From Actinoallomurus bryophytorum (GTDB taxonomy: Bacteria > Actinomycetota > Actinomycetes > Streptosporangiales > Streptosporangiaceae), in assembly GCF_006716425.1 (NCBI RefSeq), contig NZ_VFOZ01000001.1, positions 3,720,001-3,784,000 on the forward strand: a DNA stretch of 64,000 bases, given 5' to 3'. The position numbers and the translations under genes were made by a program. Of the stretch, positions 1-64,000 are shown piece after piece. The notes under the pieces are model-generated. The model saw only the letters and a program-made list of their open reading frames with translations. It did not search any database and was not told the origin of the DNA. Each line of letters begins with the position of its first letter. The stretch's first letter is position 1.

Positions 1-528
1 GAGCAGGCCGACGGCGCGTTCGACCGCTGGAAGCGCCACAACAGCACCCTCAGCCCGCACATCCTGTCGAGCACGTGGCAGGTCCCGCTTGCCTGGTTCG
101 TACCCTTCATCGCCAAAGAGCGCTGGCTGGTGCTCGGCGGGCACGACGAGAACGCCGGAGGCGGTCCCACGACCGCCACGCCCGTACGCACGCTGATCTA
201 CGTCACGCCGATGGCCCAGGCAAGGCGCCGCGTGGCGCGAGCCCTCGCCGCGGTACGGCGCCACGCCGAAGACGGATTCGATCTCGACGAGGTCGAATCC
301 GTGGGTCGCTGGCTGGAGGAGTTCCACCCGCACTCGCTGGTCGAACTCGACTACGGCGGGCTCGTGCACATCCTCGACGACGCCGCGCTACGTGCCGATG
401 AGTCCGTGGCGGAGGTGGCTGCGGCGATCACGGGCATGGAGACCGGAGAGCCCGAACTCGCGATCGCGATGCACAAGCGCGTGGTCTCCCGCTGGCGCGT
501 CGTACGAGCTCTTGAATCCGCGAACTGA
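1..528 (+). CDS. Conserved actinobacterial protein of unknown function (3' part)
   Basis: The frame is open from the first base to a TGA at 526-528, so the start lies outside the window; 175 residues are visible. The visible part has a hydrophobic-aromatic stretch (TWQVPLAWFVPF, residues 26-37) followed by two predicted helices rich in Arg and Ala. I do not recognise a catalytic motif. It sits 240 nt upstream of bldC on the same strand; from memory a conserved hypothetical gene occupies this place beside bldC in streptomycetes too. Nothing in the sequence suggests secretion or membrane insertion of the visible part. Confidence 0.75.
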   Translation, partial: EQADGAFDRWKRHNSTLSPHILSSTWQVPLAWFVPFIAKERWLVLGGHDENAGGGPTTATPVRTLIYVTPMAQARRRVARALAAVRRHAEDGFDLDEVESVGRWLEEFHPHSLVELDYGGLVHILDDAALRADESVAEVAAAITGMETGEPELAIAMHKRVVSRWRVVRALESAN

Positions 529-768
529 GGACAATTACCTGAATCAGCGCGCGATGCGACGATACGTGTCGCTAGAATCACGCAGCGTGACTCAGTCACC
601 AAAAATCGCAGAGTTGCTATCAGGGACTTGCCTGTTGCGCTGAGTGGTGGCATGGTTACGTCTTGTGATGTCAAAGTGGTTCATCCAGACCATAAGAGAC
701 ATCAGTGGCACGCGCGAGGATCAAACGCTGGATCGCTGTCATCGGTCCACGGAGGAGAGGCCGCACAA

Positions 769-972
769 ATGTCAGCTCGTACGCCAGAGGCCGAGCCCCT
801 GCTGACGCCGGCAGAGGTGGCGACGATGTTCCGCGTCGACCCCAAGACCGTCACCCGCTGGGCGAAGGCTGGGAAGTTGACGTCAATCCGGACGCTGGGA
901 GGACATCGGCGCTACCGCGAGGCCGAGGTCCGCGCTCTGCTGGGGGGGATCCCGCAGCAGCGGTCGGAGTAA
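769..972 (+). CDS. bldC: BldC, MerR-like developmental DNA-binding protein
   Basis: 67 residues, almost entirely one MerR-type winged helix-turn-helix (residues 11-59: LLTPAEVATMFRVDPKTVTR, then the RTLGGHRRYR wing). BldC of streptomycetes is 68 residues with the same sequence signature; it controls entry into development by binding cooperatively to direct repeats. It lacks the effector domain and coiled coil of classic MerR proteins. The ATG at 769 follows a GGAGGAGAGG ribosome site at 751-760 with good spacing; the reading frame is open further upstream to 628, but that extension has no ribosome site and no similarity. The gene stands alone, followed by a long gene-poor region with RNA-like hairpins. 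Confidence 0.95.
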   Translation: MSARTPEAEPLLTPAEVATMFRVDPKTVTRWAKAGKLTSIRTLGGHRRYREAEVRALLGGIPQQRSE

Positions 973-1085
973 CTCGAAACCACCCCGACCGGGGATCGGC
1001 GCGCCTGAGGGATCGCCGATGGCCGCCGTAACAAGGGGGGCGCACCGGTCGGCTGCGGGTCAGCCGTGGTCGGTCGCGTGACGTT

Positions 1086-1322
1086 GACCGCGATGTGGCG
1101 GAGCCACCGCCACGTGTGGGCGGTCGGGGAGCTTTCCACTGAAAGTTGTGTCGGCCCCGTTCCCAAACGGGGTCGTGTAGGGGGGTTCTACGGACTCCGC
1201 GCGGGTCGTCTCCGGCCTGGAGGGGCCATCGTTCCGTTCAGGATCGACGGCCGCTTCGGACTGGAGACGACTCACGCTGAAGGTACGGATGTCCCGCCCA
1301 GGCCGGGTGGGGCATCCGTATC
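1086..1322 (+). ncRNA. Candidate structured RNA downstream of bldC
   Basis: Four stems fold on the + strand. A nested pair: 1086-1091 with 1120-1125, enclosing 1095-1101 with 1107-1113. A hairpin 1153-1160/1167-1174. A long-range stem 1203-1215/1261-1273 (13 bp) closing a multi-branched loop. An 18-bp hairpin 1282-1299/1305-1322 with loop AGGCC. The last two contain G-U wobbles that are productive only if the + strand is transcribed; the other strand would have A-C mismatches. It may be the bldC 3' UTR, a separate small RNA, or a terminator (last hairpin). No U tract follows, which is usual in actinobacteria. No known RNA family recognised. Confidence 0.35.
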
Positions 1323-1599
1323 GCCGAAACCGAAGCTCAGAGAGATCATTCGGGCGCCCTGAGCCGCGATGAAGCGCGTAGCGCACAGCCCAGGGCCAGG
1401 GATGATCGAGGCCAGCCCGAAATCGCTCGTACTACGCAGAGCGGACGCCTCACGCGCCCAAAACCGCCGGACACGCCCAAAGGGCCTAGACACGCCCGAG
1501 ACGTCGCCAGCGAACGCCTGAACGCCCCGGACGACACGCCCGGAAGCGGCGAGGTACGAAATATTCGCCGTACGGCCCGGCCAGGCCATCCTGAGGTCA

Positions 1600-1800
1600 G
1601 CCAAGGCGCCGTGCGGGTCGGCCAAGGTACCGAGAGGGTCGGCCAAGATGCCCGAAGAGCGCACAAGGCGCCACGAGGGTCGACCAAGATGCCTGAAGGG
1701 CGCACAAGGCACCGCGCGGGTCGGCCAAGGTGCCGCAAGGGTCGACCAAGACGCCCGAAGGGCGCACAAGGCGCCGCGCGGGCGGCGCAAGGCGCCGACA
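1600..1800. repeat. Imperfect tandem repeats, about 20 and 42 nt units
   Basis: Repeating GGGTCGGCCAAG / GGGTCGACCAAG cores, about every 20 or 42 nt, alternate with CGCACAAGGCGCC-type segments (for example at 1650-1680, 1700-1720, 1755-1785). Long open frames cross it on both strands only because the array is GC-rich and has no stops; their translations are Arg/Pro/Gly runs without family resemblance. The rest of 973-2387 holds the RNA candidate above, a second repeat at 2053-2175, and nothing else I can support. Confidence 0.7.
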
Positions 1801-2052
1801 CGCAGGTCCAGCGCGGTAGACGGCGCCGATAACGGCAGGCCACGAACGACACAAGCCGCGTCCGTACGCCTGGCTGGGTGACATGAGAACGCGTCCTCGC
1901 AGGGAACAGCCAGCGGGAAAGCGTGACGGAGTGGCAGCCCTCATCGGGGCCGCGGCCTGCTCGGCGACCACCCGATCCGGTACGTCGAGGTGAGGAGACG
2001 GCACATCGGCCCTCGCGGTGGGCGATGCCGGCATCCCGCGACATCAAGCCCG

Positions 2053-2175
2053 AAATGGCCGTCCCTCGTGGGGTTGAGGGGGGTTGCCGGGGTGTCGTCG
2101 GGTCGAGGTGGCCTTCCCTCGTGAGGTCGAAGGAGGCTGCCGGGTGCCGCTGAGGGCGAGGTGGCCGTCTGTCCG
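2053..2175. repeat. Two to three imperfect copies of a ~53-nt unit
   Basis: Segments beginning TGGCCGTCCCTCGTGGGG (2057), TGGCCTTCCCTCGTGAGG (2109) and TGGCCGTCTGTCCGCG (2162) repeat about every 53 nt, with GGTTGCCGGG/GGCTGCCGGG in the middle of each unit. No gene is supported here. Confidence 0.5.
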
Positions 2176-2387
2176 CGATGTCAGGAACGCAGCCGGAAGA
2201 CACCAGAACCTCCCGTCGTCGGATGACCGATGTGCACGATGCGCTGCCCGGTTTCGGACAGGGCGTTTTTGCGGCCACTGACGCCGGAAGAGGCAGTTGT
2301 ACCGGTTACAACTCCCTTACCCAGCGATACGGCTCCATGGCGGGAATCCGCCGGACAGCAGAGACGGAAGAAGCCAGGTGAGACCGC

Positions 2388-3086
2388 CTACGCCGGGTCT
2401 CCGTCGGCGATGCGGGCGAGCAGGGCCGCCACGTCCGGATCGTGGCGTGCGGCGACGTCCAGAAGTACCACGTGATGGTCGACCAGCAGCCGTTCGAGTG
2501 CCTCGCGGGACAGGTCGCGGTGTTCGAGCCAGTCGAGGCCCGCCGTCTCCACCGACGCCATCCACGATCGCAGCGTTATGCGCAGGACCGGGCCCGGGGC
2601 CTCGACGCCGATCGAGGTGATGATGTGGTTCATCACCAGGCCGCGGATCCCGTCCAGGACCTCGCCGACCTCACCCGAACGGTAGGCCGGGCCACCCCGC
2701 AGCAGTGCCACGAAACCGGCCGCGTGGTCCTCGACGAAGTCGAAGTAGCGATGCAGCGACACCGCCAGGCGCTCCAGGGGCTTGCCCTCCGCCGGTGGTC
2801 GCAGCAGGTCGTCCAGCTGCTTGGCGGCACTGTGCAGTGCGGCGAGGTACAGCTCCTGCTTGCCCCCGAAGTAGTGATAGACGAGCGCACGTGACGCGCC
2901 GGCGGCGTCCGCGACATCGTCGATCGAGATGTCCTCGGGCGGCCGGTCGCTGAAGAGCTGCAGTGCAGCGGAGATGAGCTCGTCACGACGCTCGTCGACG
3001 CTGAGCCGCCGCCTGCTCGGGCGGCTGTCGGATGAGCGTCGAACGGCCTGCGCAGGCTCATTCCCATCCACGGCGCGATCACCCAC
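2388..3086 (-). CDS. TetR/AcrR-family transcriptional regulator
   Basis: 232 residues. The N-terminal TetR DNA-binding domain spans about residues 33-83 (DELISAALQLFSD, helix-turn-helix IDDVADAAGASRALVYHYF, then GGKQELYLAAL); the remaining ~150 residues are the helical ligand-binding and dimerisation domain, whose inducer cannot be read from sequence. It starts with GTG at 3086, supported by a TACGCT -10 box six bases upstream (leaderless start). It is divergent from the LacI-type gene at 3316 and not obviously linked to an operon; its target could be its own promoter, the LacI gene, or a distant efflux or metabolic gene. Confidence 0.9.
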   Translation of the reverse strand: MGDRAVDGNEPAQAVRRSSDSRPSRRRLSVDERRDELISAALQLFSDRPPEDISIDDVADAAGASRALVYHYFGGKQELYLAALHSAAKQLDDLLRPPAEGKPLERLAVSLHRYFDFVEDHAAGFVALLRGGPAYRSGEVGEVLDGIRGLVMNHIITSIGVEAPGPVLRITLRSWMASVETAGLDWLEHRDLSREALERLLVDHHVVLLDVAARHDPDVAALLARIADGDPA

Positions 3087-3092
3087 GCTGGC

Positions 3093-3098
3093 AGCGTA
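3093..3098 (-). promoter_or_regulatory. -10 box of leaderless TetR gene
   Basis: Read on the - strand, TACGCT lies six bases before the GTG start at 3086, placing the transcript start on or at the start codon. Confidence 0.5.
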
Positions 3099-3315
3099 TC
3101 CGAGCCCGCGTCCAATACAGGGCCGCCCATGCCAGGTCAGGCATCGAAAGACGCCTCAAACGCCGCCTAGTGGCATGCCCGAAAGTCCAGTCCGGGTCGC
3201 CCCTTACGCACTGTTACAGCCGCCAGCGGGGTTGTGGGGGCATCATGGCATCCCTTGCGGCGGTCCGTCTGTCTCTGCCCCGATTCAGTGGACCCCCTGG
3301 GCTACAGGAGATTCG

Positions 3316-4344
3316 ATGGCAGCAGAGGACCGACGCCGGGAGAAGGCCGTGGCGGCAAAGCCCACCATTCGCAACGTGGCGGAGCGGGCAGGCGTGTCCA
3401 AATCGCTGGTCTCGCTCGTGATGCGCGGATCCCCGCATGTCAGTGAGCAGCGCCGGCAGGCCGTGCTCAAGGCCGCCAGAGAGCTGGGCTACCGGCCCAA
3501 CGCGGTCGCTCGCAGCCTGGTCGAAGGGCGTACGCGCCTGATCGGTGCGCTGGTCGCCGACCTGCACAACCCCTTCTTCGCCGAGTTCCTCGACGGATTG
3601 CAGGAGAGCCTGCACGGCGAGGGACTGCGCATGCTCGTCGGCAGCGGCCGGTGGGATCCGCACTTCGAGGCGGAGGCGGTCGAGGCGTTCCTGGAGATGC
3701 GGGTCGACGGGCTCGTACTCCTCAGCGTCGTGCCCGACTCGCTCACCGAGGCGTCCAAGAGCGTCCCCGTGGTCGTCGTCGGTGAGCGTGACGTCGAGGG
3801 CGTCGACATCGTCGTGGACGACGACGAACTCGGTGCGCGGCTGGCCGTGGACCACCTCGTCGGCCTCGGCCACGATCGGATCGCCCACATCGAGGGCGCG
3901 CCCTCGACCACCGCGCACTATCGGCGTACCGGGTACGAGCAGGCCATGCGGCGGCACGCGTTCGAGGATCGGATCGTCGTGGAGCCCGGCGACTTCACCG
4001 AGGAGGGCGGCTACCGCGCCGCGCGCAAGCTGCTGTCCCGCGACCCGCGTCCCACCGCGATCTTCGCCCCGAACGACCTGGTGGCCACCGGGGTGCTGTC
4101 CGCCGCGGACGAGCTCGGCCTGCACGTGCCCGACGACGTCTCGATCGTCGGGTACGACAACACCCACCTCGCCGCCATCCGGCACATCTCGCTGACGAGC
4201 GTGGACCAGCCGCGCCGCGACATGGGCCGGGTCGCCGCCGAACGCCTGTGCGCCCGCATCGAGGACCCTCTACGGGAGCCGCTGCAGACGCTCGTCGTAC
4301 CCCACCTCGTGATCCGCGCGACCACAGGCCGCGCACCGCACTAG
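3316..4344 (+). CDS. LacI/GalR-family transcriptional regulator
   Basis: 342 residues. LacI helix-turn-helix and hinge at residues 16-70 (TIRNVAERAGVSKSLVSLVM ... ELGYRPNAVARSL), then a periplasmic-binding-protein-like sugar domain (about 75-335) with the family signatures LIGALVADLHNPFFAEFLDG, IFAPNDLVATGVLSAADELG and VSIVGYDNTHLA. These proteins repress sugar-uptake or glycosidase genes until a sugar binds. The ATG at 3316 follows AGGAG at 3306-3310; the frame is open back to 2929 but that part overlaps the divergent TetR gene. No sugar transporter or hydrolase lies nearby, so its regulon is not evident. Confidence 0.93.
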   Translation: MAAEDRRREKAVAAKPTIRNVAERAGVSKSLVSLVMRGSPHVSEQRRQAVLKAARELGYRPNAVARSLVEGRTRLIGALVADLHNPFFAEFLDGLQESLHGEGLRMLVGSGRWDPHFEAEAVEAFLEMRVDGLVLLSVVPDSLTEASKSVPVVVVGERDVEGVDIVVDDDELGARLAVDHLVGLGHDRIAHIEGAPSTTAHYRRTGYEQAMRRHAFEDRIVVEPGDFTEEGGYRAARKLLSRDPRPTAIFAPNDLVATGVLSAADELGLHVPDDVSIVGYDNTHLAAIRHISLTSVDQPRRDMGRVAAERLCARIEDPLREPLQTLVVPHLVIRATTGRAPH

Positions 4345-4376
4345 ATCTACCTGCGGCATCGCTGATCTACCTGCGG
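4344..4376. repeat. 13-bp direct repeat after the LacI gene
   Basis: GATCTACCTGCGG occurs at 4344-4356 and again at 4364-4376, a 20-nt period (two helical turns on the same face). The first copy touches the LacI-gene stop codon. Autoregulatory site or chance duplication; no inverted symmetry typical of LacI operators. Confidence 0.5.
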
Positions 4377-4511
4377 TCCCGGGGTGGTGATCGCGGGTCT
4401 GGTGACGGTAAGCGCCTCGTCAAGTCTGGCCGGACCGGTGTGCCGTTCACCGTGCGGCCGGTCTTAATGGGTGAGCACACCAGCCGCTCGGCGGGCTGGG
4501 GGGCGGAGGAG

Positions 4512-4539
4512 GACGGCCCTACCGGGGGGAAGGGCCGTC
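4512..4539 (+). other. Hairpin in the leader of the 78-aa gene
   Basis: GACGGCCCT (4512-4520) pairs perfectly with AGGGCCGTC (4531-4539) around a 10-nt purine-rich loop, 47 nt before the next start codon. It could be a terminator for the LacI gene or a leader structure. Confidence 0.4.
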
Positions 4540-4586
4540 GTCGTCGCAGGGACCGCCGAGCGGCAATCAATACCGGGGGGTTGATC

Positions 4587-4823
4587 ATGCGTGATCCGGA
4601 ACTGGTGTCATGCGCCCAGCGGGCCGCGAGCGAGCTCGAACGCGCGTGGTCACAGTGGCGGCGCGCGCGTGGCCTGATCGAAGAGGTCTCCGAATCGGTC
4701 GCCAGTTACGTCGCCCACTCGATCGACCACCCATGGGGCCGTCCGCGCGTGGTGCTCGGCCTCGACGCGGAAGAGGCACGTGCCCTCGCCGCGCTGCTCG
4801 GCAAGGAACACGCCTACCTGTAG
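4587..4823 (+). CDS. Small conserved-type protein of unknown function (78 aa)
   Basis: 78 residues, starting MRDPELVSCAQRAASELERA. It is predicted mostly helical, soluble and acidic, with Trp residues at 21, 24 and 49 and a C-terminal helix (LDAEEARALAALLGKEHAYL). The ATG at 4587 follows a run of six G at 4575-4580. The frame is open upstream to 4248 but that part overlaps the LacI gene. I do not recognise the family; the composition and codon use match the neighbours, so it is probably a real gene. The -QWRRARG- centre could contact nucleic acid, but that is only a composition argument. Confidence 0.6.
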   Translation: MRDPELVSCAQRAASELERAWSQWRRARGLIEEVSESVASYVAHSIDHPWGRPRVVLGLDAEEARALAALLGKEHAYL

Positions 4824-4900
4824 CCGGCGGCTGCGGGATCCCAGGCGTGGCCGTCGTCGCCACAACTCAGCGCGGAGAGGGCGGCGGCGGTCACCTTGCC

Positions 4901-4938
4901 GTACGTGGGGCCGTACGTACGGGGCCGTGTACGGGGCC
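4901..4938. repeat. Short GTACGGGGCC repeat
   Basis: Three close copies of a 12-14-nt unit (GTACGTGGGGCC, GTACGTACGGGGCC, GTGTACGGGGCC) lie 75-110 nt before the amidase gene. Function unknown. Confidence 0.5.
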
Positions 4939-5012
4939 GTGATCTGCGGTGGAGCAGGGCTTTACCGCCTTCGGGACATAGCTGCCGGAGGTGTTTGGCA
5001 CACTGGGCAGTG

Positions 5013-5849
5013 ATGCCTTCTCTGATGACGCACTCCGGACGAAGAACTTTCGGGGCCTTGGCGATCACTGCCGCGGCCGGACTCCTCTGTGGCTGCGGGT
5101 CCGGTGACGGCTCCGCCGCGTCGGCCACCCCGCCGTCGGCCGTGACGACCTCGGCCGCCGCCGCGGCGTCCACACCTGCGCCGCCGCAGGGCTCCCTCGC
5201 CGGAAAGGTCATCGTGATCGACCCGGGTCACAACGGCGCCAACGCCTCGCACCCGGCGATCATCAACAAGAAGGTCAACGTCTACAACGGGTACAAGCCG
5301 TGTAACTCGACCGGCACCGCGACGAACGACAACTACGCCGAGCACGCGTTCACCTGGGACGTCGCGAACCGCCTCGCGAAAGACCTGCGCGCCAAGGGCG
5401 CCAAGGTCATCCTCACCCGCAAGAACGACAAGGGCGTCGGACCGTGCGTCGACGAGCGGGCGAAGATCGCCAACCGGGCGCACGCCGATGCCAGCCTCGC
5501 GATCCACGGTGACGGTGCCCCGGCCAGCGGCCATGGCTTCCACGTCATCGAGCCGGCCGTGATCAAGGGCCACAACGAGAAGGTCGTGCCCAAGTCCGAC
5601 AGGCTCGGCCTGGACATCCGTAACGCCTTCCACCAGGGCACCGGCATCCCCTACTCCAGCTACCTCGGCAAGAAGGGCCTGGACGTCCGCAGCGACCTGG
5701 GCGGTCTCAACGTGGCCACCGTGCCGGCCGTGTTCATCGAATGCGGCAACATGCGCAACGCCGGTGACGCCGCCAAGATGAAGAGCCCCGCCGGACGCCA
5801 GCGCATGGCCGACGCGCTCGCCCAGGGCTTCGTGAAGTTCCTGTCCTGA
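5013..5849 (+). CDS. N-acetylmuramoyl-L-alanine amidase (Amidase_3), lipoprotein-type
   Basis: 278 residues. Zinc amidase that cleaves the lactyl-amide bond between peptidoglycan glycan and stem peptide, acting outside the membrane. The N-terminus has RR, a hydrophobic stretch and Cys at 26/28 (GLLCGC), compatible with a lipoprotein signal, then a Ser/Thr/Ala/Pro linker to residue 60. Zinc ligands visible: His73 (VIDPGHNG), Glu110 (NYAEHAF) and His165 (LAIHGDG); the catalytic Glu is in VFIECGNMRN near the C-terminus. Cys97 and Cys145 could form a disulfide as in the mycobacterial homologue Rv3717. Start ATG 5013; GTG at 5010 and ATG at 5025 are alternatives. Confidence 0.9.
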   Translation: MPSLMTHSGRRTFGALAITAAAGLLCGCGSGDGSAASATPPSAVTTSAAAAASTPAPPQGSLAGKVIVIDPGHNGANASHPAIINKKVNVYNGYKPCNSTGTATNDNYAEHAFTWDVANRLAKDLRAKGAKVILTRKNDKGVGPCVDERAKIANRAHADASLAIHGDGAPASGHGFHVIEPAVIKGHNEKVVPKSDRLGLDIRNAFHQGTGIPYSSYLGKKGLDVRSDLGGLNVATVPAVFIECGNMRNAGDAAKMKSPAGRQRMADALAQGFVKFLS

Positions 5850-5873
5850 CGGCCGCCCCGGAAGAATACGGGC

Positions 5874-7283
5874 ATGCCAGATCGACCAGCACGCGTACGT
5901 GACCTCTTCGAGCAGGCCGGCTACACCGTCGACGGCGTACGGGACCTGCTCGGGCCGGTCGCCGGGGCCGCGCTGGCCCGCGACGAGATCGTTCCCGCGC
6001 TGCGCGCCGCACGCGGCGATACGCCCCTGGAGACCCTGCTCCGGCTCTTCTGGCTCCAGGTGCCGGTGCCAGGCGCGGCACTCGACTTCGAGGACCTGAC
6101 CGCGCTGGGCCTGGTCGAGCGCGACGGCGACGAGGTACGGGCCCGTCTGCACGTCGAGCCCGTCGAGTCCACCCCGAACGGCTACGTCGTCTCCGACCTC
6201 AAGGCGCGCCCCGGCGGCAGCCCCCTGCGCGACGACCACGTCGTCGGCCAGGGCGGAGCCTCGGCCAACCTCGCCCAGCTCGTTGTCCACAGGCCTGTGG
6301 ACAACCTTCTCGATCTGGGGACAGGCTCGGGAGTCCAGGCCGTCCACCTGGCCGGACGCGCCCAGCGGATCACCGCCACCGATCTCAACCCGCGCGCCCT
6401 CGAGCTGGCCGCACTGAGCTTCGCCCTGTCCGGGGTCGAGGCGGAGCTGCTCGCCGGTGACCTGTTCGCGCCGGTCGAGGGCCGGGAGTTCGACCTGATC
6501 GTCTCCAACCCGCCGTTCGTCATCTCCCCGGACCGGCGGTTCGGCTACCGCGAGTCCGGCCTCCAAGGTGACGAGGTCTGCCGCCGGCTCGTACGACAGG
6601 CGCCCCGCCACCTCGCCGAGGACGGCTGGTGCCACCTGCTCGCCAACTGGCTGCACGTCGACGGCGAGGACTGGCACGATCGCGTCGCCGGCTGGATCGA
6701 GGGCGTGGACGGCTGGGCCGTACAGCGGGACGTACAGGATCCGGCGGAGTACGCCGAACTCTGGCTGCGCGACTCGTGCGAGGCGGGCACCCCTGAGTAC
6801 CGCGAACGCTACGACGCGTGGCTGGAGCACTTCGAGCGGCACAAGGTCACCGGCGTCGGCTTCGGCTGGATCACCCTGCACCGCGGCGACGGCCGCGAGG
6901 ACGTACGCGTCGAGGACCTGCGGCACGCCGTCGACCTGCCCGTGGGCGCCTATGTGGAAGACCTCATGCGCGGCCGTACGGACCTGACGCCCGCCACGAT
7001 GCTGCGCACCGCCGACGGGGTCGTCCAGGAGCAGGTCGGCCCGCCCGGCGCCGAGGATCCCGAGCGCATCGTGCTGCGGCAGACCCGCGGACTGCGCCGC
7101 GCCGCCCAGGTCGGCACCGTCGAGGCGGCGCTCGCCGGCGCCTGCGACGGCGATCTTCCGCTCGGGCCGCTGCTGGAGGCGATCGCCCAGCTCACAGGCG
7201 CGGATCCCGGCGTCGTACGCGAGCGTGCCCTTGCCGTGATGCCGGATCTCGTCGCCGATGGGTTCTTTGACATCATCGGCTGA
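5874..7283 (+). CDS. Class I SAM-dependent methyltransferase with N-terminal extension
   Basis: 469 residues. SAM-binding motif I is LLDLGTGSG at 145-153, the acidic loop is TATDLN at 167-172, and NPPF at 212-215 is the motif of N-methyltransferases of the HemK/RlmG/N6-adenine type that methylate an amide or ring nitrogen. About 140 residues precede the catalytic domain and a ~170-residue all-alpha C-terminal region follows it, a layout I know from actinobacterial proteins of unknown substrate. The TGA stop shares its last A with the ATG of the next gene (7283), implying translational coupling. Confidence 0.82.
   Translation: MPDRPARVRDLFEQAGYTVDGVRDLLGPVAGAALARDEIVPALRAARGDTPLETLLRLFWLQVPVPGAALDFEDLTALGLVERDGDEVRARLHVEPVESTPNGYVVSDLKARPGGSPLRDDHVVGQGGASANLAQLVVHRPVDNLLDLGTGSGVQAVHLAGRAQRITATDLNPRALELAALSFALSGVEAELLAGDLFAPVEGREFDLIVSNPPFVISPDRRFGYRESGLQGDEVCRRLVRQAPRHLAEDGWCHLLANWLHVDGEDWHDRVAGWIEGVDGWAVQRDVQDPAEYAELWLRDSCEAGTPEYRERYDAWLEHFERHKVTGVGFGWITLHRGDGREDVRVEDLRHAVDLPVGAYVEDLMRGRTDLTPATMLRTADGVVQEQVGPPGAEDPERIVLRQTRGLRRAAQVGTVEAALAGACDGDLPLGPLLEAIAQLTGADPGVVRERALAVMPDLVADGFFDIIG
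6283..6304. other. Two inverted DnaA boxes forming a perfect 22-bp palindrome
   Basis: TTGTCCACA at 6283-6291 and its inverse TGTGGACAA at 6296-6304, joined by GGCC, form a perfect palindrome inside the methyltransferase gene. TTGTCCACA is the preferred DnaA box of high-GC actinobacteria. Coding frame across it reads VHRPVDN. Confidence 0.6.
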
Positions 7284-8377
7284 TGGTCCCGATTCGTACG
7301 CTCACGCTCGGCGTGGCCGAGCCGCACCCGCTGTCCGGCGACGTCATCGCCAAGGCCGCCGAGGCGTTGCGCCGCGCCGAGGCGGCATGCCACGACGACG
7401 GCCGCGAGGTGCAGACGCTGCGGCTGTCCACGCGTCCGGTCTTCGGCGACATGACGCCGACCGCCGCGTACGCGCGTGACCTGCAGGCGATGCTCGACGA
7501 CGCGGGGCTCGTCTACTGCTCGCTCGGTCCGGCGACCGATGGCGTCGAGATCATTCCTGACCTGCTGATCGGCAACGACGCCCTGCACTGCACGGTCCGC
7601 CTGGACGGCAACACCGGCGCGGCGCGGCCGGCCGCCGAGGCGATGCTGCGGCTGGCGAACGGGACCGAGGAGGGCTTCGGCAACTTCCGGTTCGCCGCGC
7701 TGGCGTGCGTGCCCGCCGGCGCGCCGTTCTTCCCCGCCGCCTATCACGAGGGCCCGGCGAGCCTCACCGTCGGCCTGCAGGGCGCGAGCATCGCCGTCCA
7801 GGCCGCTCAGGGCGGACTCGACGGGCTGACCGAGCGCGCCGCCGCGGCGATCACGACGGAGGCGACACCGGTCGTACGGCTCGTGGAGCGGGTGGCCTCG
7901 GAGCTGGGCGTGCTCTTCGGCGGGATCGACCTGTCGCCGGCGCCCAACGGCACCGACAGCATCGGCGCGGCGTTCGAGGCGACGTCCGGCGAGTTCGGCG
8001 CCCCTGGCACGCTCGCGACGGCGGCCGCGCTGACCGCCGCGCTTCGCGGCACCACGCTGCCGACCTGTGGATACAACGGGCTGATGCTGCCGGTGATGGA
8101 GGACGTCGTCCTCGCGCGCCGCTGGGAGGAGGGCCGGATCGGCCTGCACGACCTGCTGGCCTACTCCTCGGTCTGCGGCACCGGCCTGGACACGGTCCCG
8201 CTGCCGGGCGACAGCTCGGCCGACGACATCGCCCGCCTGCTCCTGGACGTCACCGCGCTGGCCGTACGCCTGCGCAAGCCCCTGTCGGCGCGGTTGTTCC
8301 CGGTGCCGGGTACGCGTACGGGTGACCGTACGGCCTTCACCTCGCCCTACCTCACCAACACCACGGTCAGGTGGTGA
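7283..8377 (+). CDS. DUF711 (UPF0210-like) family protein
   Basis: 364 residues matching the DUF711 family, whose members resemble glycyl-radical-type barrels but have no established reaction. Recognisable family segments are GNFRFAALACVPAGAPFFPA, the FGGIDLSPAP motif near residue 215 and GYNGLMLPVMED with SSVCGTGLDTVPLPGD towards the end; Cys residues in ALACVP, TCGYNG and SVCGTG are well placed to act. The start ATG overlaps the methyltransferase stop by one base, so the two are almost surely co-translated and may work on the same substrate. Its 3' end overlaps the convergent hydrolase gene by 11 nt. Confidence 0.85.
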   Translation: MVPIRTLTLGVAEPHPLSGDVIAKAAEALRRAEAACHDDGREVQTLRLSTRPVFGDMTPTAAYARDLQAMLDDAGLVYCSLGPATDGVEIIPDLLIGNDALHCTVRLDGNTGAARPAAEAMLRLANGTEEGFGNFRFAALACVPAGAPFFPAAYHEGPASLTVGLQGASIAVQAAQGGLDGLTERAAAAITTEATPVVRLVERVASELGVLFGGIDLSPAPNGTDSIGAAFEATSGEFGAPGTLATAAALTAALRGTTLPTCGYNGLMLPVMEDVVLARRWEEGRIGLHDLLAYSSVCGTGLDTVPLPGDSSADDIARLLLDVTALAVRLRKPLSARLFPVPGTRTGDRTAFTSPYLTNTTVRW

Positions 8378-9254
8378 CGCGGGCGATCGCCTCAAGGCTG
8401 GCCGACACGTAGGCCTGCGGTGCGGCGAGGAAGACGTCGTGGTCCTCCTCGATCGTGATCACGTCGGCGCCGAGGCGGTCCGCCATGTCACGCTGGTCGC
8501 GGGGCGGCACCGCGCTGTCCTTGGCCGTCACCACGACGGCGGTCGGCACATCGGCCAGCGCCGCCACGTGCGGGCGGAAGTCGAACTCATACTCCGCGAG
8601 CATCACGTCGACGATCGTCAGCGGATGGCACTGCACGAGCTCCCGGCGCAGCCACGGCCACAGCATTTTGGTCTGGGTGCTCCGGTCACGCGTGTCGCCA
8701 AGAAAGCGCAACGGCGCCGTGCGTCCCAGGCCGAGCGCGGCGAGTGGCCGGACCGCCTTCAGCAGCGGCTTGGTCAGCTTGTCGACGATGCTGTCGAAGC
8801 GCAGCGCGGTGGACTGCAGCACCAGCCCGGCGACCCGGTCGGGGTAGCGGCGGGCCAGGTCCAGCCCGATCGGCCCGCCGAGGGAGTAGCCGACGACGAT
8901 GACCGACTCGATGCCGAGCGCGTCGAGCAGGGCGACGTGGTCATCGGCGCTGTCCTGGATGCTGAACCGCTCCGGCCGCCGCAGCCCGCGGCCGTGCCCC
9001 CGGTGGTCCATCGCCACGAGCCCGCCGGAGAGCCTGGGCATGAGGTGGCAGAAGTTGACGTCCGCGGTGAGGGTCCAGCCGTGCAGCAGCAGCACCGGCG
9101 CGGGCCCCTCGACGACACGGGCGGTGACCCGGCCGCGGCCGGGCAGGTCCACCACGCGTACAGGAGGCAGGTCGGGTTCGATCACACTGGCACCGATCCG
9201 GCCCAGCGGTCGCATCAATCCGAGTCCTCTGCGGAGGTCGGCCTGCGCACCCAT
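8367..9254 (-). CDS. Alpha/beta-fold hydrolase
   Basis: 295 residues with a complete hydrolase core: oxyanion region VLLLHGWTLTADVNF, the MDHRGHGRG loop, nucleophile elbow GYSLGG (Ser about residue 121), Asp in VVVTAKDSAVPP and His in EEDHDVFLAAP. Typical of esterases, lactonases or C-C hydrolases; the substrate cannot be read from sequence. No signal peptide, so cytoplasmic. It is convergent with the DUF711 gene and its tail overlaps that gene by 11 nt, leaving no room for a separate terminator. Confidence 0.88.
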   Translation of the reverse strand: MGAQADLRRGLGLMRPLGRIGASVIEPDLPPVRVVDLPGRGRVTARVVEGPAPVLLLHGWTLTADVNFCHLMPRLSGGLVAMDHRGHGRGLRRPERFSIQDSADDHVALLDALGIESVIVVGYSLGGPIGLDLARRYPDRVAGLVLQSTALRFDSIVDKLTKPLLKAVRPLAALGLGRTAPLRFLGDTRDRSTQTKMLWPWLRRELVQCHPLTIVDVMLAEYEFDFRPHVAALADVPTAVVVTAKDSAVPPRDQRDMADRLGADVITIEEDHDVFLAAPQAYVSASLEAIARVTT

Positions 9255-9335
9255 ATCCAGAGCTTCGCATGGCTAACGAATCGTGGAAATGAGACGGTCA
9301 TCACATTGATGCGCCCGGCCGTACGTGCCTCTGGT

Positions 9336-9341
9336 TACTGT
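9336..9341 (+). promoter_or_regulatory. -10 box of leaderless DUF523 gene
   Basis: TACTGT lies five bases before GTG 9347 and eight before ATG 9350; no ribosome site is present, which fits a leaderless mRNA. Confidence 0.45.
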
Positions 9342-9346
9342 GGACA

Positions 9347-9844
9347 GTGATGGAGCAGATCCTGGTGAGCGCCTGTCTGCTGGGCCAGCCCGTGCGCTTC
9401 GACGGCACCGGTAAGCGCAGCCACGACGCCCTGTTCGAGCTCTGGCGGAGCGAGGGGCGCCTCATCCCGTTCTGTCCAGAAGTACGCGGCGGGCTCCCGG
9501 TGCCCCGCCAGCCCGCGGAGATCTGCGGCGGCTTCGGCGAGGACGTGCTGGACGGGCGGGCCAAGGTCCTCACCCGCGACGGCGATGACGTCACGCGGCA
9601 CTTCGTCGTGGGCGCCTGGCAGGCCCTCGAGCAGGCGCGTGCCTCCGGCGCGCGGATCGCGATCCTCAAGGAGGGCAGTCCCTCCTGCGGCAGCCTCCTC
9701 ATCCACGACGGCACGTTCAACGGCCGCAAGGTTCCCGGCGAGGGCGTGACGACCGCGCTGCTGGAGCGGCACGGCATCGCCGTCTTCGGCGAGGACGCCC
9801 TCGAAGCCGCCGCCGAGCGCCTGGCCGAGCTCGAGTGTCCTTGA
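9347..9844 (+). CDS. DUF523 family protein
   Basis: 165 residues (GTG 9347; ATG 9350 one codon later is equally possible). The family signature is present: ILVSACLLGQPVRFDG near the start, CPEVRGGLPVPRQPAEI, and ILKEGSPSCGS around residue 103. The conserved Cys residues (SACLLG, FCPE, PSCGS) suggest metal or iron-sulfur binding; from memory DUF523 domains also occur beside DUF1722 in 2-thiouracil-desulfidase-type proteins, so a sulfur-transfer role is plausible but unproven here. The stop codon lies inside the -35 box of the next gene. Confidence 0.85.
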   Translation: MMEQILVSACLLGQPVRFDGTGKRSHDALFELWRSEGRLIPFCPEVRGGLPVPRQPAEICGGFGEDVLDGRAKVLTRDGDDVTRHFVVGAWQALEQARASGARIAILKEGSPSCGSLLIHDGTFNGRKVPGEGVTTALLERHGIAVFGEDALEAAAERLAELECP

Positions 9845-9875
9845 CCTGAACCAACATTGAGGTTGAACACTGCTC
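9841..9875 (+). promoter_or_regulatory. MerR/SoxR-type promoter with embedded GAACACTG element
   Basis: TTGACC (9841-9846) and AACACT (9866-9871) are 19 bp apart, the over-long spacing of MerR-family-activated promoters. Between them lies the dyad ACCTGAA-N6-TTGAGGT (9844-9863), 6 of 7 positions symmetric and close to the SoxR box. GAACACTGCTC (9865-9875) matches 10 of 11 bases of the operator arm upstream of the MFS gene. Confidence 0.5.
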
Positions 9876-9900
9876 CGCAGACGACAAGGGAGCAGTGATC

Positions 9901-10905
9901 ATGCGAGCGATTCAGGTGGAGCGGTTCGGCGGACCCGAGGTGCTGGTGGTGGCCGACCTGCCGGATCCGGTGGCCGGACCGGGGCAGGTCGTGGTCGGGG
10001 TGTCCGTCGCGGACGTCGGGTTCGTCGAGACGCAGATCCGGGCCGGCGGCTTCGGCGACCACTTCGCGGTGTCCCCGCCGTACGTGCCCGGCCACGGGGT
10101 GGCGGGCGAGGTGATCTCCGTCGGCGAGGGTGTGGACGCCGGATGGCTCGGCCGGCGCGTCGCCGGTTACACCGGGGACCAGGGTGGGCGCGGCGGATAC
10201 GCCGAGCGGGCCGTGCTCGCGGCGGACGAGCTGGTCGCGGTGCCGGACGGGGTGGGCCTGCGCGAGGCGGCGGCGTTGCTGCACGACGGCGTCACCGCGC
10301 TGCGCGTCATCGAGGTGACCGGAGTACGCGCCGGCGAGCACCTCCTGGTCACGGCCGCAGGAGGCGGCATGGGCATCCTGCTGGTGCGGCTCGCGCACGC
10401 GGCCGGCGCGTATGTGATCGGTGCGGCACGTGGCAAGGGAAAGCTGGACCTGGTCAGGGAGCAGGGCGCGGACGTCGTGGTGGACTACTCCGAGCCGGGC
10501 TGGACCTCGCTGGTACGTGAGGTGACCGGGGGCGCGGGCGCCGACGTGGTGTTCGACGGCGCGGGCGGTGAGATCGGGCGGGCGGCGTTCGAGGTGACGG
10601 CGCGGGGTGGCCGGTTCTCGGCACATGGCGCCCCTTCCGGTGGGTTCGCCGTGCTGGATCCCGGCGAGCGAGAGAGGCGCGGGGTGACGGTGCGCGGGAT
10701 CGAGCATCTCCAGCTCGCCCCGGACGACATGAGGCGGATGCTGGCGCGGGCGCTGTCCGAGGCAGCGGCGGGGCGGATGCGGCCGGTGATCGGGCAGACG
10801 TTCCCGCTGGAACGCGCGGCCGACGCACACAGGGCGATCGAGGCCCGCGCGGTCGTCGGAAGGACCCTCCTGGTGACCGGAGAAGACGAACGCGACATGT
10901 CTTGA
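9901..10905 (+). CDS. Quinone-oxidoreductase-like NADPH dehydrogenase (MDR family)
   Basis: 334 residues. Medium-chain reductase: N-terminal GroES-like domain (MRAIQVERFGGPEVL to about 125) and Rossmann domain with VTAAGGGMGILLVRLAHAAG. It lacks the structural and catalytic zinc ligands of alcohol dehydrogenases, so it belongs with the zeta-crystallin/quinone oxidoreductases that reduce quinones or enones with NADPH. ATG 9901 follows AAGGGAG (9886-9892); GTG 9895 is in frame but too close. The promoter has a SoxR-like dyad, and from memory one member of the streptomycete SoxR regulon is an oxidoreductase of this kind, which fits a redox-stress role. The MFS exporter follows on the same strand. 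Confidence 0.87.
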   Translation: MRAIQVERFGGPEVLVVADLPDPVAGPGQVVVGVSVADVGFVETQIRAGGFGDHFAVSPPYVPGHGVAGEVISVGEGVDAGWLGRRVAGYTGDQGGRGGYAERAVLAADELVAVPDGVGLREAAALLHDGVTALRVIEVTGVRAGEHLLVTAAGGGMGILLVRLAHAAGAYVIGAARGKGKLDLVREQGADVVVDYSEPGWTSLVREVTGGAGADVVFDGAGGEIGRAAFEVTARGGRFSAHGAPSGGFAVLDPGERERRGVTVRGIEHLQLAPDDMRRMLARALSEAAAGRMRPVIGQTFPLERAADAHRAIEARAVVGRTLLVTGEDERDMS

Positions 10906-10930
10906 CCGTGCCAACAACGCGATATATCTT
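10902..10930 (+). promoter_or_regulatory. Possible sigma-A-type promoter upstream of the MFS gene
   Basis: TTGACC at 10902-10907 and TATCTT at 10925-10930 are 17 bp apart. A second TTGACG at 10951-10956 lies 17 bp before AACACT (10974-10979), which is inside the operator. Confidence 0.45.
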
Positions 10931-10972
10931 CTCGGAAAACGAGAGTTAACTTGACGCAGCCCAGCTCGGACT

Positions 10973-11003
10973 GAACACTGTTCCTTCAACACGAACAGTG
11001 TTC
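10973..11003. promoter_or_regulatory. Twin palindromic operator, TetR type
   Basis: GAACACTGTTC (10973-10983) and GAACAGTGTTC (10993-11003) are perfect inverse complements separated by 9 nt, and each is itself a GAACA/TGTTC palindrome. Centres are 20 bp apart, so two dimers could bind on one DNA face, 60-90 nt before the MFS start. Confidence 0.65.
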
Positions 11004-11063
11004 TTAAAGCGAGCAACGTTTGTAGCATGGAGCGTCGTTCGCCCCGTACCTCCGGAGGAGATC

Positions 11064-12734
11064 ATGACCACCACCGCGGATGCCCAACCGGGCCCGACCA
11101 CGGCACCCGAGCCGTACCCCCTGCGCTGGATCGCGCTGTTCGTCCTGCTGGCCGCCGAGGTCATGGATCTGCTCGACGCACTGATCACCAACATCGCCGC
11201 CCCCTCGATCCGGGCCGACATCGGCGGCAGCGCGAGCACGATCCAGTGGCTCGGCGCCGCCTACACGCTCGCCATGGCGATCGGCCTGATCACCGGCGGC
11301 CGGCTGGGCGACATCGTCGGACGCAGGCGGATGTTCATCATCGGCGCGCTGGGCTTCACCGCCGGGTCACTGCTGTGCGCGGTGTCGCAGTCGCCCGAGA
11401 TGTTGATCGCGTTCCGCGGTGTCCAGGGCATCTTCGGCGCCGTGATGCTCCCGCAGGGGCTGGGCCTGATCAAGGAGATGTTCTCCGAGAAGGAGATGGC
11501 CTCGGCGTTCGGCATGTTCGGACCGGTCATGGGACTGTCCTCGATCGGCGGCCCGATCCTCGCCGGCTGGCTGATCGACGCCGACTACTTCGGCACCGGC
11601 TGGCGCATGATCTTCCTGATCAACCTGCCGCTCGGCCTGCTCGCGGTGGCCGGCGGCCTGAAGTTCCTGCCGGAGTCGAGAGCGGCGCGACCGCCACGGC
11701 TCGACCTGGTCGGCGTGGTGCTGGCGGGCTTGGCCTCACTCCTGGTGATCTATCCGCTCGTGCAGGGCCGCGAGCTCGGCTGGCCGGCCTGGACGTTCGT
11801 CTCGATGGCCGCCGCGGTCGCCGTCTTCGGCCTCTTCGGCTGGTACGAGGCGCGCAAGCACCGGGCCGGCGGCGACCCGCTGGTGATGCCGAGTCTGTTC
11901 CGCAAGCGCGGCTTCACCGGCGGGCTGATCGTGGGGATGGTGTTCTTCGCGGGCATCTCCGGGTTCTCGCTGGTGTTCAGCCTGTTCACCCAGCTCGGAC
12001 TGGGTTACTCGCCGCTGAAGGCGGGCCTGGCGGGCGTGCCGTGGTCGGTCGGCATGATCGCCGGCTTCGGCGCGGCCCAGGCCGTGCAGAAGTTCGGCCG
12101 CAAAGTCATCCACGGCGGGGTCGTCGTCATGGCGGGCGGCGTGGCGTGTGTCGTGGCCACCCTGCACCTGGCCGGGATCGGCGTGACCCCGTGGCAGCTG
12201 ACGCCCGCGCTGGTGCTGACCGGCCTGGGGATGGGCGTGCTGATGGCGCCGTTCTTCGACATCGTCCTGGCCGGTGTCGAGGCGCACGAGACCGGCTCGG
12301 CCTCCGGCACGCTCACCGCCGTACAGCAGCTCGGCAGCGCCCTGGGCGTCGCGGTGCTCGGCACGCTGTTCTTCGGCATCCTCGGCGGCCACGTCGCCGC
12401 GGCCGCCGACGCGGTCGCGCCGAAGACGCTCGCCGCGGCCGGCGTCTCCGGACCGGCGCGGGACCATCTCGTGGTCGCGCTGCGCACCTGCGGTCACGAC
12501 CGCGCCGCGGCCAAGGACCAGGACGTGGTGCCAGGCTCGTGCGTCCGACTGGAGGACGAGCTGCGTACCGCTCCGGCGCCGGTTCGGCGCGCTGTGGCAC
12601 AGGCCGCCGAGGTCTCGGCCAAGCGGGGGTTCAGCAACGCGATGAAGCTGACGCTGTGGGTCGAGGTCGGCCTGCTGGGGCTGACCTTCGCCGCGGCGTT
12701 CCTGCTCCCGCTCCGTGCCCGGCCCCAGGAGTGA
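11064..12734 (+). CDS. MFS exporter, DHA2 (14-TM, EmrB/QacA-like)
   Basis: 556 residues with about 14 hydrophobic segments. The family motifs are present: the D residues in AEVMDLLDALITNIAAPSI in TM1, the motif-A loop GGRLGDIVGRRRM between TM2 and TM3, and the motif-C-like GPVMGLSSIGGPILAGWL in TM5. DHA2 proteins export drugs, dyes or siderophores with proton exchange. Between the last segments is a soluble insert with two Cys (CGHDRAAAKDQDVVPGSC) that could form an external disulfide. ATG 11064 follows GGAGGAG; a twin operator lies in the leader, but no regulator gene is adjacent. A 15-bp hairpin follows the stop. Confidence 0.9.
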   Translation: MTTTADAQPGPTTAPEPYPLRWIALFVLLAAEVMDLLDALITNIAAPSIRADIGGSASTIQWLGAAYTLAMAIGLITGGRLGDIVGRRRMFIIGALGFTAGSLLCAVSQSPEMLIAFRGVQGIFGAVMLPQGLGLIKEMFSEKEMASAFGMFGPVMGLSSIGGPILAGWLIDADYFGTGWRMIFLINLPLGLLAVAGGLKFLPESRAARPPRLDLVGVVLAGLASLLVIYPLVQGRELGWPAWTFVSMAAAVAVFGLFGWYEARKHRAGGDPLVMPSLFRKRGFTGGLIVGMVFFAGISGFSLVFSLFTQLGLGYSPLKAGLAGVPWSVGMIAGFGAAQAVQKFGRKVIHGGVVVMAGGVACVVATLHLAGIGVTPWQLTPALVLTGLGMGVLMAPFFDIVLAGVEAHETGSASGTLTAVQQLGSALGVAVLGTLFFGILGGHVAAAADAVAPKTLAAAGVSGPARDHLVVALRTCGHDRAAAKDQDVVPGSCVRLEDELRTAPAPVRRAVAQAAEVSAKRGFSNAMKLTLWVEVGLLGLTFAAAFLLPLRARPQE

Positions 12735-12738
12735 GGTC

Positions 12739-12772
12739 CGGCGGGCCGTCCCCTCCAGGGGACGGCCCGCCG
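12739..12772. terminator. Bidirectional hairpin terminator
   Basis: A perfect 15-bp stem (12739-12753 with 12758-12772) with loop TCCA lies between the convergent MFS and DUF1707 genes. Confidence 0.8.
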
Positions 12773-12774
12773 CG

Positions 12775-13437
12775 TCACTCCAGCTGCCGACGGCGGCGGC
12801 GTTCGAGCTTCTCGCGCTTGCGCTCTTCCTTGCGGCGCTTCAGCTCCGCGTCCGACGGCTTGCGCTCCACACTCACGCCACCCCAGAACGCCAGGCCGTT
12901 GACGATGATCCGAGGGGCGTCGGACGAGCCGATACCGGTCGCGCGATGATCGAAGCCGCCCATGATGCCGATGCCGTTGACGCGCACGTCGGCGTCCTCC
13001 GGCACGATGATCTCGATGCCGCCCATGACGGCCCACGCGTTGATCGTCACCTGCGGTCCGGCGAACCGCGCCTCGCGAAGGTCCAGCTCCCCACCGCCCC
13101 AGAACGCCACGGCGTTGAACGTCTCGGGCATGACCCACGTGCCCTTGCGCTCGAAGCCGCCCAGGATGCCGATTCCGAGCGAGGAGCTGGGGACGCCGCC
13201 GATCCGGTCGCGGAGCGGAACGGCCGGTGTGGCGGGTGCGGATGAGGCCGATGGCAGGTCGCGCGTGATGGGCTCGAGGTCGCCATACGTCTTCGCCGCG
13301 TACACTGCGGTCAGTCGTTCGTCGAGTTCCTCCAGGTCAAGCCTGCCATCCCCGGCGGCATCACGAAGGATCGAGGCGACGTTGTCCCGTTCGGCGTCTG
13401 AGATGCGCAACTCATGACGCTCGGGGGGATTCATCAT
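12775..13437 (-). CDS. DUF1707 protein with LiaF/YvqF-type C-terminal domain
   Basis: 220 residues. Residues 9-61 form the actinobacterial DUF1707 domain (LRISDAERDNVASILRDAAG, GRLDLEELDERLTAVYAAKT), a small SHOCT-like helical module. The C-terminal half (about 85-190) is a beta-rich repeat of the kind found in LiaF/YvqF (FWGGGELDLREARF, GGIEIIVPEDADVRV), linked to cell-envelope stress sensing. There is no transmembrane segment, so it probably acts at the inner face of the membrane. The start MM at 13437 lies six bases after TAGGCT, a leaderless arrangement. The very basic C-terminus (KRRKEERKREKLERRRRR) may bind membrane or nucleic acid. Confidence 0.85.
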   Translation of the reverse strand: MMNPPERHELRISDAERDNVASILRDAAGDGRLDLEELDERLTAVYAAKTYGDLEPITRDLPSASSAPATPAVPLRDRIGGVPSSSLGIGILGGFERKGTWVMPETFNAVAFWGGGELDLREARFAGPQVTINAWAVMGGIEIIVPEDADVRVNGIGIMGGFDHRATGIGSSDAPRIIVNGLAFWGGVSVERKPSDAELKRRKEERKREKLERRRRRQLE

Positions 13438-13443
13438 GCGGAC

Positions 13444-13449
13444 AGCCTA
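13444..13449 (-). promoter_or_regulatory. -10 box of leaderless DUF1707 gene
   Basis: TAGGCT on the - strand ends six bases before ATG 13437; no ribosome site is visible. Confidence 0.5.
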
Positions 13450-13506
13450 AATCGCCGGGTCGAGACTGCGTAGTGCACTTCCCCTTCCGGCGTGCTTGGA
13501 GGAGCG

Positions 13507-14223
13507 GTGAACAACAGGCGTACGGCGCTGCTCGCGTCGATCGCACTGACCGGCGGGGCGGCACTCGCGGCGACTCTGGGACCCGCCGCACACGCGGCGG
13601 CGTTCGACCCGTGTTCCGCGGTCGGCCAGGGAAGACTCCGTTACGGCACGGGCACGGCCACCCACCTGGTGCTCGCGATCTCTTCCGACTACTCCTCCAA
13701 CTACGTGACCGTCACCGAGTGCGTAAAGAAGGGGCGCTCGTGGACGAAAGTGGCCGAGGTGCCCGGGCGTGCCGGGCTGAACGGCTTCGCCCAGCCGGGC
13801 GGCAAGCGTGAGGGTGACGGCAAGAGCCCGACCGGCTCCTTCACCTTCACCGAGGCGTTCGGGATGGCGAACCCCGGCACGAAGCTGGCCTACCGTACGC
13901 TGCGCGACTCGGGCGACTGCTGGGGCGCCACCCCTGGTCAGAGCCACTACAACGACTACTACTCGGGCACGTGCCGCCCCGCCGACGAGAACCTGTCCTC
14001 GCTCATGCAGCTCGGCTCGTACCGCCAGGCGGCCGTCATCGACTACAACCGGCCGAAGGCCGTCCCCGGGCATGGCTCGGCGATCTTCTTCCATGTCGGC
14101 GGCCGGGGTCCCACGGCAGGCTGCGTCGCGATCGAGGAGGACGCGCTGCGCGGGATCCTGCGCACGCTGGCGCCCGGCGACCGGATGGTCATGGGTCCTA
14201 GGTCGGAGCTCTTCCGGTCCTAG
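13507..14223 (+). CDS. Secreted L,D-transpeptidase-like (YkuD-fold) protein
   Basis: 238 residues from GTG 13507, which has GGAGGAG just upstream. A Sec signal peptide (MNNRRTALLASIALTGGAAL ... AHA) precedes the mature domain. The catalytic region reads GHGSAIFFHVGG then PTAGCVAIEEDAL, with the nucleophile Cys206; this is the H/G-C arrangement of YkuD enzymes that make 3-3 peptidoglycan cross-links, though the SHGC His is Ala here, as in several peripheral members. Four other Cys residues in the mature part may pair. Not linked in operon to its neighbours. Alternative role: a cell-wall-associated hydrolase of the same fold. Confidence 0.78.
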   Translation: MNNRRTALLASIALTGGAALAATLGPAAHAAAFDPCSAVGQGRLRYGTGTATHLVLAISSDYSSNYVTVTECVKKGRSWTKVAEVPGRAGLNGFAQPGGKREGDGKSPTGSFTFTEAFGMANPGTKLAYRTLRDSGDCWGATPGQSHYNDYYSGTCRPADENLSSLMQLGSYRQAAVIDYNRPKAVPGHGSAIFFHVGGRGPTAGCVAIEEDALRGILRTLAPGDRMVMGPRSELFRS

Positions 14224-14272
14224 GACCGGCGTCCGATGGCGTGTCAGGGCCATCCTGTGGCGCAATGAGTCC

Positions 14273-15040
14273 GTGAACGAGTCATGGGTGGACGCCTACC
14301 TTGCCCGGATCGGCGCCGGACGGCCCGTACGCCCCGACGCCGAGGCCCTGCGTGAGCTGCATCTTCGCCACCAGCGCACGGTGCCCTTCGAGAACCTGTC
14401 CATCCACCTGGGCGAGGACATCACTCTCGAGCCCGAAGCGCTGGTCGCCAAGATCGTCGAGCGCCGCCGCGGTGGCTTCTGCTACGAGCTGGGCGGCGCG
14501 TTCGCGACGTTGCTCACGGCTCTGGGCTTCGAGGTCGACATGCTATCCGCCCGGGTGTTCGCCGGCGACGAGCTCAGCCTGCCGCAGGACCATCTGGCCC
14601 TGCGCGTCGGACCCTGGCTCGTGGACGTGGGCTTCGGCGGCCACACGCACTACCCGCTACGGCTGGATGAACGCGGCGACCAGGCCGATCCCGGCGGCGT
14701 CTTCCGCATCGCCGAGGCCCCAGAAGGCGACCTGGACGTCTTCAAGAACGGCCGGCCCGAATACCGCCTGGAGACCCGGTCACGGAAGCTGGGCGACTTC
14801 GAGGCCGGCTGCTGGTGGAACCGCACGTCGCCGAAGTCGCACTTCACCCGGTCCCTGGTCTGCTCGATGCTCACCGACGCCGGGCGCGTGACGCTGAGCG
14901 GACGTTCGCTGATCCGCACGGAGAACGGCGAGCGTGACGAGCGCGAGCTCGGTGACGACGCCGACGTGCTCGGCGCGTACCGCACCTGGTTCGGGATCGA
15001 GCTGGACCGCGTCCCCGAGGTCTCGCCACCTGCCGGGTGA
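14273..15040 (+). CDS. nat: Arylamine N-acetyltransferase
   Basis: 255 residues. Transfers acetyl from acetyl-CoA to arylamines or hydrazines; relatives also close amide bonds in polyketide pathways (RifF type). The catalytic triad is visible: Cys in RRGGFCYELGG (about residue 70), His in LPQDHLALRV and Asp in WLVDVGFGG. PFENLSIHLGE near residue 42 is another family signature. Length is close to the usual 270-280. GTG 14273 is the first plausible start after the previous gene; the longer open frame to 13808 is only the shadow of that gene. It stands before the patatin gene with a 47-nt gap. Confidence 0.92.
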   Translation: MNESWVDAYLARIGAGRPVRPDAEALRELHLRHQRTVPFENLSIHLGEDITLEPEALVAKIVERRRGGFCYELGGAFATLLTALGFEVDMLSARVFAGDELSLPQDHLALRVGPWLVDVGFGGHTHYPLRLDERGDQADPGGVFRIAEAPEGDLDVFKNGRPEYRLETRSRKLGDFEAGCWWNRTSPKSHFTRSLVCSMLTDAGRVTLSGRSLIRTENGERDERELGDDADVLGAYRTWFGIELDRVPEVSPPAG

Positions 15041-15087
15041 TCCCTTTCCGGGGCATCATGGGACGGACCGAGCGTAGGGAGTCCCCA

Positions 15088-15924
15088 ATGGCGGTCAGAC
15101 GGGCGCTGGTGCTGGGCGGCGGCGGCCTGGCGGGAATCGCCTGGGAGACGGGTGTGCTCGCCGGGCTCGCCTCGGGCGGGGCCGACGTCAGGGGAGCGAA
15201 CCTGGTGATCGGCACCTCGGCGGGCTCGACGGTCGGCGCCTGGCTCGGCAGCGGCCTGCCGGTGGAGGAGCTGTACCGGCGGCTGGTCGCCGCTCCGCTG
15301 CCGGGTGCGGACCTGAAGCCCGCGGCGTCGCTGACCGACCTGGTGGACATGTTCTTCAGCCTCGCCGAGGTGGCCGACGGCGACACCGACTGGCGGCGCC
15401 GGGTCGGCGCGGCGGCCCTGGCCGCCGAGACCGTGCCAGAGGCGGCCCGCCGCGCGGCCGTCGCCGCGCGCCTTCCCGTGCACCGATGGCCCGAGAACGA
15501 GCTGGCCATCGTCGCGGTGGACGCGGCCACGGGTGAGGAGCGGGTGTTCCGCCGTGACTCAGGGGTCGGCCTGGTCGACGCGGTGACCGCGAGCTGCGCC
15601 ATTCCGCTCCTCTGGCCGCCCGTCACCATCGGCGCCTCCCGCTATGTCGACGGCGGGATCCGATCGGTCGCCAACGCCGACCTGGCCGAGGGCTGTGACC
15701 GCGTGCTGATCCTGGCGCCGGTGAGCGACGGGAAGGTGACCGGGCAGGCCGAGACGCTGAGCGCCGGCGCCCGCGTCCACGTGATCGAACCCGATGCCGG
15801 CTCGCACGCGGCGATCGGCACCGACGTGGGCGACCCGGCTACACGCTTGCCCGCCGCCACGGCCGGCCACGCGCAGGGCGCCGCCGCGGCGGCCACCGTG
15901 GCCGCTTTGTGGCAAAAGCCCTAG
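15088..15924 (+). CDS. Patatin-like phospholipase
   Basis: 278 residues. Ser-Asp dyad lipid acyl hydrolase: glycine-rich oxyanion loop GGGGLAG (10-16), nucleophile elbow GTSAG with Ser44, and the catalytic Asp in YVDGGIRS. It matches the short cytoplasmic bacterial patatins without signal peptide. ATG 15088 is preceded by TAGGGAG (15075-15081). It could hydrolyse membrane phospholipids or acylglycerols; patatins are also used as effectors in antiphage systems, but no sensor gene of such a system is adjacent, so housekeeping lipid turnover is the simpler reading. Confidence 0.9.
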   Translation: MAVRRALVLGGGGLAGIAWETGVLAGLASGGADVRGANLVIGTSAGSTVGAWLGSGLPVEELYRRLVAAPLPGADLKPAASLTDLVDMFFSLAEVADGDTDWRRRVGAAALAAETVPEAARRAAVAARLPVHRWPENELAIVAVDAATGEERVFRRDSGVGLVDAVTASCAIPLLWPPVTIGASRYVDGGIRSVANADLAEGCDRVLILAPVSDGKVTGQAETLSAGARVHVIEPDAGSHAAIGTDVGDPATRLPAATAGHAQGAAAAATVAALWQKP

Positions 15925-16000
15925 AAGGGGCATCCGGGGAGGCCGGCCAGGCGTCCAACAGGCGTACGGATCCATCTCCGCGGCCAAGGGCGGCCCCACC

Positions 16001-16576
16001 ATGTCAGAGGATGTCGGGTTGAACGTCTACCAGATCGCCTACGTCTGCGGCGGTCCGGCACGGGTCGCGATGGTCGCTCTGGTCGGCCTGTACGAGGACG
16101 GCCAGATCAAGATCGCTCGTGCGCGACGGCGGGTCACGGTCGTCGAGCGCGACCACGATGACCCGGTACGGGCCGCGGCGGTCGCCTCGATACCCGACGC
16201 GGGACGGACGCTCGGCTCACTCCTGGCCGCGATCGCCGAGTCGGACGCGGTGGCCGAGATCGGGCGGGCACTGCGCGACCGAGGACTGCTTCCGCGTTCC
16301 CGGCTGGCACTCTGGTCATCGTCGCGCGGGCGGACCACGCGGAGCCTGCGCCGGCGGATCGTGGCCGGCCTCCCCGCCGAGGACGACATGCCCCGGCGCG
16401 TGGCGACCATGGGCCCGGCGGGGATCGCCGACCCGGAGCTCCGGCGGCTCTTCGAGGCCCCGGATCCCGATCTGAGCGTGTCCCCCGTACGGGTGCCGGG
16501 CATCGGGGGCGGGAACGAGGGTTATAACGCGCCCCAGCGCGAGTACGACGACGGAGGCGGTACGCCCGGGTGGTGA
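16001..16576 (+). CDS. TIGR04222-like protein lacking the membrane domain
   Basis: 191 residues. The first ~95 residues (LNVYQIAYVCGGPARVAMVA, LVGLYEDGQIKIARARRRV, and RTLGSLLAAIAESDAVAEIG) look like the N-terminal module of actinobacterial TIGR04222 proteins, in which a short winged-helix-like segment precedes membrane helices and a Cys-rich tail. Here no membrane helix follows; the C-terminal half is Arg-rich and ends in a Gly/Asp/Tyr-rich tail. It is therefore either a soluble relative or a truncated form. Start ATG 16001; the upstream ribosome site is weak. Function unknown. Confidence 0.65.
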   Translation: MSEDVGLNVYQIAYVCGGPARVAMVALVGLYEDGQIKIARARRRVTVVERDHDDPVRAAAVASIPDAGRTLGSLLAAIAESDAVAEIGRALRDRGLLPRSRLALWSSSRGRTTRSLRRRIVAGLPAEDDMPRRVATMGPAGIADPELRRLFEAPDPDLSVSPVRVPGIGGGNEGYNAPQREYDDGGGTPGW

Positions 16577-16580
16577 AGCG

Positions 16581-16838
16581 TCAGTGTCCCTCCCGGCGGC
16601 GCAGGACCTCCCTCAGCCCGGTCGTGGCGGTCACCGTCCAGAGGACGGAGACGATGCCCAGCACCACGAAGAGCACGGTGCTCGTGGTGTCGAGCCCTCC
16701 GGCGAGCAGATTCCACACGCTCGAGCCCAGGCAGATCAGGGCGCCGAACAGGCTCAGGTAACCGATCGCCAGGTTCCTCGGTGTGAAGCGGTACCACGGG
16801 TCCTTGGCCGGCCAGGTGCGATCGTTCTCGACGGACAT
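16581..16838 (-). CDS. Small two-TM membrane protein
   Basis: 85 residues. An N-terminal hydrophilic part (MSVENDRTWPAKDPWYRFTP) is followed by two transmembrane segments (about 23-42 and 49-70) and a basic tail (REVLRRREGH) that should stay inside. ATG 16838 has GGAGAGG just upstream. Family not recognised. It ends four bases from the convergent TIGR04222-like gene, and its promoter region, shared with the histidine kinase on the other strand, contains the ATATCG-N6-CGATAT palindrome. Confidence 0.65.
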   Translation of the reverse strand: MSVENDRTWPAKDPWYRFTPRNLAIGYLSLFGALICLGSSVWNLLAGGLDTTSTVLFVVLGIVSVLWTVTATTGLREVLRRREGH

Positions 16839-16862
16839 CTCGCGATCACCTCTCCAATGTGT

Positions 16863-16880
16863 ATATCGGTGAGTCGATAT
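16863..16880. promoter_or_regulatory. ATATCG-N6-CGATAT palindrome between divergent genes
   Basis: A perfect 6+6 AT-rich palindrome in otherwise GC-rich DNA, 25 nt before the small membrane gene and 120 nt before the kinase gene. Plausible dimeric-regulator operator. Confidence 0.45.
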
Positions 16881-17000
16881 TCCCCAGATGTCGCGTCTTA
16901 TCGCTTCGGCCAGGCGTTCGGTCTCCGCGCGGCGGCCTCGGCCATTCGGCCGAGGCATGATCCGCACCAGCGAAGGAGTCGCGAACCAGGGAAAAGAGGC

Positions 17001-18242
17001 ATGCTCGGTGTCATGGCCAGCACGCGTCCTGACAACGGTGCCCCCTCCGGCACAGGGGCGACGGCGACGCGCCGGGGCCCACTGATCGTCGAGATCGTGG
17101 CCCTGGTCGTGCTCACCGTCGTCGACAGCGTGCCTCTCGTCGGCGGGCGGCCCGCCCACGGTATGACCGGGGAACTGCTCACCTCGATCGTGCCCGGGTT
17201 CGGGTCGACGGCGGCCGTCCTGGCCGTGCTTCGCCGCCGTTTCGTCGCCCGGATCGGCCTGCTCAGCGGCGGCGTCATCGCCATCAGCCTGGTGAACACC
17301 GCGATCTCCAGTCTCGCGCACGACTCGGTCCACGGGACGCCCGGCCTGACCGAGACCCTGGCGATCGCCCTTCTCGTCGGTGCGGGGTGCCGCAGGCTCG
17401 ACCGGTACCCGGTGATCGGTCTGGGCGTCGCGGGCGGCGTGGCGATGACGGTGGCACCCGTGCTCCGCTACGGCGTCGGGTCGTCGATGGCGCTGCTCGC
17501 GGTGCCCGCCGCGCTGGTGTGGGGCGGGTCGCTGGCCGTCGGGTTGACCCTGCGCGACACCGACGACCGGCGGCTGGCCGCGCTCGCCGAGGCACGCACC
17601 GCCGAGCGGTTGCGGCTGGCCCGCGAGCTGCACGACTTCGTCGCGCACCACGTCACCGGCATCGTCGTACGCGCGCAGGCGGCGCGAGTGGTCGCCGACC
17701 GTCCCGGCGCCGGACCGGACGCCGACGTCTACCGCGAGATCGAGGAGGCCGGTTCCGACGCCCTCACCGCGATGCGACGGCTCGTGGGCATGTTGCGTAC
17801 CGACGCTCCCGTTCCCGCGCCGTCCGCCACCGGGATCCGTGAGGCGGTGCTGGACGCCGCGTCCGGCTACGGCAGGATCTCGACCGAGTTCCCCGACGAG
17901 CTGGACCGGCTCACGCTCGCCCCCGAGGTGATCACGATGGTTCATCGCGTGGTGCTCGAGGCCCTGACCAATGTCCGCCGGCACGCGCCGGAGGCGACGG
18001 AGGCACGGGTGACCGCGCGCGTCCAGCACGACCCGGCCGCCGACGTCCTGGTCCTGGAGATCTCCAACGACGGCGTACGCGGCGAGCCGGGAGGCGGTAC
18101 GGGCTATGGGCTGATCGGCATGACCGAGCGTGTCACCGCGCTCGGGGGTACACTCCGCGCCGGTGCGGAGTCCGGACGGCAGTGGCGGATCACCGTGCGT
18201 CTCCCGCTCGACGACGGCATCGCCACGGAGGTATCCCGATGA
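17001..18242 (+). CDS. Sensor histidine kinase, HisKA_3 (NarL-partner) type
   Basis: 413 residues. About six hydrophobic segments in residues 25-185 form the membrane sensor; the phosphoacceptor is His211 in ARELHDFVAHHVTGI, and a HATPase_c domain at the end shows the N box (NVRRHAPEA) and G boxes (NDGVRGEPGGGTGYGLIGM). It autophosphorylates and passes phosphate to the response regulator that starts inside its stop codon (ATGA overlap at 18239-18242). ATG 17001 follows AAAAGAGG; a second ATG at 17013 is possible. The signal is unknown; the membrane sensor has no large external loop. Confidence 0.9.
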   Translation: MLGVMASTRPDNGAPSGTGATATRRGPLIVEIVALVVLTVVDSVPLVGGRPAHGMTGELLTSIVPGFGSTAAVLAVLRRRFVARIGLLSGGVIAISLVNTAISSLAHDSVHGTPGLTETLAIALLVGAGCRRLDRYPVIGLGVAGGVAMTVAPVLRYGVGSSMALLAVPAALVWGGSLAVGLTLRDTDDRRLAALAEARTAERLRLARELHDFVAHHVTGIVVRAQAARVVADRPGAGPDADVYREIEEAGSDALTAMRRLVGMLRTDAPVPAPSATGIREAVLDAASGYGRISTEFPDELDRLTLAPEVITMVHRVVLEALTNVRRHAPEATEARVTARVQHDPAADVLVLEISNDGVRGEPGGGTGYGLIGMTERVTALGGTLRAGAESGRQWRITVRLPLDDGIATEVSR

Positions 18243-18886
18243 GCGTTCGCGTCCTCATCGCCGACGACCAGGCGATGGTGCGCACCGGCTTCCGGCTGAT
18301 CCTCGAGGCCGAGCCGGACATCGAGGTGGCCGGCGAGGCCGCCGACGGCGAGGCCGCGGTGAGCCAGGCACGTGAGCTGCGCCCGGACGTGACGCTCATG
18401 GACATCCGGATGCCACGTATCGACGGCATCCAGGCCACACGCCTGCTGGCCGGGCCGGACGTCCCCGAGCCGATGCGCGTCGTGGTCGTGACGACCTACG
18501 ACGAGGACGAGAACGTCTACTCGGCGCTGCGTGCGGGCGCGTGCGGGTTCCTGCTCAAGGACGCGGGACCGCGGCTCCTGGTGGAGGCCGTACGCGCCGC
18601 CGCCGACGGAGAGTCCCTGGTCTCCCCGTCGATCACCACGCGCCTGCTGGCGCGGTTCGCCCAGGCCGCCGCCACCGCCAAGGCGCCCGCCGAGCCCCTG
18701 ACCGGCCGCGAGCGTGAGGTCGTACGCGCCGTCGCGCGCGGCCTGACCAACGCGGAGATCTGCGCCGAGCTGGTCATCTCGCTGTCCACGGTCAAGACGC
18801 ATCTGAACGGCATCCAGCGCAAGCTCGGCGTGCGCAACCGTACCGAGATCGCGATCTGGGCCTGGGAGAGTCGCCTGGTGGGCTGA
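18239..18886 (+). CDS. NarL/LuxR-type response regulator
   Basis: 215 residues. Receiver domain with acidic pocket DD at 9-10, phosphoacceptor Asp55 (VTLMDIRMP), Thr in VVTTYDED and Lys in FLLKDAG; C-terminal LuxR helix-turn-helix at about 152-208 (LTGREREVVRAVARGLTNAE, VISLSTVKTHLNGI). It overlaps the kinase gene by four bases, so the pair is made together. Target genes are unknown; the adjacent RDD protein is on the other strand and only 8 nt away. Confidence 0.93.
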   Translation: MSVRVLIADDQAMVRTGFRLILEAEPDIEVAGEAADGEAAVSQARELRPDVTLMDIRMPRIDGIQATRLLAGPDVPEPMRVVVVTTYDEDENVYSALRAGACGFLLKDAGPRLLVEAVRAAADGESLVSPSITTRLLARFAQAAATAKAPAEPLTGREREVVRAVARGLTNAEICAELVISLSTVKTHLNGIQRKLGVRNRTEIAIWAWESRLVG

Positions 18887-18894
18887 GCCCGGCG

Positions 18895-19347
18895 TCAGCG
18901 GCGTACGACGAGGGTGCGGGCCACCATGTCGCCGAAGCGCTGGTGGCGTGGGGTGAACGCGATCGCCAGCGCCCCCACCAGCCCGAACAGATAGCCGTCC
19001 ACGACCATCATCAACCATCGGATCATGTAGGCCCGCAGGGCGGGCGTCTCGCCGTGCTCGGTGACGACGCGCAGCCCGACCCAGCGCATCCCCGGTGTCC
19101 CGCCGAGCCACCGGTGCGGAATCCACACCTCCATGGCCCAGCTGCCCGCGATGAGCAGGGCGAGGACCAGCCCTGCGATGCCGTATGCCGTCACGGTGCG
19201 GCCGGTGCCCCTGGGGACGAGCGCGACGACGATCAGCGAGAGCACCAGGAAGATCAGAAGCGCGACCACCAGAAGCAGGCGGTCGATGACGCAGTGGGCA
19301 TACCTGCGGAGGATCACTCCCGTCGGCTGGGACACCTGCGTAATCAT
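18895..19347 (-). CDS. RDD-family membrane protein
   Basis: 150 residues with three to four transmembrane helices. The RDD signature is present: R-Y-x-x-x-x-x-D in VILRRYAHCVIDRLLLV and the downstream GGTPGMRWVGLRVVTEHG motif, with PRHQRFGDMVARTLVV at the C-terminus. RDD proteins are implicated in ion (Na+/H+-like) transport or as membrane partners of enzymes. Convergent with the response-regulator gene and divergent from the PAP2 gene. Confidence 0.88.
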   Translation of the reverse strand: MITQVSQPTGVILRRYAHCVIDRLLLVVALLIFLVLSLIVVALVPRGTGRTVTAYGIAGLVLALLIAGSWAMEVWIPHRWLGGTPGMRWVGLRVVTEHGETPALRAYMIRWLMMVVDGYLFGLVGALAIAFTPRHQRFGDMVARTLVVRR

Positions 19348-19394
19348 GCCAGGGGTTCCGGTATGCCCGCGGACGTACGGGTAGGTGCCCGGTC

Positions 19395-20174
19395 ATGGGT
19401 AACGGATCACTCGCGCGCTGGACACACCGCCACCCGGACGGCGGGCTCGGCCTGCGGCTCGGGCTCGCCTGCCTGGCGGCGTTCATCGTCCTCGTGCCGT
19501 TCACCGCTCTCGCGGCCCTGGTGGACACCAAGTGGGGACCGCTGAGCCGCCTGGACGTGTCGAGTACGCGGCACGCGAACTCCTGGGTCCTGCACCACCG
19601 CGAGTTGATCTCGCCGCTGCGCGCCACGTCCTACATCTTCCACGCCTGGGTCTTCCGCCTGGTCGTGGTGGTGCTGGCCGGCTGGCTGCTCTACCAGGGC
19701 GCCCGGCGCCTCGCCGCCTGGGCCGTCACCACACTGGTGGCCGCGGGCCTCCTCGACGTGCTGCTCAAAGTGGCCATCGACCGCCCGAGGCCGACGCTCC
19801 CCAGCGCGATCGCCCACGCGCCCGGCGGCTCCTTTCCCTCGGGCCACGCCCTGACCGCGGTGGTGGGCACGGCGACGATCGTCCTCATCCTGCTACCCGT
19901 GCTGCACGGGTCGTGGCGCGTCGTGGCCTGGGTGGCCGCCGCGCTGATCAGCCTCCTGTCCGGCACGTGCCGGGTCCTGCTGGGCGTCCATTTCGTCAGC
20001 GACGTCCTGGCGGGCTGGATCCTGGGCGCCGCGATCGTCCTGGCCACGACCGCCGCCTTCGAGACCTGGCGCCGCGACGAGGGCCGCCGGCCGATCGACC
20101 CGGTCGTCGAGGGCACCCAGCCCGAGGCCGCCCCAGAGATCGCCGGCCATGGCGACCGAGGTCACTCCCGCTGA
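19395..20174 (+). CDS. PAP2-family membrane phosphatase
   Basis: 259 residues with about six transmembrane helices. All three PAP2 active-site motifs are visible: K-x6-RP as KVAIDRPRP, PSGH in GSFPSGHALTAV, and a form of SR-x5-H-x3-D as TCRVLLGVHFVSD. Such enzymes dephosphorylate lipid phosphates, for example undecaprenyl pyrophosphate or phosphatidate, at the outer membrane face. The C-terminal 40 residues are hydrophilic and rich in Pro/Glu. ATG 19395; nothing indicates an operon. Confidence 0.9.
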   Translation: MGNGSLARWTHRHPDGGLGLRLGLACLAAFIVLVPFTALAALVDTKWGPLSRLDVSSTRHANSWVLHHRELISPLRATSYIFHAWVFRLVVVVLAGWLLYQGARRLAAWAVTTLVAAGLLDVLLKVAIDRPRPTLPSAIAHAPGGSFPSGHALTAVVGTATIVLILLPVLHGSWRVVAWVAAALISLLSGTCRVLLGVHFVSDVLAGWILGAAIVLATTAAFETWRRDEGRRPIDPVVEGTQPEAAPEIAGHGDRGHSR

Positions 20175-20224
20175 GCGAAGGGCGCACTTCGGCGGTGGCC
20201 GAGGCGGCGGCACCCTGTCCCCCC

Positions 20225-20259
20225 GATGCCCCGTCCCGCTCGGATCAGGACGGAGCATC
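20225..20259 (-). terminator. Hairpin terminator of the CU044_5270 gene
   Basis: GATGCCCCGTCC (20225-20236) pairs with GGACGGAGCATC (20248-20259). The single C-A mismatch on + becomes a G-U pair on the - strand, so the fold suits the - strand gene ending at 20283. Confidence 0.6.
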
Positions 20260-20282
20260 GTGTCACCCTGCGGCGCGTGCTG

Positions 20283-21446
20283 TCAGAACGGCGGCTTCGC
20301 CGGATGCGTCGGCTTGTCGTCCGTCCAGCCGGAGCCGCTCGTCATGGCATAGCGCATGACGAATCCGGGCTTCTGCGAGGCGTATTCGCCGCCCGGCCGG
20401 GTCAGGACCTCCTGGTCTCCCAGGTACTTCCCGGTCTTCAGGTCGAAGAGCAGCCGTAGCTGAGAACCGTAGGGCACCTTCTCCGAGCTCCCGCGAATCA
20501 CGCCGGGAAAGTCGGTGACCAGAGCGACACCCTTCCGGCCGAGCGGGTCGGTGACCCTGCCGATCTCCCGGATCCCGGGCTGTGCTTTGAGTACCCGCAT
20601 GAGCGCCGCCTGCGACCTGGGCGTCACCGGACCACTGAGCATCGCCCGGACGAGGTTGAGCCTGTCCACCGCGGCCCATTTCGTATCCGCTGGATCTACG
20701 GCCAGGCCCCTTTTTCCGAAGAGCTTGTCCGGCTGGAACAGCAGCTTGGCCAGTTTCTCCTGGTCCGTGGGCAGCTCCTCGAGCTGTTTGACGGTCAGCC
20801 CCAGCTGGAAGCGCCCACCCGACGAGTCCGAGGTTCCGCCCAGCAACTTCGACTTCCACGTCGTCCACCGGCCGGGCGCCGAGCGCAGGGTGTCGTAGTG
20901 GTCGTCCACCCGGACCCTGAGGGTGCTCGGCGAGCCGGCTCGCCGCCAGGCGGCGGTGTCCGCGGCGGACACCGGCCGGAACCCCAGATCACGGCTGGCG
21001 CCCCCGTCGCCTTTGTTGACCTTGGCCGCGATCCAGCGAAAATCCTCGCTGCCGAAGGCGGAGATCGCGTAGTCACCGGTCTTCGCCCGCACGACGTACG
21101 TGTCCGCCATGACCTGGTCGGCGAACCAGTACTTGCCGGTCGGCAGTGCCTCCGCGTTCTGCGCCGCGAGCAGGACTCCACTGAGTGCGCGCGGCGACGG
21201 TGCGTTGTGGCCGGTCCTGGCGGGCGTGGTGCCCGGGACCACGAGCAGGGCCACCGCGGTGGCGGCCGCCGCGCCCAGCGCCACGAGCGGCAGGATCAGC
21301 CGCCCGCGCCGCCGCTGCCGGGTGGTCTCCTGCGGCTGGGTGAACGCCCGGTTCAGTTCGCTCGTGCGGGTGGACTGATCGGCCTGGCCCGTACCGGCGA
21401 GGTGGTGCGGCCTGGCCTCGGCCAGTTGCTGGATGATGTCCTTCAC
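20283..21446 (-). CDS. CU044_5270-family protein, probable ECF anti-sigma partner
   Basis: 387 residues. A short cytoplasmic N-terminus with an RQRRRGR patch, one transmembrane helix (LILPLVALGAAAATAVALLV, about residues 50-70) and a ~310-residue external domain. The CU044_5270 family is defined by this layout and almost always lies directly behind an ECF sigma gene, where it likely tethers or silences it. Start chosen at GTG 21446, whose GTGA overlaps the sigma-factor stop and which has AAGGAAATGGAG upstream; a GTG at 21452 is also in frame. A hairpin follows the stop. Confidence 0.82.
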   Translation of the reverse strand: MKDIIQQLAEARPHHLAGTGQADQSTRTSELNRAFTQPQETTRQRRRGRLILPLVALGAAAATAVALLVVPGTTPARTGHNAPSPRALSGVLLAAQNAEALPTGKYWFADQVMADTYVVRAKTGDYAISAFGSEDFRWIAAKVNKGDGGASRDLGFRPVSAADTAAWRRAGSPSTLRVRVDDHYDTLRSAPGRWTTWKSKLLGGTSDSSGGRFQLGLTVKQLEELPTDQEKLAKLLFQPDKLFGKRGLAVDPADTKWAAVDRLNLVRAMLSGPVTPRSQAALMRVLKAQPGIREIGRVTDPLGRKGVALVTDFPGVIRGSSEKVPYGSQLRLLFDLKTGKYLGDQEVLTRPGGEYASQKPGFVMRYAMTSGSGWTDDKPTHPAKPPF

Positions 21447-21979
21447 GACCACTCCATTTCCTTCGCCATGCTCTGGTGACGCGCCGGTGCGGGCGGTCCT
21501 TCGTTCACCGCCGCCGTCAGGCGCTTACGCGCCCGGTGCAGCCGGACCCCGAACGCCGCGGTGCTGCATCCGACGACGCGGGCGGCCTCCTTGGTGCTGA
21601 GCCCATGCCAGGCCACGAGCGTGAGCACCTCGCGATCGGCGTCGGACAGCCGGGTGAGGGCACGCAGCAGCGCGAGCCGGTCGACGACGCCGTCGGCGAC
21701 ATCGGATTCAGCACTCTCGGCCGAGGTACGAAGCTCGGCCGCGAGGGAGTCGCGCCGCACCTGCGCACGCGCCGAGTCCCGGATGACGTTGCGGGCGACG
21801 CCGAGCAGCCACGGCAGGGACCCGGACGGCATCTCCGCGAAACGCCGCCACGCCACCATGAAGGTCTCGCTCACGACCTCGTCCGCGGCCTGCCGGCCGA
21901 CCCGGCTGGCGGCGTACGCCCACACCCGCATCCTGTGGGCGTCGTACAGGGCGGTGAACCGTTCCTTGTCGGCATCCAC
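21443..21979 (-). CDS. ECF RNA polymerase sigma factor
   Basis: 178 residues. Sigma region 2 (RFTALYDAHRMRVWAYAASR to about residue 65, with the ADEVVSETFMVAWRR core-binding helix and WLLGVARNVIRDSARA) and region 4 (LTRLSDADREVLTLVAWHGL, STKEAARVVGCSTAAFGVRL) are complete. Start set at GTG 21979, which has GGGAGAG just upstream; the frame extends to GTG 22012. It overlaps the CU044_5270 gene by four bases, the usual sigma/anti-sigma coupling, so the sigma factor is probably released by a signal sensed outside the cell. Autoregulation is likely but no promoter could be assigned with confidence. Confidence 0.92.
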   Translation of the reverse strand: MDADKERFTALYDAHRMRVWAYAASRVGRQAADEVVSETFMVAWRRFAEMPSGSLPWLLGVARNVIRDSARAQVRRDSLAAELRTSAESAESDVADGVVDRLALLRALTRLSDADREVLTLVAWHGLSTKEAARVVGCSTAAFGVRLHRARKRLTAAVNEGPPAPARHQSMAKEMEWS

Positions 21980-22082
21980 TCGCTCTCCCGTCTTCGGGGA
22001 CAGATACACCACGAAGTGGTCGCGAGACCGCCAACGTTACATACGAGTCGGCACGAGACCGGGTGTCGAGCGGGCTAGATGG

Positions 22083-23228
22083 TCATCGCCGGGCCTGGGC
22101 CCGGTAGCGGTCGAGGACGTCCTGGCGGAGCAGGGACCCGAAGCCCGCGGCCGCGATGCGCAGGCCGAGTTCGGACTCGGTCACACCGAGCGCGGCGGCG
22201 GTGTCGGGCAGGTTCCAGTCGCAGGCGGCGAGCCGGGTCAGGAGATGTCCTCGCCGGACCTGGTTCTCCGAAAGCCGGAACGTCTTGAGGTACGCGAGAC
22301 GGCCGGCCTCGTCGGTGATGAGTTCGCCGATGTGGTTCTCGCGCTGCCGCTCGAAGGGCGGCAGGAAGCGGGACAGCCGATACCGGCCCATCTGATGGAC
22401 CTGCTGGTAGGTGTAGTCCCCCTCCAGCAGCCCGCCCGCCATGGCCCGGTCATGGAAGGCCGCCCACGCGTCCTGCTGCGACCGGGCCTGTGCGCGCAGG
22501 TCCGCGAGCGATCGCACCGAGGTGTCCGCGATCCGGGCGCGGAAGTCGGTGACCGGCATGCTGAGCATGGCGTAGTGGTGGATCAGCTCGCCGTAGAGGT
22601 CGTGGACAAGGGTGGAGTGCAACGCGCGGTAGTCGCCGGGGTGCGGCACCACGAACGCGGCGGCGAGCGCGTCCGCGGCGTAGACGAGGACACCGCACTG
22701 ACCGGGAAGGATCTCGAAGACGCGCAGAGCGTCCGCCAGGCCCCTGACCGTGGCTCCCGTGTACGCCTCTTCGACACGGGGCGAGAGCCCGTGGTCGATG
22801 GCGCGGCGTGACCACTCCTCCCACGCGATCTCGGGCCCGCCGAAGTGCAGCGCCAGGTAACCCTCCAGCGCCAGGTGCAGAGGCATGAACCGCAGCCGGT
22901 TCTTGTCGACCCGGCGAGCCATCCGGCGGTGGAACCGCAGCGACATCCGGCGGGGCGCGGGGTCGCGGGCCGCGGCGCCCGACAGCTGGGTTCCGTACGC
23001 CGCGGCCGGGGTGCCGTCACCGGTCCAGGTCGCCACGAAGCCATGAGGGATGTAGGAGGAGTACGTGGTTCGCGCGTCCAGCTCGACGATGCCGAGGTCG
23101 GCCTCGTAGAGGCGGGCGTCGAGCCGCAGGTCCTCGATCGGCTCGTCACGGACCAGCGGGACGAGCCGTACACCGCCCCATGCCTGCGCCGGGCGGGAGG
23201 AGAGCCCGTTGAGAGTCAGGGCCGTCAT
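22083..23228 (-). CDS. ARPP-like protein paired with a vWA gene
   Basis: 381 residues; ATG 23228 overlaps the stop of the vWA gene (ATGA), so the two are co-translated. The N-terminus (RPAQAWGGVRLVPLVRDEPI) has the look of the ARPP families (ADP-ribosylglycohydrolase and rhodanese-phosphatase associated proteins) described in RNA-repair and conflict gene neighbourhoods; this match is from memory and moderate. The middle is all-alpha with repeated His/Tyr/Arg (MSLRFHRRMARRVDKNRLRF), and residues about 335-370 resemble a Fis-type helix-turn-helix (LTRLAACDWNLPDTAAALGV). No catalytic motif is evident. A scaffold or regulator for the vWA protein is the simplest guess. Confidence 0.6.
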   Translation of the reverse strand: MTALTLNGLSSRPAQAWGGVRLVPLVRDEPIEDLRLDARLYEADLGIVELDARTTYSSYIPHGFVATWTGDGTPAAAYGTQLSGAAARDPAPRRMSLRFHRRMARRVDKNRLRFMPLHLALEGYLALHFGGPEIAWEEWSRRAIDHGLSPRVEEAYTGATVRGLADALRVFEILPGQCGVLVYAADALAAAFVVPHPGDYRALHSTLVHDLYGELIHHYAMLSMPVTDFRARIADTSVRSLADLRAQARSQQDAWAAFHDRAMAGGLLEGDYTYQQVHQMGRYRLSRFLPPFERQRENHIGELITDEAGRLAYLKTFRLSENQVRRGHLLTRLAACDWNLPDTAAALGVTESELGLRIAAAGFGSLLRQDVLDRYRAQARR

Positions 23229-24724
23229 CCGAGGAAGCCCTCGACGCGCCGCGCCAGGTGGGCGCGCAGTTCGGCGATCCCGGTGCGGCCCTCGGCGAAC
23301 TGGGCCAGCTCCACCAGGGCGACCAAATCCTCGGCGTCGCGGATGCCCGCGGTCGGGACGGTGGGCGCCAGCCGCCGTACGTCGAAGTCGGCGGCGTCGT
23401 AGACCGGGTTGAGATGCACGATGCCGCAACCGTGGCCGGGGTCGAGGCGGGTACGCCAGATCCGGAGCACCTCTCCCGCCAGTCCTGGCGGGGCGTTGTC
23501 CCAGCCGTCGGAGACGATGACGAGGCGCTCGGGCCCGCGTTCGAGACCGTCGAGGATGCGTTCGCCGAGCGGTGTCGCGCCGTACGGATGCACCAGCAGC
23601 GCGTCCGAACGCCCCGACGACCACAGCGGCACGTAGTCACGCGCGAGTGCCGCAAGGAGGAAATGGCAGGCGAGCGCGACCGCGAGCGGACGGCGGCGCT
23701 TGTGCCCCGAGCCGTAGGAGGAGAAGCTGTCGTCGAGGACGGCGACCACTTTTCCCCACTGCCCGGCCTGCTCGCCCGCGGTCCGGCGTGCGGCCGCGCG
23801 CAGTGCCTCGGTCAGCTCGGCCCGCTGGCGCACCCGGTCGTCCAGGGAGAGGGCGAGCACGTACGACGCCAGCCGGGTGAGCGGCATCGCGCGGAGGTCG
23901 GCCCGTACCGAATCTGCCTCCAGGCCACGCGCCGACTCCTGCAGGCGCAGCCGTTCCAGGCGGGTGAGCCGCGGCGCGATGCGCTCCAGGAACACCGCGC
24001 GCGGGACGCCATGCTTGGCGGCGAAACCCTCCGCCACCGTGTACGGCAGTTCGTACAGCGCGGCCTGCTCGTAGTGAGCCCGCCGCCAGGCCTCCAGGAT
24101 CGGCGTCGCATAGGCGGCCCGCCGATTCGGGGCGAACAGAAACGTCCCCAGTTCTCTTTCCGGCCCACCGACTCCCGCTTCCCGGCCCAGTGTGAGATGG
24201 GCGTGGCGGGCCGCGACCTTGACCGCGCTGCGGTACTTCACGGCGTCGAAGGCGAGGTCGGGGCGGGCCGCCAGCCAGTCCCGCATGATCGCTCTGGTAC
24301 GCCGGTTGTTGACCTTGGCGCGACGCAGCTCGCGGAACAATCGGTAGACCCGCGGTGGCGGCAGCAGTGCGAGGCGCCGGGCGATCAGGCGCCCCTCGGT
24401 GTGGCGCTGCGCCGGATCCGCCTCCGCCGTCGTGACCAGCAGGTTCCGGGCGATGAGGACCGCGTTGTGGTCGTTGATGTCCAGGGAGAGCGTGGCCGCG
24501 TACAGGTCGCGATAGTTGCCGAGCAGGTAGCGATGGAGGAAGTCCAGGGAGAGGCTCTGCTCGCCGGCGCTGGAGTGGAACTCCCGCTGGCCGGTCGAGG
24601 TGATCGCCGCGTTGACGAACAGCAGGACGTCTTCGGCGGCGACCAGATCGGCGCTGGTCTCGATCGGTGCCTCCCGGTTGGCGCGGATGCCGACCGGGGA
24701 ATGAGAGCACGAACTGCGAATCAT
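23225..24724 (-). CDS. Helical-repeat plus vWA protein, TROVE/Ro60-like layout
   Basis: 499 residues from ATG 24724. Residues ~25-290 are all-alpha repeats (LHRYLLGNYRDLYAATLSLD, LFRELRRAKVNNRRTRAIMR); residues ~325-490 form a von Willebrand A domain with an intact MIDAS metal site: D331-x-S333-x-S335 (VVAVLDDSFSSYGSG) and a later acidic loop VIVSDGWDN near 405. Helical repeats followed by a MIDAS-type vWA is the plan of TROVE proteins (Ro60/Rsr), which bind misfolded or Y RNAs; sequence similarity to TROVE itself is weak, so I state only a layout match. Start uncertain: no ribosome site before 24724, and the frame continues to 24829. Confidence 0.62.
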   Translation of the reverse strand: MIRSSCSHSPVGIRANREAPIETSADLVAAEDVLLFVNAAITSTGQREFHSSAGEQSLSLDFLHRYLLGNYRDLYAATLSLDINDHNAVLIARNLLVTTAEADPAQRHTEGRLIARRLALLPPPRVYRLFRELRRAKVNNRRTRAIMRDWLAARPDLAFDAVKYRSAVKVAARHAHLTLGREAGVGGPERELGTFLFAPNRRAAYATPILEAWRRAHYEQAALYELPYTVAEGFAAKHGVPRAVFLERIAPRLTRLERLRLQESARGLEADSVRADLRAMPLTRLASYVLALSLDDRVRQRAELTEALRAAARRTAGEQAGQWGKVVAVLDDSFSSYGSGHKRRRPLAVALACHFLLAALARDYVPLWSSGRSDALLVHPYGATPLGERILDGLERGPERLVIVSDGWDNAPPGLAGEVLRIWRTRLDPGHGCGIVHLNPVYDAADFDVRRLAPTVPTAGIRDAEDLVALVELAQFAEGRTGIAELRAHLARRVEGFLG

Positions 24725-24838
24725 CGCTTCAGAGGCGGGTTCCGGAAGTCGCACCGAAGTCCCGCGGTCGGCTCCCGAACGGTAACACCGACCTATCGCC
24801 TTCTTCCGCCCCTTTTCCCGTCGCCGCACACCGCAGGC

Positions 24839-25702
24839 TCAGGGGCTTGACGAAAGCGGTGCCGGGCCGCCGTCGACCACGTCGGCGTTCAGGCGTTCGA
24901 AGGCCGCGACGCGGTGCTGGGACTCCTTGCCCCCGCGTTCGACGACTCCCAGTACCAACGTCTCGACCAGGGCGAACGCCGGCACCAGGGTGACGAACGG
25001 CGGTGGCCCCTCGACCGTGGTCGTCAGCAGGACCGTCGCCGAGGAGGCCAGCGGGCTCAGGTACGGGTCCGTGCACACGACCAGGGACGCGCCCTGGCCG
25101 GCGGCGGCGCGGCCGAAGGTGACCGTGTCGCGCTGGTAGCGGCGGTAGTCGAACGCCACCACGACCGTCGTCTCGTCCACGTCCAGCAGCGCGGCGGCCC
25201 GCGCTCCCGGGTCGTTCGGAACATGGCTCACCTGAGGGCGGAGCAGGCCGGCGAACGTGGCCAGGTGCGCGGCGAGCGTCCAGGAGAAGCGGCCGCCGGT
25301 GATCAGGATCCTGCGCTCGCGGTCGGCGAGCAGGTCCGCCGCCGCGGCCAGCTCGGACTGGTCCTGGGCGCGCAGGCTCTCCGTCAGCGCCGCGCCGAAC
25401 GAACGCGCCCGTACGGCCAGCGGCTCGCCTTCGGAGGGATAGTCCTCCAGCGGGCCCGCCGTACGGGCCGAGAGTTCGGCGCGCAGCACCTCCTGGATCT
25501 GTGGATAACCGCCGTAGCCGAGCTTGGTGACCAGCCTCAGCACAGTCGGCGGGCTGACGTTCGCCACCTCCGCCAGACGGACGATCGGCTGCAACCCGGC
25601 CGCCGGGTAGTCGCCCAGCAGTGCCTGCGCGACGCGCAGCTCCGCGGGCGTCAGCTCGCGCCGCCGTCGCCGGAGGACGTCCGCGACCGTACGGTCGGTC
25701 AC
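24839..25702 (-). CDS. MurR/RpiR-family transcriptional regulator
   Basis: 287 residues. N-terminal RpiR helix-turn-helix (residues 1-75: ELTPAELRVAQALLGDYPAA, IVRLAEVANVSPPTVLRLVT) and C-terminal SIS phosphosugar-type domain (about 110-250: RERRILITGGRFSWTLAAHL, VVVAFDYRRYQRDT). GTG 25702 lies five bases after the stop of the glutamine-synthetase-like gene, so it is the second gene of that operon. In this setting it probably senses a nitrogenous catabolite rather than a sugar phosphate. Contains a DnaA-box sequence at 25501-25509. Confidence 0.88.
   Translation of the reverse strand: MTDRTVADVLRRRRRELTPAELRVAQALLGDYPAAGLQPIVRLAEVANVSPPTVLRLVTKLGYGGYPQIQEVLRAELSARTAGPLEDYPSEGEPLAVRARSFGAALTESLRAQDQSELAAAADLLADRERRILITGGRFSWTLAAHLATFAGLLRPQVSHVPNDPGARAAALLDVDETTVVVAFDYRRYQRDTVTFGRAAAGQGASLVVCTDPYLSPLASSATVLLTTTVEGPPPFVTLVPAFALVETLVLGVVERGGKESQHRVAAFERLNADVVDGGPAPLSSSP
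25501..25509 (-). other. Single perfect DnaA box inside the RpiR gene
   Basis: TGTGGATAA is the inverse of the consensus TTATCCACA. An isolated box; no partner within 100 nt. Confidence 0.4.
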
Positions 25703-25706
25703 CGGC

Positions 25707-27062
25707 TCAGTGCTTCCAGCGGGTTCGCGCGGCGATCTCCTCGGGCTCCATGCCGTCGAACAGTGCGATCTCGCCCCGCCGTACGACACCGACCGTGTCG
25801 ACCAGGGCCTCGCCCAGCGCCTCCCTCAGCGCGGCGTCGGCCTCGAACGCCTCGACCGCGGCTCCCAGCGACGACGGCAACGGCGGGACACCGTCCAGCG
25901 ACACCGGGTCGACGTCCACCGGCTCGGGGAGCGTGCCGTGCTCGGCCAGGCCCGCGCGGCCCGCGGCGATGAGGGCGGCCACGGCGAGGTAGGGGTTCGC
26001 GGCGGCGTCGAAGCACTTGACCTCGAGGTTGGCCGCCTGGGCACGGTTGCCGGCCGAGCCGGTCACGAACCGCAGCGCCGCCTCGCGGTTCTCCAGTCCC
26101 CAGCAGGCGTACGCCCCGGCCCAGTGGGAGGGGACGAGCCGCAGGTAGCTGGCCACCGACGGGGCGCCGATCGCCAGCAGGGCCGGGAGCCGGGACAGGA
26201 TGCCCGCGGCGAACGCCTCGCCGGCCGGGGTGAGGCCATAGCGGCCCTCGCCGCCGGCCATGAGGTTCGCGTCGTCGCGCCACAGGCTCAGATGGACATG
26301 CGCGCCGTTGCCGACGCCGCCCGCCAGCACCTTCGGGGAGAACGTCGCCCGCAGCCCGTGGTTCAGGCTGACCGCCCGGATCGTCTCGCGTACCAGGACG
26401 AACGTGTCGGCGGCCGCCACCGGGTCCTCCGGCGCGACCGACACCTCGTACTGGCCCGCGGCGTACTCCGGATGGACCTGCTCCACCGCGACGCCGGCCA
26501 CCGCCAGGCCCTCGACCACGTCGCGCAGGTAGTCCGAGCGTTCGGTGAGCCGCGTCATGCCGTACGCGGGGCCGGCGCAGGCCGGGACGAAGTCATCGCC
26601 ACCACCCACCGAGACGGCCCACTCGACCTCGAACGCCGCACGGATCGACAGGCCCTCGGCGGCCAGCCGTCCCGCCTCGCGGCGGGCCAGGCCACGCGCG
26701 TCGATCGGGTGCGGCTCACCCTCCTGGTCGTAGCGGTCCGCCGGCGCCCAGGCCCAGCCGGGCAGCGCGGGCAGGACGACCAGCCGGTCCAGGTCGGGGT
26801 GCAGCCGCAGGTCACCGATGGGCCCGCCGGCGAAGCGGCCGCTCACGATCGAGTCGTCGAGCAGGAAGGCGTCGAAGACCGGCGACATGCCGATGCCCCA
26901 GGCGGCCGCGTGCTCCAGGCGCGCCAGCGGCACCGCCTTGACCCGGGTCACACCACTGGTGTCGACCCACGTGGCGGCGATCCCGGTCACGTCCTTGGCA
27001 TCGAGATCCCAGGTCGCCTGCCGTGCCGCCGCGGCCCGCCGCGCACGCTCTTGCTGATCCAT
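25707..27062 (-). CDS. Glutamine-synthetase-like gamma-glutamyl ligase (FluG/GlnA4 type)
   Basis: 451 residues. Has the glutamine synthetase fold (beta-grasp part with VDTSGVTRVKAVPL, catalytic barrel with FEVEWAV, NGAHVHLSLW and NREAALRFVTGSAGNRAQAA); metal-binding Glu and His residues and the GNGAHVH nucleotide motif are retained. Proteins this divergent join glutamate to ethanolamine, polyamines or other amines instead of ammonia. Beside an APC permease, a FluG-type amidohydrolase and an M20 amidohydrolase, a gamma-glutamylation route for using an external amine is likely. ATG 27062 has GAGGTGGG upstream; the upstream frame to 27203 is not coding. Divergent from the permease gene. Confidence 0.86.
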   Translation of the reverse strand: MDQQERARRAAAARQATWDLDAKDVTGIAATWVDTSGVTRVKAVPLARLEHAAAWGIGMSPVFDAFLLDDSIVSGRFAGGPIGDLRLHPDLDRLVVLPALPGWAWAPADRYDQEGEPHPIDARGLARREAGRLAAEGLSIRAAFEVEWAVSVGGGDDFVPACAGPAYGMTRLTERSDYLRDVVEGLAVAGVAVEQVHPEYAAGQYEVSVAPEDPVAAADTFVLVRETIRAVSLNHGLRATFSPKVLAGGVGNGAHVHLSLWRDDANLMAGGEGRYGLTPAGEAFAAGILSRLPALLAIGAPSVASYLRLVPSHWAGAYACWGLENREAALRFVTGSAGNRAQAANLEVKCFDAAANPYLAVAALIAAGRAGLAEHGTLPEPVDVDPVSLDGVPPLPSSLGAAVEAFEADAALREALGEALVDTVGVVRRGEIALFDGMEPEEIAARTRWKH

Positions 27063-27081
27063 CACGCCCACCTCAGCCCGG

Positions 27082-27124
27082 ATGAAATATGCGTTACACG
27101 AAAAGACGGGTCTTTCATATTCAT
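27082..27124. promoter_or_regulatory. AT-rich near-palindrome in the divergent amine-cluster promoter
   Basis: ATGAAATATG (27082-27091) and CATATTCAT (27116-27124) are inverse complements apart from one extra A. AAAGA-CGGG-TCTTT (27102-27115 region) lies between them. This is the only AT-rich stretch between the divergent glutamine-synthetase-like and permease genes and a natural site for the RpiR regulator. Confidence 0.45.
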
Positions 27125-27175
27125 TACGGAAGCCCCAAAATACGACCACACGACGATCGCGTCGAGAGGAGTGAC

Positions 27176-28675
27176 ATGCCGACTCCGACATCTTCCGGTC
27201 CACGGCTGAGCCGGACGCTGAGCGTCTGGCAGGCGGTCGGACTTTCGGTCGCGCTCATGGCCCCGAGCATGGCCGCCAACATCAATCCCCAGGGGACCGT
27301 CACCTCCGCCGGCCGTGCCGTACCGCTGGCGTTCCTCCTCGCCGGCGTGGCCGTCCTGCTGGTCGCCTACGGCTTCGTACGGCTCTGTCAGTACTACCAC
27401 CACGCCGGCTCGGTGTACGCGTTCGTCGGCGCGACGCTGGGCGCGCGTTCCGGTGTCGTCGCGGGCTGGGGTCTGCTCGGCACCTACATCTTCTACGGCG
27501 TCGTGACCTCCTCGGCGACCGGCATCTTCGGCACCGCGTTCCTCCAGGAGATCGGCGTGTGGCCGCACCCGCCGAGCTGGGCGCCGTTCATCCTGGTGGC
27601 GGTCGCCCTCGCGCTGGCCCTGGCGCTCACGATCTCCCCGGCCAAGCGCGGCACGACCATCCTGCTCAGCGTCGAGGGCGCCACCGTCGCGCTGATCCTC
27701 GTCGTCAGCGCCATCATCCTCGTACGCCTGGTCTCCGGCTCGGCGCCGGACGACCACGGCTTCACGCTCAGCGTGTTCGCCGTGCAGCCCGGCACGAGCA
27801 CGTCCGCGCTGTTCCTCGGCGTGGTCTTCGGCTTCCTGTCCTTCGCGGGCTTCGAGGCCGCGGCGACACTGGGCGAGGAGGCGGCCGAACCCCGGCGCGA
27901 CATCCCCCGGGCCATCCTCGGCACCGCGATCTTCGGCGGCGTGTACTTCACCGTGGTCACCGCGGTGGAGATGATGGGCTTCGGCGCGGACGCGAAGGGC
28001 GTCGCGGCGTTCGGGAAGTCCCCCTCGCTCCTCGGCGACCTCGGCAGCTCCTACGTCGGCTCCTGGGTCGGTCACATCATCACGCTCGGCGCCGCGATCA
28101 GTGCCTTCGGGTGCTGCCTGGCCTGCATGGTCGGCGCCTCACGGCTGCTGTTCGCGCTCTCGCGCGACACCTCCGGCGGGCGTGGGCCCGGCCGGGTCTC
28201 ACGCACCGGCACGCCCGCGATCGCCGCGGGCATCGTGGCGACGGGGATGGCGCTGATCATCGCGGTCTGCGTGGCCTTCTTCTCGGCCGAGGCCGAGGAC
28301 ACCTTCATCTGGTCCGGCACCATCGGCACCCTGATCCTCCTCGTCGCGTACGTGCTGACCACCCTCGGGGCCATCCGCCTGGTGTTCGTGCAGCGCAGGA
28401 TGCCCGTGCCCATGTGGCAGATCGTCATACCGCTGGCCGCCCTGCTGATCCTCGGCTACACCCTCTACCGCAACGTGATCCCCTATCCCTCCTCCGGGCC
28501 GCCGCGCTGGTTCCCGATCGTCTCGGGCGGCTGGCTGCTGATCGCCGTGGTCGCGGTGCTGGTCGCACCGGGTGTTTCCCGGCGGCTCGGCCGGGCACTG
28601 GCCGAGAACGAAGGCATCAGCCTGAGCGAGAACACCTCCGCCGGGCCGGTCGCCGCACCGGACACGAGCGGCTGA
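27176..28675 (+). CDS. APC-superfamily amino acid/amine permease
   Basis: 499 residues with 12-13 transmembrane helices. TM1 carries the broken-helix region typical of APC transporters (LSVWQAVGLSVALMAPSMAA), TM6 region reads FGFLSFAGFEAAATLGEEAA with the acidic residues of the family, followed by PRRDIPRAILGT. It should bring in an amino acid, ethanolamine or polyamine by proton symport. ATG 27176 follows GAGAGGAG. First gene of a rightward operon with the amidohydrolase and M20 genes, divergent from the ligase and RpiR genes, sharing the AT-rich intergenic site. Confidence 0.9.
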   Translation: MPTPTSSGPRLSRTLSVWQAVGLSVALMAPSMAANINPQGTVTSAGRAVPLAFLLAGVAVLLVAYGFVRLCQYYHHAGSVYAFVGATLGARSGVVAGWGLLGTYIFYGVVTSSATGIFGTAFLQEIGVWPHPPSWAPFILVAVALALALALTISPAKRGTTILLSVEGATVALILVVSAIILVRLVSGSAPDDHGFTLSVFAVQPGTSTSALFLGVVFGFLSFAGFEAAATLGEEAAEPRRDIPRAILGTAIFGGVYFTVVTAVEMMGFGADAKGVAAFGKSPSLLGDLGSSYVGSWVGHIITLGAAISAFGCCLACMVGASRLLFALSRDTSGGRGPGRVSRTGTPAIAAGIVATGMALIIAVCVAFFSAEAEDTFIWSGTIGTLILLVAYVLTTLGAIRLVFVQRRMPVPMWQIVIPLAALLILGYTLYRNVIPYPSSGPPRWFPIVSGGWLLIAVVAVLVAPGVSRRLGRALAENEGISLSENTSAGPVAAPDTSG

Positions 28676-28706
28676 GACATCCCCATACGGAAGGACGAAC
28701 GACCGA

Positions 28707-29846
28707 GTGCCCCCTCTCCTGCCCTGCGTCGAGACCCTCAGCCTCGTCGACCACCACTGCCACAGCGTGGTGGACGGCGATCTCGACCGGAGTGAGTTCG
28801 AGTCCCTGCTCACCGAGGCCGAGGCCCCCGGCCCGCTCGGCGGCACGCTCTTCGACTCGGCGATCGGTTTCGCCGTACGCCGCTGGTGTGCGCCGGTGCT
28901 CGACCTGCCGCCGCATGCCTCGCCCGAGGACTACCTGGCGCGGCGCGCCGACCTCGGCGCCGCCGAGGTCAACCGCCGGTTCCTCCAGGCGGCCGGTGCC
29001 GAGGCGCTCTGCCTCGACACCGGGTTCGCGCCCGGCGCGGTCCTACCGCTCGCCGAGATGGGCGCGCTCGCCGGCGCGACGGCGCACGAGATCGTACGGC
29101 TGGAGCAGGTCGCCGAAGAGGTGGCCGCGGTCGGGCCGGGCGCGGCCGGCTTCGCCGAGGCCTTCCGCGAACGACTGCGGGAGCGCACCGCCTCGGCCGT
29201 CGGGCTGAAGTCGATCGCCGCGTACCGGGTGGGGCTGGCGCTGCCCGGCGAGCGGCCGGGCGACGCCGAGGTCACGGCGGCGGCCGGCCGCTGGCTCGCC
29301 TCGATCGAGGCCGGCGCCGCCCCACGGCTCGCCGACCCGACGCTCCAGTCCTTCCTGGTCTGGTGCGGTGTCGACCGCGGGCTGCCGATCCAGTTCCACG
29401 TCGGGTACGGCGACGCCGACGTCGACCTGCACCGGTGCGACCCTCTGCTGCTGACCGACCTGATCCGCGCGGTCGAGCCGACCGGGACGCCGATCATGCT
29501 GCTGCACAACTATCCGTTCCACCGGCACGCCGGCTACCTGGCGCAGGTGTTCCCGCACGTCTTCGTGGACGTGGGGCTGGCCACCCACAACGTCGGGCAC
29601 CGGGCGCCGGCGCTGATCGCCGAGACGCTCGAGCTCGCCCCGTACGGCAAGTTCCTGTTCTCCTCCGACGCGTTCGGCCTGGCGGAGCTGTACCACCTCG
29701 GCTCCCTGCTGTTCCGCCAGGGCCTGTCGGACCACCTACGAACCGGTCTGGACGACGGGGTGTGGACCGAGGAGGACGCCGCCCGGATCGCGCGGCTGGC
29801 CGGGGGAGAGAACGCCCGCCGCGTCTACGGTCTGGAACAGCGCTGA
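28707..29846 (+). CDS. FluG-type amidohydrolase (metal-dependent hydrolase)
   Basis: 379 residues, amidohydrolase-2 barrel: metal-binding HHCHS at residues 13-17 (LVDHHCHSVV), IQFHVGYGD around 230, LLHNYPFHRHAGYLA around 265 and the final Asp in FLFSSDAFG. It resembles the N-terminal half of fungal FluG, in which an amidohydrolase of this type is fused to a glutamine-synthetase-like domain; here the two are separate genes of one locus. A gamma-glutamyl amide hydrolysis is a reasonable inference. GTG 28707 follows GGAAGGA at about 12 nt. The TGA shares its A with the next ATG. Confidence 0.85.
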   Translation: MPPLLPCVETLSLVDHHCHSVVDGDLDRSEFESLLTEAEAPGPLGGTLFDSAIGFAVRRWCAPVLDLPPHASPEDYLARRADLGAAEVNRRFLQAAGAEALCLDTGFAPGAVLPLAEMGALAGATAHEIVRLEQVAEEVAAVGPGAAGFAEAFRERLRERTASAVGLKSIAAYRVGLALPGERPGDAEVTAAAGRWLASIEAGAAPRLADPTLQSFLVWCGVDRGLPIQFHVGYGDADVDLHRCDPLLLTDLIRAVEPTGTPIMLLHNYPFHRHAGYLAQVFPHVFVDVGLATHNVGHRAPALIAETLELAPYGKFLFSSDAFGLAELYHLGSLLFRQGLSDHLRTGLDDGVWTEEDAARIARLAGGENARRVYGLEQR

Positions 29847-31027
29847 TGGACGAACTGGACGAACTCCACCTGAAACTGCGCGCTGCCGTGGCCGACGAAC
29901 TCCCGGGCGCGATCGCGCTGCGGCACCGGCTGCACGCCGACCCGCGGCTGTCGGGCGACGAGGCGGACACCACGGTCGAGGTCGTACGGGCCCTCGACGC
30001 CGGACCGGGACGCGCGATCGCCGGGACCGGGCGGGTCGTGCGGATCGGCGACGACGGCCCCGCCGTGGCGTTGCGGGCCGAGCTGGACGCGCTGCCCATC
30101 GTCGAGCGCACCGGAGTGCCCTGGGCCTCACCTGGGAACGCCATGCACGCCTGCGGCCACGACGTCCACCTCGCGGCGCTCGTCGCGGTCTGCCGCGCCG
30201 CCGAACGCATCGGGGTGAAGGTGCCGATCCTCGCCGTCCTGCAGCCGCGGGAGGAGAGCTCACCGTCGGGCGCCGAGGACATCGTGCGATCCGGCGTCCT
30301 CGGCGAGCACGACGTACGGGCGATCATCGCGGCACACCTTCAGCCGCGCCTGCCGGACGGCGTCGTCGCGGTCACCCCGGGCCCGGTCAACGCCGCCACC
30401 GACGAGTTCGAGGTGACGGTCACGGGCGTGGGCGGCCACGCCGGTTACCCGCACGTGGCCCGCGACCCGGTCCTGGCCCTCTGCCAGATCGTGGTCAGCG
30501 TCCAGCAGGTGGCGAGCCGGCGCTTCGACCCGGTACGCGGCGCGGTCTGCTCGGTCGGCCAGATCGCCGGCGGATCCGCGGTGAACGTGGTCCCCGAGAC
30601 GGCCTCCGCCCGCGGCACGGTACGCGTGATGCGGGACGCCGACCGTGCCGTCGCCGCCGACCTGATCCGCGAGATCGTGGACCACACGGCCGCCGCGCAC
30701 GGCTGCGAGGGCCGGGTGAGGTTCGCCCCGGGCGAGCCTGTGCTGGTCAACGACCCGGCGCTGGCCGCCGGCGCCGCCACCCGGCTGATCGCGTCGGGAG
30801 TGAAGACCGATGACGCGTTCCGCTCCTACGGCGCGGACGACTTCTCCCACTACTGCGGCGTCACGCGCGGCCTGATGCTGTTCATCGGCACCGCGCCACC
30901 GGACGCCGCGGACGCCCCCGGCCTGCACCACGAGGGCTTCCTGCCCCCCGACCGCATGATCGGCCGCACCGCGGAGGCGCTCCTCGCGGGTTACCTCGCC
31001 GCGATCCGCGCCGCCGTGACGCCGTAA
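29846..31027 (+). CDS. M20-family amidohydrolase/peptidase
   Basis: 393 residues. M20 metal motifs visible: ALRAELDALPI (Asp ligand), MHACGHDVHLAAL (HACGHD), LQPREESSPSGAEDIV (Glu pair) and YGADDFSHY with a late HHEGF. Similar to hippurate hydrolase/aminoacylase enzymes that release an amino acid from an N-acyl or gamma-glutamyl conjugate. The lid/dimerisation domain occupies about 180-290 (GVGGHAGYPHVARDPVLALC). One-base overlap with the preceding amidohydrolase gene shows tight coupling; it probably completes the amine-conjugate pathway. Confidence 0.9.
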   Translation: MDELDELHLKLRAAVADELPGAIALRHRLHADPRLSGDEADTTVEVVRALDAGPGRAIAGTGRVVRIGDDGPAVALRAELDALPIVERTGVPWASPGNAMHACGHDVHLAALVAVCRAAERIGVKVPILAVLQPREESSPSGAEDIVRSGVLGEHDVRAIIAAHLQPRLPDGVVAVTPGPVNAATDEFEVTVTGVGGHAGYPHVARDPVLALCQIVVSVQQVASRRFDPVRGAVCSVGQIAGGSAVNVVPETASARGTVRVMRDADRAVAADLIREIVDHTAAAHGCEGRVRFAPGEPVLVNDPALAAGAATRLIASGVKTDDAFRSYGADDFSHYCGVTRGLMLFIGTAPPDAADAPGLHHEGFLPPDRMIGRTAEALLAGYLAAIRAAVTP

Positions 31028-31030
31028 CCT
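31025..31030 (+). promoter_or_regulatory. -10 box of leaderless GNAT gene
   Basis: TAACCT overlaps the M20 stop codon and ends six bases before ATG 31037. Confidence 0.5.
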
Positions 31031-31036
31031 GCGGCC

Positions 31037-31828
31037 ATGGACGTACGACCCGTGGTCGATGGGGACCTGCCGGCGGTCGCCGAGATCGCGCGTGCCAATG
31101 ACGAACCGGACGGTGGCGATCCGCGTTATGTCTCTCATCTCCGCAACAACGGCCGGTTCCTGGTCGCGGAGGTGGACGGGAAGCCTGCCGGGTACTGCGG
31201 CATCCGTCAGGCCGACGGACTCACGATGCTGTGCGATCTGTTCGTCGACCCGGCCCGGCATGGCGGGGGTGCCGGCGGGCGGCTGCTCGAGGTCGCGCTC
31301 GACGGGCCCGGCGAGCGTTCCACCTTCGCGTCACGCGACCCCCGTGCGATGTCGCTCTACGTACGGCACGGGATGATCCCGCGCTGGCCCCTCCTCTACC
31401 TGAGCGGGCCGCCGCCGGTCCGCTCCCACGTGCTGCTCGCCGAGCGGGTCCCGGTCGAGGACGCGGGGGTCGCGGAGCTCGACCTGAACGGGCGCGACCG
31501 CGCCGCCGACTACGCCTACTGGGCGACCAGGCCCGGCGCCGCTGGTCTGGTCGTACGGGACGGCGGGACGGTCGTCGCGGCCGGGGCGGCCGAGCCGGGA
31601 CGCGTGATCCACCTGGTCACCGCGGACGACCACGACCCGGCCGCGACACTCACCGCCGCCCTCGGCACCTTCGACGCCGACCGCGTACGCCTCTGCCTGC
31701 CCGGCCCGCATCCCGCTCTGCCCTCCCTGCTGAACGCGAGGTGGCGGATCGAGGACCTGGACCAGCACATGGCGAGCAGGGCGGACCTGCTGAGCCCCGC
31801 CTCCGTCCTTTCACCCTCGCTCGCCTGA
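31037..31828 (+). CDS. GNAT-family N-acetyltransferase
   Basis: 263 residues, probably two tandem GNAT-like halves. The first (1-125) has the family core: FLVAEVDGKPAGYCGIR (beta4), LTMLCDLFVDPARHGGGAGGRLLEVAL with the acetyl-CoA pyrophosphate loop, and SLYVRHGMIP. The second half (150-250) repeats the strand order (GLVVRDGGTVVAAGAAEPGR) without a clear CoA loop. Substrate unknown. Although only nine bases from the M20 gene, it has its own leaderless-type -10 box. Confidence 0.82.
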   Translation: MDVRPVVDGDLPAVAEIARANDEPDGGDPRYVSHLRNNGRFLVAEVDGKPAGYCGIRQADGLTMLCDLFVDPARHGGGAGGRLLEVALDGPGERSTFASRDPRAMSLYVRHGMIPRWPLLYLSGPPPVRSHVLLAERVPVEDAGVAELDLNGRDRAADYAYWATRPGAAGLVVRDGGTVVAAGAAEPGRVIHLVTADDHDPAATLTAALGTFDADRVRLCLPGPHPALPSLLNARWRIEDLDQHMASRADLLSPASVLSPSLA

Positions 31829-31851
31829 GATGCCGGCCGTTTCTTGGCGGC

Positions 31852-32448
31852 CTACTCGCCGATCGGCGCCGTGTCGTCGCCGTTGAAGAAGCGGTCGAGC
31901 CAGTCGAGTGAGCGGCTCCGCAGGGCCTCGTTGGCGAGTTTCTTGGCCGATGCGGTCTGCAGGGCCGCGAGCGAGCTGTCGATCCAGGGCTGGATGTTCT
32001 GGTTGCCCTGTTCGCGGTACTCCACCGCCTGGACCAGGCACTCGAGCTTGTCGGCGTCGCGCGCGCAGCGAGCCTCCAGGCTGGTCTTGTCCTCGTACTC
32101 GGCGACGCTGCCGGAGATCATTTCGGCGACCGGCGGAGGCAGGCCGCGCGTCTGCTCGGCCGTGACCTGTTCGTTGGGCGCCCGCTTGACGTACGCCTTG
32201 GCCAGGTACGGAATGTCGGTGAGCCGCGTCTCCTGGCTGTCGTGGAACAGGCTGAGCAACGCCGCACGCTCCGGGTCGGCCCCCTCCATCGCGGCCACGA
32301 TCGAGGCGAGCGCCGCGGCGCGGAACGAATGATCCGCGATGCTCTCGGGGTCGCTCACCCCGGCGATCAGCCAGCCGGTGCGCTTGTAGCGCTTCAGAAG
32401 CCCGATCTCGTATACGAAGCCTGTCAACTGTTCCAGCTCGTCCGGCAT
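31852..32448 (-). CDS. HD-domain nucleotidase-like protein (YfbR/HDDC2 type)
   Basis: 198 residues. HD metal-dependent phosphohydrolase: LKRYKRTGWLIAGV, the first His in ESIADHSFRAA, HD pair in LLSLFHDSQETR, and the distant Asp in ARDADKLECLVQAVEY. Members of this type remove phosphate from deoxynucleoside 5'-monophosphates. The Glu following the HD pair (DSQE) and the conserved Arg-Thr-Gly-Trp segment fit. ATG 32448 has a GGGGG stretch just upstream. No operon partner; the VOC gene is divergent. Confidence 0.87.
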   Translation of the reverse strand: MPDELEQLTGFVYEIGLLKRYKRTGWLIAGVSDPESIADHSFRAAALASIVAAMEGADPERAALLSLFHDSQETRLTDIPYLAKAYVKRAPNEQVTAEQTRGLPPPVAEMISGSVAEYEDKTSLEARCARDADKLECLVQAVEYREQGNQNIQPWIDSSLAALQTASAKKLANEALRSRSLDWLDRFFNGDDTAPIGE

Positions 32449-32657
32449 GCCTGCCCCCTATGACCATCGGCGTTTTCCGGCCGTAGAGGACTCCTTCCCC
32501 GGCTCGGGCACCGCCCACCGGCCGCGACCGGGGTGTGTTGCGCGGGAGGGGATCGGGCGCGGCCCGGGCGGGGCCGTACACCCAGCCGCCCGGGCCGCGC
32601 TTGAGGAGTTCGTTGCGGCACGCCCGGCGGATTGGGTCCGTCGCCGGGCGGGTCTCG

Positions 32658-32663
32658 TACGGT
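32658..32663 (+). promoter_or_regulatory. -10 box of leaderless VOC gene
   Basis: TACGGT ends six bases before ATG 32670; no ribosome site. Confidence 0.5.
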
Positions 32664-32669
32664 GGCGTC

Positions 32670-33047
32670 ATGGAGGTTCTCGCCAGCCGGGTTCTGCTTC
32701 GGCCGACCGATCTCGAGCGCAGCCGGGCGTTCTACCGCGACACGCTGAAACTGCCGATCTTCCGGGAGTTCGCGACACCGGCAGGCACGGGGACGGTCTT
32801 CTTCATCGGCGGCGGTTACCTGGAGGTGTCCGGGCACGCCGACGCGCCGCCCGCCGAGGGGATCGAGCTGTGGCTCCAGGTGCGCGACATCGAGACGACG
32901 CGCCGTGAGCTCGACGGCGTACGCGTGCTGCGCGAGCCGAGACGCGAGCCCTGGGGGCTCATCGAGATGTGGATCGCCGACCCCGACGGGTTGAGGATCT
33001 GCGTCGTCGAGGTGCCCGGCGACCATCCCATGCGCCGCCGGGACTGA
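32670..33047 (+). CDS. Glyoxalase/VOC-superfamily protein
   Basis: 125 residues, one VOC unit with two beta-alpha-beta3 modules: VLLRPTDLERSRAFYRDTLK ... TVFFIGGGYLEVSGH and IELWLQVRDIETTRRELDGV ... MWIADPDGLRICVVEVPG. The usual metal positions are partly filled (Glu in GYLEV, Glu in RICVVEV), so it may be a lyase, dioxygenase or a binding/resistance protein of the bleomycin-resistance fold. Leaderless start at 32670; the longer upstream frame overlaps the divergent HD gene's promoter and is not supported. Confidence 0.82.
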   Translation: MEVLASRVLLRPTDLERSRAFYRDTLKLPIFREFATPAGTGTVFFIGGGYLEVSGHADAPPAEGIELWLQVRDIETTRRELDGVRVLREPRREPWGLIEMWIADPDGLRICVVEVPGDHPMRRRD

Positions 33048-33173
33048 CGCCTGGGTCCGCGGCTTCGGAGAACGTGTCCACGCCTCGTGGGTTCGTCCCG
33101 GGAACGCGCTGGCCGGATCCGGACGAGAACGGCGGTTGCCACAGGGGTGCCTTGCTGATGATCAGGGTGAGGT

Positions 33174-34238
33174 GTGCAATGGAGCCCAAAATTCTTTTTA
33201 ATGGCAATGGGGGCCGAGTTGATCGAGCAACCGAATGTCGGCGGTAAGCGTGGTGCCAGGATCTTGCCGCTTGATAAAGAGACGGCTCGGGCCCAGGTCG
33301 TCCGGTCCTACATTTTTCAGGAACTCGAAGAAGACGCCCGTAACCCAGGCGACCGTTCGGACATTTTTCCGCCGGACGTCGACCGATTCCTGAGGATCGT
33401 CCATACTGTCTCCCGGGCGATCACCTTCAAGGACCACGAGGATTTCTGCAACAGCTGTTACAGGATGTCGTTCGAGAAAATCATCACCAACGCCAGTACA
33501 TATACGGCAGATGCGTATGTTCGGGACGTACTGCTCTTGGAGGGAAAAGTCGCCATACCTCCGGCGAAGAATATAAAAAGCTACGTCTTCGGCTATCCGC
33601 TGCAAACGCAGCGGAACGAAGGCGATATCAGGTATCGCGTCTACCTCAACCCCCGGCCCCAGCACGCGGTCGCCGTCTACCGCGGCCTGCTGGACGGGAA
33701 TCCGCCGATCGTCTGGTCCAAGCTGGCCGACCATGAACTGTTGATCACCTGTCGCGATGCCCTCGTCGTCTACGTCGCAAGCGGCAGTGCGTTGGCGGAA
33801 ATCCTCGCCCGCCTGCGCAGCTACCAGTGGGACAATTCCGACCATTTTTTCGACGAGGTGCCTGTGATGACCAAACCGGCGGACGATTTGGCCGGGGTCG
33901 GCTGGGCCGTGGATCTTCCTATGACCAAGGGCGGTGGACACGTCTACGCGCACTGGGAGGCGAAAGGCGAAGAGTGGCAGCGTGGGCGTCGGTGGATCAT
34001 GGATGGCACAAGCGCTGACGTCAACCTCTCCCACTCCCAGTGGCGGTCGATCTTCGTACTCTCCGCCCTGCGCAAGTCCGCGAAAGGTGATATCTCCGCG
34101 CTGAGGACGGAACTCGCCAGAATCGGCGACGCCGCGGGCCTCGCGCCGCAGGCGATGTTCGCGCGCCCCACAATCGGCCCGGAACTGGTCACCCTGCTGG
34201 AGAACGAACTGTTCCCCGAGGTGACTTCCGGGTCCTGA
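33174..34238 (+). CDS. Unknown protein, possible remote HopA1-family effector-like
   Basis: Up to 354 residues. The middle has a layout I associate with HopA1-type proteins (RYRVYLNPRPQHAVAVYRGL, then KLADHELLITCRDALVVYVA, then VPVMTKP and GVGWAVDLP), but the match is weak and from memory. No signal peptide or membrane helix. The first half is clearly lower in GC than its neighbours (runs such as AAAATTCTTTTTAATGG and AAGAATATAAAAAGC), with rare codons, suggesting acquisition by transfer. Start uncertain: GTG 33174 is the first in frame; ATG 33201 and 33207 follow; an AGGGTGAGG site best fits an out-of-frame ATG at 33179 that would give only 22 codons. Stands alone. Confidence 0.6.
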   Translation: MQWSPKFFLMAMGAELIEQPNVGGKRGARILPLDKETARAQVVRSYIFQELEEDARNPGDRSDIFPPDVDRFLRIVHTVSRAITFKDHEDFCNSCYRMSFEKIITNASTYTADAYVRDVLLLEGKVAIPPAKNIKSYVFGYPLQTQRNEGDIRYRVYLNPRPQHAVAVYRGLLDGNPPIVWSKLADHELLITCRDALVVYVASGSALAEILARLRSYQWDNSDHFFDEVPVMTKPADDLAGVGWAVDLPMTKGGGHVYAHWEAKGEEWQRGRRWIMDGTSADVNLSHSQWRSIFVLSALRKSAKGDISALRTELARIGDAAGLAPQAMFARPTIGPELVTLLENELFPEVTSGS

Positions 34239-34356
34239 GACACGCCCAGGCTGTCGAGGCCGTGCCTCCTGAGCACGACGCGGGCGAAGCACCCGGGTGC
34301 GGTCCTCGGCAGACCGTACGACGCTTAGGGTCGGTCTCATAGTCATGCTGTTGCCG

Positions 34357-34504
34357 TGCGGCGCCGTCCGTGCGGCGCCGTCTGTGCGGCGCCGTCCGTG
34401 CGGCGCCGTCTGTGCGGCGCCGTCCGTGCGGCGCCGTCTGTGCGGCGCCGTCTGTGCGGCGCCGTCTGTGCCGTGCGGCGCCGTCTGTGCCGTGCGGCGC
34501 CGCG
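34357..34504. repeat. 14-bp tandem array (about 10 copies)
   Basis: Eight uninterrupted copies of TGCGGCGCCGTC(C/T)G at 34357-34468, then two more separated by TGCCG. Each unit contains the GGCGCC palindrome. It lies in the 460-nt gap between the HopA1-like gene and the convergent SARP gene, which otherwise holds only the DnaA box and a 15-bp array. Confidence 0.9.
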
Positions 34505-34543
34505 TGGGCCGTGTGACGCCGCCTGGGCGGCGACACCCCGGGG

Positions 34544-34552
34544 TTATCCACA
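34544..34552 (+). other. DnaA box in a GGGGTT/AACCCC hairpin
   Basis: Perfect TTATCCACA consensus, partly inside an inverted repeat GGGGTT-N8-AACCCC. Isolated; no dnaA or dnaN nearby, so not an origin. Confidence 0.4.
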
Positions 34553-34618
34553 GAACCCCGCTCTACTTTCGCCCGCCGCTGTTGTCGCTGGACAATGAGA
34601 GTGGGATGGCACCCCCGG

Positions 34619-34679
34619 GCGGGTGGGCTCCAGGTGGGTGGGCTCCAGGTGGGTGGGCTCCAGACCGGGCAGGCTCCAG
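34619..34679. repeat. 15-bp tandem repeat (3-4 copies)
   Basis: Three copies of (G)(C/T)GGGTGGGCTCCAG and a degenerate fourth (ACCGGGCAGGCTCCAG), immediately 3' of the SARP gene end. Confidence 0.8.
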
Positions 34680-34700
34680 ACCGAGGACGTAGGGGAGGCC

Positions 34701-36281
34701 CTAGGGTCGCAGTTCGCCCAGGCGTTCGGGCGTCGGCAGGCGAGGTGGGGTCGTGCCGTCGATGACGATGAGTACGTCGGACAGGGCGCGTACGGTCGGC
34801 AGCGGGAGGAGACCTGACGTGACGAGGTCCTCCACGGAGCCGAAGTCGCCCGCGGCCCGGCGGCGTGCCACGATCTGCTGTGCCTGGAGCACGGTGACGC
34901 CCGGCAAGGCGGCGAGCGTGTGCTCGGGTACGGCGTTGATGTCGACCAGGCCGCCGTCGTTGAACACCCGCGACAGATCGGGCCGTCCGATGCACAGCTC
35001 GCGTGCGATGTGCGGGTGGTGGTTGAGCAGGGTGAACGCCTGCTCCCTGCGGATCCGCAGCTCCAGCGAGCGCGACGTGTCGTAGTCGGGCCGGGTCTGC
35101 CGGCGTCGCGTGCCGGGCGCGGACAGGAGCAGTGCCGTGTGCACCGACCCGCCGGCCATCGCGACCAGCATCGCCAGGACGGCTATCCATTCCCACCGCG
35201 AGTTCGGATCATCGCTCGTGGTGAAGCCGAAGACGATCATGAGCAGGAAATATCCGGCCGCGGCGAGCCACAGCCACGGGCTGCGGCGACGTGCCGCGAA
35301 GTAGGCGATCACGGCCCAGCTGACGAAGCCGAGACTGATCAGCGGTACCGCGATCGCGATGATCCTGAGCGGCAACGGCCGACGGCGTACCTCGGCCAGG
35401 TGCGTGACCGGGGGCACGTACGGCGCGTAGGGCGCGTACGGCGGCGGGAACGGAGGCGCTGGCGGTGGCGGGGGCGGAGGTGGAGGCGATACGTCGTCCG
35501 GCACCAGGGCGCGGTCGGATCGCAGGATCGACATGTGCAACTGCTGAAGCCGCTCGCCCGGCTCGACACCGAACTCCTCGGTCAGGAACCGCCGCGTGTC
35601 CTGGTACGCGGCCAGGGCCTCCGCCTGCCGGCCACCCCGGTAGAGCGCGAGGATCAGCAGGTAGCGCAGTTGCTCGCGCAGCGGGTACTCCGCGACGAGC
35701 CGGCTCAGTTCGGGTACGAGCCGGTCGTGGTGGCCCAGGTCGAGCTCGATCCGCGTGGCCTCCTCGAACGCGGCCGCCCGGTCGTCGGTCAGCCGCTCAC
35801 GTACGGTGTCGAAGTAGGTGCCGCGCAGTCCGGCCAGGGGCTCCTCGCGCCCCAGCGCGAGCGCGGCCCGCAGGTGGTCCGCGGCGTCGGCGGCGAGGTT
35901 CGCCGCCCGTGCGGTCCGCGCCCGCCCGACCAGATCGTCGAAGACGTGGATGTCGAGGCCGCCGGCCGGCACGTGCAGGGTGTACCCGGCCTCGTCCAGG
36001 GCCAGCAGCTGACCGGGCGTACGCGGGGAGCGGCCGGGCTCGAGAATCCGGCGCAGCCCCGCGACGTATTTCTGAACGACGTTCACGCCGTTCTCCGGCG
36101 GGAATTCGCCCCAGACGGCGTCGATGATCTTCGATGTGGGCGTGGGCCGGTTGGCGTTGAGCAGGAGCACCGCGAGCACGGCGCGCTGTTTGCTCGGCCC
36201 GAGGTCGAGTTCGGTGTCATCCCGCCAGGCGCGCAGCGGCCCGAGGAGCGCAAAGCGCAGAGTACTTCCCGGCACGGTCAC
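34701..36281 (-). CDS. SARP regulator (wHTH-BTAD) fused to membrane and helix-hairpin-helix module
   Basis: 526 residues. OmpR-type winged helix (8-95: LGPSKQRAVLAVLLLNANRP), BTAD domain (about 100-245), a poly-proline linker (SPPPPPPPPPAPPFPPP), two to three transmembrane helices (about 290-375), and a C-terminal region with ARELCIGRPDLS and NDGGLVDINAVPEHTLAALP, a helix-hairpin-helix of ComEA type. SARP proteins activate antibiotic clusters; a membrane-anchored form with an HhH tail is unusual. The same C-terminal module occurs alone at 57280-57987. Start GTG 36281, after GGAAAGGA; the frame to 36494 is unsupported. Confidence 0.85.
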   Translation of the reverse strand: MTVPGSTLRFALLGPLRAWRDDTELDLGPSKQRAVLAVLLLNANRPTPTSKIIDAVWGEFPPENGVNVVQKYVAGLRRILEPGRSPRTPGQLLALDEAGYTLHVPAGGLDIHVFDDLVGRARTARAANLAADAADHLRAALALGREEPLAGLRGTYFDTVRERLTDDRAAAFEEATRIELDLGHHDRLVPELSRLVAEYPLREQLRYLLILALYRGGRQAEALAAYQDTRRFLTEEFGVEPGERLQQLHMSILRSDRALVPDDVSPPPPPPPPPAPPFPPPYAPYAPYVPPVTHLAEVRRRPLPLRIIAIAVPLISLGFVSWAVIAYFAARRRSPWLWLAAAGYFLLMIVFGFTTSDDPNSRWEWIAVLAMLVAMAGGSVHTALLLSAPGTRRRQTRPDYDTSRSLELRIRREQAFTLLNHHPHIARELCIGRPDLSRVFNDGGLVDINAVPEHTLAALPGVTVLQAQQIVARRRAAGDFGSVEDLVTSGLLPLPTVRALSDVLIVIDGTTPPRLPTPERLGELRP

Positions 36282-36534
36282 GAGTGTTCCTTTCCGCGCG
36301 GCGCCCGCGTGAGCTGGGCCGACAGTCGCACGGCAGTCAGAACGCACTGCACGGCAGTCAAAGCGCAATGAGCTACAGCATAACGACAGAGATCCGGCAC
36401 ACGGCTGAAGCAGCATTACTCCCGTAGGCCGATAAAGGCCGCGGACCGATATCCAAACGACGCACCGCCGCGTCTTCCACGAACGGGTCCGCACGCATGT
36501 GAAAAATCAGGAAGCCGGAAGGAAACGCTCCGCC

Positions 36535-37185
36535 ATGTCATACCCCACCCCCACCACCGAACCCGGGGGATACCCGCCCCACCAGGACGGGTACGCCGCG
36601 GCATCACACCGGCGTTCCACCAACGGCCTGGCGATCACGTCATTCGTCCTGGGCATCGCGGGCTTCCTGGTCATCACCATCCCGGTGAACCTCATCCTCG
36701 GCCTGGTCGCCCTGGTGCGCACCCGCCGCAAGGGCGACAAGGGCACCGGCCTGGCCGTCGCCGGCCTCGTGCTCTCGATCCTGTGGGCGGTCGGCCTCGG
36801 GATCGCGGTCACCCAGCTGGCCAAGTCGCCCGAACCCAAGCGGGACGCCACCGGGCAGATCAACACGACTCAGAAGGCGGGACCGGACAAGCTGCGAGTC
36901 GGGGATTGCATCGCGCGTTCGGCCGGCAACGAGGTCACGGACGTCCAGGCACAGCCGTGCAGCACGCCGAACAGCGACAAGGTGTTCGCGCTCTTCAACC
37001 TCCCCGCGCAGGCATGGCCCGGTAACACGGCCGTGCAGTCGCAGGCCCAGAAGGGCTGCACCAAGCGCTACCAGGCCACGCACAAGCGGCCGGGCCAGGT
37101 CGAGCTGACCTTCTTCACCCCGACCAAGACCCGCTGGGCGGTCGGATACCACCGGGTCGTCTGCATGGCGGGCGCCTCCTCGTAA
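36535..37185 (+). CDS. DUF4190 plus septum-formation-type membrane protein
   Basis: 216 residues. A Pro/Tyr-rich N-terminus (PTPTTEPGGYPPHQDGY) is followed by two transmembrane helices of the DUF4190 type (TNGLAITSFVLGIAGFLVIT ... GTGLAVAGLVLSILWAVGLG) and an external ~100-residue domain with four Cys (VGDCIARS, QPCSTP, KGCTKRY, VVCMAG) like the actinobacterial septum-formation/DUF4333 proteins. ATG 36535 follows AAGGAAA at about 11 nt. A cell-envelope role is likely but unproven. A perfect 30-nt palindrome begins six bases after the stop. Confidence 0.82.
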   Translation: MSYPTPTTEPGGYPPHQDGYAAASHRRSTNGLAITSFVLGIAGFLVITIPVNLILGLVALVRTRRKGDKGTGLAVAGLVLSILWAVGLGIAVTQLAKSPEPKRDATGQINTTQKAGPDKLRVGDCIARSAGNEVTDVQAQPCSTPNSDKVFALFNLPAQAWPGNTAVQSQAQKGCTKRYQATHKRPGQVELTFFTPTKTRWAVGYHRVVCMAGASS

Positions 37186-37190
37186 CAGGC

Positions 37191-37220
37191 CCGGCCTGCC
37201 GTGCGCGCACGGCAGGCCGG
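37191..37220 (+). terminator. Perfect 30-nt palindrome (terminator)
   Basis: CCGGCCTGCCGTGCG and its inverse meet without a loop (37191-37220), directly after the DUF4190 gene. Its right arm (GGCAGGCCGG) is the first half of the 20-bp tandem repeat that follows. Confidence 0.7.
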
Positions 37221-37390
37221 TCACCCGTACGGCAGGCCGGTCACCCGTACGGACGGCCGGTCACCCGTACGGCAGGCCGGTCACCCGTACGGCAGGCCGG
37301 TCACCCGTACGGACGGCCGGTCACCCGTACGGACGGCCGGTCACCCATACGGGCCGCCGGTCACCCATACGGGCCGCCGGTCACTCGAAC
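37211..37390. repeat. 20-bp tandem array, nine copies, ending in the prs stop codon
   Basis: Units of GGCAGGCCGGTCACCCGTAC with an exact 20-nt period. Variants GGACGG and GGGCCG replace GGCAGG; two units read CCATAC. The last unit becomes GGTCACTCGAAC, the end of prs. The array fills the whole gap between convergent genes. Confidence 0.95.
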
Positions 37391-38313
37391 AGGACGCTGA
37401 TGCTCTCGCGGCGGTGGATGCGGCCGATCGCCTCGGCGAACAACGGGGCGACCGAGACCGTCTCGACCTTCTCCGACAGCGTGACCGGCTGGTTCTCCAC
37501 GGTGTCGGTGACGTACAGGCGCTCGATCGGGCTGGCGTCCAGGCGCTGCATCGACTTGCCGGTGAACACCCCGTGTGTCACCGCCGCGCGTACGCTGCGC
37601 GCGCCGCGGTGGATGACCTCCTCCGCGACCTCGACGAGGGTGCCGGCGGTGATGGTGAAGTCGTCCACGATCACGGCGTCGCGGCCCTCGACGTCACCGA
37701 TCAGGTCGATGACGCGTGCCGTCTCGCTGTGGTCGACGCGTTCTTTGTCGGCGATGGCGAGGGGCGCGCCGAGCCGGGTGGCGAACTTCCGCGCCTGCTT
37801 GGCGAAGCCCACGTCGGGTGAGACGACGACGAGACTGTCGGCGTCGCCGATCGCCTCGGCGAGCAGCGGCAGGGCGTACAGGTCATCGACGGGCAGGGTG
37901 AAGAAGCCCTGGATCTGCGGCGCGTGCAGGTCCATGGTGACGACCCGCGCCGCGCCCGCGACCTCGATCGCCTGCGCGCAGACGCGCGCACGTATGGACA
38001 CGCGAGGCTCGTCCTTCTTGTCGGCCTTGGCGTAGCTGAAGTAGGGCATGAGCACGGTCACCGAGGCGGCGCTCGCACGCTTGAACGCGTCGATCCAGAA
38101 GAGCAGCTCCATGAAGTTGTCGTTGGTCGGGAAGACCGTCGACTGCACGACGTAGACGTGCCGGCCGCGGACGTTCTGCTTGGCCTTGACGAACAGGTTG
38201 CCGTCGGAGAAGCGGATGACCTCGCCCGCTCCGGGCTCGACGCCGAGGTGCCGGCAGATGGCCGCGGTGAGCCGGCGGCTGCCCGATCCGCCGAACACCA
38301 GAAGCTCTTCCAT
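37381..38313 (-). CDS. prs: Ribose-phosphate pyrophosphokinase
   Basis: 310 residues. Makes PRPP from ribose 5-phosphate and ATP for nucleotide, His and Trp synthesis. Visible signatures: ATP/flexible loop FSDGNLFVKAKQNVRGRHVY, metal region MDLHAPQIQGFFTLPVD, and the PRPP-binding loop DAVIVDDFTITAGTLVEVAE (VVDD-type, with IVDD here). ATG 38313 has CGGAGTG upstream. Slightly divergent in sequence from the main actinobacterial prs beside glmU, so this is probably a second copy, possibly tied to a special nucleotide pathway. Its stop codon lies in the tandem array. Confidence 0.92.
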   Translation of the reverse strand: MEELLVFGGSGSRRLTAAICRHLGVEPGAGEVIRFSDGNLFVKAKQNVRGRHVYVVQSTVFPTNDNFMELLFWIDAFKRASAASVTVLMPYFSYAKADKKDEPRVSIRARVCAQAIEVAGAARVVTMDLHAPQIQGFFTLPVDDLYALPLLAEAIGDADSLVVVSPDVGFAKQARKFATRLGAPLAIADKERVDHSETARVIDLIGDVEGRDAVIVDDFTITAGTLVEVAEEVIHRGARSVRAAVTHGVFTGKSMQRLDASPIERLYVTDTVENQPVTLSEKVETVSVAPLFAEAIGRIHRRESISVLFE

Positions 38314-38387
38314 GATCACTCCGAATGAGGACGATGCGGTCAGGCGTTTTGGGCACGTTCTGCCTAACCAGATCATGCCTGATCAGC

Positions 38388-39259
38388 TCAGCTCACAACG
38401 TCCTTGTTGCGGAACCGTCGTACGGCGAGCGCGAGAAGGACGATCGCGTACGACGCGGACAGCGCCATCCCCTTGATCATGCCGGTCCATACCATCTGCG
38501 GTTGCAGCGCGTCGGTCCAGGCGAACTGCCAGTGCGTGGGCAGGAACTCCCGCCAGTGCCCCAGCGCGGTGACCGCGTCGATGATGTTGCTGAGGATCAC
38601 CAGGCCGACCGCACCGCCCACCGCGCCGAGTGGTGAGTCCGTGGTGACCGACAGCAGGAACGCCAGCGCCGCCACGACGAGTTCGGAGACGAGCGTGTAA
38701 CCGACGATGATCAGCATCCGGTTCAGCGCGGTGCCGTTGGCCAGGGCCGTGTCGGTGCCCGGCACCCGCAGGCGCGCCCAGCCGAAGACGTAGATGCCGG
38801 TGATCATCGCCATCACGGGCACGCTGATCACCGCGAGTGCCGCGAGGGACACGGCGACGACCAGTTTCTGCCGCAGCAGCCGCACGCGCGGCACCGGCGA
38901 GGCGAGCAGGTAACGCAGCGACGCCCAGCCGGCCTCGCTGGCCACCGTGTCGCCGCAGAACAGCGCCACCGCGACGACCAGCAGGAAGCCCGCCGACACG
39001 AACAGCGTGAACGCGGTGAAGTTCAGCGCACCCGTCGTCGCGACGGTGACCAGGCCGGGAGTGTTCGGGTCGTTGCCCGAGGGCGAGCCGCCGATCTTGA
39101 AGGCGGCGGCGAGGATCCACGGCAGCAGGAGCAGCACCAGGAACGCGATCCAGGTACGCCGCCGGCGCAGCTGCCGTACGGCCTCGACCCGCAGCGGGAG
39201 CGTCTTGCGCGCGTTGTAGCTCGGGTCTCCGCCCCTGCGGCCGCTCGTCGTGGTGGTGC

Positions 39260-39263
<4 letters not shown>
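38388..39263 (-). CDS. ABC-2-type transporter permease
   Basis: 291 residues with about six transmembrane helices (first at ~37-57, RRRRTWIAFLVLLLLPWILA). Layout of ABC-2 permeases: large external loop after TM1 (KIGGSPSGNDPNTPG), a cluster of polar residues in SEAGWASLRYLLASPVPRVR facing the ATPase, then four more helices. GTG 39263 overlaps the stop of the preceding hydrolase-ATPase gene (GTGA), so it is the membrane partner of that ATPase. The exported substrate is unknown; drugs, lipids or a peptide are possible. Confidence 0.9.
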
Positions 39264-41887
<2,624 letters not shown>

Positions 41888-41893
41888 GACAAG

Positions 41894-41899
41894 ACCCTA
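41894..41899 (-). promoter_or_regulatory. -10 box of leaderless hydrolase-ABC gene
   Basis: TAGGGT on the - strand ends six bases before ATG 41887. Confidence 0.5.
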
Positions 41900-42112
41900 T
41901 TCGCCGTGCCGCGGACCGCCGACGCGGCTCCGGCCGGCACGACACGCCTTTGGTCCGGCTTCTTGGTGACTCATTCGCGCGTGGTGCGATGATCCAGACA
42001 TAGGGTGACTTCTGGCCGGGAACCGTGTAACCCACGGGCTTTCCAGGCAGGCGGACAACCCGGACCGGGTCGCAATCGTCCTCCCTTTGAGGACGACAGA
42101 ACGGAGGCCACG

Positions 42113-42655
42113 ATGCGAGCCGCGCGGCGCCCCCACGCACGGCCCGGACTGATCGCGGTAGTGATCGCACTCTGGGTGGTGATCGCGGCGATCGCCCTGA
42201 CGGGCACACTGATCGCCGCCTTCTCCCAGGAACACCCCGTACATTTCTCCGCGCCGGTGAAGATCTATCCGGTCACGCAGGAGATCCCGGGTCCGCAGTG
42301 CCCACCGGGCGTCCAGGGCGCGATCGGACAGGGCCCATCCGGTCCGACCTGCTACCAGCTGACCGTCGGCATCACGATCAAGCGGGTCAACGACATGCAC
42401 GTCGAGCGCGTCGCGAACGGTGAGTACGCCGTGTCGCTCAGCCTGATCCCGGCCGACAGCAAGGCGCTGACCCGCCTGACCCGCAGCGCCGGTGGCCGGC
42501 CGTACGCGCTGACCGTACGGGACCAGGTCGTCGCCGCTCCGCGGGTGGACGGCCCGATCACCAAGGGCCGCATCCTGATCAGCGGCCACCTCACCCGCGC
42601 CGGCGCGAACGTCATCCTGAACCGCCTCAAGGGCCGGGCGGTCCAGTCGGCCTGA
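42113..42655 (+). CDS. Orphan SecD-P1-head-like membrane protein
   Basis: 180 residues: one N-terminal transmembrane helix (LIAVVIALWVVIAAIALTGT) and an external domain. The domain carries the SecDF P1-head pattern: EYAVSLSLIPADSKALTRLT, ALTVRDQVVAAPRVDG, ILISGHLTRAGANVILNRL. True SecD is a 12-TM or 6-TM export motor; only the sensor-like head is kept here, with two Cys (QCPPG, TCYQL) that may pair. It probably does not translocate proteins itself; a chaperone or accessory role outside the membrane is a guess. ATG 42113 follows ACGGAGG. Confidence 0.75.
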   Translation: MRAARRPHARPGLIAVVIALWVVIAAIALTGTLIAAFSQEHPVHFSAPVKIYPVTQEIPGPQCPPGVQGAIGQGPSGPTCYQLTVGITIKRVNDMHVERVANGEYAVSLSLIPADSKALTRLTRSAGGRPYALTVRDQVVAAPRVDGPITKGRILISGHLTRAGANVILNRLKGRAVQSA

Positions 42656-42660
42656 GCGGA

Positions 42661-43521
42661 TCAGACAGCCCGGAGCGCGGGCGTCCCCCCGCGTGCCTCG
42701 CGCGCGACCGTGTTGAGCTTGTCCTCGGAGGCGGCGTCGGCGGCGCGGTAGACGATCAGCCGCCGGCCGGCGTCGCCCAGCGGCGTCAGCACGTCGTACG
42801 CGATGGCGAGCGGGCCGACCCGAGGGTGTACCAGCGCCTTCGTCCCCTGGCCGTTCACGTGGACGTCGCGGCGTTCCCACAGCCGGGCGAACTCCTCGCT
42901 GCTCGACCTGAGCCGCTCGACGAGGTCCGCCAGCGCGGTGTCGCCGGGGCGCGCCGCCCAGGCCGCCCGCAGGTCCGCGATGCCCTCGCGGATGACGCGT
43001 TCGCGGTCTCCGTAGAAGTCGGCGAACGCCGGGTGCAGCACGCACAGCAGCAGAGTGTTCCGCTGGTCTTCGGGCAGCTCGGGGAAGTCGAGCATCAGCC
43101 AGGCCATCTCCGGATTCCACGCGACGATGTCGAAGCGGTGGTCGATCACCATGGCCGGCAGCGGGGACAGCGCGCGGACGACAGGAGACAGTGACGCGGC
43201 CTCGGTGCCGGACTGCCGCCTGCCCGCTGACCAGTGCCTGGCCAGGTCGAACAGGTACGCGTGCTCGTCGTCGCTCAGCCGCAGCGCCGTGGACAGCGCG
43301 TCGAGCACGTCCGGCGAGGGCCGCAGGCCACGGCCCTGTTCGAGCCGGATGACGTAGTCGACGCTCACGCCGGCGAGCTCGGCGACCTCCTCCCGGCGCA
43401 GGCCGGGCGTGCGCCGGGTCCGGCGGCGCAGGGGCAGGCCGACGTCCTCCGGAGCGAGCCGCTCCCGCCGCGCCCGCAGGAAGACGGCGAGTTCGTGTGC
43501 AACGTCGACGGTGCCGCTCAT
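42661..43521 (-). CDS. MmyB-like helix-turn-helix regulator
   Basis: 286 residues. N-terminal XRE-type helix-turn-helix (RTPGLRREEVAELAGVSVDY, VIRLEQGRGLRPS) and a C-terminal MmyB/PAS-like ligand domain (AMVIDHRFDIVAWNPEMAWL ... VHVNGQGTKALVHPRVGPLA). This family in actinobacteria usually regulates a divergent oxidoreductase gene, and here the aldo/keto reductase is exactly so placed. ATG 43521 lies seven bases after TAAATT on the - strand, a leaderless arrangement; an earlier frame to 43668 has no support. Confidence 0.9.
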   Translation of the reverse strand: MSGTVDVAHELAVFLRARRERLAPEDVGLPLRRRTRRTPGLRREEVAELAGVSVDYVIRLEQGRGLRPSPDVLDALSTALRLSDDEHAYLFDLARHWSAGRRQSGTEAASLSPVVRALSPLPAMVIDHRFDIVAWNPEMAWLMLDFPELPEDQRNTLLLCVLHPAFADFYGDRERVIREGIADLRAAWAARPGDTALADLVERLRSSSEEFARLWERRDVHVNGQGTKALVHPRVGPLAIAYDVLTPLGDAGRRLIVYRAADAASEDKLNTVAREARGGTPALRAV

Positions 43522-43528
43522 GCGTTCG

Positions 43529-43534
43529 AATTTA
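43529..43534 (-). promoter_or_regulatory. -10 box of the MmyB-like regulator gene
   Basis: TAAATT on the - strand ends seven bases before ATG 43521. Confidence 0.45.
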
Positions 43535-43661
43535 CCTTCACCGCTGCATGGGAGCGCCAGTCCCATGATCGGCCTTCCCTTATGCCGCCCATCGCGTCCG
43601 GCGCAGGCTGATTCGCGACGGCCCGGCCACCACGGCCGGGCGGCTTCTGAGGGAGACGGCT

Positions 43662-44732
43662 GTGACACGATCGCTGGACACCTACCGCTTGCTGGGCCGC
43701 TCGGGCCTGAGGGTGTCGCCGCTGGCGCTGGGGACGATGACGTTCGGCTCCGATTGGGGCTGGGGCGCGTCGAGGGACGAGGCCCGCCGCATCTTCGACA
43801 CCTACGTGGACCGGGGCGGCAACTTCATCGACAGCGCCAACGTGTACACGAACGGCAGCGCCGAACGGCTGGTCGGGGAGTTCGCCCGCGACCGCCGCGA
43901 TGGCCTGGTGCTCGCCACGAAGTACACGATGACGACCCGCGCCGGTGACCCCAACGCGGGCGGGAACCACCGCAAGAGCATGGTCGGCGCGGTGGAGGAC
44001 AGCCTGCGCCGCCTGGGCACCGACTACATCGACCTGTTGTACCTGCACGCGTGGGACTCCACGACTCCCGTCGAGGAGGTCCTGCGGGCCATGGACGACC
44101 TCGTACGCGCCGGAAAGGTGCTGTACGTCGGCATCTCCGACACACCGGCCTGGCAGGTCGCCCGCATGCAGGCGATCGCCGACCTGCGCGGCTGGTCGCC
44201 CCTTGCCGCGCTGCAGATCGAGTACAGCCTCATCGAACGGACCGTCGAGCGTGAGCTGATCCCGATGGCCGGTGAGATGGGGCTCGGCGTCATCCCCTGG
44301 TCGCCGCTGGGCAGCGGGGTGCTGACCGGTAAGTACTCCCGAGCCGACCTGGGCGATCAGGGCGGCCCGGCGGGGGTGGCGGATACCCGAAAGGACGTCG
44401 CCGCCGGCAACGGATCGCTGACCGAGCGTGCGCTCGGCATCGCCGAGGTCGTCACGAAGGTCGCGGGCGACCTCGGCGTCACGCCATCACAGGTCGCCCT
44501 CGCCTGGACCATGCGCGACCCGAGGGTGACCGCACCGATCATCGGTGCGCGGACGCTGGATCAGTTCGAGGACAATCTCGGCGCCCTCGGCCTGACTCTG
44601 CCCGACGCGGCGCTGGCCGACCTGGAGGCGGCCAGTGCGATCGAGCTCGGCTTCCCGCACGACTTCCTGAACAGGCCGATGACCCGCGGCGTCATGTACG
44701 GCGGCCTGCGGATCGAGCCCGCCCTCCGGTAG
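43662..44732 (+). CDS. Aldo/keto reductase
   Basis: 356 residues, (beta/alpha)8 NADPH reductase. The catalytic tetrad is visible: Asp and Tyr in FIDSANVYTNGSAERLVGEF, Lys in LVLATKYTM, His in LLYLHAWDST. Cofactor segment near the end reads PIIGARTLDQFEDNLGAL. GTG 43662 follows GGGAG. It reduces an aldehyde or ketone of unknown identity; the MmyB-like regulator transcribed divergently, 140 nt away, is the probable controller and may sense the same compound. Confidence 0.92.
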   Translation: MTRSLDTYRLLGRSGLRVSPLALGTMTFGSDWGWGASRDEARRIFDTYVDRGGNFIDSANVYTNGSAERLVGEFARDRRDGLVLATKYTMTTRAGDPNAGGNHRKSMVGAVEDSLRRLGTDYIDLLYLHAWDSTTPVEEVLRAMDDLVRAGKVLYVGISDTPAWQVARMQAIADLRGWSPLAALQIEYSLIERTVERELIPMAGEMGLGVIPWSPLGSGVLTGKYSRADLGDQGGPAGVADTRKDVAAGNGSLTERALGIAEVVTKVAGDLGVTPSQVALAWTMRDPRVTAPIIGARTLDQFEDNLGALGLTLPDAALADLEAASAIELGFPHDFLNRPMTRGVMYGGLRIEPALR

Positions 44733-44905
44733 GACATATCCCGGTCGGCGCGCAGACGAGTCGTGGTCGGGGGATTTTGCCAGGTCAACAGGTATACGTG
44801 ACGTGAACTTCCCGTGCGGAGCGAATACACGGGCGGGTGGCGGCCGTTGGTCATAACTGCAGGGCCGTACCGGCTCAACCCCGCTCATCAGGACGAAGGA
44901 TCTTT

Positions 44906-45748
44906 ATGACCGATCACCCGTTCCGCTTCGGCGTCACTCTGTTCGATGTCGGCTCCCGTTCGGCCTGGCGCGCCCGCGCGCGTGAGGTGGAGGACCTCGG
45001 GTACGACGTGCTCCAGGTGGCCGACCACCTGGGCATGGCCGCGCCGTTCCCGGCGCTGGTGGCCGCGGCCGACGTGACGAGTATCCGGCTGGGTACTTTC
45101 GTGCTCAACGCCGGCATCCTCCATCCCGCATACCTGGCCCGGGAGGTCGCCGACGTGTACCGCCTCACTGACGGCCGCCTGGAGCTGGGGCTCGGTGCCG
45201 GTTACGTCCCGGCCGAGTTCGAGGCCGTGGGCGCGCCGTTCGGCACCGCGGGGGAGCGACTGCGGAAGCTGGAGGCGATCCTGACGGAGACCCGTACGCT
45301 GCTCGCGGCGGAGGACGGCAACCCCCAGCCGCCGATCATGCTGGGAGGCGCAGGCGACCGCATGCTGCGGCTCGCCGGCCGTGAGGCCGACATCTTCAGC
45401 TTCTCCATCGCGGCCGGAATGACGGAGGGCCTCGCTCCGGAGGAGGCGTTCGCCCGCCGCGTTCAGGTGCTGCGGGAGGCCGCCGGTGACCGCTTCGACG
45501 ACGTCGAGCTGAACCTGTTCGTCGCGGCCTTGGGCGAGAGCGAGGACAAGCTCGATCTCGCGGTCATCCGTCAGGCCAGCGGCCTCGACGACGCCCAGCT
45601 CGTCCAGCTGCCCGGAGTGCTGGTCGGCTCGCCGCGGGAGATCGCGGACCGGCTGCTGCGCTACCGCGAGGAGTTCGGCGTCAGCTACATCAGCGTGCTG
45701 GAGCCGCACATGTCCGCGTTCGCCGAGGTCATCAGGCACCTGCGCTGA
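44906..45748 (+). CDS. Luciferase-like (LLM) F420-dependent oxidoreductase
   Basis: 280 residues, TIM-barrel LLM-class enzyme: FRFGVTLFDVGSRSAWRARA, EDLGYDVLQVADHLG, LGTFVLNAGILHPAYLAREV, GRLELGLGAGYVPAEF and ILGGAG-type PPIMLGGAGDRMLRLAGREA. It most resembles the subset I know as the MSMEG_2516 family of probable F420-dependent oxidoreductases; FMN use cannot be excluded. ATG 44906 follows AAGGA. Substrate unknown. It converges on korB, with a 78-nt gap containing small GC hairpins. Confidence 0.88.
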   Translation: MTDHPFRFGVTLFDVGSRSAWRARAREVEDLGYDVLQVADHLGMAAPFPALVAAADVTSIRLGTFVLNAGILHPAYLAREVADVYRLTDGRLELGLGAGYVPAEFEAVGAPFGTAGERLRKLEAILTETRTLLAAEDGNPQPPIMLGGAGDRMLRLAGREADIFSFSIAAGMTEGLAPEEAFARRVQVLREAAGDRFDDVELNLFVAALGESEDKLDLAVIRQASGLDDAQLVQLPGVLVGSPREIADRLLRYREEFGVSYISVLEPHMSAFAEVIRHLR

Positions 45749-45826
45749 CGCTCAGGCCTGGCCCGAGCGTTCGACGCTTGCCGCGAAAACGCACCGGCCC
45801 GGCCTGGAGGCGGCGGGGCCTGCCGC

Positions 45827-46858
45827 TCAGTCGATGCGCCAGGTGTCGCCGCTGCCGAGCAGGCCGGTGAGGTCTCCGGCGCCTTGCTGGGCGATGGCCT
45901 CGTCGAGCTGGCTACGCATGAGCTCGTCATAGGTCGGCCGCTCGACCTGGCGGAAGATTCCGATCGGCGTGTGGGCGAAGGTCGGGGAGTCCAGCCGGGA
46001 CAGCGAGAACGCCAGTGAGGGGTCCTCGCACTTGGCGTCGTGCACCAAGATGTCCGGCGCGTCGGCGGAGACGACCTCGATGGACCCGGACGGCGTGCGG
46101 CGCAGGGCCTTGTCGCGGTCGGCGCCGAAGACGATCGGCTCGCCGTGTTCGAGGCGTACCGTCACGTCGTCGCGCTGCTGCGGGTCCTTCAGCGGGGCGA
46201 ACGCGTCGTCGTTGAAGATGTTGCAGTTCTGGTAGATCTCCACCAGCGACGTGCCGTTGTGCTGGGCCGCCGCGCGCAGCACCGACTGCAGGTGCTTGCG
46301 GTCCGAGTCGATGGTGCGCGCCACGAACGACGCCTCGGCGCCCAGCGCCAGGGAGATGGGGTTGAACGGTGAGTCCAGCGACCCCATCGGCGTGGACTTG
46401 GTGATCTTCCCGACCTCCGAGGTCGGGGAGTACTGCCCCTTGGTCAGGCCGTAGATCCGGTTGTTGAACAGCAGGATCTTGAGGTTGACGTTGCGGCGCA
46501 GCGAGTGGATCAGGTGGTTGCCACCGATCGAGAGCGCGTCGCCGTCGCCGGTGACGACCCATACCGACAGGTCCGGGCGGGAGGACGCCAGCCCGGTCGC
46601 GATGGCCGGGGCACGGCCGTGGATGGAGTGGAACCCGTAGGTGTTCATGTAGTACGGGAACCGCGACGAACAGCCGATCCCCGAGACGAACACGACGTTC
46701 TCCCGTCGCAGCCCCAGCTCGGGCAGGAAGCCCTGGACGGCGGCGAGGATCGCGTAGTCACCGCACCCGGGGCACCAGCGGACCTCTTGGTCGGTCTTGA
46801 AGTCCTTGGCCGTCTGACGCGCGGAGTCCTTCGGAACGAGCGCAAGGGGATCGCTCAT
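45827..46858 (-). CDS. korB: 2-oxoacid:ferredoxin oxidoreductase, beta subunit
   Basis: 343 residues. Holds thiamine diphosphate and a [4Fe-4S] cluster: Cys ligands in EVRWCPGCGDYAIL, SGIGCSSRF and EIYQNCNIFND; the ThDP motif is VTGDGDALSIGG ... FNNRIYGLTKGQYSPTSE. With KorA it oxidises 2-oxoglutarate (or a similar 2-oxoacid) to the acyl-CoA and CO2 while reducing ferredoxin, supporting the TCA cycle or its reversal. ATG 46858 has GGAGGAGG just upstream, inside a 23-codon ORF whose stop overlaps this start. Confidence 0.95.
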   Translation of the reverse strand: MSDPLALVPKDSARQTAKDFKTDQEVRWCPGCGDYAILAAVQGFLPELGLRRENVVFVSGIGCSSRFPYYMNTYGFHSIHGRAPAIATGLASSRPDLSVWVVTGDGDALSIGGNHLIHSLRRNVNLKILLFNNRIYGLTKGQYSPTSEVGKITKSTPMGSLDSPFNPISLALGAEASFVARTIDSDRKHLQSVLRAAAQHNGTSLVEIYQNCNIFNDDAFAPLKDPQQRDDVTVRLEHGEPIVFGADRDKALRRTPSGSIEVVSADAPDILVHDAKCEDPSLAFSLSRLDSPTFAHTPIGIFRQVERPTYDELMRSQLDEAIAQQGAGDLTGLLGSGDTWRID

Positions 46859-46926
46859 GAGTCCTCCTCCGTCGGAGAGGTGACCGGGCGCACTGCGCTT
46901 TTGATTCGCTCGCTTCGCTCGCTCAT
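46855..46926 (-). CDS. 23-codon ORF coupling korA to korB
   Basis: ATG 46926 overlaps the korA stop (ATGA) and the ORF's own TGA overlaps the korB ATG (ATGA). It encodes MSERSERIKSAVRPVTSPTE then EDS. The first half comes from the GAGCGAGCGAAGCGAGCGAA sequence, which I recall as a common short repeat at actinobacterial gene starts and ends. It may simply carry ribosomes from korA to korB, or make a micropeptide; the korB ribosome site lies inside it. Nothing indicates a function for the peptide. Confidence 0.5.
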   Translation of the reverse strand: MSERSERIKSAVRPVTSPTEEDS

Positions 46927-48764
46927 GAGCTGATCACATCCTGGATGACGTCCTGGAGTTCTTCGGCCTTGAAGGGCAGGCCACGGACGCGGTTGTAGCC
47001 GATCACATCGACGAGGTAGCGGCCGCGCAGCAACAGCGCGAGCTGGCCGAGGTTGATCTCGGGCACGACGACCTTGTCATAGGAGCGCAGCGCCTCCTCG
47101 ATGTTGGCGGGGAACGGGTTCAGATGCCGCAGGTGGGCCTGGGCGATGTGGCCGCCGCCGGCGCGGATCCGGCGTACCGCCGCGGTGATGGCGCCGTAGG
47201 TGCCACCCCAGCCGAGCACGAGCACACGGGCCTCGCCGGACGGGTCGTCGACCGCGAGCGGCGGGATGTCGCGGGCGATGCCCTCGATCTTGGCCTGGCG
47301 GAGCCGGACCATCAGGTCGTGGTTGGCCGGGTCATAGGAGATGTTCCCGGTCCCGTCGGCCTTCTCGATGCCGCCGATGCGGTGTTCGAGGCCGGGTGTG
47401 CCGGGCACCGCCCACGGCCGGGCGAGGGTGTCCGGGTCGCGTTTGAACGGCAGGAACTCCTCGCCCTCGACCGCCTCGGCGAAGCCCGGGGTGATCTCGG
47501 GCAGAGAGTCGACGTCGGGGATCTGCCAGGGCTCGGAACCGTTGGCGAGGTAGCCGTCGGACAGCACGATGACGGGGGTCCGGTACTTCACCGCGATCCG
47601 GGCGGCCTCGATCCCGATCGCGAAACAGTCCGAAGGCGTGCAGGGGGCCAGTACGGGTACCGGGGCCTCGCCGTTACGGCCGTACATGGCCTGGAGCAGG
47701 TCGGCCTGTTCGGTCTTGGTCGGCATCCCGGTGGAGGGCCCCGCGCGCTGCACGTCGATGACGATCAACGGCAGCTCGGTGGAGACCCCCAGGGCGACCG
47801 TCTCGCTCTTCAGCGAGATGCCGGGCCCGGAGGTGGTGGTGACGCCCAGCGACCCGCCGAACGACGCGCCGAGGGCGGAGCCGACGGCCGCGATCTCGTC
47901 TTCGGCCTGGAACGTCCGGACTCCGAACCGTTTGTGCTTGGACAGCTCATGCAGGATGTCGGAGGCCGGGGTGATCGGGTACGAGCCGAGGAACAGCGGC
48001 AGACCCGAGCGGCAGCTCGCGGCGACCAAGCCGTAGGCCAACGCGACGTTCCCGGAGATATTGCGATAGAGACCCGGGGGAAGCGTGGCCGGTTTGACCT
48101 CATAGGAGACAGAAAAGGACTCGGTGGTCTCGCCGTAGCTCCAGCCGGCCTGGAACGCGGCGATGTTCGCCTTCATGATCTCTGGCTTCTTGGCGAACTT
48201 GATCTCCAAGAAGCGCACCGTCGCATCGGTCGGCCGGTGGTAAAGCCAGGACAACAGGCCGAGCGCGAACATGTTCTTGGCCCGCTCGGCGTCCTTCTTG
48301 GAGATCTCGAAGTCTTCCAGGGCCTTGACCGTCATCGACGTCAACGGCAGCGAGTGCACCCGGAACTCATCGAGAGAACCGTCCTCCAAGGGGTTCGCGG
48401 CGTACTCGACCTTGGCCAGCGCCCGTTTGCTGAACTCATCGGTGTTCACGATCAAGTCGGCGCCACGCGGCAGATCGGCGATGTTGGCCTTGAGCGCGGC
48501 CGGGTTCATCGCGACCAGCACGTTCGGGGCATCACCTGGGGTGAGGATGTCGTGGTCGGCGAAGTGCAACTGGAAGCTGGAGACTCCGGGCAGCGTCCCG
48601 GCAGGGGCACGGATCTCCGCGGGGAAGTTCGGCAACGTCGAGAGATCATTACCGAACGCGGCGGTCTCCTGGGTGAACCGGTCCCCGGTCAACTGCATAC
48701 CGTCACCGGAATCACCGGCGAACCGGATGATCACACGATCGAGTTGTTGGACCTGCTTGGTCAC
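46923..48764 (-). CDS. korA: 2-oxoacid:ferredoxin oxidoreductase, fused gamma-alpha subunit
   Basis: 613 residues. The gamma domain comes first (1-190: RVIIRFAGDSGDGMQLTGDR), then the pyrimidine-binding alpha domain (LPLFLGSYPITPASDILHEL ... ALGASFGGSLGVTTTSGPGI ... VIVLSDGYLANGS) and a C-terminal transketolase-like domain (VLVLGWGGTYGAITAAVRRI). This gamma-alpha fusion is the standard form of actinobacterial KorA. GTG 48764 follows GAGGAGG. First gene of the korAB operon. A partial iron-box-like sequence lies 64 nt upstream, of interest because KorB binds iron-sulfur. Confidence 0.95.
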   Translation of the reverse strand: MTKQVQQLDRVIIRFAGDSGDGMQLTGDRFTQETAAFGNDLSTLPNFPAEIRAPAGTLPGVSSFQLHFADHDILTPGDAPNVLVAMNPAALKANIADLPRGADLIVNTDEFSKRALAKVEYAANPLEDGSLDEFRVHSLPLTSMTVKALEDFEISKKDAERAKNMFALGLLSWLYHRPTDATVRFLEIKFAKKPEIMKANIAAFQAGWSYGETTESFSVSYEVKPATLPPGLYRNISGNVALAYGLVAASCRSGLPLFLGSYPITPASDILHELSKHKRFGVRTFQAEDEIAAVGSALGASFGGSLGVTTTSGPGISLKSETVALGVSTELPLIVIDVQRAGPSTGMPTKTEQADLLQAMYGRNGEAPVPVLAPCTPSDCFAIGIEAARIAVKYRTPVIVLSDGYLANGSEPWQIPDVDSLPEITPGFAEAVEGEEFLPFKRDPDTLARPWAVPGTPGLEHRIGGIEKADGTGNISYDPANHDLMVRLRQAKIEGIARDIPPLAVDDPSGEARVLVLGWGGTYGAITAAVRRIRAGGGHIAQAHLRHLNPFPANIEEALRSYDKVVVPEINLGQLALLLRGRYLVDVIGYNRVRGLPFKAEELQDVIQDVISS

Positions 48765-48827
48765 AGAGCAAGACCTCCTCGATGAGCAGCACTTCGCCGG
48801 TGGAAGGCATCCGTTTCCGAAGTGCTA

Positions 48828-48846
48828 CTTAGGCTTACCTTCATGC
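48828..48846 (-). promoter_or_regulatory. Possible degenerate DtxR/IdeR-type iron box before korA
   Basis: On the - strand the site reads GAAGGTAAGCCTAAG; its GGTAAGCCTAA core matches the GGTTAGGCTAACC consensus at about 9 of 13 positions. It lies 64-82 nt before GTG 48764. Weak evidence. Confidence 0.25.
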
Positions 48847-48985
48847 TACGTCCCGAGTGACGTGGTTGATCCCCTGGTTGTGCGGTCTCGCCCGCGACTC
48901 GCCCGGCGGAAGGCCCTCGGCCCGCCCCCGTGTCCGTCCCGAACCCCACCGAGTCGTTTCCCCGATGCGGAGGCACGCAAGCATC

Positions 48986-49005
48986 CCGCAGGTGGACACC
49001 TGCGG
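48986..49005. other. 20-nt palindrome in the korA/lipoprotein-gene gap
   Basis: CCGCAGGTG-GA-CACCTGCGG, perfect 9+9. The 348-nt gap 48765-49112 otherwise holds the korA promoter region and nothing I can support; a 62-codon open frame at 48857-49045 has no ribosome site or family features. Confidence 0.5.
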
Positions 49006-49112
49006 CCGTCTGCGGACCACGATCCTGGGCACGAGCGAACTATAGGACGGGGCTCTGATGCGCGTCTTGAGCGGTCCGCGGAACGGTATCGCCGTCCCGC
49101 GGACCGGTGACG

Positions 49113-50447
49113 TCAGCTGCCCTGCTGCTCCTGGGACAACTTGGTGAGCATGCTGTTCACGTCGCTGCTGGAGTTCACGGTGGCGTCGAACGTCGAGCTG
49201 GCGTGGATGGTGAACCGGCCGTTGTGTGAGCGATACCACGACGACCACGAGCCGCCGCTGGTCCGGCAGCTGATCGTCGTCTCGTGGCTCGGCGTGGTGG
49301 TGCCCGTTCCCTTGCACGTCGACACGGTCGCGCCGGTGCCCCAGAACCTGGCGTTCATGGTGATGCGGACCGAGTTGCTGGACGTGCCGACCGAGGAGGG
49401 CATCACGCTGCCCTTGACCGTGCAGCCCGACTCGCTGCAGCTGCCGAAGTGGATCTTGCCCATCGGCAGCATGTTGATCGACGGGTCGTACGCGTTCTTG
49501 AGCGCCTGGACGTCGCTGCGCAGCTGGGTGAAGACCGGCGTCATCGCGCTCGCGCCGGTCAGCGGCTTCACGTCGAGGGCGTACGAGTCGCTGCCGGCGG
49601 TGCCCTCGATGCGCAGCAGGCGATGCGGCTCGCTCTTGGAGATGTAGTACGTCGTCTCGCTGATCGACATCTTGATCGCCGGAGTGCTGCCGGCGGGGGT
49701 GTTCACCGCGAGCGGGTCGTTCCCGGCCTGCTGCAGGACCTGCGCGAGCTTGGCCGGCGAGAACTCCGAGAGCTTCAGGTCGGCGGCCGCGGCCGGAGCC
49801 TTGGACCACTTTCCGTCGGCCTTGTCGGCCTCGCTCGACGACTGACCCTGAGCGGTCCAGAAGCTGGAGTCCGCCTTGATGTAGGTCGTGTCGCCGACGT
49901 CGACACGCGTGACCGCGGAACCGTGTGAGGTGTACGCACCGTGCGCGCTGCCGGCCTTGGTGACGTTGAACGTGGCCTCGCTGCCGCCGTACGTGCCGGT
50001 GTAGGTCGCGCCTGCCGCCTGGCCGAGGGCCTGTCCGGCCTGGGCGGCCGACTTGCCGGAGGTCTTCTTCGGGTCATCGTTCGAGCCGCCGCCGCTCAGG
50101 GCGACCACGACGACCAGCAGCACGACGAGCGCCAGGACGCCGCCGCCGATCCCCAGGATGACGCCGGTGTTGCTCTTCTTGGGCGGTTGCGGTCCTGGGC
50201 CGAAACCGTACGGCGGGGGCGGTCCCGCACCCCACGGGGGCGGTCCACCGGGTCCACCCGGAGGGCCCATCGGTCCACCCGGCCCACCTGGACCACCTGG
50301 TCCACCCGGGCCGCTCGGACCACCCGGCCAGCCGCCGCCGGGCGGGCCACCCGGCTGCTGCCAGTGAGGCGGGTTGCCTGGAGGAGGTGGCCACGATCCC
50401 GGCTGTCCGGGCTGGGCTCCCTGGCCGCCCTCTGGCCCCATGCTCAT
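49113..50447 (-). CDS. Membrane-anchored secreted protein with Gly/Pro-rich cytoplasmic N-terminus
   Basis: 444 residues. The N-terminus (1-95) is a Gly/Pro/Gln tract (PGGPGGPGGPGGPMGPPGGP), then one transmembrane helix (VILGIGGGVLALVVLLVVVV, about 97-117), a Ser/Gly/Asp linker and a ~300-residue external domain that includes SEATFNVTKAGS, DTTYIKADSSFW and PIMLPMG-like strands, resembling LppX/LprAFG-type beta-rich lipid-binding proteins in its first half. The C-terminal ~110 residues include four Cys. ATG 50447 follows GGGGGAG. Divergent from nuoA; no operon. I cannot assign a function. Confidence 0.8.
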   Translation of the reverse strand: MSMGPEGGQGAQPGQPGSWPPPPGNPPHWQQPGGPPGGGWPGGPSGPGGPGGPGGPGGPMGPPGGPGGPPPWGAGPPPPYGFGPGPQPPKKSNTGVILGIGGGVLALVVLLVVVVALSGGGSNDDPKKTSGKSAAQAGQALGQAAGATYTGTYGGSEATFNVTKAGSAHGAYTSHGSAVTRVDVGDTTYIKADSSFWTAQGQSSSEADKADGKWSKAPAAAADLKLSEFSPAKLAQVLQQAGNDPLAVNTPAGSTPAIKMSISETTYYISKSEPHRLLRIEGTAGSDSYALDVKPLTGASAMTPVFTQLRSDVQALKNAYDPSINMLPMGKIHFGSCSESGCTVKGSVMPSSVGTSSNSVRITMNARFWGTGATVSTCKGTGTTTPSHETTISCRTSGGSWSSWYRSHNGRFTIHASSTFDATVNSSSDVNSMLTKLSQEQQGS

Positions 50448-50583
50448 GGCTCCCCCTATATCAACGCCACTTGTCGCCGTGACCTTACGGTTTGCAGCTA
50501 TGTCCGACAAGTGATGTAGCGGTTTCTGTTACCTGCCGGAGACCGTCCCTCAAAGGGGTAGTTCACCCGTCGTACCGGGCCAT

Positions 50584-50589
50584 TAGGCT
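50584..50589 (+). promoter_or_regulatory. -10 box of leaderless nuoA transcript
   Basis: TAGGCT ends six bases before ATG 50596; no ribosome site. Predicted promoter of the first nuo operon segment. Confidence 0.5.
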
Positions 50590-50595
50590 GGGCCC

Positions 50596-50967
50596 ATGCA
50601 CGGCTACTTCGGGACCTACCTCAGCGTCGCGGCGTTGTTCCTGATCGGCGGTGCGATCGTAGGGGGCGGGCTGCTGGCCAACCGGTCGTTGCGTCCACAC
50701 CGGCCGACCGCGGAGAAGCTCACGACGTACGAGTGCGGTGTGGATCCGGTGGGCGACGGCTGGGCGCAGTCCTATGTCCGTTACTACGTCTTCGCCTACC
50801 TCTACGTCATCTTCGCGGTGGACGCGGTGTTCCTGTTCCCGTGGGCAACGGTGTTCTCCGCCAGGGGGTACGGATCTGTGACCCTGGGGGAGATGTTCGT
50901 CTTCCTTGCCTTCATCGCGGCGGGGCTCGCGTACGCCTGGAAGAAGGGTGTGCTCGGCTGGGTCTGA
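50596..50967 (+). CDS. nuoA: Complex I subunit A (NuoA)
   Basis: 123 residues, three transmembrane helices. Family signatures are [20 protein letters not shown] (the conserved YECG loop), [20 protein letters not shown] and [20 protein letters not shown]. NuoA packs beside NuoH, J and K at the quinone-site end of the membrane arm. First gene of the cluster with a leaderless-type start. Four bases separate it from nuoB. Confidence 0.95.
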
Positions 50968-50971
50968 AAGA

Positions 50972-52228
50972 ATGACCGATATGGGTGTCGTCGATCTACC
51001 GGAGCCCCGCATCGGGGCGGCGAGCAAGCTCGCCCCCAAGCCGATCAAGTTCGTGCTCAACTGGGGCCGGCGTTATTCCCTGTGGGTGTTCAACTTCGGC
51101 CTGGCCTGCTGTGCGATCGAGTTCATCGCGACCTCGATGTCGCGCCATGACTTCATCCGCCTCGGCGTGATCCCGTTCGCGCCCGGGCCCCGGCAGGCGG
51201 ACCTGATGGTGGTCTCGGGCACGGTCAGCGACAAGATGGCACCGGCCGTGAAGCGGCTGTACGAGCAGATGCCCGAGCCGAAATACGTCATCTCCTTCGG
51301 CGCCTGCTCCAACTGCGGCGGCCCTTACTGGGACTCGTACTGCGTGACGAAGGGCGTCGACCAGATCATCCCGGTCGACGTGTACGTTCCCGGCTGCCCG
51401 CCACGCCCGGAGGCGCTGCTGCACGGCATCATCCGCCTGCAGGAGAAGATCGCCTCGGAGTCGCTGGGCACGCGTTACGACGGACCGGGCGAGTCGGTCT
51501 CGCCGGCGCCCGAGGTCAAGGCGAAGACGCCGACGCCGGCGATCTTCCGCCGGCCCCTGGTGCTGCCGTCGATGCCAGAGCCCGAGGAGATCGAGGCGGC
51601 CGGGGAGACCACGCAGAGCATTCTCGTTCCCGGCACCGAGACCGATGCGGTGCGTACGCATGAATTCACCGGCGCCGCGGAGAGCCCGGCGGAGGAGACG
51701 GTCGAGGTCCCGGCCGCCGAGGACGCGGCGGCCGAGAGGACACAGCTGCTCCCGCCCGCCGAAGAGGCGGTGGCCGAGGAGGCGCGGCAGGTTCCGCCCG
51801 CCGAGGCCACACCCGCCGAGGAGACTCAGGTACTTCCGTCCGTCGGAAGTGCGGAGATCGAGGAGACGCGGTCGCGGGCGCCCGCCGAGGAGCCCCCGGC
51901 GGCGGAGTCCTCGCCCGAGGGGACCCAGGAGCTCCCGCCGTCCGACGACGTACGGCGCGAGGCCGCGGCGTTCGAGGAGACGCAGGAGTTCCTCCCGGGC
52001 CAGGAGGCCACGCGCGAGGAACCCCTGCCCGTGGAGCCCCCGCCGGCCGCCGAGAGGACACGCCGGGACCTGCCGCCCGCCGAGGAGGTTCGCAAGGCCG
52101 CCGAGACGAGACAGCGGCAGCAGCGGACCCGATGGCGAGGCGAACGCCTGAAGCGCTTCGCCGAACCCCCTCCGGTCGACGCCGTCGACGACCCCGACAT
52201 CATTCCGGGACTGAGCGATGACGATTGA
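50972..52228 (+). CDS. nuoB: Complex I subunit B (NuoB) with long acidic C-terminal tail
   Basis: 418 residues versus ~160-220 for normal NuoB. The first ~170 residues are a complete NuoB: N2 iron-sulfur ligands in [23 protein letters not shown] and [15 protein letters not shown]. Residues ~171-418 are low-complexity, rich in Glu, Pro and Ala, with a degenerate (E)TQ-x-LP(P) repeat ([38 protein letters not shown]) and a basic end ([16 protein letters not shown]). It overlaps nuoC by 11 nt. ATG 50972 chosen; ATG 50981 is also possible. Confidence 0.93.
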
Positions 52229-54146
52229 GCTGTCCGTGGCGTGGTCGCGGCGGTTCGGCGACGAGGTGCACAGCGAGGACACCTTCGGCACGCTCACCGT
52301 CGACGTACCGCCCACGCTGTGGGTCGAGTCGCTGACCTTTGCCCGCGACGAGCTCACCTGCCGTTACTTCGACTGGCTGACCGCCGTGGACGAGCTGGAG
52401 GACGGATTCTCGGTGGTGGCGCACGTCTACTCGCTGGCCGAGAGCCACCATCTGCTCGTACGCACCCGGGTGCCGCGCGAGGACCCCCGCCTGGCCAGCG
52501 CGACCGGTGTCTACCGGGGCGCGAGCTGGCACGAACGGGAGACCCACGAGATGTTCGGCGTGCTCTTCGACGGCCACCCGAGCCTGACGCCGCTGCTGCT
52601 GCCGGACGGTTTCGAAGGACATCCGCTGCGCAAGGAGTTCGTGCTCGCCGCCCGGGTCGCCAAGCCATGGCCGGGCGCGAAGGAGCCCGGCGAGTCCGGA
52701 CGCGGCGCACCCAGCCGCCGTCGCATGCTGCCGCCCGGCGTCCCCCAGAACTGGGGCCCGGCCGCCCAGACCGACTCGGCGCCCTCACCACGCACCGAAC
52801 GCCGCCGGCCCACCGCACCCGCGACACCGCCCGAACCCGCCGAGCCGCCCGTAGCGCCCGGGTCCACCGGGCCGGAATCGGCCGGGCCGTCCGTGCCGGT
52901 CGAGACGCCTGCCGAGTCCACGGGCCCGGTCGAGCCCGTCGGACCCGTCGCTGCGGCGAGCGCCGAGCCGCCGGAGCCCGTCGAGCCGAACGATGCCACC
53001 GTGCGTATGAAGCCGGTCGAGCTAGCCGAGCCCCCCACACCGGTCGAACCGGTCGAGTCCGCCGGGCCGGACACGGCCGAATCGGCCGCGCCGGTGGAGG
53101 CCGCCGCGCCGGTGGAGCCGTCCGTGGCCACCGAGCCGCCTGAGCCGGTACAACCTCCCAAGCGCCCCAGGCGCCGCCGGCCCAGCGCGTCAGCACGGCC
53201 GGTCGAGCCCGCGGTGCCGGAGACGGCAGTGCCGGAGTCTGCGGTGCCGGAGACGGCAGTGCCGGAGACGGCAGTGCCGGAGACGGCAGTGCCGGAGATC
53301 GCGGTGCCGGAGATCGCGGTGCCGGAAGCCGCGGTGCCGGAGGCCGCGGTGCCGGAGGCCGCGGTGCCGGAGGCCGAGGTGCCGGAAGCCGCAGTGCCGG
53401 AGACCACGGAGCCGGTTGAGGCGTTGACGCCCGCAGAGCCACCTGAGGCCGTCGAACCTCCCACACTCCCCGAGCCGGCCGGGCCGGACACGGCCGAATC
53501 GGCCGCGCCGGTGGAGTCCGCCGAGCCGGATGAGTCGGTGCAAACTCCCAAGCGTCCTAAGCGCCGCAGGCCCAGCGCGTCCGCGCCGCCGGTCGAGTCC
53601 GAGCCGGTCGAGTCCGCAGTGGCCGAAACCGCGGAGCCGGTGGAGTCCGCCGCGCCGGCGGAGCCGTCCATGACCGCTGAGCCGGATGAGTCGGTGCAGA
53701 CTCCCAAGCGTCCCAAGCGCCGTCGGCCCAGTGCGTCCGCGCGACCGGTCGAGCCCGAAGTGCCGGTCGAGCCCGCGGTGCCCGAAACGGCGGAGCCGGT
53801 GGAGGCATCGACTCCCAATGCCGTCGAGCCCGAGCCCGAGCCCGAGGCCGTCGAGGCCGAGGCCGTCGCGCCTGACGTCGCGCCTGAGGAGACGCCCGAG
53901 CCCACTGAGCCGCCCACACTTGTCGAGCCGGTCGAGCCGGTCGAGCCGCCCGAGTCGGTTGAGCCGGCCGAGTCCGCTGGCCCGGACACGGCCGAATCGG
54001 CCGCGCTGGCCGAGGCCGCCGCGTCCACGGAGCCGCCCGAGTCGGTCGAGCCCCCAGAACCGCCCGATCCCCCCGAGCCCGCCGAACCTCCCAGGCGCCG
54101 TCGGCGTGAGCGTGGCATCGTCCCCGAGGGCGGCGAGGATGTCTGA
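52218..54146 (+). CDS. nuoC: Complex I subunit C (NuoC) with ~490-residue repetitive tail
   Basis: 642 residues versus ~150-250 for NuoC. The core (1-155) is intact: [39 protein letters not shown] and [19 protein letters not shown]. It is not a NuoCD fusion: there is no NuoD sequence. Residues 156-642 are Pro/Glu/Ala/Val low complexity with 13 pentapeptides VPE(T/A/I)A (53214-53408), three basic blocks of the form [13 protein letters not shown] (near residues 313, 443 and 494) and a terminal PRRRRRERG. It overlaps nuoH by 8 nt. Confidence 0.92.
53214..53408 (+). repeat. 13 tandem 15-bp units encoding [10 protein letters not shown] in nuoC
   Basis: Exact 15-nt period of GTGCCGGAG-N6 over 195 nt. 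The nucleotide units are nearly identical (GTGCCGGAGACGGCA recurs), indicating recent slippage expansion. Confidence 0.95.
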
Positions 54147-55104
54147 CCTGGCGATAATCGCGATCAAACTCTTGCTGGTCGTGGTGGCGTTCCTCGTGCT
54201 GCCGCTGATCGTCGGGCAGGCCGAGCACAAGGTGATGGCGCACATGCAGGGCCGGCTCGGCCCGATGTACGCCGGCGGTTTCCACGGCTGGGCGCAACTC
54301 GTCGCGGACGGCGTGAAGTTCGCCCAGAAGGAGGACATCGTCCCGGCGGCCGCCGACCGGCGGATCTTCACCCTCGCACCAGGTGTGGCGCTGATCCCGT
54401 ACCTGGTCGTCCTGATCGTGATCCCGGTGGGGCCGGGCGGTCAGGTGGGCGTCTCCCTCGACCCGGGCCTGTTCTTCGCCCTGGCCATGATCGGTGTCGC
54501 CGTGCTCGGCGCGCTCATGGCGGGCTGGGCGAGCGCGAACAAGTACAGCCTCCTCGGCGGCATGCGCGTGGCCGCGCAGCTGCTGTCCTACGAGCTGCCG
54601 ATGGTCCTCGCCGCCTCCTCCGTCGCGATGGCCGCGGGCACGCTGAACCTGACGAAGATCGTCGACCACTGGGAGTGGTGGTGGCTGCCGTGGCAGGCCA
54701 TCGGCGCGGTGGTGTTCTTCATCGCGGGCCTGGCCGAGCTGCGCCGTCCGCCGTTCGACATGCCGGTGGCCGACTCTGAGATCATCTTCGGCCCGTACAC
54801 CGAGTACACCGGTCTGCGCTTCGCGTTCTTCCTGCTCGCGGAGTACGCCGGGATCGTGGTGCTGTCGGCGCTGACGACGGTGCTGTTCCTGGGAGGCTGG
54901 AAGGGCCCGGGGTTCGACACCGAGCTCGGGTGGCTGTGGACCCTCATCAAGGTGATGCTTCTGGCGTTCGTGGTCATCTGGCTGCGCGTGAGCTACCCGC
55001 GCATGCGTGAGGACCAGCTGCAGAAGCTCGCCTGGGCCGGCCTGGTGCCGCTCGCCCTCGCCCAGCTCGTGCTGACGGGCGTCATCAAGGTCGCCACGTC
55101 CTAG
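54139..55104 (+). CDS. nuoH: Complex I subunit H (NuoH)
   Basis: 321 residues, eight transmembrane helices. Hallmarks: GQAEHKVMAHMQGRLGPMYA (the E-x-x-x-x-x-x-Q-x-R-x-GP loop), LVADGVKFAQKEDIVPAAAD, LAELRRPPFDMPVADSEIIF and YTEYTGLRFAFFLLAEYAG. NuoH forms the entrance of the quinone channel with NuoB and, normally, NuoD. It follows nuoC directly; nuoD, nuoE, nuoF and nuoG are missing from their usual place. Its TAG shares the CTAG tetramer with the stop codon of the convergent response regulator (55101-55104). Confidence 0.95.
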   Translation: MSDLAIIAIKLLLVVVAFLVLPLIVGQAEHKVMAHMQGRLGPMYAGGFHGWAQLVADGVKFAQKEDIVPAAADRRIFTLAPGVALIPYLVVLIVIPVGPGGQVGVSLDPGLFFALAMIGVAVLGALMAGWASANKYSLLGGMRVAAQLLSYELPMVLAASSVAMAAGTLNLTKIVDHWEWWWLPWQAIGAVVFFIAGLAELRRPPFDMPVADSEIIFGPYTEYTGLRFAFFLLAEYAGIVVLSALTTVLFLGGWKGPGFDTELGWLWTLIKVMLLAFVVIWLRVSYPRMREDQLQKLAWAGLVPLALAQLVLTGVIKVATS

Positions 55105-55739
55105 GTGCCCAGGTAGCGCAGGACCGCCAGCACCCGGCGGTGGTCGTCGCCCGACGGTGGCAGGTCGAGCTTGAGGAAGATGTTGGCGATGTGCTTCTCC
55201 ACCGCGCGGTCGGACACGACGAGGGTCTTGGCGATGGCCGCGTTCGTACGGCCCTCGGCCATCAGGCCGAGCACGTCGCGTTCGCGCGGGGTCAGCGCGC
55301 TCACCCCGCGGCGGCCCGCGTTCAGCAGGTGGCCGACCACCTCGGGGTCCAGTGCGGTGCCGCCGGACGCCACGCGGTGGAGGGCGTCCACGAAGTCGTC
55401 GATGTCGCCGACCCTCTCCTTCAGCAGGTAGCCGACCCCGGCCGGCGACCCGGCCAGCAGGTCGGTGGCGTACCGCGTCTCGACGTACTGGGAGAACAGC
55501 AGGATGCCCACGTCCGGGTGGTCGCGGCGCAGCTCGATGGCGGTGCGCAGGCCCTCGTCGGTGTGCGTGGGCGGCATCCGGATGTCGACCACCGCGACGT
55601 CCGGTCGGTGTTCGGCCACCGCCGCTCGTAGTGCCTGAGGGTCGCCGACGGCCGCGACGACCTCGTGTCCTCGCGCCGTCAGCAGATGGGCCAGGCCCTC
55701 GCGCAGGATGGCGGCGTCGTCGGCGATCACAATGCGCAT
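55101..55739 (-). CDS. NarL/LuxR-type response regulator
   Basis: 212 residues. Receiver domain (acidic DD at 7-8, phosphoacceptor Asp in VAVVDIRMPPTHTDEGL about residue 52, Lys in YLLKERVGD) and LuxR helix-turn-helix (LTPRERDVLGLMAEGRTNAA, VVSDRAVEKHIANIF). The insert PTHTDEG after the Asp marks the DesR/NarL-like actinobacterial subgroup. It lies 9 nt after the kinase gene on the same strand and inside the nuo locus in antisense orientation; regulation of nuo by this pair is possible but not shown. Confidence 0.92.
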   Translation of the reverse strand: MRIVIADDAAILREGLAHLLTARGHEVVAAVGDPQALRAAVAEHRPDVAVVDIRMPPTHTDEGLRTAIELRRDHPDVGILLFSQYVETRYATDLLAGSPAGVGYLLKERVGDIDDFVDALHRVASGGTALDPEVVGHLLNAGRRGVSALTPRERDVLGLMAEGRTNAAIAKTLVVSDRAVEKHIANIFLKLDLPPSGDDHRRVLAVLRYLGT

Positions 55740-55748
55740 GAGCGGCCT

Positions 55749-57020
55749 TCAGGCATGGGAGGGGAGTTCGACGGTGACCACCGTAGGACCACCGGGCGGG
55801 CTGACGATGCCGAGCCGCCCGTCGACCGTACGGACCCGGTCGAGCAGCCCGGACAGCCCCGAGCCTCCAGCGGGCGCGGCGACTCCGTGACCGTCGTCGC
55901 GTACCTGGAGTCGCAGCCGCCCCTCGGCCTGGGTGAGCGAGAGCCAGGCGCGGGTGGCGCCGCTGTGCCGGGCGACGTTCGCGAGCAGTTCGGCGGCACA
56001 GAAGTAGGCGATCGACTCGATCGCCGCGGTGGGCCGGGCCCCGAGCTCGACGTTGGCCTCGACCGGTACGCCGCTGCGCGCGGCGAGCGTGGTCAGCGCG
56101 GTGTCGAGCCCGTGGTCGAGCGCGGGCGGATGGATGCCGCGTACGAGTTCGCGCAGCTCCTGGATGGCCTCCCTGGCGGTCGCCTGTGCGGTGTCGACCA
56201 GGGTGCGGACGGCGCCGTCGGGGACCGCGTCGCGCACCATCGTGAGCTGCATCGTCAGCGCGATCAGCCGTACCTGCGCACCGTCGTGCAGGTCGCGTTC
56301 GATGCGGCGCAGCGTCGCCGCCGCGTCGTCGACCGCCCGCGCACGCGTCTCCTCCAGGTCACGCACCCGCTCGGCGAGCCCGCGCCGGCCGAGCAGCCAC
56401 CGCATGAGCATGCGGTCGGGCATCAGGGCCACGTGCGTGGCCCAGGGGGCCACGAACAGCAGCAGCACACCGGTGGCGCAGACGGCCAGCTGGCGGGGCC
56501 AGGTGTCGAAGACGACCCCCCCGACGACGAGGCCGTGCCGGACCGCCCCGTGGGCGTCGCGGACGGTGTCCATGTTCACGCCGGCCGCGTGCTGGATCGG
56601 ATAGGTGATGGCGACCAGGCTCCATGCCCAGGTGAGGGCGAGGATGTACAGGTGGATGACGGTGATGGGGAGCTTCACCAGGAAGTAGGCCATCGCGCGC
56701 CACGCGGCGGCGTCACTGAGCCGTATCTGCACCCGGGCCAGCCCCGGGGCGGTGCGCACCGGTGCCGGGGGCTCGATGTGCTCGCCGAGGAGCCGGCCGG
56801 CCAGCCCGCGGTGGAGGCCGGCGATCTCCCGAGCCACGTACAGGCCGAACGCCAGCAGGGGGATCCCGGCCGCGGTGACCGCAAGGCCGGCGCCCAGCAC
56901 GACGGTGGCCAGCGTGTACGCGAACCCGAAGGCGGCCAGCGGCGCACTCACCAGGAGATAGAGGATCTCGGTCCACACGCGGCGGCTCACCGGCGCCCGC
57001 AGGACCACGCCGAGGCTCAT
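55749..57020 (-). CDS. Sensor histidine kinase with actinobacterial Sensor domain
   Basis: 423 residues. N-terminal Sensor domain with about four transmembrane helices (APVSRRVWTEILYLLVSAPL ... VLLLFVAPWATHV), HisKA_3 motif ERDLHDGAQVRLIALTMQL, and HATPase_c with ELLANVARHS and DDGHGVAAPAGGSGLSGLLD. ATG 57020 overlaps the stop of a 47-codon ORF (ATGA), so its translation may depend on that ORF. Pairs with the response regulator behind it. The signal is probably membrane-derived; no extracellular domain of size is present. Confidence 0.9.
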   Translation of the reverse strand: MSLGVVLRAPVSRRVWTEILYLLVSAPLAAFGFAYTLATVVLGAGLAVTAAGIPLLAFGLYVAREIAGLHRGLAGRLLGEHIEPPAPVRTAPGLARVQIRLSDAAAWRAMAYFLVKLPITVIHLYILALTWAWSLVAITYPIQHAAGVNMDTVRDAHGAVRHGLVVGGVVFDTWPRQLAVCATGVLLLFVAPWATHVALMPDRMLMRWLLGRRGLAERVRDLEETRARAVDDAAATLRRIERDLHDGAQVRLIALTMQLTMVRDAVPDGAVRTLVDTAQATAREAIQELRELVRGIHPPALDHGLDTALTTLAARSGVPVEANVELGARPTAAIESIAYFCAAELLANVARHSGATRAWLSLTQAEGRLRLQVRDDGHGVAAPAGGSGLSGLLDRVRTVDGRLGIVSPPGGPTVVTVELPSHA

Positions 57021-57160
57021 CCGTCGCGGCCCAGGAGCGCGGCGACCGCGACCGGCCCGGCGGGCGGGGCGAGAAGGGTGTAGCCGGTACGCCGCCGGGG
57101 CTCGGCGGTGAAGGGCGGCCGCCACCAGGCGGCGTACGACGGCGCGGACGCGGTGGCCAT
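57017..57160 (-). CDS. 47-aa ORF, truncated Sensor-domain-like leader of the kinase
   Basis: Encodes 47 residues from ATG 57160, with AWWRPPFTAEPRRRTGYTLL resembling the start of an actinobacterial Sensor domain (RAPFSxRTWRxxxYLLL), as seen again at the start of the kinase itself. It stops where that domain would enter its first membrane helix, and its TGA overlaps the kinase ATG. It may be a remnant of a duplicated kinase or a coupled leader peptide. Confidence 0.5.
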   Translation of the reverse strand: MATASAPSYAAWWRPPFTAEPRRRTGYTLLAPPAGPVAVAALLGRDG

Positions 57161-57279
57161 CGGTGTTACCCCGATCGCGTAGGGAGTTCGTCTCTCCCAT
57201 GCTCGCGGCCGGCGCCCGCCGGGGCGATCGTGCCTGTACGCACGCGGGGGTGTGGCCAGCCCCACCCTCGGCGCCGGGA

Positions 57280-57987
57280 TCACCGGACGAACAGGGCGTA
57301 CTCGGCTATCTCGGAGACGATGGACGGCGGCAGGTCGGCGTGCAAGGCCATCTCCTCGGCAGACACGAACCCGCCCTGCTCGGTACGTAGCCCCATGATC
57401 CGGTCGACCATCGCGTACGTGAGTCCGGGCAGCCGGCTCAGCACCTCCGGCGGCACGTGGTTGACGTCGATCAGGCCGCCGTCGTCGAACGGGCGCGGAA
57501 GCAGGTCGGGGCGTCCGATGCGCAGCTCACGGGCCAGGCCCGGGTCATCGAGGACGATCTTGCGGGCGGCCTCGCGGAGACCGCGGCGCTGGCGGGCCAT
57601 CTCGACGACCCGGCGGTTCATCCGGTCGCGCACGTTGTCCGGTGGGTACACCCGCGGCCGTGCGGCGAGTGCGTGTGCGGCGCTGATGGTCCAGGTGAGG
57701 GCCATGACGAGCAGTCCGAGCGCCGCCGCGCCGCCGCCCGCGAGGAACGCCGCGAACTCGAAGGTCACCGCCGCGCCGTAGCCGACCGCCGCCCCTCCGA
57801 GCGCCACCGAACGCCGGCGCACCCCGGCGTACAGGAAGGAGGCCGGCGCGCCGAAACCGACGGAGAGCAGAGGCACCAGGGACCAGCCCAGCCCGTCCGA
57901 CGATCGCGCCGGGGGGCGCGGGGCCACAGGCGGCACCGGTGGCCTCGTCGGCGGCCGCTGTGGTGGGGGCAGAGCGGGCCATGCCAT
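57280..57987 (-). CDS. Membrane protein with helix-hairpin-helix domain (stand-alone SARP-tail module)
   Basis: 235 residues. Pro-rich N-terminus (PPPQRPPTRPPVPPVAPRPP), two to three transmembrane helices (about 38-105), then a cytoplasmic region with LARELRIGRPDLL, FDDGGLIDVNHVPPEVLSRL and PG, a helix-hairpin-helix. It matches the C-terminal module of the SARP fusion at 34701-36281 motif for motif in the same order. HhH domains of this type (ComEA, PsbU) bind DNA or protein. ATG 57987 lies six bases after TACGAT on the - strand. Confidence 0.8.
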   Translation of the reverse strand: MAWPALPPPQRPPTRPPVPPVAPRPPARSSDGLGWSLVPLLSVGFGAPASFLYAGVRRRSVALGGAAVGYGAAVTFEFAAFLAGGGAAALGLLVMALTWTISAAHALAARPRVYPPDNVRDRMNRRVVEMARQRRGLREAARKIVLDDPGLARELRIGRPDLLPRPFDDGGLIDVNHVPPEVLSRLPGLTYAMVDRIMGLRTEQGGFVSAEEMALHADLPPSIVSEIAEYALFVR

Positions 57988-57993
57988 ACGGGG

Positions 57994-57999
57994 ATCGTA
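57994..57999 (-). promoter_or_regulatory. -10 box of leaderless HhH membrane protein gene
   Basis: TACGAT on the - strand ends six bases before ATG 57987. Confidence 0.5.
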
Positions 58000-58081
58000 C
58001 GACGGGCCCGGCCGGAAGTGACTCACATCATGTCTGACGGATCGGGGCGATCAGGGGTTTCCGTCGGCCGTTCTTCCCATA

Positions 58082-58106
58082 ATTAGATATCTCATGATTA
58101 GATATC
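58082..58106. promoter_or_regulatory. Direct repeat of ATTAGATATC, 15-nt period
   Basis: ATTAGATATC at 58082-58091 and 58097-58106, each containing the GATATC palindrome, 34-58 nt before ATG 58140. Strikingly AT-rich; likely operator or -10 region. Confidence 0.5.
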
Positions 58107-58139
58107 GAAGAAGTTCGAGTGTGAGGGGTGGATCGGATC

Positions 58140-58961
58140 ATGAGCATCACTGCCGACGTGCAGCGGAGAGCGTTCGTGCGGCCGGTTCTCGCCGGGCTGT
58201 GGTCGTTCTGGACCGAGGGCAGGCGGGTCGAACGTGTCTGCTACCTGGTCGGCGCCGTGCTCATCGCGTCCGGGGTGTTCCATCTCGCCGTGTTCGCGGT
58301 CGACGGCGGTCCCTGGGACGGGCCTGTGTCGTGGCGCAAGCCGACCACGTTCGGCCTGTCCTTCGGGCTGTCGCTGATCACGATCGCCTGGGTGGCATCG
58401 TTCCTGCACCTAGGCGATCGCCTCCGCACGGTGCTGCTCTCGGTCTTCGCGGTGGCCTGCGTCGCCGAGACAGCGATGATCGCGTTTCAGGCGTGGCGGC
58501 ACGTCCCGTCGCACTTCAACATGGAGACGCCGCTCAACACGGTGATCTCGATGGCCCTGGCCGTTGGCGGCGGGGTGCTGATCGTGGTGCTCGTGACGCT
58601 GACGGCCCGTGCGTTCAAGGCGAACCCAGGAGTCACCGGCAGCACCCGGCTGGCCCTGCGGGCGGGCTTCGTCACGCTGCTGGTGGCACTGGCGAGCGGC
58701 GCGATCATGATCGCGCGGGGCGTCGTCCTGGTCCGTACGGGCCACCAGCAAGCGGCCTACTCCGCCGGCGGCTTCCTCAAGCCCGTCCACGGGGTGACCA
58801 TGCACGGCATCCTGGTTCTGCCCGGCCTCGCGTGGCTGCTGACGTTCACGAACACCACCGAGTCCCGTCGTACCCGTGTGATCACCTGGACCACGGCGGC
58901 GTACGCCGTGGCGATCGTCATCGTGATCATTTATTCGCTGACCCGCGCTCTCGCGGATTGA
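58140..58961 (+). CDS. Seven-TM-type membrane protein of unknown function
   Basis: 273 residues from ATG 58140 (GAGGGGTGG upstream; GTG 58128 also possible). About seven hydrophobic helices; conserved-looking polar segments are SWRKPTTFGLSFGLSLITIA and FLKPVHGVTMHGILVLPGLA, with a His-rich face (HGVTMHG, FRHVPSHF-like WRHVPSHFN) that could bind heme or metal. Family not recognised by name. It is followed 11 nt later by a cupin gene, probably in one operon, and lies between nuoH and nuoI. Confidence 0.7.
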   Translation: MSITADVQRRAFVRPVLAGLWSFWTEGRRVERVCYLVGAVLIASGVFHLAVFAVDGGPWDGPVSWRKPTTFGLSFGLSLITIAWVASFLHLGDRLRTVLLSVFAVACVAETAMIAFQAWRHVPSHFNMETPLNTVISMALAVGGGVLIVVLVTLTARAFKANPGVTGSTRLALRAGFVTLLVALASGAIMIARGVVLVRTGHQQAAYSAGGFLKPVHGVTMHGILVLPGLAWLLTFTNTTESRRTRVITWTTAAYAVAIVIVIIYSLTRALAD

Positions 58962-58972
58962 GGGAGGTTCGG

Positions 58973-59464
58973 ATGTCCTACCCCGAGGCCCGTTATGACG
59001 GACAGACGGGCGAGATCAGCGCGCTGTACCGGCCGGCCGACGCCGCGCCGGAGCTGGTGAACAGCGCGGGCGGGTCCGCGAGCTACCTGGCCACGGGAGC
59101 GTCCACGAACGGCCAGTTCGGCCTGTACCGCTGGAACATGGCGGCCTCGCCGAACGGCCCGAAGGCACATTTCCACAAGACGATCTCCGAGTCGTTCTTC
59201 GTCCTGTCGGGGACCGTGCGGCTGTTCAACGGGGAGCGGTGGGTCGACGCGAGGCCGGGCGACTTCCTGTACGTGCCCGAGGGCGGCATCCACGCGTTCC
59301 GCAACGAGTCCGGCGAGCCCGCGTCGATGCTGATCCTCTTCGCCCCCGGCGCCCCGCGCGAGCCGTACTTCGAAACGCTCGTCGAGGTCGGCCTCACGGG
59401 CCGCACGCTCACCCCGGAGGAATGGGAGGAGTTCTACCTCCGCCACGACACCTACTGGACCTGA
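58973..59464 (+). CDS. Cupin-domain protein
   Basis: 163 residues. Cupin motif 1 reads GPKAHFHKTISESFFVLSGT (His-x-His spaced HFH, Glu in SES) and motif 2 PGDFLYVPEGGIHAFRNES, giving the usual three-His/one-Glu metal site. Such small cupins are dioxygenases, isomerases or sensors. ATG 58973 follows AGGGAGG. Co-directional with the membrane gene before it; the C-terminus (LTPEEWEEFYLRHDTYW) is a short helix. The substrate is unknown. Confidence 0.87.
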   Translation: MSYPEARYDGQTGEISALYRPADAAPELVNSAGGSASYLATGASTNGQFGLYRWNMAASPNGPKAHFHKTISESFFVLSGTVRLFNGERWVDARPGDFLYVPEGGIHAFRNESGEPASMLILFAPGAPREPYFETLVEVGLTGRTLTPEEWEEFYLRHDTYWT

Positions 59465-59568
59465 CCGGCGGTTTCGGGATCATGGGGGATACGCGAGGGC
59501 CGCGGCCGGGCTTCCGGGGGGCAGGCTCCGGTTTGCCATTGGGCGCGGATAAGCAATCATGGTGACTC

Positions 59569-60096
59569 GTGGCACGCATTCCGGGATCCGGCCTGGCAAA
59601 GGGCCTCGCGGTCACGCTGCGCACGATGACACGCCGGTCCATCACGCGGCAGTACCCCGAGGTTCAGCCCGACCTGCCACCGCGCAGTCGCGGGGTCATC
59701 GCGCTGTTCGAGGAGAACTGCACCGTCTGCATGCTGTGCGCGCGTGAATGCCCGGACTGGTGCATCTACATCGACTCCCACAAGGAGACGCTGCCGGCGC
59801 CCGAGGGCGGCAAGCCGCGGGTTCGCAACGTGCTCGACCGCTTCGCGATCGACTTCGCGCTCTGCATGTACTGCGGCATCTGCATCGAGGCGTGCCCGTT
59901 CGACGCCCTGTTCTGGTCGCCGGAGTTCGAGTACGCCGAGTACGACATCGCCGAGCTGACCCACGAACGCGACCGGCTGCGCGAGTGGATGTGGACGGTG
60001 CCCCCGCCGCCCGCCAACGACCCGGCCGCCGAGCCGCCGAAAGAACTCCCCAAAGAGCTTCCCAAGGCCAGTGAAGGCGAGCTGAAGGCCAGGTGA
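59569..60096 (+). CDS. nuoI: Complex I subunit I (NuoI), 2[4Fe-4S] protein
   Basis: 175 residues. Two ferredoxin motifs are complete: [15 protein letters not shown] and [16 protein letters not shown]. It normally carries electrons from NuoG towards NuoB's cluster N2; with NuoEFG absent, it is the likely entry point for electrons from a free ferredoxin. A Lys/Glu/Pro tail ([15 protein letters not shown]) extends past the usual end. GTG 59569 is the best start. It overlaps nuoJ by four bases (GTGA). Confidence 0.94.
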
Positions 60097-60743
60097 GCGC
60101 CGCCGACATCGTCATGGTGGCGCTCGGCGTGGTCGCCGTGGGCTCGGGCGTCATGGTCGTCAGCACCCGGCAACTGGTGCACGCGGCCCTCTGGCTGGTC
60201 GTCTCCTTCGGCGCGCTCGCCGCCTCATACGTCGTGCTGGCCGCCGAGTTCGTCGCCTGGGTGCAGGTGCTGATCTACGTCGGGGCGATCGTGGTGCTCC
60301 TGCTCTTCGGGATCATGCTGACCCGCGCGCCGATCGGGCGGTCGGACGACCTGGACTCCGGCAACCGGATCGTCGCCCTCGTCGTGGCCGTGGCCACCGC
60401 CGCGGTGCTCGTGACCACTCTCGTACGCGGCTTCCGCGACGCGTACTTCCCGCTCAAGGCACGGGTCGGCAGCGGCTCGTCCGCCACGGTCGGCGCGAGC
60501 CTGTTCCGCTACTGGGTGCTCCCGTTCGAGGCGCTGTCGGTGCTGCTGCTGGCCGCACTGATCGGCGCGATCGTGCTCTCGCGCTCCGACATCGGGCCGG
60601 AGCGGCCCGCGGACGACGAGGACGCGGAGCGGCCCAAGCGCCCGCGGCCCCGGCCCGGCGTGGCGCTGGCCCGCCGCCGTCCCCGCAACGCCGACGACGA
60701 GGACACCATCGTGCTGTCACGGATCGATGAGGACGTGGTCTGA
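60093..60743 (+). CDS. nuoJ: Complex I subunit J (NuoJ)
   Basis: 216 residues, five transmembrane helices in the first ~165: [60 protein letters not shown] (the conserved pi-bulge helix) and [11 protein letters not shown]. The last ~50 residues are a charged tail ([16 protein letters not shown]) beyond the normal end. Its TGA overlaps the nuoK ATG by one base. Confidence 0.94.
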
Positions 60744-61075
60744 TGCACCTCGTCTATCCGGTGGTCATCTCGGCGCTGCTGTTCTCCGTGGGCGTGTACG
60801 GCGTACTCGCCCGGCGCAACGCGATCCTCGTCCTCATGTCCGTCGAGCTGATGCTCAACGCGGTCAACCTGAACCTCATCGTGTTCGACATGCGGTGGGC
60901 CGACCGGCTCCACGGCGGACAGGTGCTCACGCTGTTCGTCATCGTGCTGGCCGCCGCCGAGGTCGGGCTCGGCCTGGCCCTCGTGCTCCTGATCTACCGC
61001 AACCGCCAGACCGTCGACGTAGACCGGCTTCGCACCCTCCGCGAGTACGACGCCGAAGAAGGAGTGCGCCAGTGA
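60743..61075 (+). CDS. nuoK: Complex I subunit K (NuoK)
   Basis: 110 residues, three transmembrane helices. The two proton-channel Glu residues are present in [19 protein letters not shown] and [20 protein letters not shown]. Overlaps nuoL by four bases (GTGA at 61072-61075). Length slightly above the usual ~100 because of a charged C-terminus ([11 protein letters not shown]). Confidence 0.96.
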
Positions 61076-63027
61076 TCGTCCTGGCGGCAGTCGCGGTCCT
61101 GCTCCCGTTCGCCGCCGCGCTCATCGGCATGATCTTCGGGCCGACGCTCTCGCATCTGCTGACGCCGCTCGCCCGCCACTTCCGGCACACGGACACGTCG
61201 GCGGGACGCGCGCGCGGGCTGGCCCGGCGCCTGCCGGCCAACGGCCCGGCCCTGGTCGCGGTGCTGCCGATCGCGGCCTCCACCGTGCTCACCGCCGTGA
61301 TCGCCGCGGTCCAGTGGCAGCAGCCGTCCGTGCGCACCGGCACCCTCACGCTCGTCCAGACCGGCGGGGTGCCGTTCGGCATCGGGCTCGACGTCGACGG
61401 GCTGTCGGCGGTCGTGGCCCTGCTGGTCTGCTGCGTCGCGCTCGCCGTGCAGATCTACTCGGTCGCCTACATGCGCGACGACCCGCGCTACTCCTCCTAC
61501 GCGGCGTTCGTCTCGCTGTTCACCGCGGCGATGCTGCTCGTCGTGCTGTCGGGCGACCTGCTGGCGCTGTACGTCGGCTGGGAGGTCATGGGCGTCTGCT
61601 CCTACTTCCTGATCGGCCACTACTGGCACGACCGTGCGACCTCGCGCGCGGCCGTCAAGGCGTTCCTGGTGACGCGTCTCGGTGACGTCGGTTTCCTGTT
61701 CGGCATCTTCGTGCTCGGCATGGCCGCGCACTCCTTCAACATCCGCGCCGTCCTCGCGCACGTGCCGGCGATGCCGCACGACACACTGGTCGCGGGCACA
61801 CTGCTGCTGCTCTGCGGCGTGGCGGGCAAGAGCGCGCAGTTCCCGCTGCACACCTGGCTGCCCGACGCGATGGCCGGCCCCACCCCGGTCAGCGCGCTGA
61901 TCCACGCGGCGACGATGGTCGCGGCCGGCGTCTATGTCGTCGCCCGCGTCTACCCGGCGTTCCTGTACGCCCCGGTATCGCTCGCGGTCCTCGGCGTCAT
62001 CGCCGCGATCTCGATGCTCGGCGCCGCGCTCGCCGCGCTGGCCCAGGACGACCTGAAACGGGTGCTCGCCTACTCCACGATCAGCCAGCTCGCGTACATG
62101 GCGGGCGGCCTGGCGGTCGGCACGCGCGACGGCGCGGTGTTCCACCTGCTCGCGCACGGGGCGTTCAAGGCACTGCTGTTCCTGGGCGCCGGCTGCGTCA
62201 TCGTCGCGGTCGGCTCGAACATGCTCGATGCGATGGGCGGCCTGCGGATCGCCATGCCCGTGACGTTCTGGTCGATGACGGTCGGCTTCGCGGCACTGGC
62301 CGGTCTCCCGCCGGCCAGCGGATTCTTCAGCAAGGACACGATCCTGGCCCAGGCATGGGACACAGCGAGACCGCACCACTTCAGCCAGCCCGTGTACGCC
62401 CCGGGCGTCGTCCCCCAGGAGCTTCCGGCCATCCCGGCCTGGACCGGCTGGCTGGTGCTCATCGCCGGGCTGCTCACCGCGGCGGTCACCGCCGCGTACG
62501 CGACCCGCACCTGGCTGGTGACCTTCTTCGGGGAGCGGCGGTCACCGTCCGACGCGCGTGACGCGCCCGCGCTGATGCGCTGGCCCGTCGCCGTGCTCGC
62601 GGTCCCCGCACTGGTCCTCGGCTTCCTCGGACTCGGCAGCGACAAGCTACGGCCCGAGATCGGCATGGCGGTCGTCTCGCTGCTGTTCGTGCTGGCCGGC
62701 GGCGGCGCGGTCTTCCTGGTCTGGAACCGCGACCCGGCGCTGGACCCGGTCCGGCTGCTGGGCCCGGCACGGCCGCTGCTGCGCGATGGCTTCCGCGTCG
62801 ACGCCGTGTACTCCGCGCTGATCGTACGGCCGGTGGTCGCGCTCGCCGAGATGGTCGTGCACACCGACGACCACGCGGTGGACGCCGCCGTCGAAGGCAC
62901 CGGCAGAGGCGCGCGGCGGCTCGGCGGCCTGCTGCGCGCGACCGAGAACGGCAACCCCCAGACGTACATCTCCGGGGTTCTGGCGGGAGTGGTGATCATC
63001 GTTCTCGCGGTGGTGGTGCTCACATGA
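61072..63027 (+). CDS. nuoL: Complex I subunit L (NuoL), antiporter-like
   Basis: 651 residues. The antiporter core shows [25 protein letters not shown] (TM5 Glu), [24 protein letters not shown] (TM7 Lys), the broken-helix [16 protein letters not shown] and [19 protein letters not shown]. The C-terminal ~150 residues hold the long lateral helix and last TM, typical of NuoL and not of NuoM or NuoN. GTG 61072 overlaps nuoK; the open frame upstream is only its shadow. The TGA overlaps the nuoM ATG. Confidence 0.95.
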
Positions 63028-64000
63028 TCCTCGTGGCGATGCTGGCCGTGCCCTTCCTGGGCGCGCTGCTCACGCTCATCTCACCCGGGGGCAGCCAGCC
63101 GCGGCTGATCCGCCTGGCCAGGCTCCACGGCCTGCTCTTCTCGGGGCTCACGCTGGTGCTGGCCATCGTGGCGGCGGTGGCCTTCGACTACGGGCACCGC
63201 GGCCCGCAACTGGGCGTCGACCACGAGTGGGCGCCCTCCATCGGGCTCCGTTTCCACCTGGGCGTCGACGGGATCTCGCTGCCGCTCATCGTGCTGACCG
63301 CGGCGCTGACGTTCCTGTGCATGATCTACACCGCGCGGGTGCTGCCCGCCGGTGACGAGGGAGCGGGCTCGGCCCGCGCGCTGGTCGGGCTGGTCCTGCT
63401 GCTCGAGGTCGGCATGCTCGGCACGTTCATCTCCCTGGACCTCGTGCTGTTCTTCGTCTTCTTCGAGGTCGTCCTCATCCCGATGTACTTCGTCATCGCG
63501 CACTGGGGCGGCTCACCGGGGGCGCGCGAGGGCGCGCGGGCCGCGGCGAACAAGTTCATCCTCTACACGCTGCTCGGTTCCGGGTTCCTGCTGGTCGGCA
63601 TCCTGCTCATCGCGGTCAACGCCCACACGCTGGACATCACGACACTGGCCACGCGGCACGGCGCCGGGCTGTCCCACAACGTGCAGCTCGCGGCGTTCGC
63701 GCTGGTCGGACTCGGGTTCGCGGTCAAGACCCCGATGTGGCCGCTGCACACCTGGCTCCCGGACGCCCACACCGAGGCGCCCACGGTCGGCTCGGTGCTG
63801 CTCGCCGGTGTGCTGCTGAAGATGGGCACGTACGGCTTCGTGCGCATCGCGGTCCCGGCGGCCCCGGACGGCGCGCGGACGCTCGCGCCCTGGCTCGGCC
63901 TGCTCGCCGTCATCGGGATCGTCTACGGCGCACTCGCGTGCCTCGCGCAGCGCGACCTGAAGCGCATGATCGCCTACTCCTCGATCGGCCACATGGGCTT
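63024..64000 (+). CDS. nuoM: Complex I subunit M (NuoM), cut by window end
   Basis: 325 codons visible; no stop before the window ends. ATG 63024 overlaps the nuoL stop (ATGA). Family features: HLGVDGISLPLIVLTAALTF, LVLFFVFFEVVLIPMYFVIA (TM5 Glu), [20 protein letters not shown] (TM7 Lys) and LAQRDLKRMIAYSSIGHMG at the edge. nuoN is expected just beyond. Confidence 0.95.
   Translation, partial: MILVAMLAVPFLGALLTLISPGGSQPRLIRLARLHGLLFSGLTLVLAIVAAVAFDYGHRGPQLGVDHEWAPSIGLRFHLGVDGISLPLIVLTAALTFLCMIYTARVLPAGDEGAGSARALVGLVLLLEVGMLGTFISLDLVLFFVFFEVVLIPMYFVIAHWGGSPGAREGARAAANKFILYTLLGSGFLLVGILLIAVNAHTLDITTLATRHGAGLSHNVQLAAFALVGLGFAVKTPMWPLHTWLPDAHTEAPTVGSVLLAGVLLKMGTYGFVRIAVPAAPDGARTLAPWLGLLAVIGIVYGALACLAQRDLKRMIAYSSIGHMG

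Follow-up and report, generated by a model that had tools for sequence, protein, structure and literature searches.

Two genes, here called A and B, lie on the minus strand of the window, the 64,000-nucleotide stretch of the Actinoallomurus bryophytorum genome that was analysed, together with a conserved structured RNA and a promoter-like element (Table 1). Both open reading frames are present and overlap by 4 nt in a stop/start ATGA (23225 to 23228), and the two genes occur together in all 34 actinobacterial loci, in agreement with the initial annotation, which described a translationally coupled pair. Both genes appear to be under purifying selection, with dN/dS values of 0.16 to 0.39 for A and 0.08 to 0.55 for B (11 pairs each). 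Because of this conservation, chance or an annotation artefact is judged, from sequence comparison, to be excluded as the source of the pair and the RNA.

Table 1. Features of the A/B locus (positions in the window)
Feature	Position	Strand	Description
Gene A	23225..24724	minus	Up to 499 aa; presumed-helical N-terminal region and C-terminal MIDAS vWA, TROVE-like
Gene B	22083..23228	minus	381 aa; ARPP-2 domain and Fis-like C-terminal HTH region
Conserved structured RNA	24689..24772	minus	84 nt; 5' of A; from alignment, folding and covariance model
Extended -10-like promoter element TGTTACCGT	24779..24787	minus	Block aligned by eye in many actinobacterial loci

The span of 22083 to 24724 first assigned to the pair was correct for the open reading frames, with one correction that concerns the start of A: the ATG at 24724 sits within the conserved RNA hairpin. 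In 35 of the 36 RNA loci examined (50 are known), an in-frame ATG, GTG or TTG lies 3' of the RNA and ahead of the conserved TGQRE motif of A, and the start codon was mostly located 19 to 38 nt 3' of the RNA stem. In three loci (L010, L011 and L012), the sole candidate start is a GTG at +82 to +87, deep in the domain. The window has no in-frame ATG, GTG or TTG between the RNA and the TGQRE motif (24662 to 24724, minus strand). With an ATG inside the hairpin and no canonical start downstream of it, the start of A in the window is uncertain; it is probably 3' of the RNA, near 24664. In the window and the three loci mentioned above, A may start at ATC or CTG, or, in the window, at the ATG within the RNA.

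Protein B matched the ARPP-2 family (PF22549) with an E value of 2.1e-133 and 444 bits against a cut-off of 27, which confirms its proposed resemblance to ARPP proteins, and matched ARPP-1 weakly (E value, 0.0076). The AQ[ND]H and AC[CV]xQ motifs are kept in the ARPP partners of the phage, Alkaliphilus and clade-3 pairs described below, but they are absent from B. This includes the Cys-Gln motif taken here to hold the Cys and Gln that the authors intended as the active residues of ARPP-1-type proteins. A C-terminal HTH had also been assigned to B; a Fis-like HTH region was recognized there, but its HTH_8 match remained below the threshold (E value, 0.13).

A contig scan with B yielded 34 actinobacterial loci of the Streptosporangium, Nonomuraea and Actinomadura kind. 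At least part of A adjoined B in all of them, although A was partial or decayed in some, and in one locus (L042) both genes were reduced to fragments. In a plasmid scan, A and B both matched the same three Nostoc records, whose proteins show only 44 to 47% identity. Two of these three plasmids were typed as conjugative, two (L044 and L046) carry a XisH/XisI gene pair between A and B, and on the plasmid of Nostoc UHCC 0926 the coding sequence of the A homologue is divided between frames. In the phylum sample, ARPP-2 was above the cut-off in 2 of 296 genomes, and A was found in the same two. In the family sample, ARPP-2 was above the cut-off in 75 of 250 genomes, with at least part of A at 30 of the 30 ARPP-2 loci among the matches listed.

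Divergent pairs were also detected. The genome of an uncultured huge phage (LR756500.1; L076:9489-14537) encodes a 521-aa A homologue whose gene is followed, 8 nt further on, by one for an ARPP-1 protein (88.5 bits), and the neighbours of this vWA/ARPP-1 pair include ATP-grasp (R2K) and CYTH genes. Another divergent pair is located on the Alkaliphilus plasmid pB6464 (L081), where a TerD-family gene lies upstream of it (L081:7375-8142), which may point to a connection with Ter-type stress systems. Further divergent pairs were found in Nonomuraea (L082) and in three other actinobacterial loci (L120 to L122). Profile comparison joined the A clades, including the divergent ones, at 98.2 to 99.9% and the B clades at 97.8%, the B profile being built from trimmed proteins. 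Classical ARPP-1 genes were present in 13 of 149 genomes, and no A homologue was found near them in the 12 regions examined, some of which end at contig edges. According to the initial annotation, its reading would fail if the pair never co-occurred elsewhere; it does so in 34 of 34 actinobacterial loci, on three of three Nostoc plasmids and in the divergent versions.

The MIDAS pattern typical of vWA domains is DxSxS followed by T and D. Protein A has these residues at 331 to 335 (DxSxS), T384 and D406, so that the MIDAS vWA reported for it earlier is indeed present. In an alignment read by eye, D331, S335, T384 and D406 were invariant and S333 was found in at least 32 of the 34 A sequences. 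The NNRR and KYR stretches of the N-terminal region, which is presumed to be helical, were invariant across the 34 clade sequences. No family in Pfam, NCBIfam, PADLOC or PHROGs matched A above threshold. The TROVE model of Pfam (PF05731) gave no match to A at E values up to 1 and none in the window's genome, and TROVE queries in a tblastn search matched nothing beyond their own source loci.

Ro60 proteins consist of an N-terminal region followed by a MIDAS vWA. The pooled A profile (37 rows) matched 11 pooled TROVE proteins at 94% over columns 151 to 406, from the KYR segment into the vWA, whereas it matched seven divergent TROVE proteins at 72% and four canonical ones alone at 21%. Individual A clades matched the TROVE profile at 0.2 to 77%, and the window's clade alone at 3 to 5%. 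When the halves of the proteins were compared separately, the vWA halves of A and TROVE matched at 86% and the N-terminal halves at 6.6%, with the KYR segment as the best stretch of the latter. This segment scored 28.7; the highest of 60 shuffles reached 22.0, and the reversed comparisons gave 18.1 and 20.3. As a control, the vWA half of A was compared with the vWA of CoxE, which it matched at 93% (3 sequences from 4 loci), and with full-length TROVE, which it matched at 74%. The CoxE match spans only columns 322 to 475 of A and leaves out the N-terminal NNRR/KYR region. The Ro60/Rsr plan that had been proposed for A is supported in part, by the MIDAS vWA and the pooled profile, but not by the Pfam TROVE model, the comparison with canonical TROVE proteins or the slightly better match to CoxE. 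It is plausible from these comparisons that A is a Ro60-like protein, and this kinship is independently supported by the adjacent Y-like RNA.

In an alignment of 30 of the 36 upstream regions, the RNA block was far more conserved than its surroundings. The regions left out were L013, L021, L024, L030, L040 and L042; the covariance model later recovered the RNA in four of them, but not in L021 and L030. The fold of the RNA begins with an 8-bp stem and a 1-nt bulge of the 5' strand, continues through GGGA:UCCC and an internal loop to a 7-bp upper stem, and is capped by an inner hairpin whose loop has 7 nt. The bulge is nucleotide 9 of the stem strand, a C at position 24764 in the window. This nucleotide is C in 46 of 50 RNAs and U in 4 of 50, and these 4 most divergent RNAs have also lost two upper-stem pairs. 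The initial annotation had suggested a search for a Y-RNA-like transcript near the pair, and at the level of sequence the outcome is positive, in the form of a conserved folded RNA with a bulged C.

The fold is supported by covariation. In 27 sequences, RNAalifold found 8 of 22 pairs to be compensated when the structure was not imposed. In the MAFFT alignment of 27 sequences, which was not fitted to the structure, 96.1% of cells were paired, 8 pairs had changed on both sides (reached by 1 of 500 shuffles) and 32 cells were doubly changed (0 of 500 shuffles), while the count of pair types was not above that of the shuffles (194 of 500). In the model-fitted alignment of 50 RNAs, 98.4% of cells were paired, compared with 38 to 46% in slid controls, and 10 of 22 pairs had changed on both sides (5.0 in shuffles); none of the 500 shuffles came as high on any of the measures. 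The outer stem of the Nostoc RNA is altered on both sides with the pairing kept. Columns 55 to 59 can pair either with columns 44 to 47 (three pairs compensated) or with columns 65 to 68 (one compensated), and the two helices are mutually exclusive. These competing inner helices resemble a two-state RNA and would suit a switch.

With the window searched at the gathering threshold, no Rfam family was found for the RNA, and a 201-base stretch searched at E values up to 10 gave one chance match, on the opposite strand. A search of eight pair loci with Rfam detected nothing beyond tmRNA and a cobalamin riboswitch. Reverse-strand matches of the RNA model (17 to 28 bits, in the same places) were discarded, as they reflect the self-complementary stems.

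The extended -10 motif is TGnTAnnnT. In many actinobacterial loci the promoter-like block resembles this motif by eye; the Nonomuraea, Acrocarpospora, Microtetraspora and Nostoc loci differ at this block. The predicted transcription start, at about 24772, would coincide by eye with the first base of the RNA stem in many actinobacterial loci. In one locus (L045), a palindrome, CTCAGTATACTGAG, lies upstream of the RNA and is a possible operator.

The covariance model found the RNA in 35 of the 65 loci searched, namely in the window, in 31 of 34 actinobacterial loci and in all three Nostoc loci. Among the actinobacterial loci lacking it, L021 and L039 are cut by a contig edge, and the A match of L030 begins only at residue 137. 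The model gave no match at the divergent pairs L076, L081, L082 and L120 to L122. A stability scan upstream of four divergent pairs detected only terminator-like hairpins, in the phage and Alkaliphilus, and an exact-pattern search in viral contigs found no RNA.

In the family sample, the RNA was detected in 75 genomes with one match each (the same 250 genomes, as far as listed). The RNA and ARPP-2 were both present in 72 genomes, ARPP-2 only in 3, the RNA only in 3 and neither in 172. The two therefore coincide in 72 of the 78 genomes with either (Fisher P = 5e-55, calculated on related genomes that are not independent). Five of the six exceptions are remnants or lie at a contig edge: G345 is at a contig edge, G382 is truncated, G497 is truncated with a 24-bit stub of the RNA, and G363 and G479 are deleted remnants, while G527 has a 37-bit RNA match without the genes. 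G380, counted among the genomes with both, is itself a remnant in which the RNA and ARPP-2 are 0.7 kb apart. In the 14 genomes inspected by eye, the RNA and the ARPP-2 match share a strand, with the RNA about 1.4 to 1.6 kb upstream; in G518, the two are on separate short contigs. The covariance model was built from 27 sequences of the same lineages, and matches to close relatives are expected; the informative part of this co-inheritance is, as far as the genomes indicate, that the RNA is present almost only beside the pair.

The genes upstream of the pair in the window (24839 to 29846) encode an RpiR-type regulator, a glutamine-synthetase-like protein, an amino acid permease and an amidohydrolase, and they look like an ordinary cluster for nitrogen catabolism. 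Downstream of the pair is a gene for an ECF sigma factor. Under a loose rule of two shared genes, the flanks of 35 loci fell into ten groups, the largest being that of Actinomadura; L011 and L012 joined the window's group by common protein families, not by synteny. For 135 neighbours from 14 of 34 loci, a selection that took ORFs antisense to B in many loci, the Pfam scan showed no recurrent partner among the 25 of 132 families listed, and RtcB, ARG and MoxR ATPase were not among them. The PADLOC scan of the same neighbours showed no recurrent defence system among the 25 of 98 families listed; these were mostly generic kinases, with AriA in three members. In the four plasmid neighbourhoods viewed, the annotation shows neither RtcB nor ARG next to the pair. 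The window's genome has one copy of RtcB, 3.9 Mb from the pair, and three ARG matches, none of them near the pair.

The best explanation appears to be a three-part RNP operon, in which a Y-RNA-like RNA is combined with A as a Ro-like helical/vWA protein and with B, an ARPP-2 protein that ends in an HTH-like tail; we assign this explanation a probability of about 0.5. It is based on the RNA, whose sequence and structure are conserved, which has a bulged C and lies just 5' of A, and whose presence and loss follow those of the pair. The transcript would start at the first base of the stem, and its folded 5' segment would be released or protected as a small RNA. Protein A may bind the lower stem via its helical region, while the MIDAS of its vWA may hold a client, either an RNA 3' end or a protein. 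Protein B would be a stoichiometric partner that acts on or senses material captured by the RNP, and its tail would anchor it to nucleic acid. Most likely, the module would monitor or deal with damaged or foreign RNA, in lineages that often gain and lose it; a function in RNA repair or in immunity, close to the one first proposed for the pair, is hypothetical. Evidence weighed against the RNP operon is that the RNA is always located in the 5' leader of A, where a cis element would also be expected, and that the Pfam TROVE model misses A, canonical TROVE proteins match at 21%, the RNA model finds no match at the divergent pairs and four RNAs have a U bulge.

Somewhat more tentatively, the operon may represent an unrecognised class of Ro-like RNPs, a mobile operon with its own Y-like RNA, a Ro-fold protein beyond the reach of TROVE models and an ARPP protein, whose phage branch would have replaced or lost the RNA. 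If so, Ro/Y-RNA biology would extend past RNA repair operons to ARPP systems.

The main and a serious rival is that the RNA is a cis-acting leader, the 5' UTR of the A-B mRNA, which controls translation or decay, perhaps via autoregulation by A or B or via a ligand. This is possible, although we consider it less likely than the RNP operon. The RNA lies in sense shortly 5' of the start of A in 32 of 36 loci (unclear in the window, L010, L011 and L012), there is one match per genome, and the two alternative compensated pairings of columns 55 to 59 are apt for a switch. In contrast, conservation peaks in the stem, the bulge and GGGACT and not around the start codon, the stem with its bulged C corresponds to the site at which Ro60 recognises Y RNAs, and transcription is predicted to start at the stem. 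An RNA-protein addiction or phage-defence module following type III toxin-antitoxin logic, in which the RNA restrains a toxic protein, is unlikely. It would explain the patchy presence, with 75 of the 250 genomes of the family sample above the cut-off and ten kinds of flank in 35 loci under the loose rule, the carriage on Nostoc plasmids, two of three typed conjugative, and in a huge phage, and the frequent decay. However, profile scans of A and B found no nuclease or toxin family, the RNA is a single unit rather than a repeat array, and no recurrent defence system was among the 25 of 98 families listed for the 135 neighbours from 14 of 34 loci. A MoxR/CoxE-type chaperone system, with A as a peptide-binding co-chaperone and the RNA as incidental regulation, is very improbable: the vWA half of A matches CoxE (93%) slightly better than TROVE (74 to 86%), and vWA proteins accompany ARPP in ARG-centred systems (PMC9503650), but no MoxR ATPase was among the 25 of 132 families listed for the 135 neighbours and the CoxE match is confined to columns 322 to 475, outside the NNRR/KYR region.

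If the RNP operon is real, a mutation of the bulged C is predicted to abolish binding. The mode of action of bacterial Ro proteins and Y RNAs is a long-standing question that has been studied in very few species; according to a 2020 paper, function had been studied only in Deinococcus radiodurans (PMC7790460). Actinobacteria and Nostoc plasmids would offer a new model, a compact operon whose Y-like RNA is supported by covariation; it would link Ro biology to ARPP proteins, and the RNA would add a family missing from Rfam 15. Among the PubMed Central full-text matches listed, no paper on the A/B pair or the RNA was recognised.

ARG-centred systems contain ARPP proteins, and vWA genes can accompany them (PMC9503650). 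The pair described here shares with them the ARPP superfamily and the possible proximity of vWA genes, but its ARPP-2 lacks the AQ[ND]H and AC[CV]xQ motifs, and the contexts given in the available text of that study do not include a vWA/ARPP gene pair accompanied by an RNA. In the rsr-yrlBA-rtcBA RNA repair operon, a Ro-like protein and a small RNA are encoded in one operon (PMC7790460), an arrangement shared by the locus described here, beside whose A/B pair no RtcB or RtcA was seen, unlike in that operon (four plasmids and the families listed). Compared with Ro60/Rsr and Y RNAs in general, A escapes the TROVE model, the RNA has no Rfam family and lies in the 5' leader of A, and the partner is an ARPP-2 protein. 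What they have in common is an N-terminal region followed by a MIDAS vWA and a bulged-C stem-loop RNA encoded beside the protein gene. In human Y RNAs, Ro60 is bound primarily at the bulged cytosine C9, and bacterial Y RNAs retain this bulged cytosine (PMC4030889); the RNA here likewise has an 8-bp stem followed by a bulged C in 46 of 50 sequences, as at that site.
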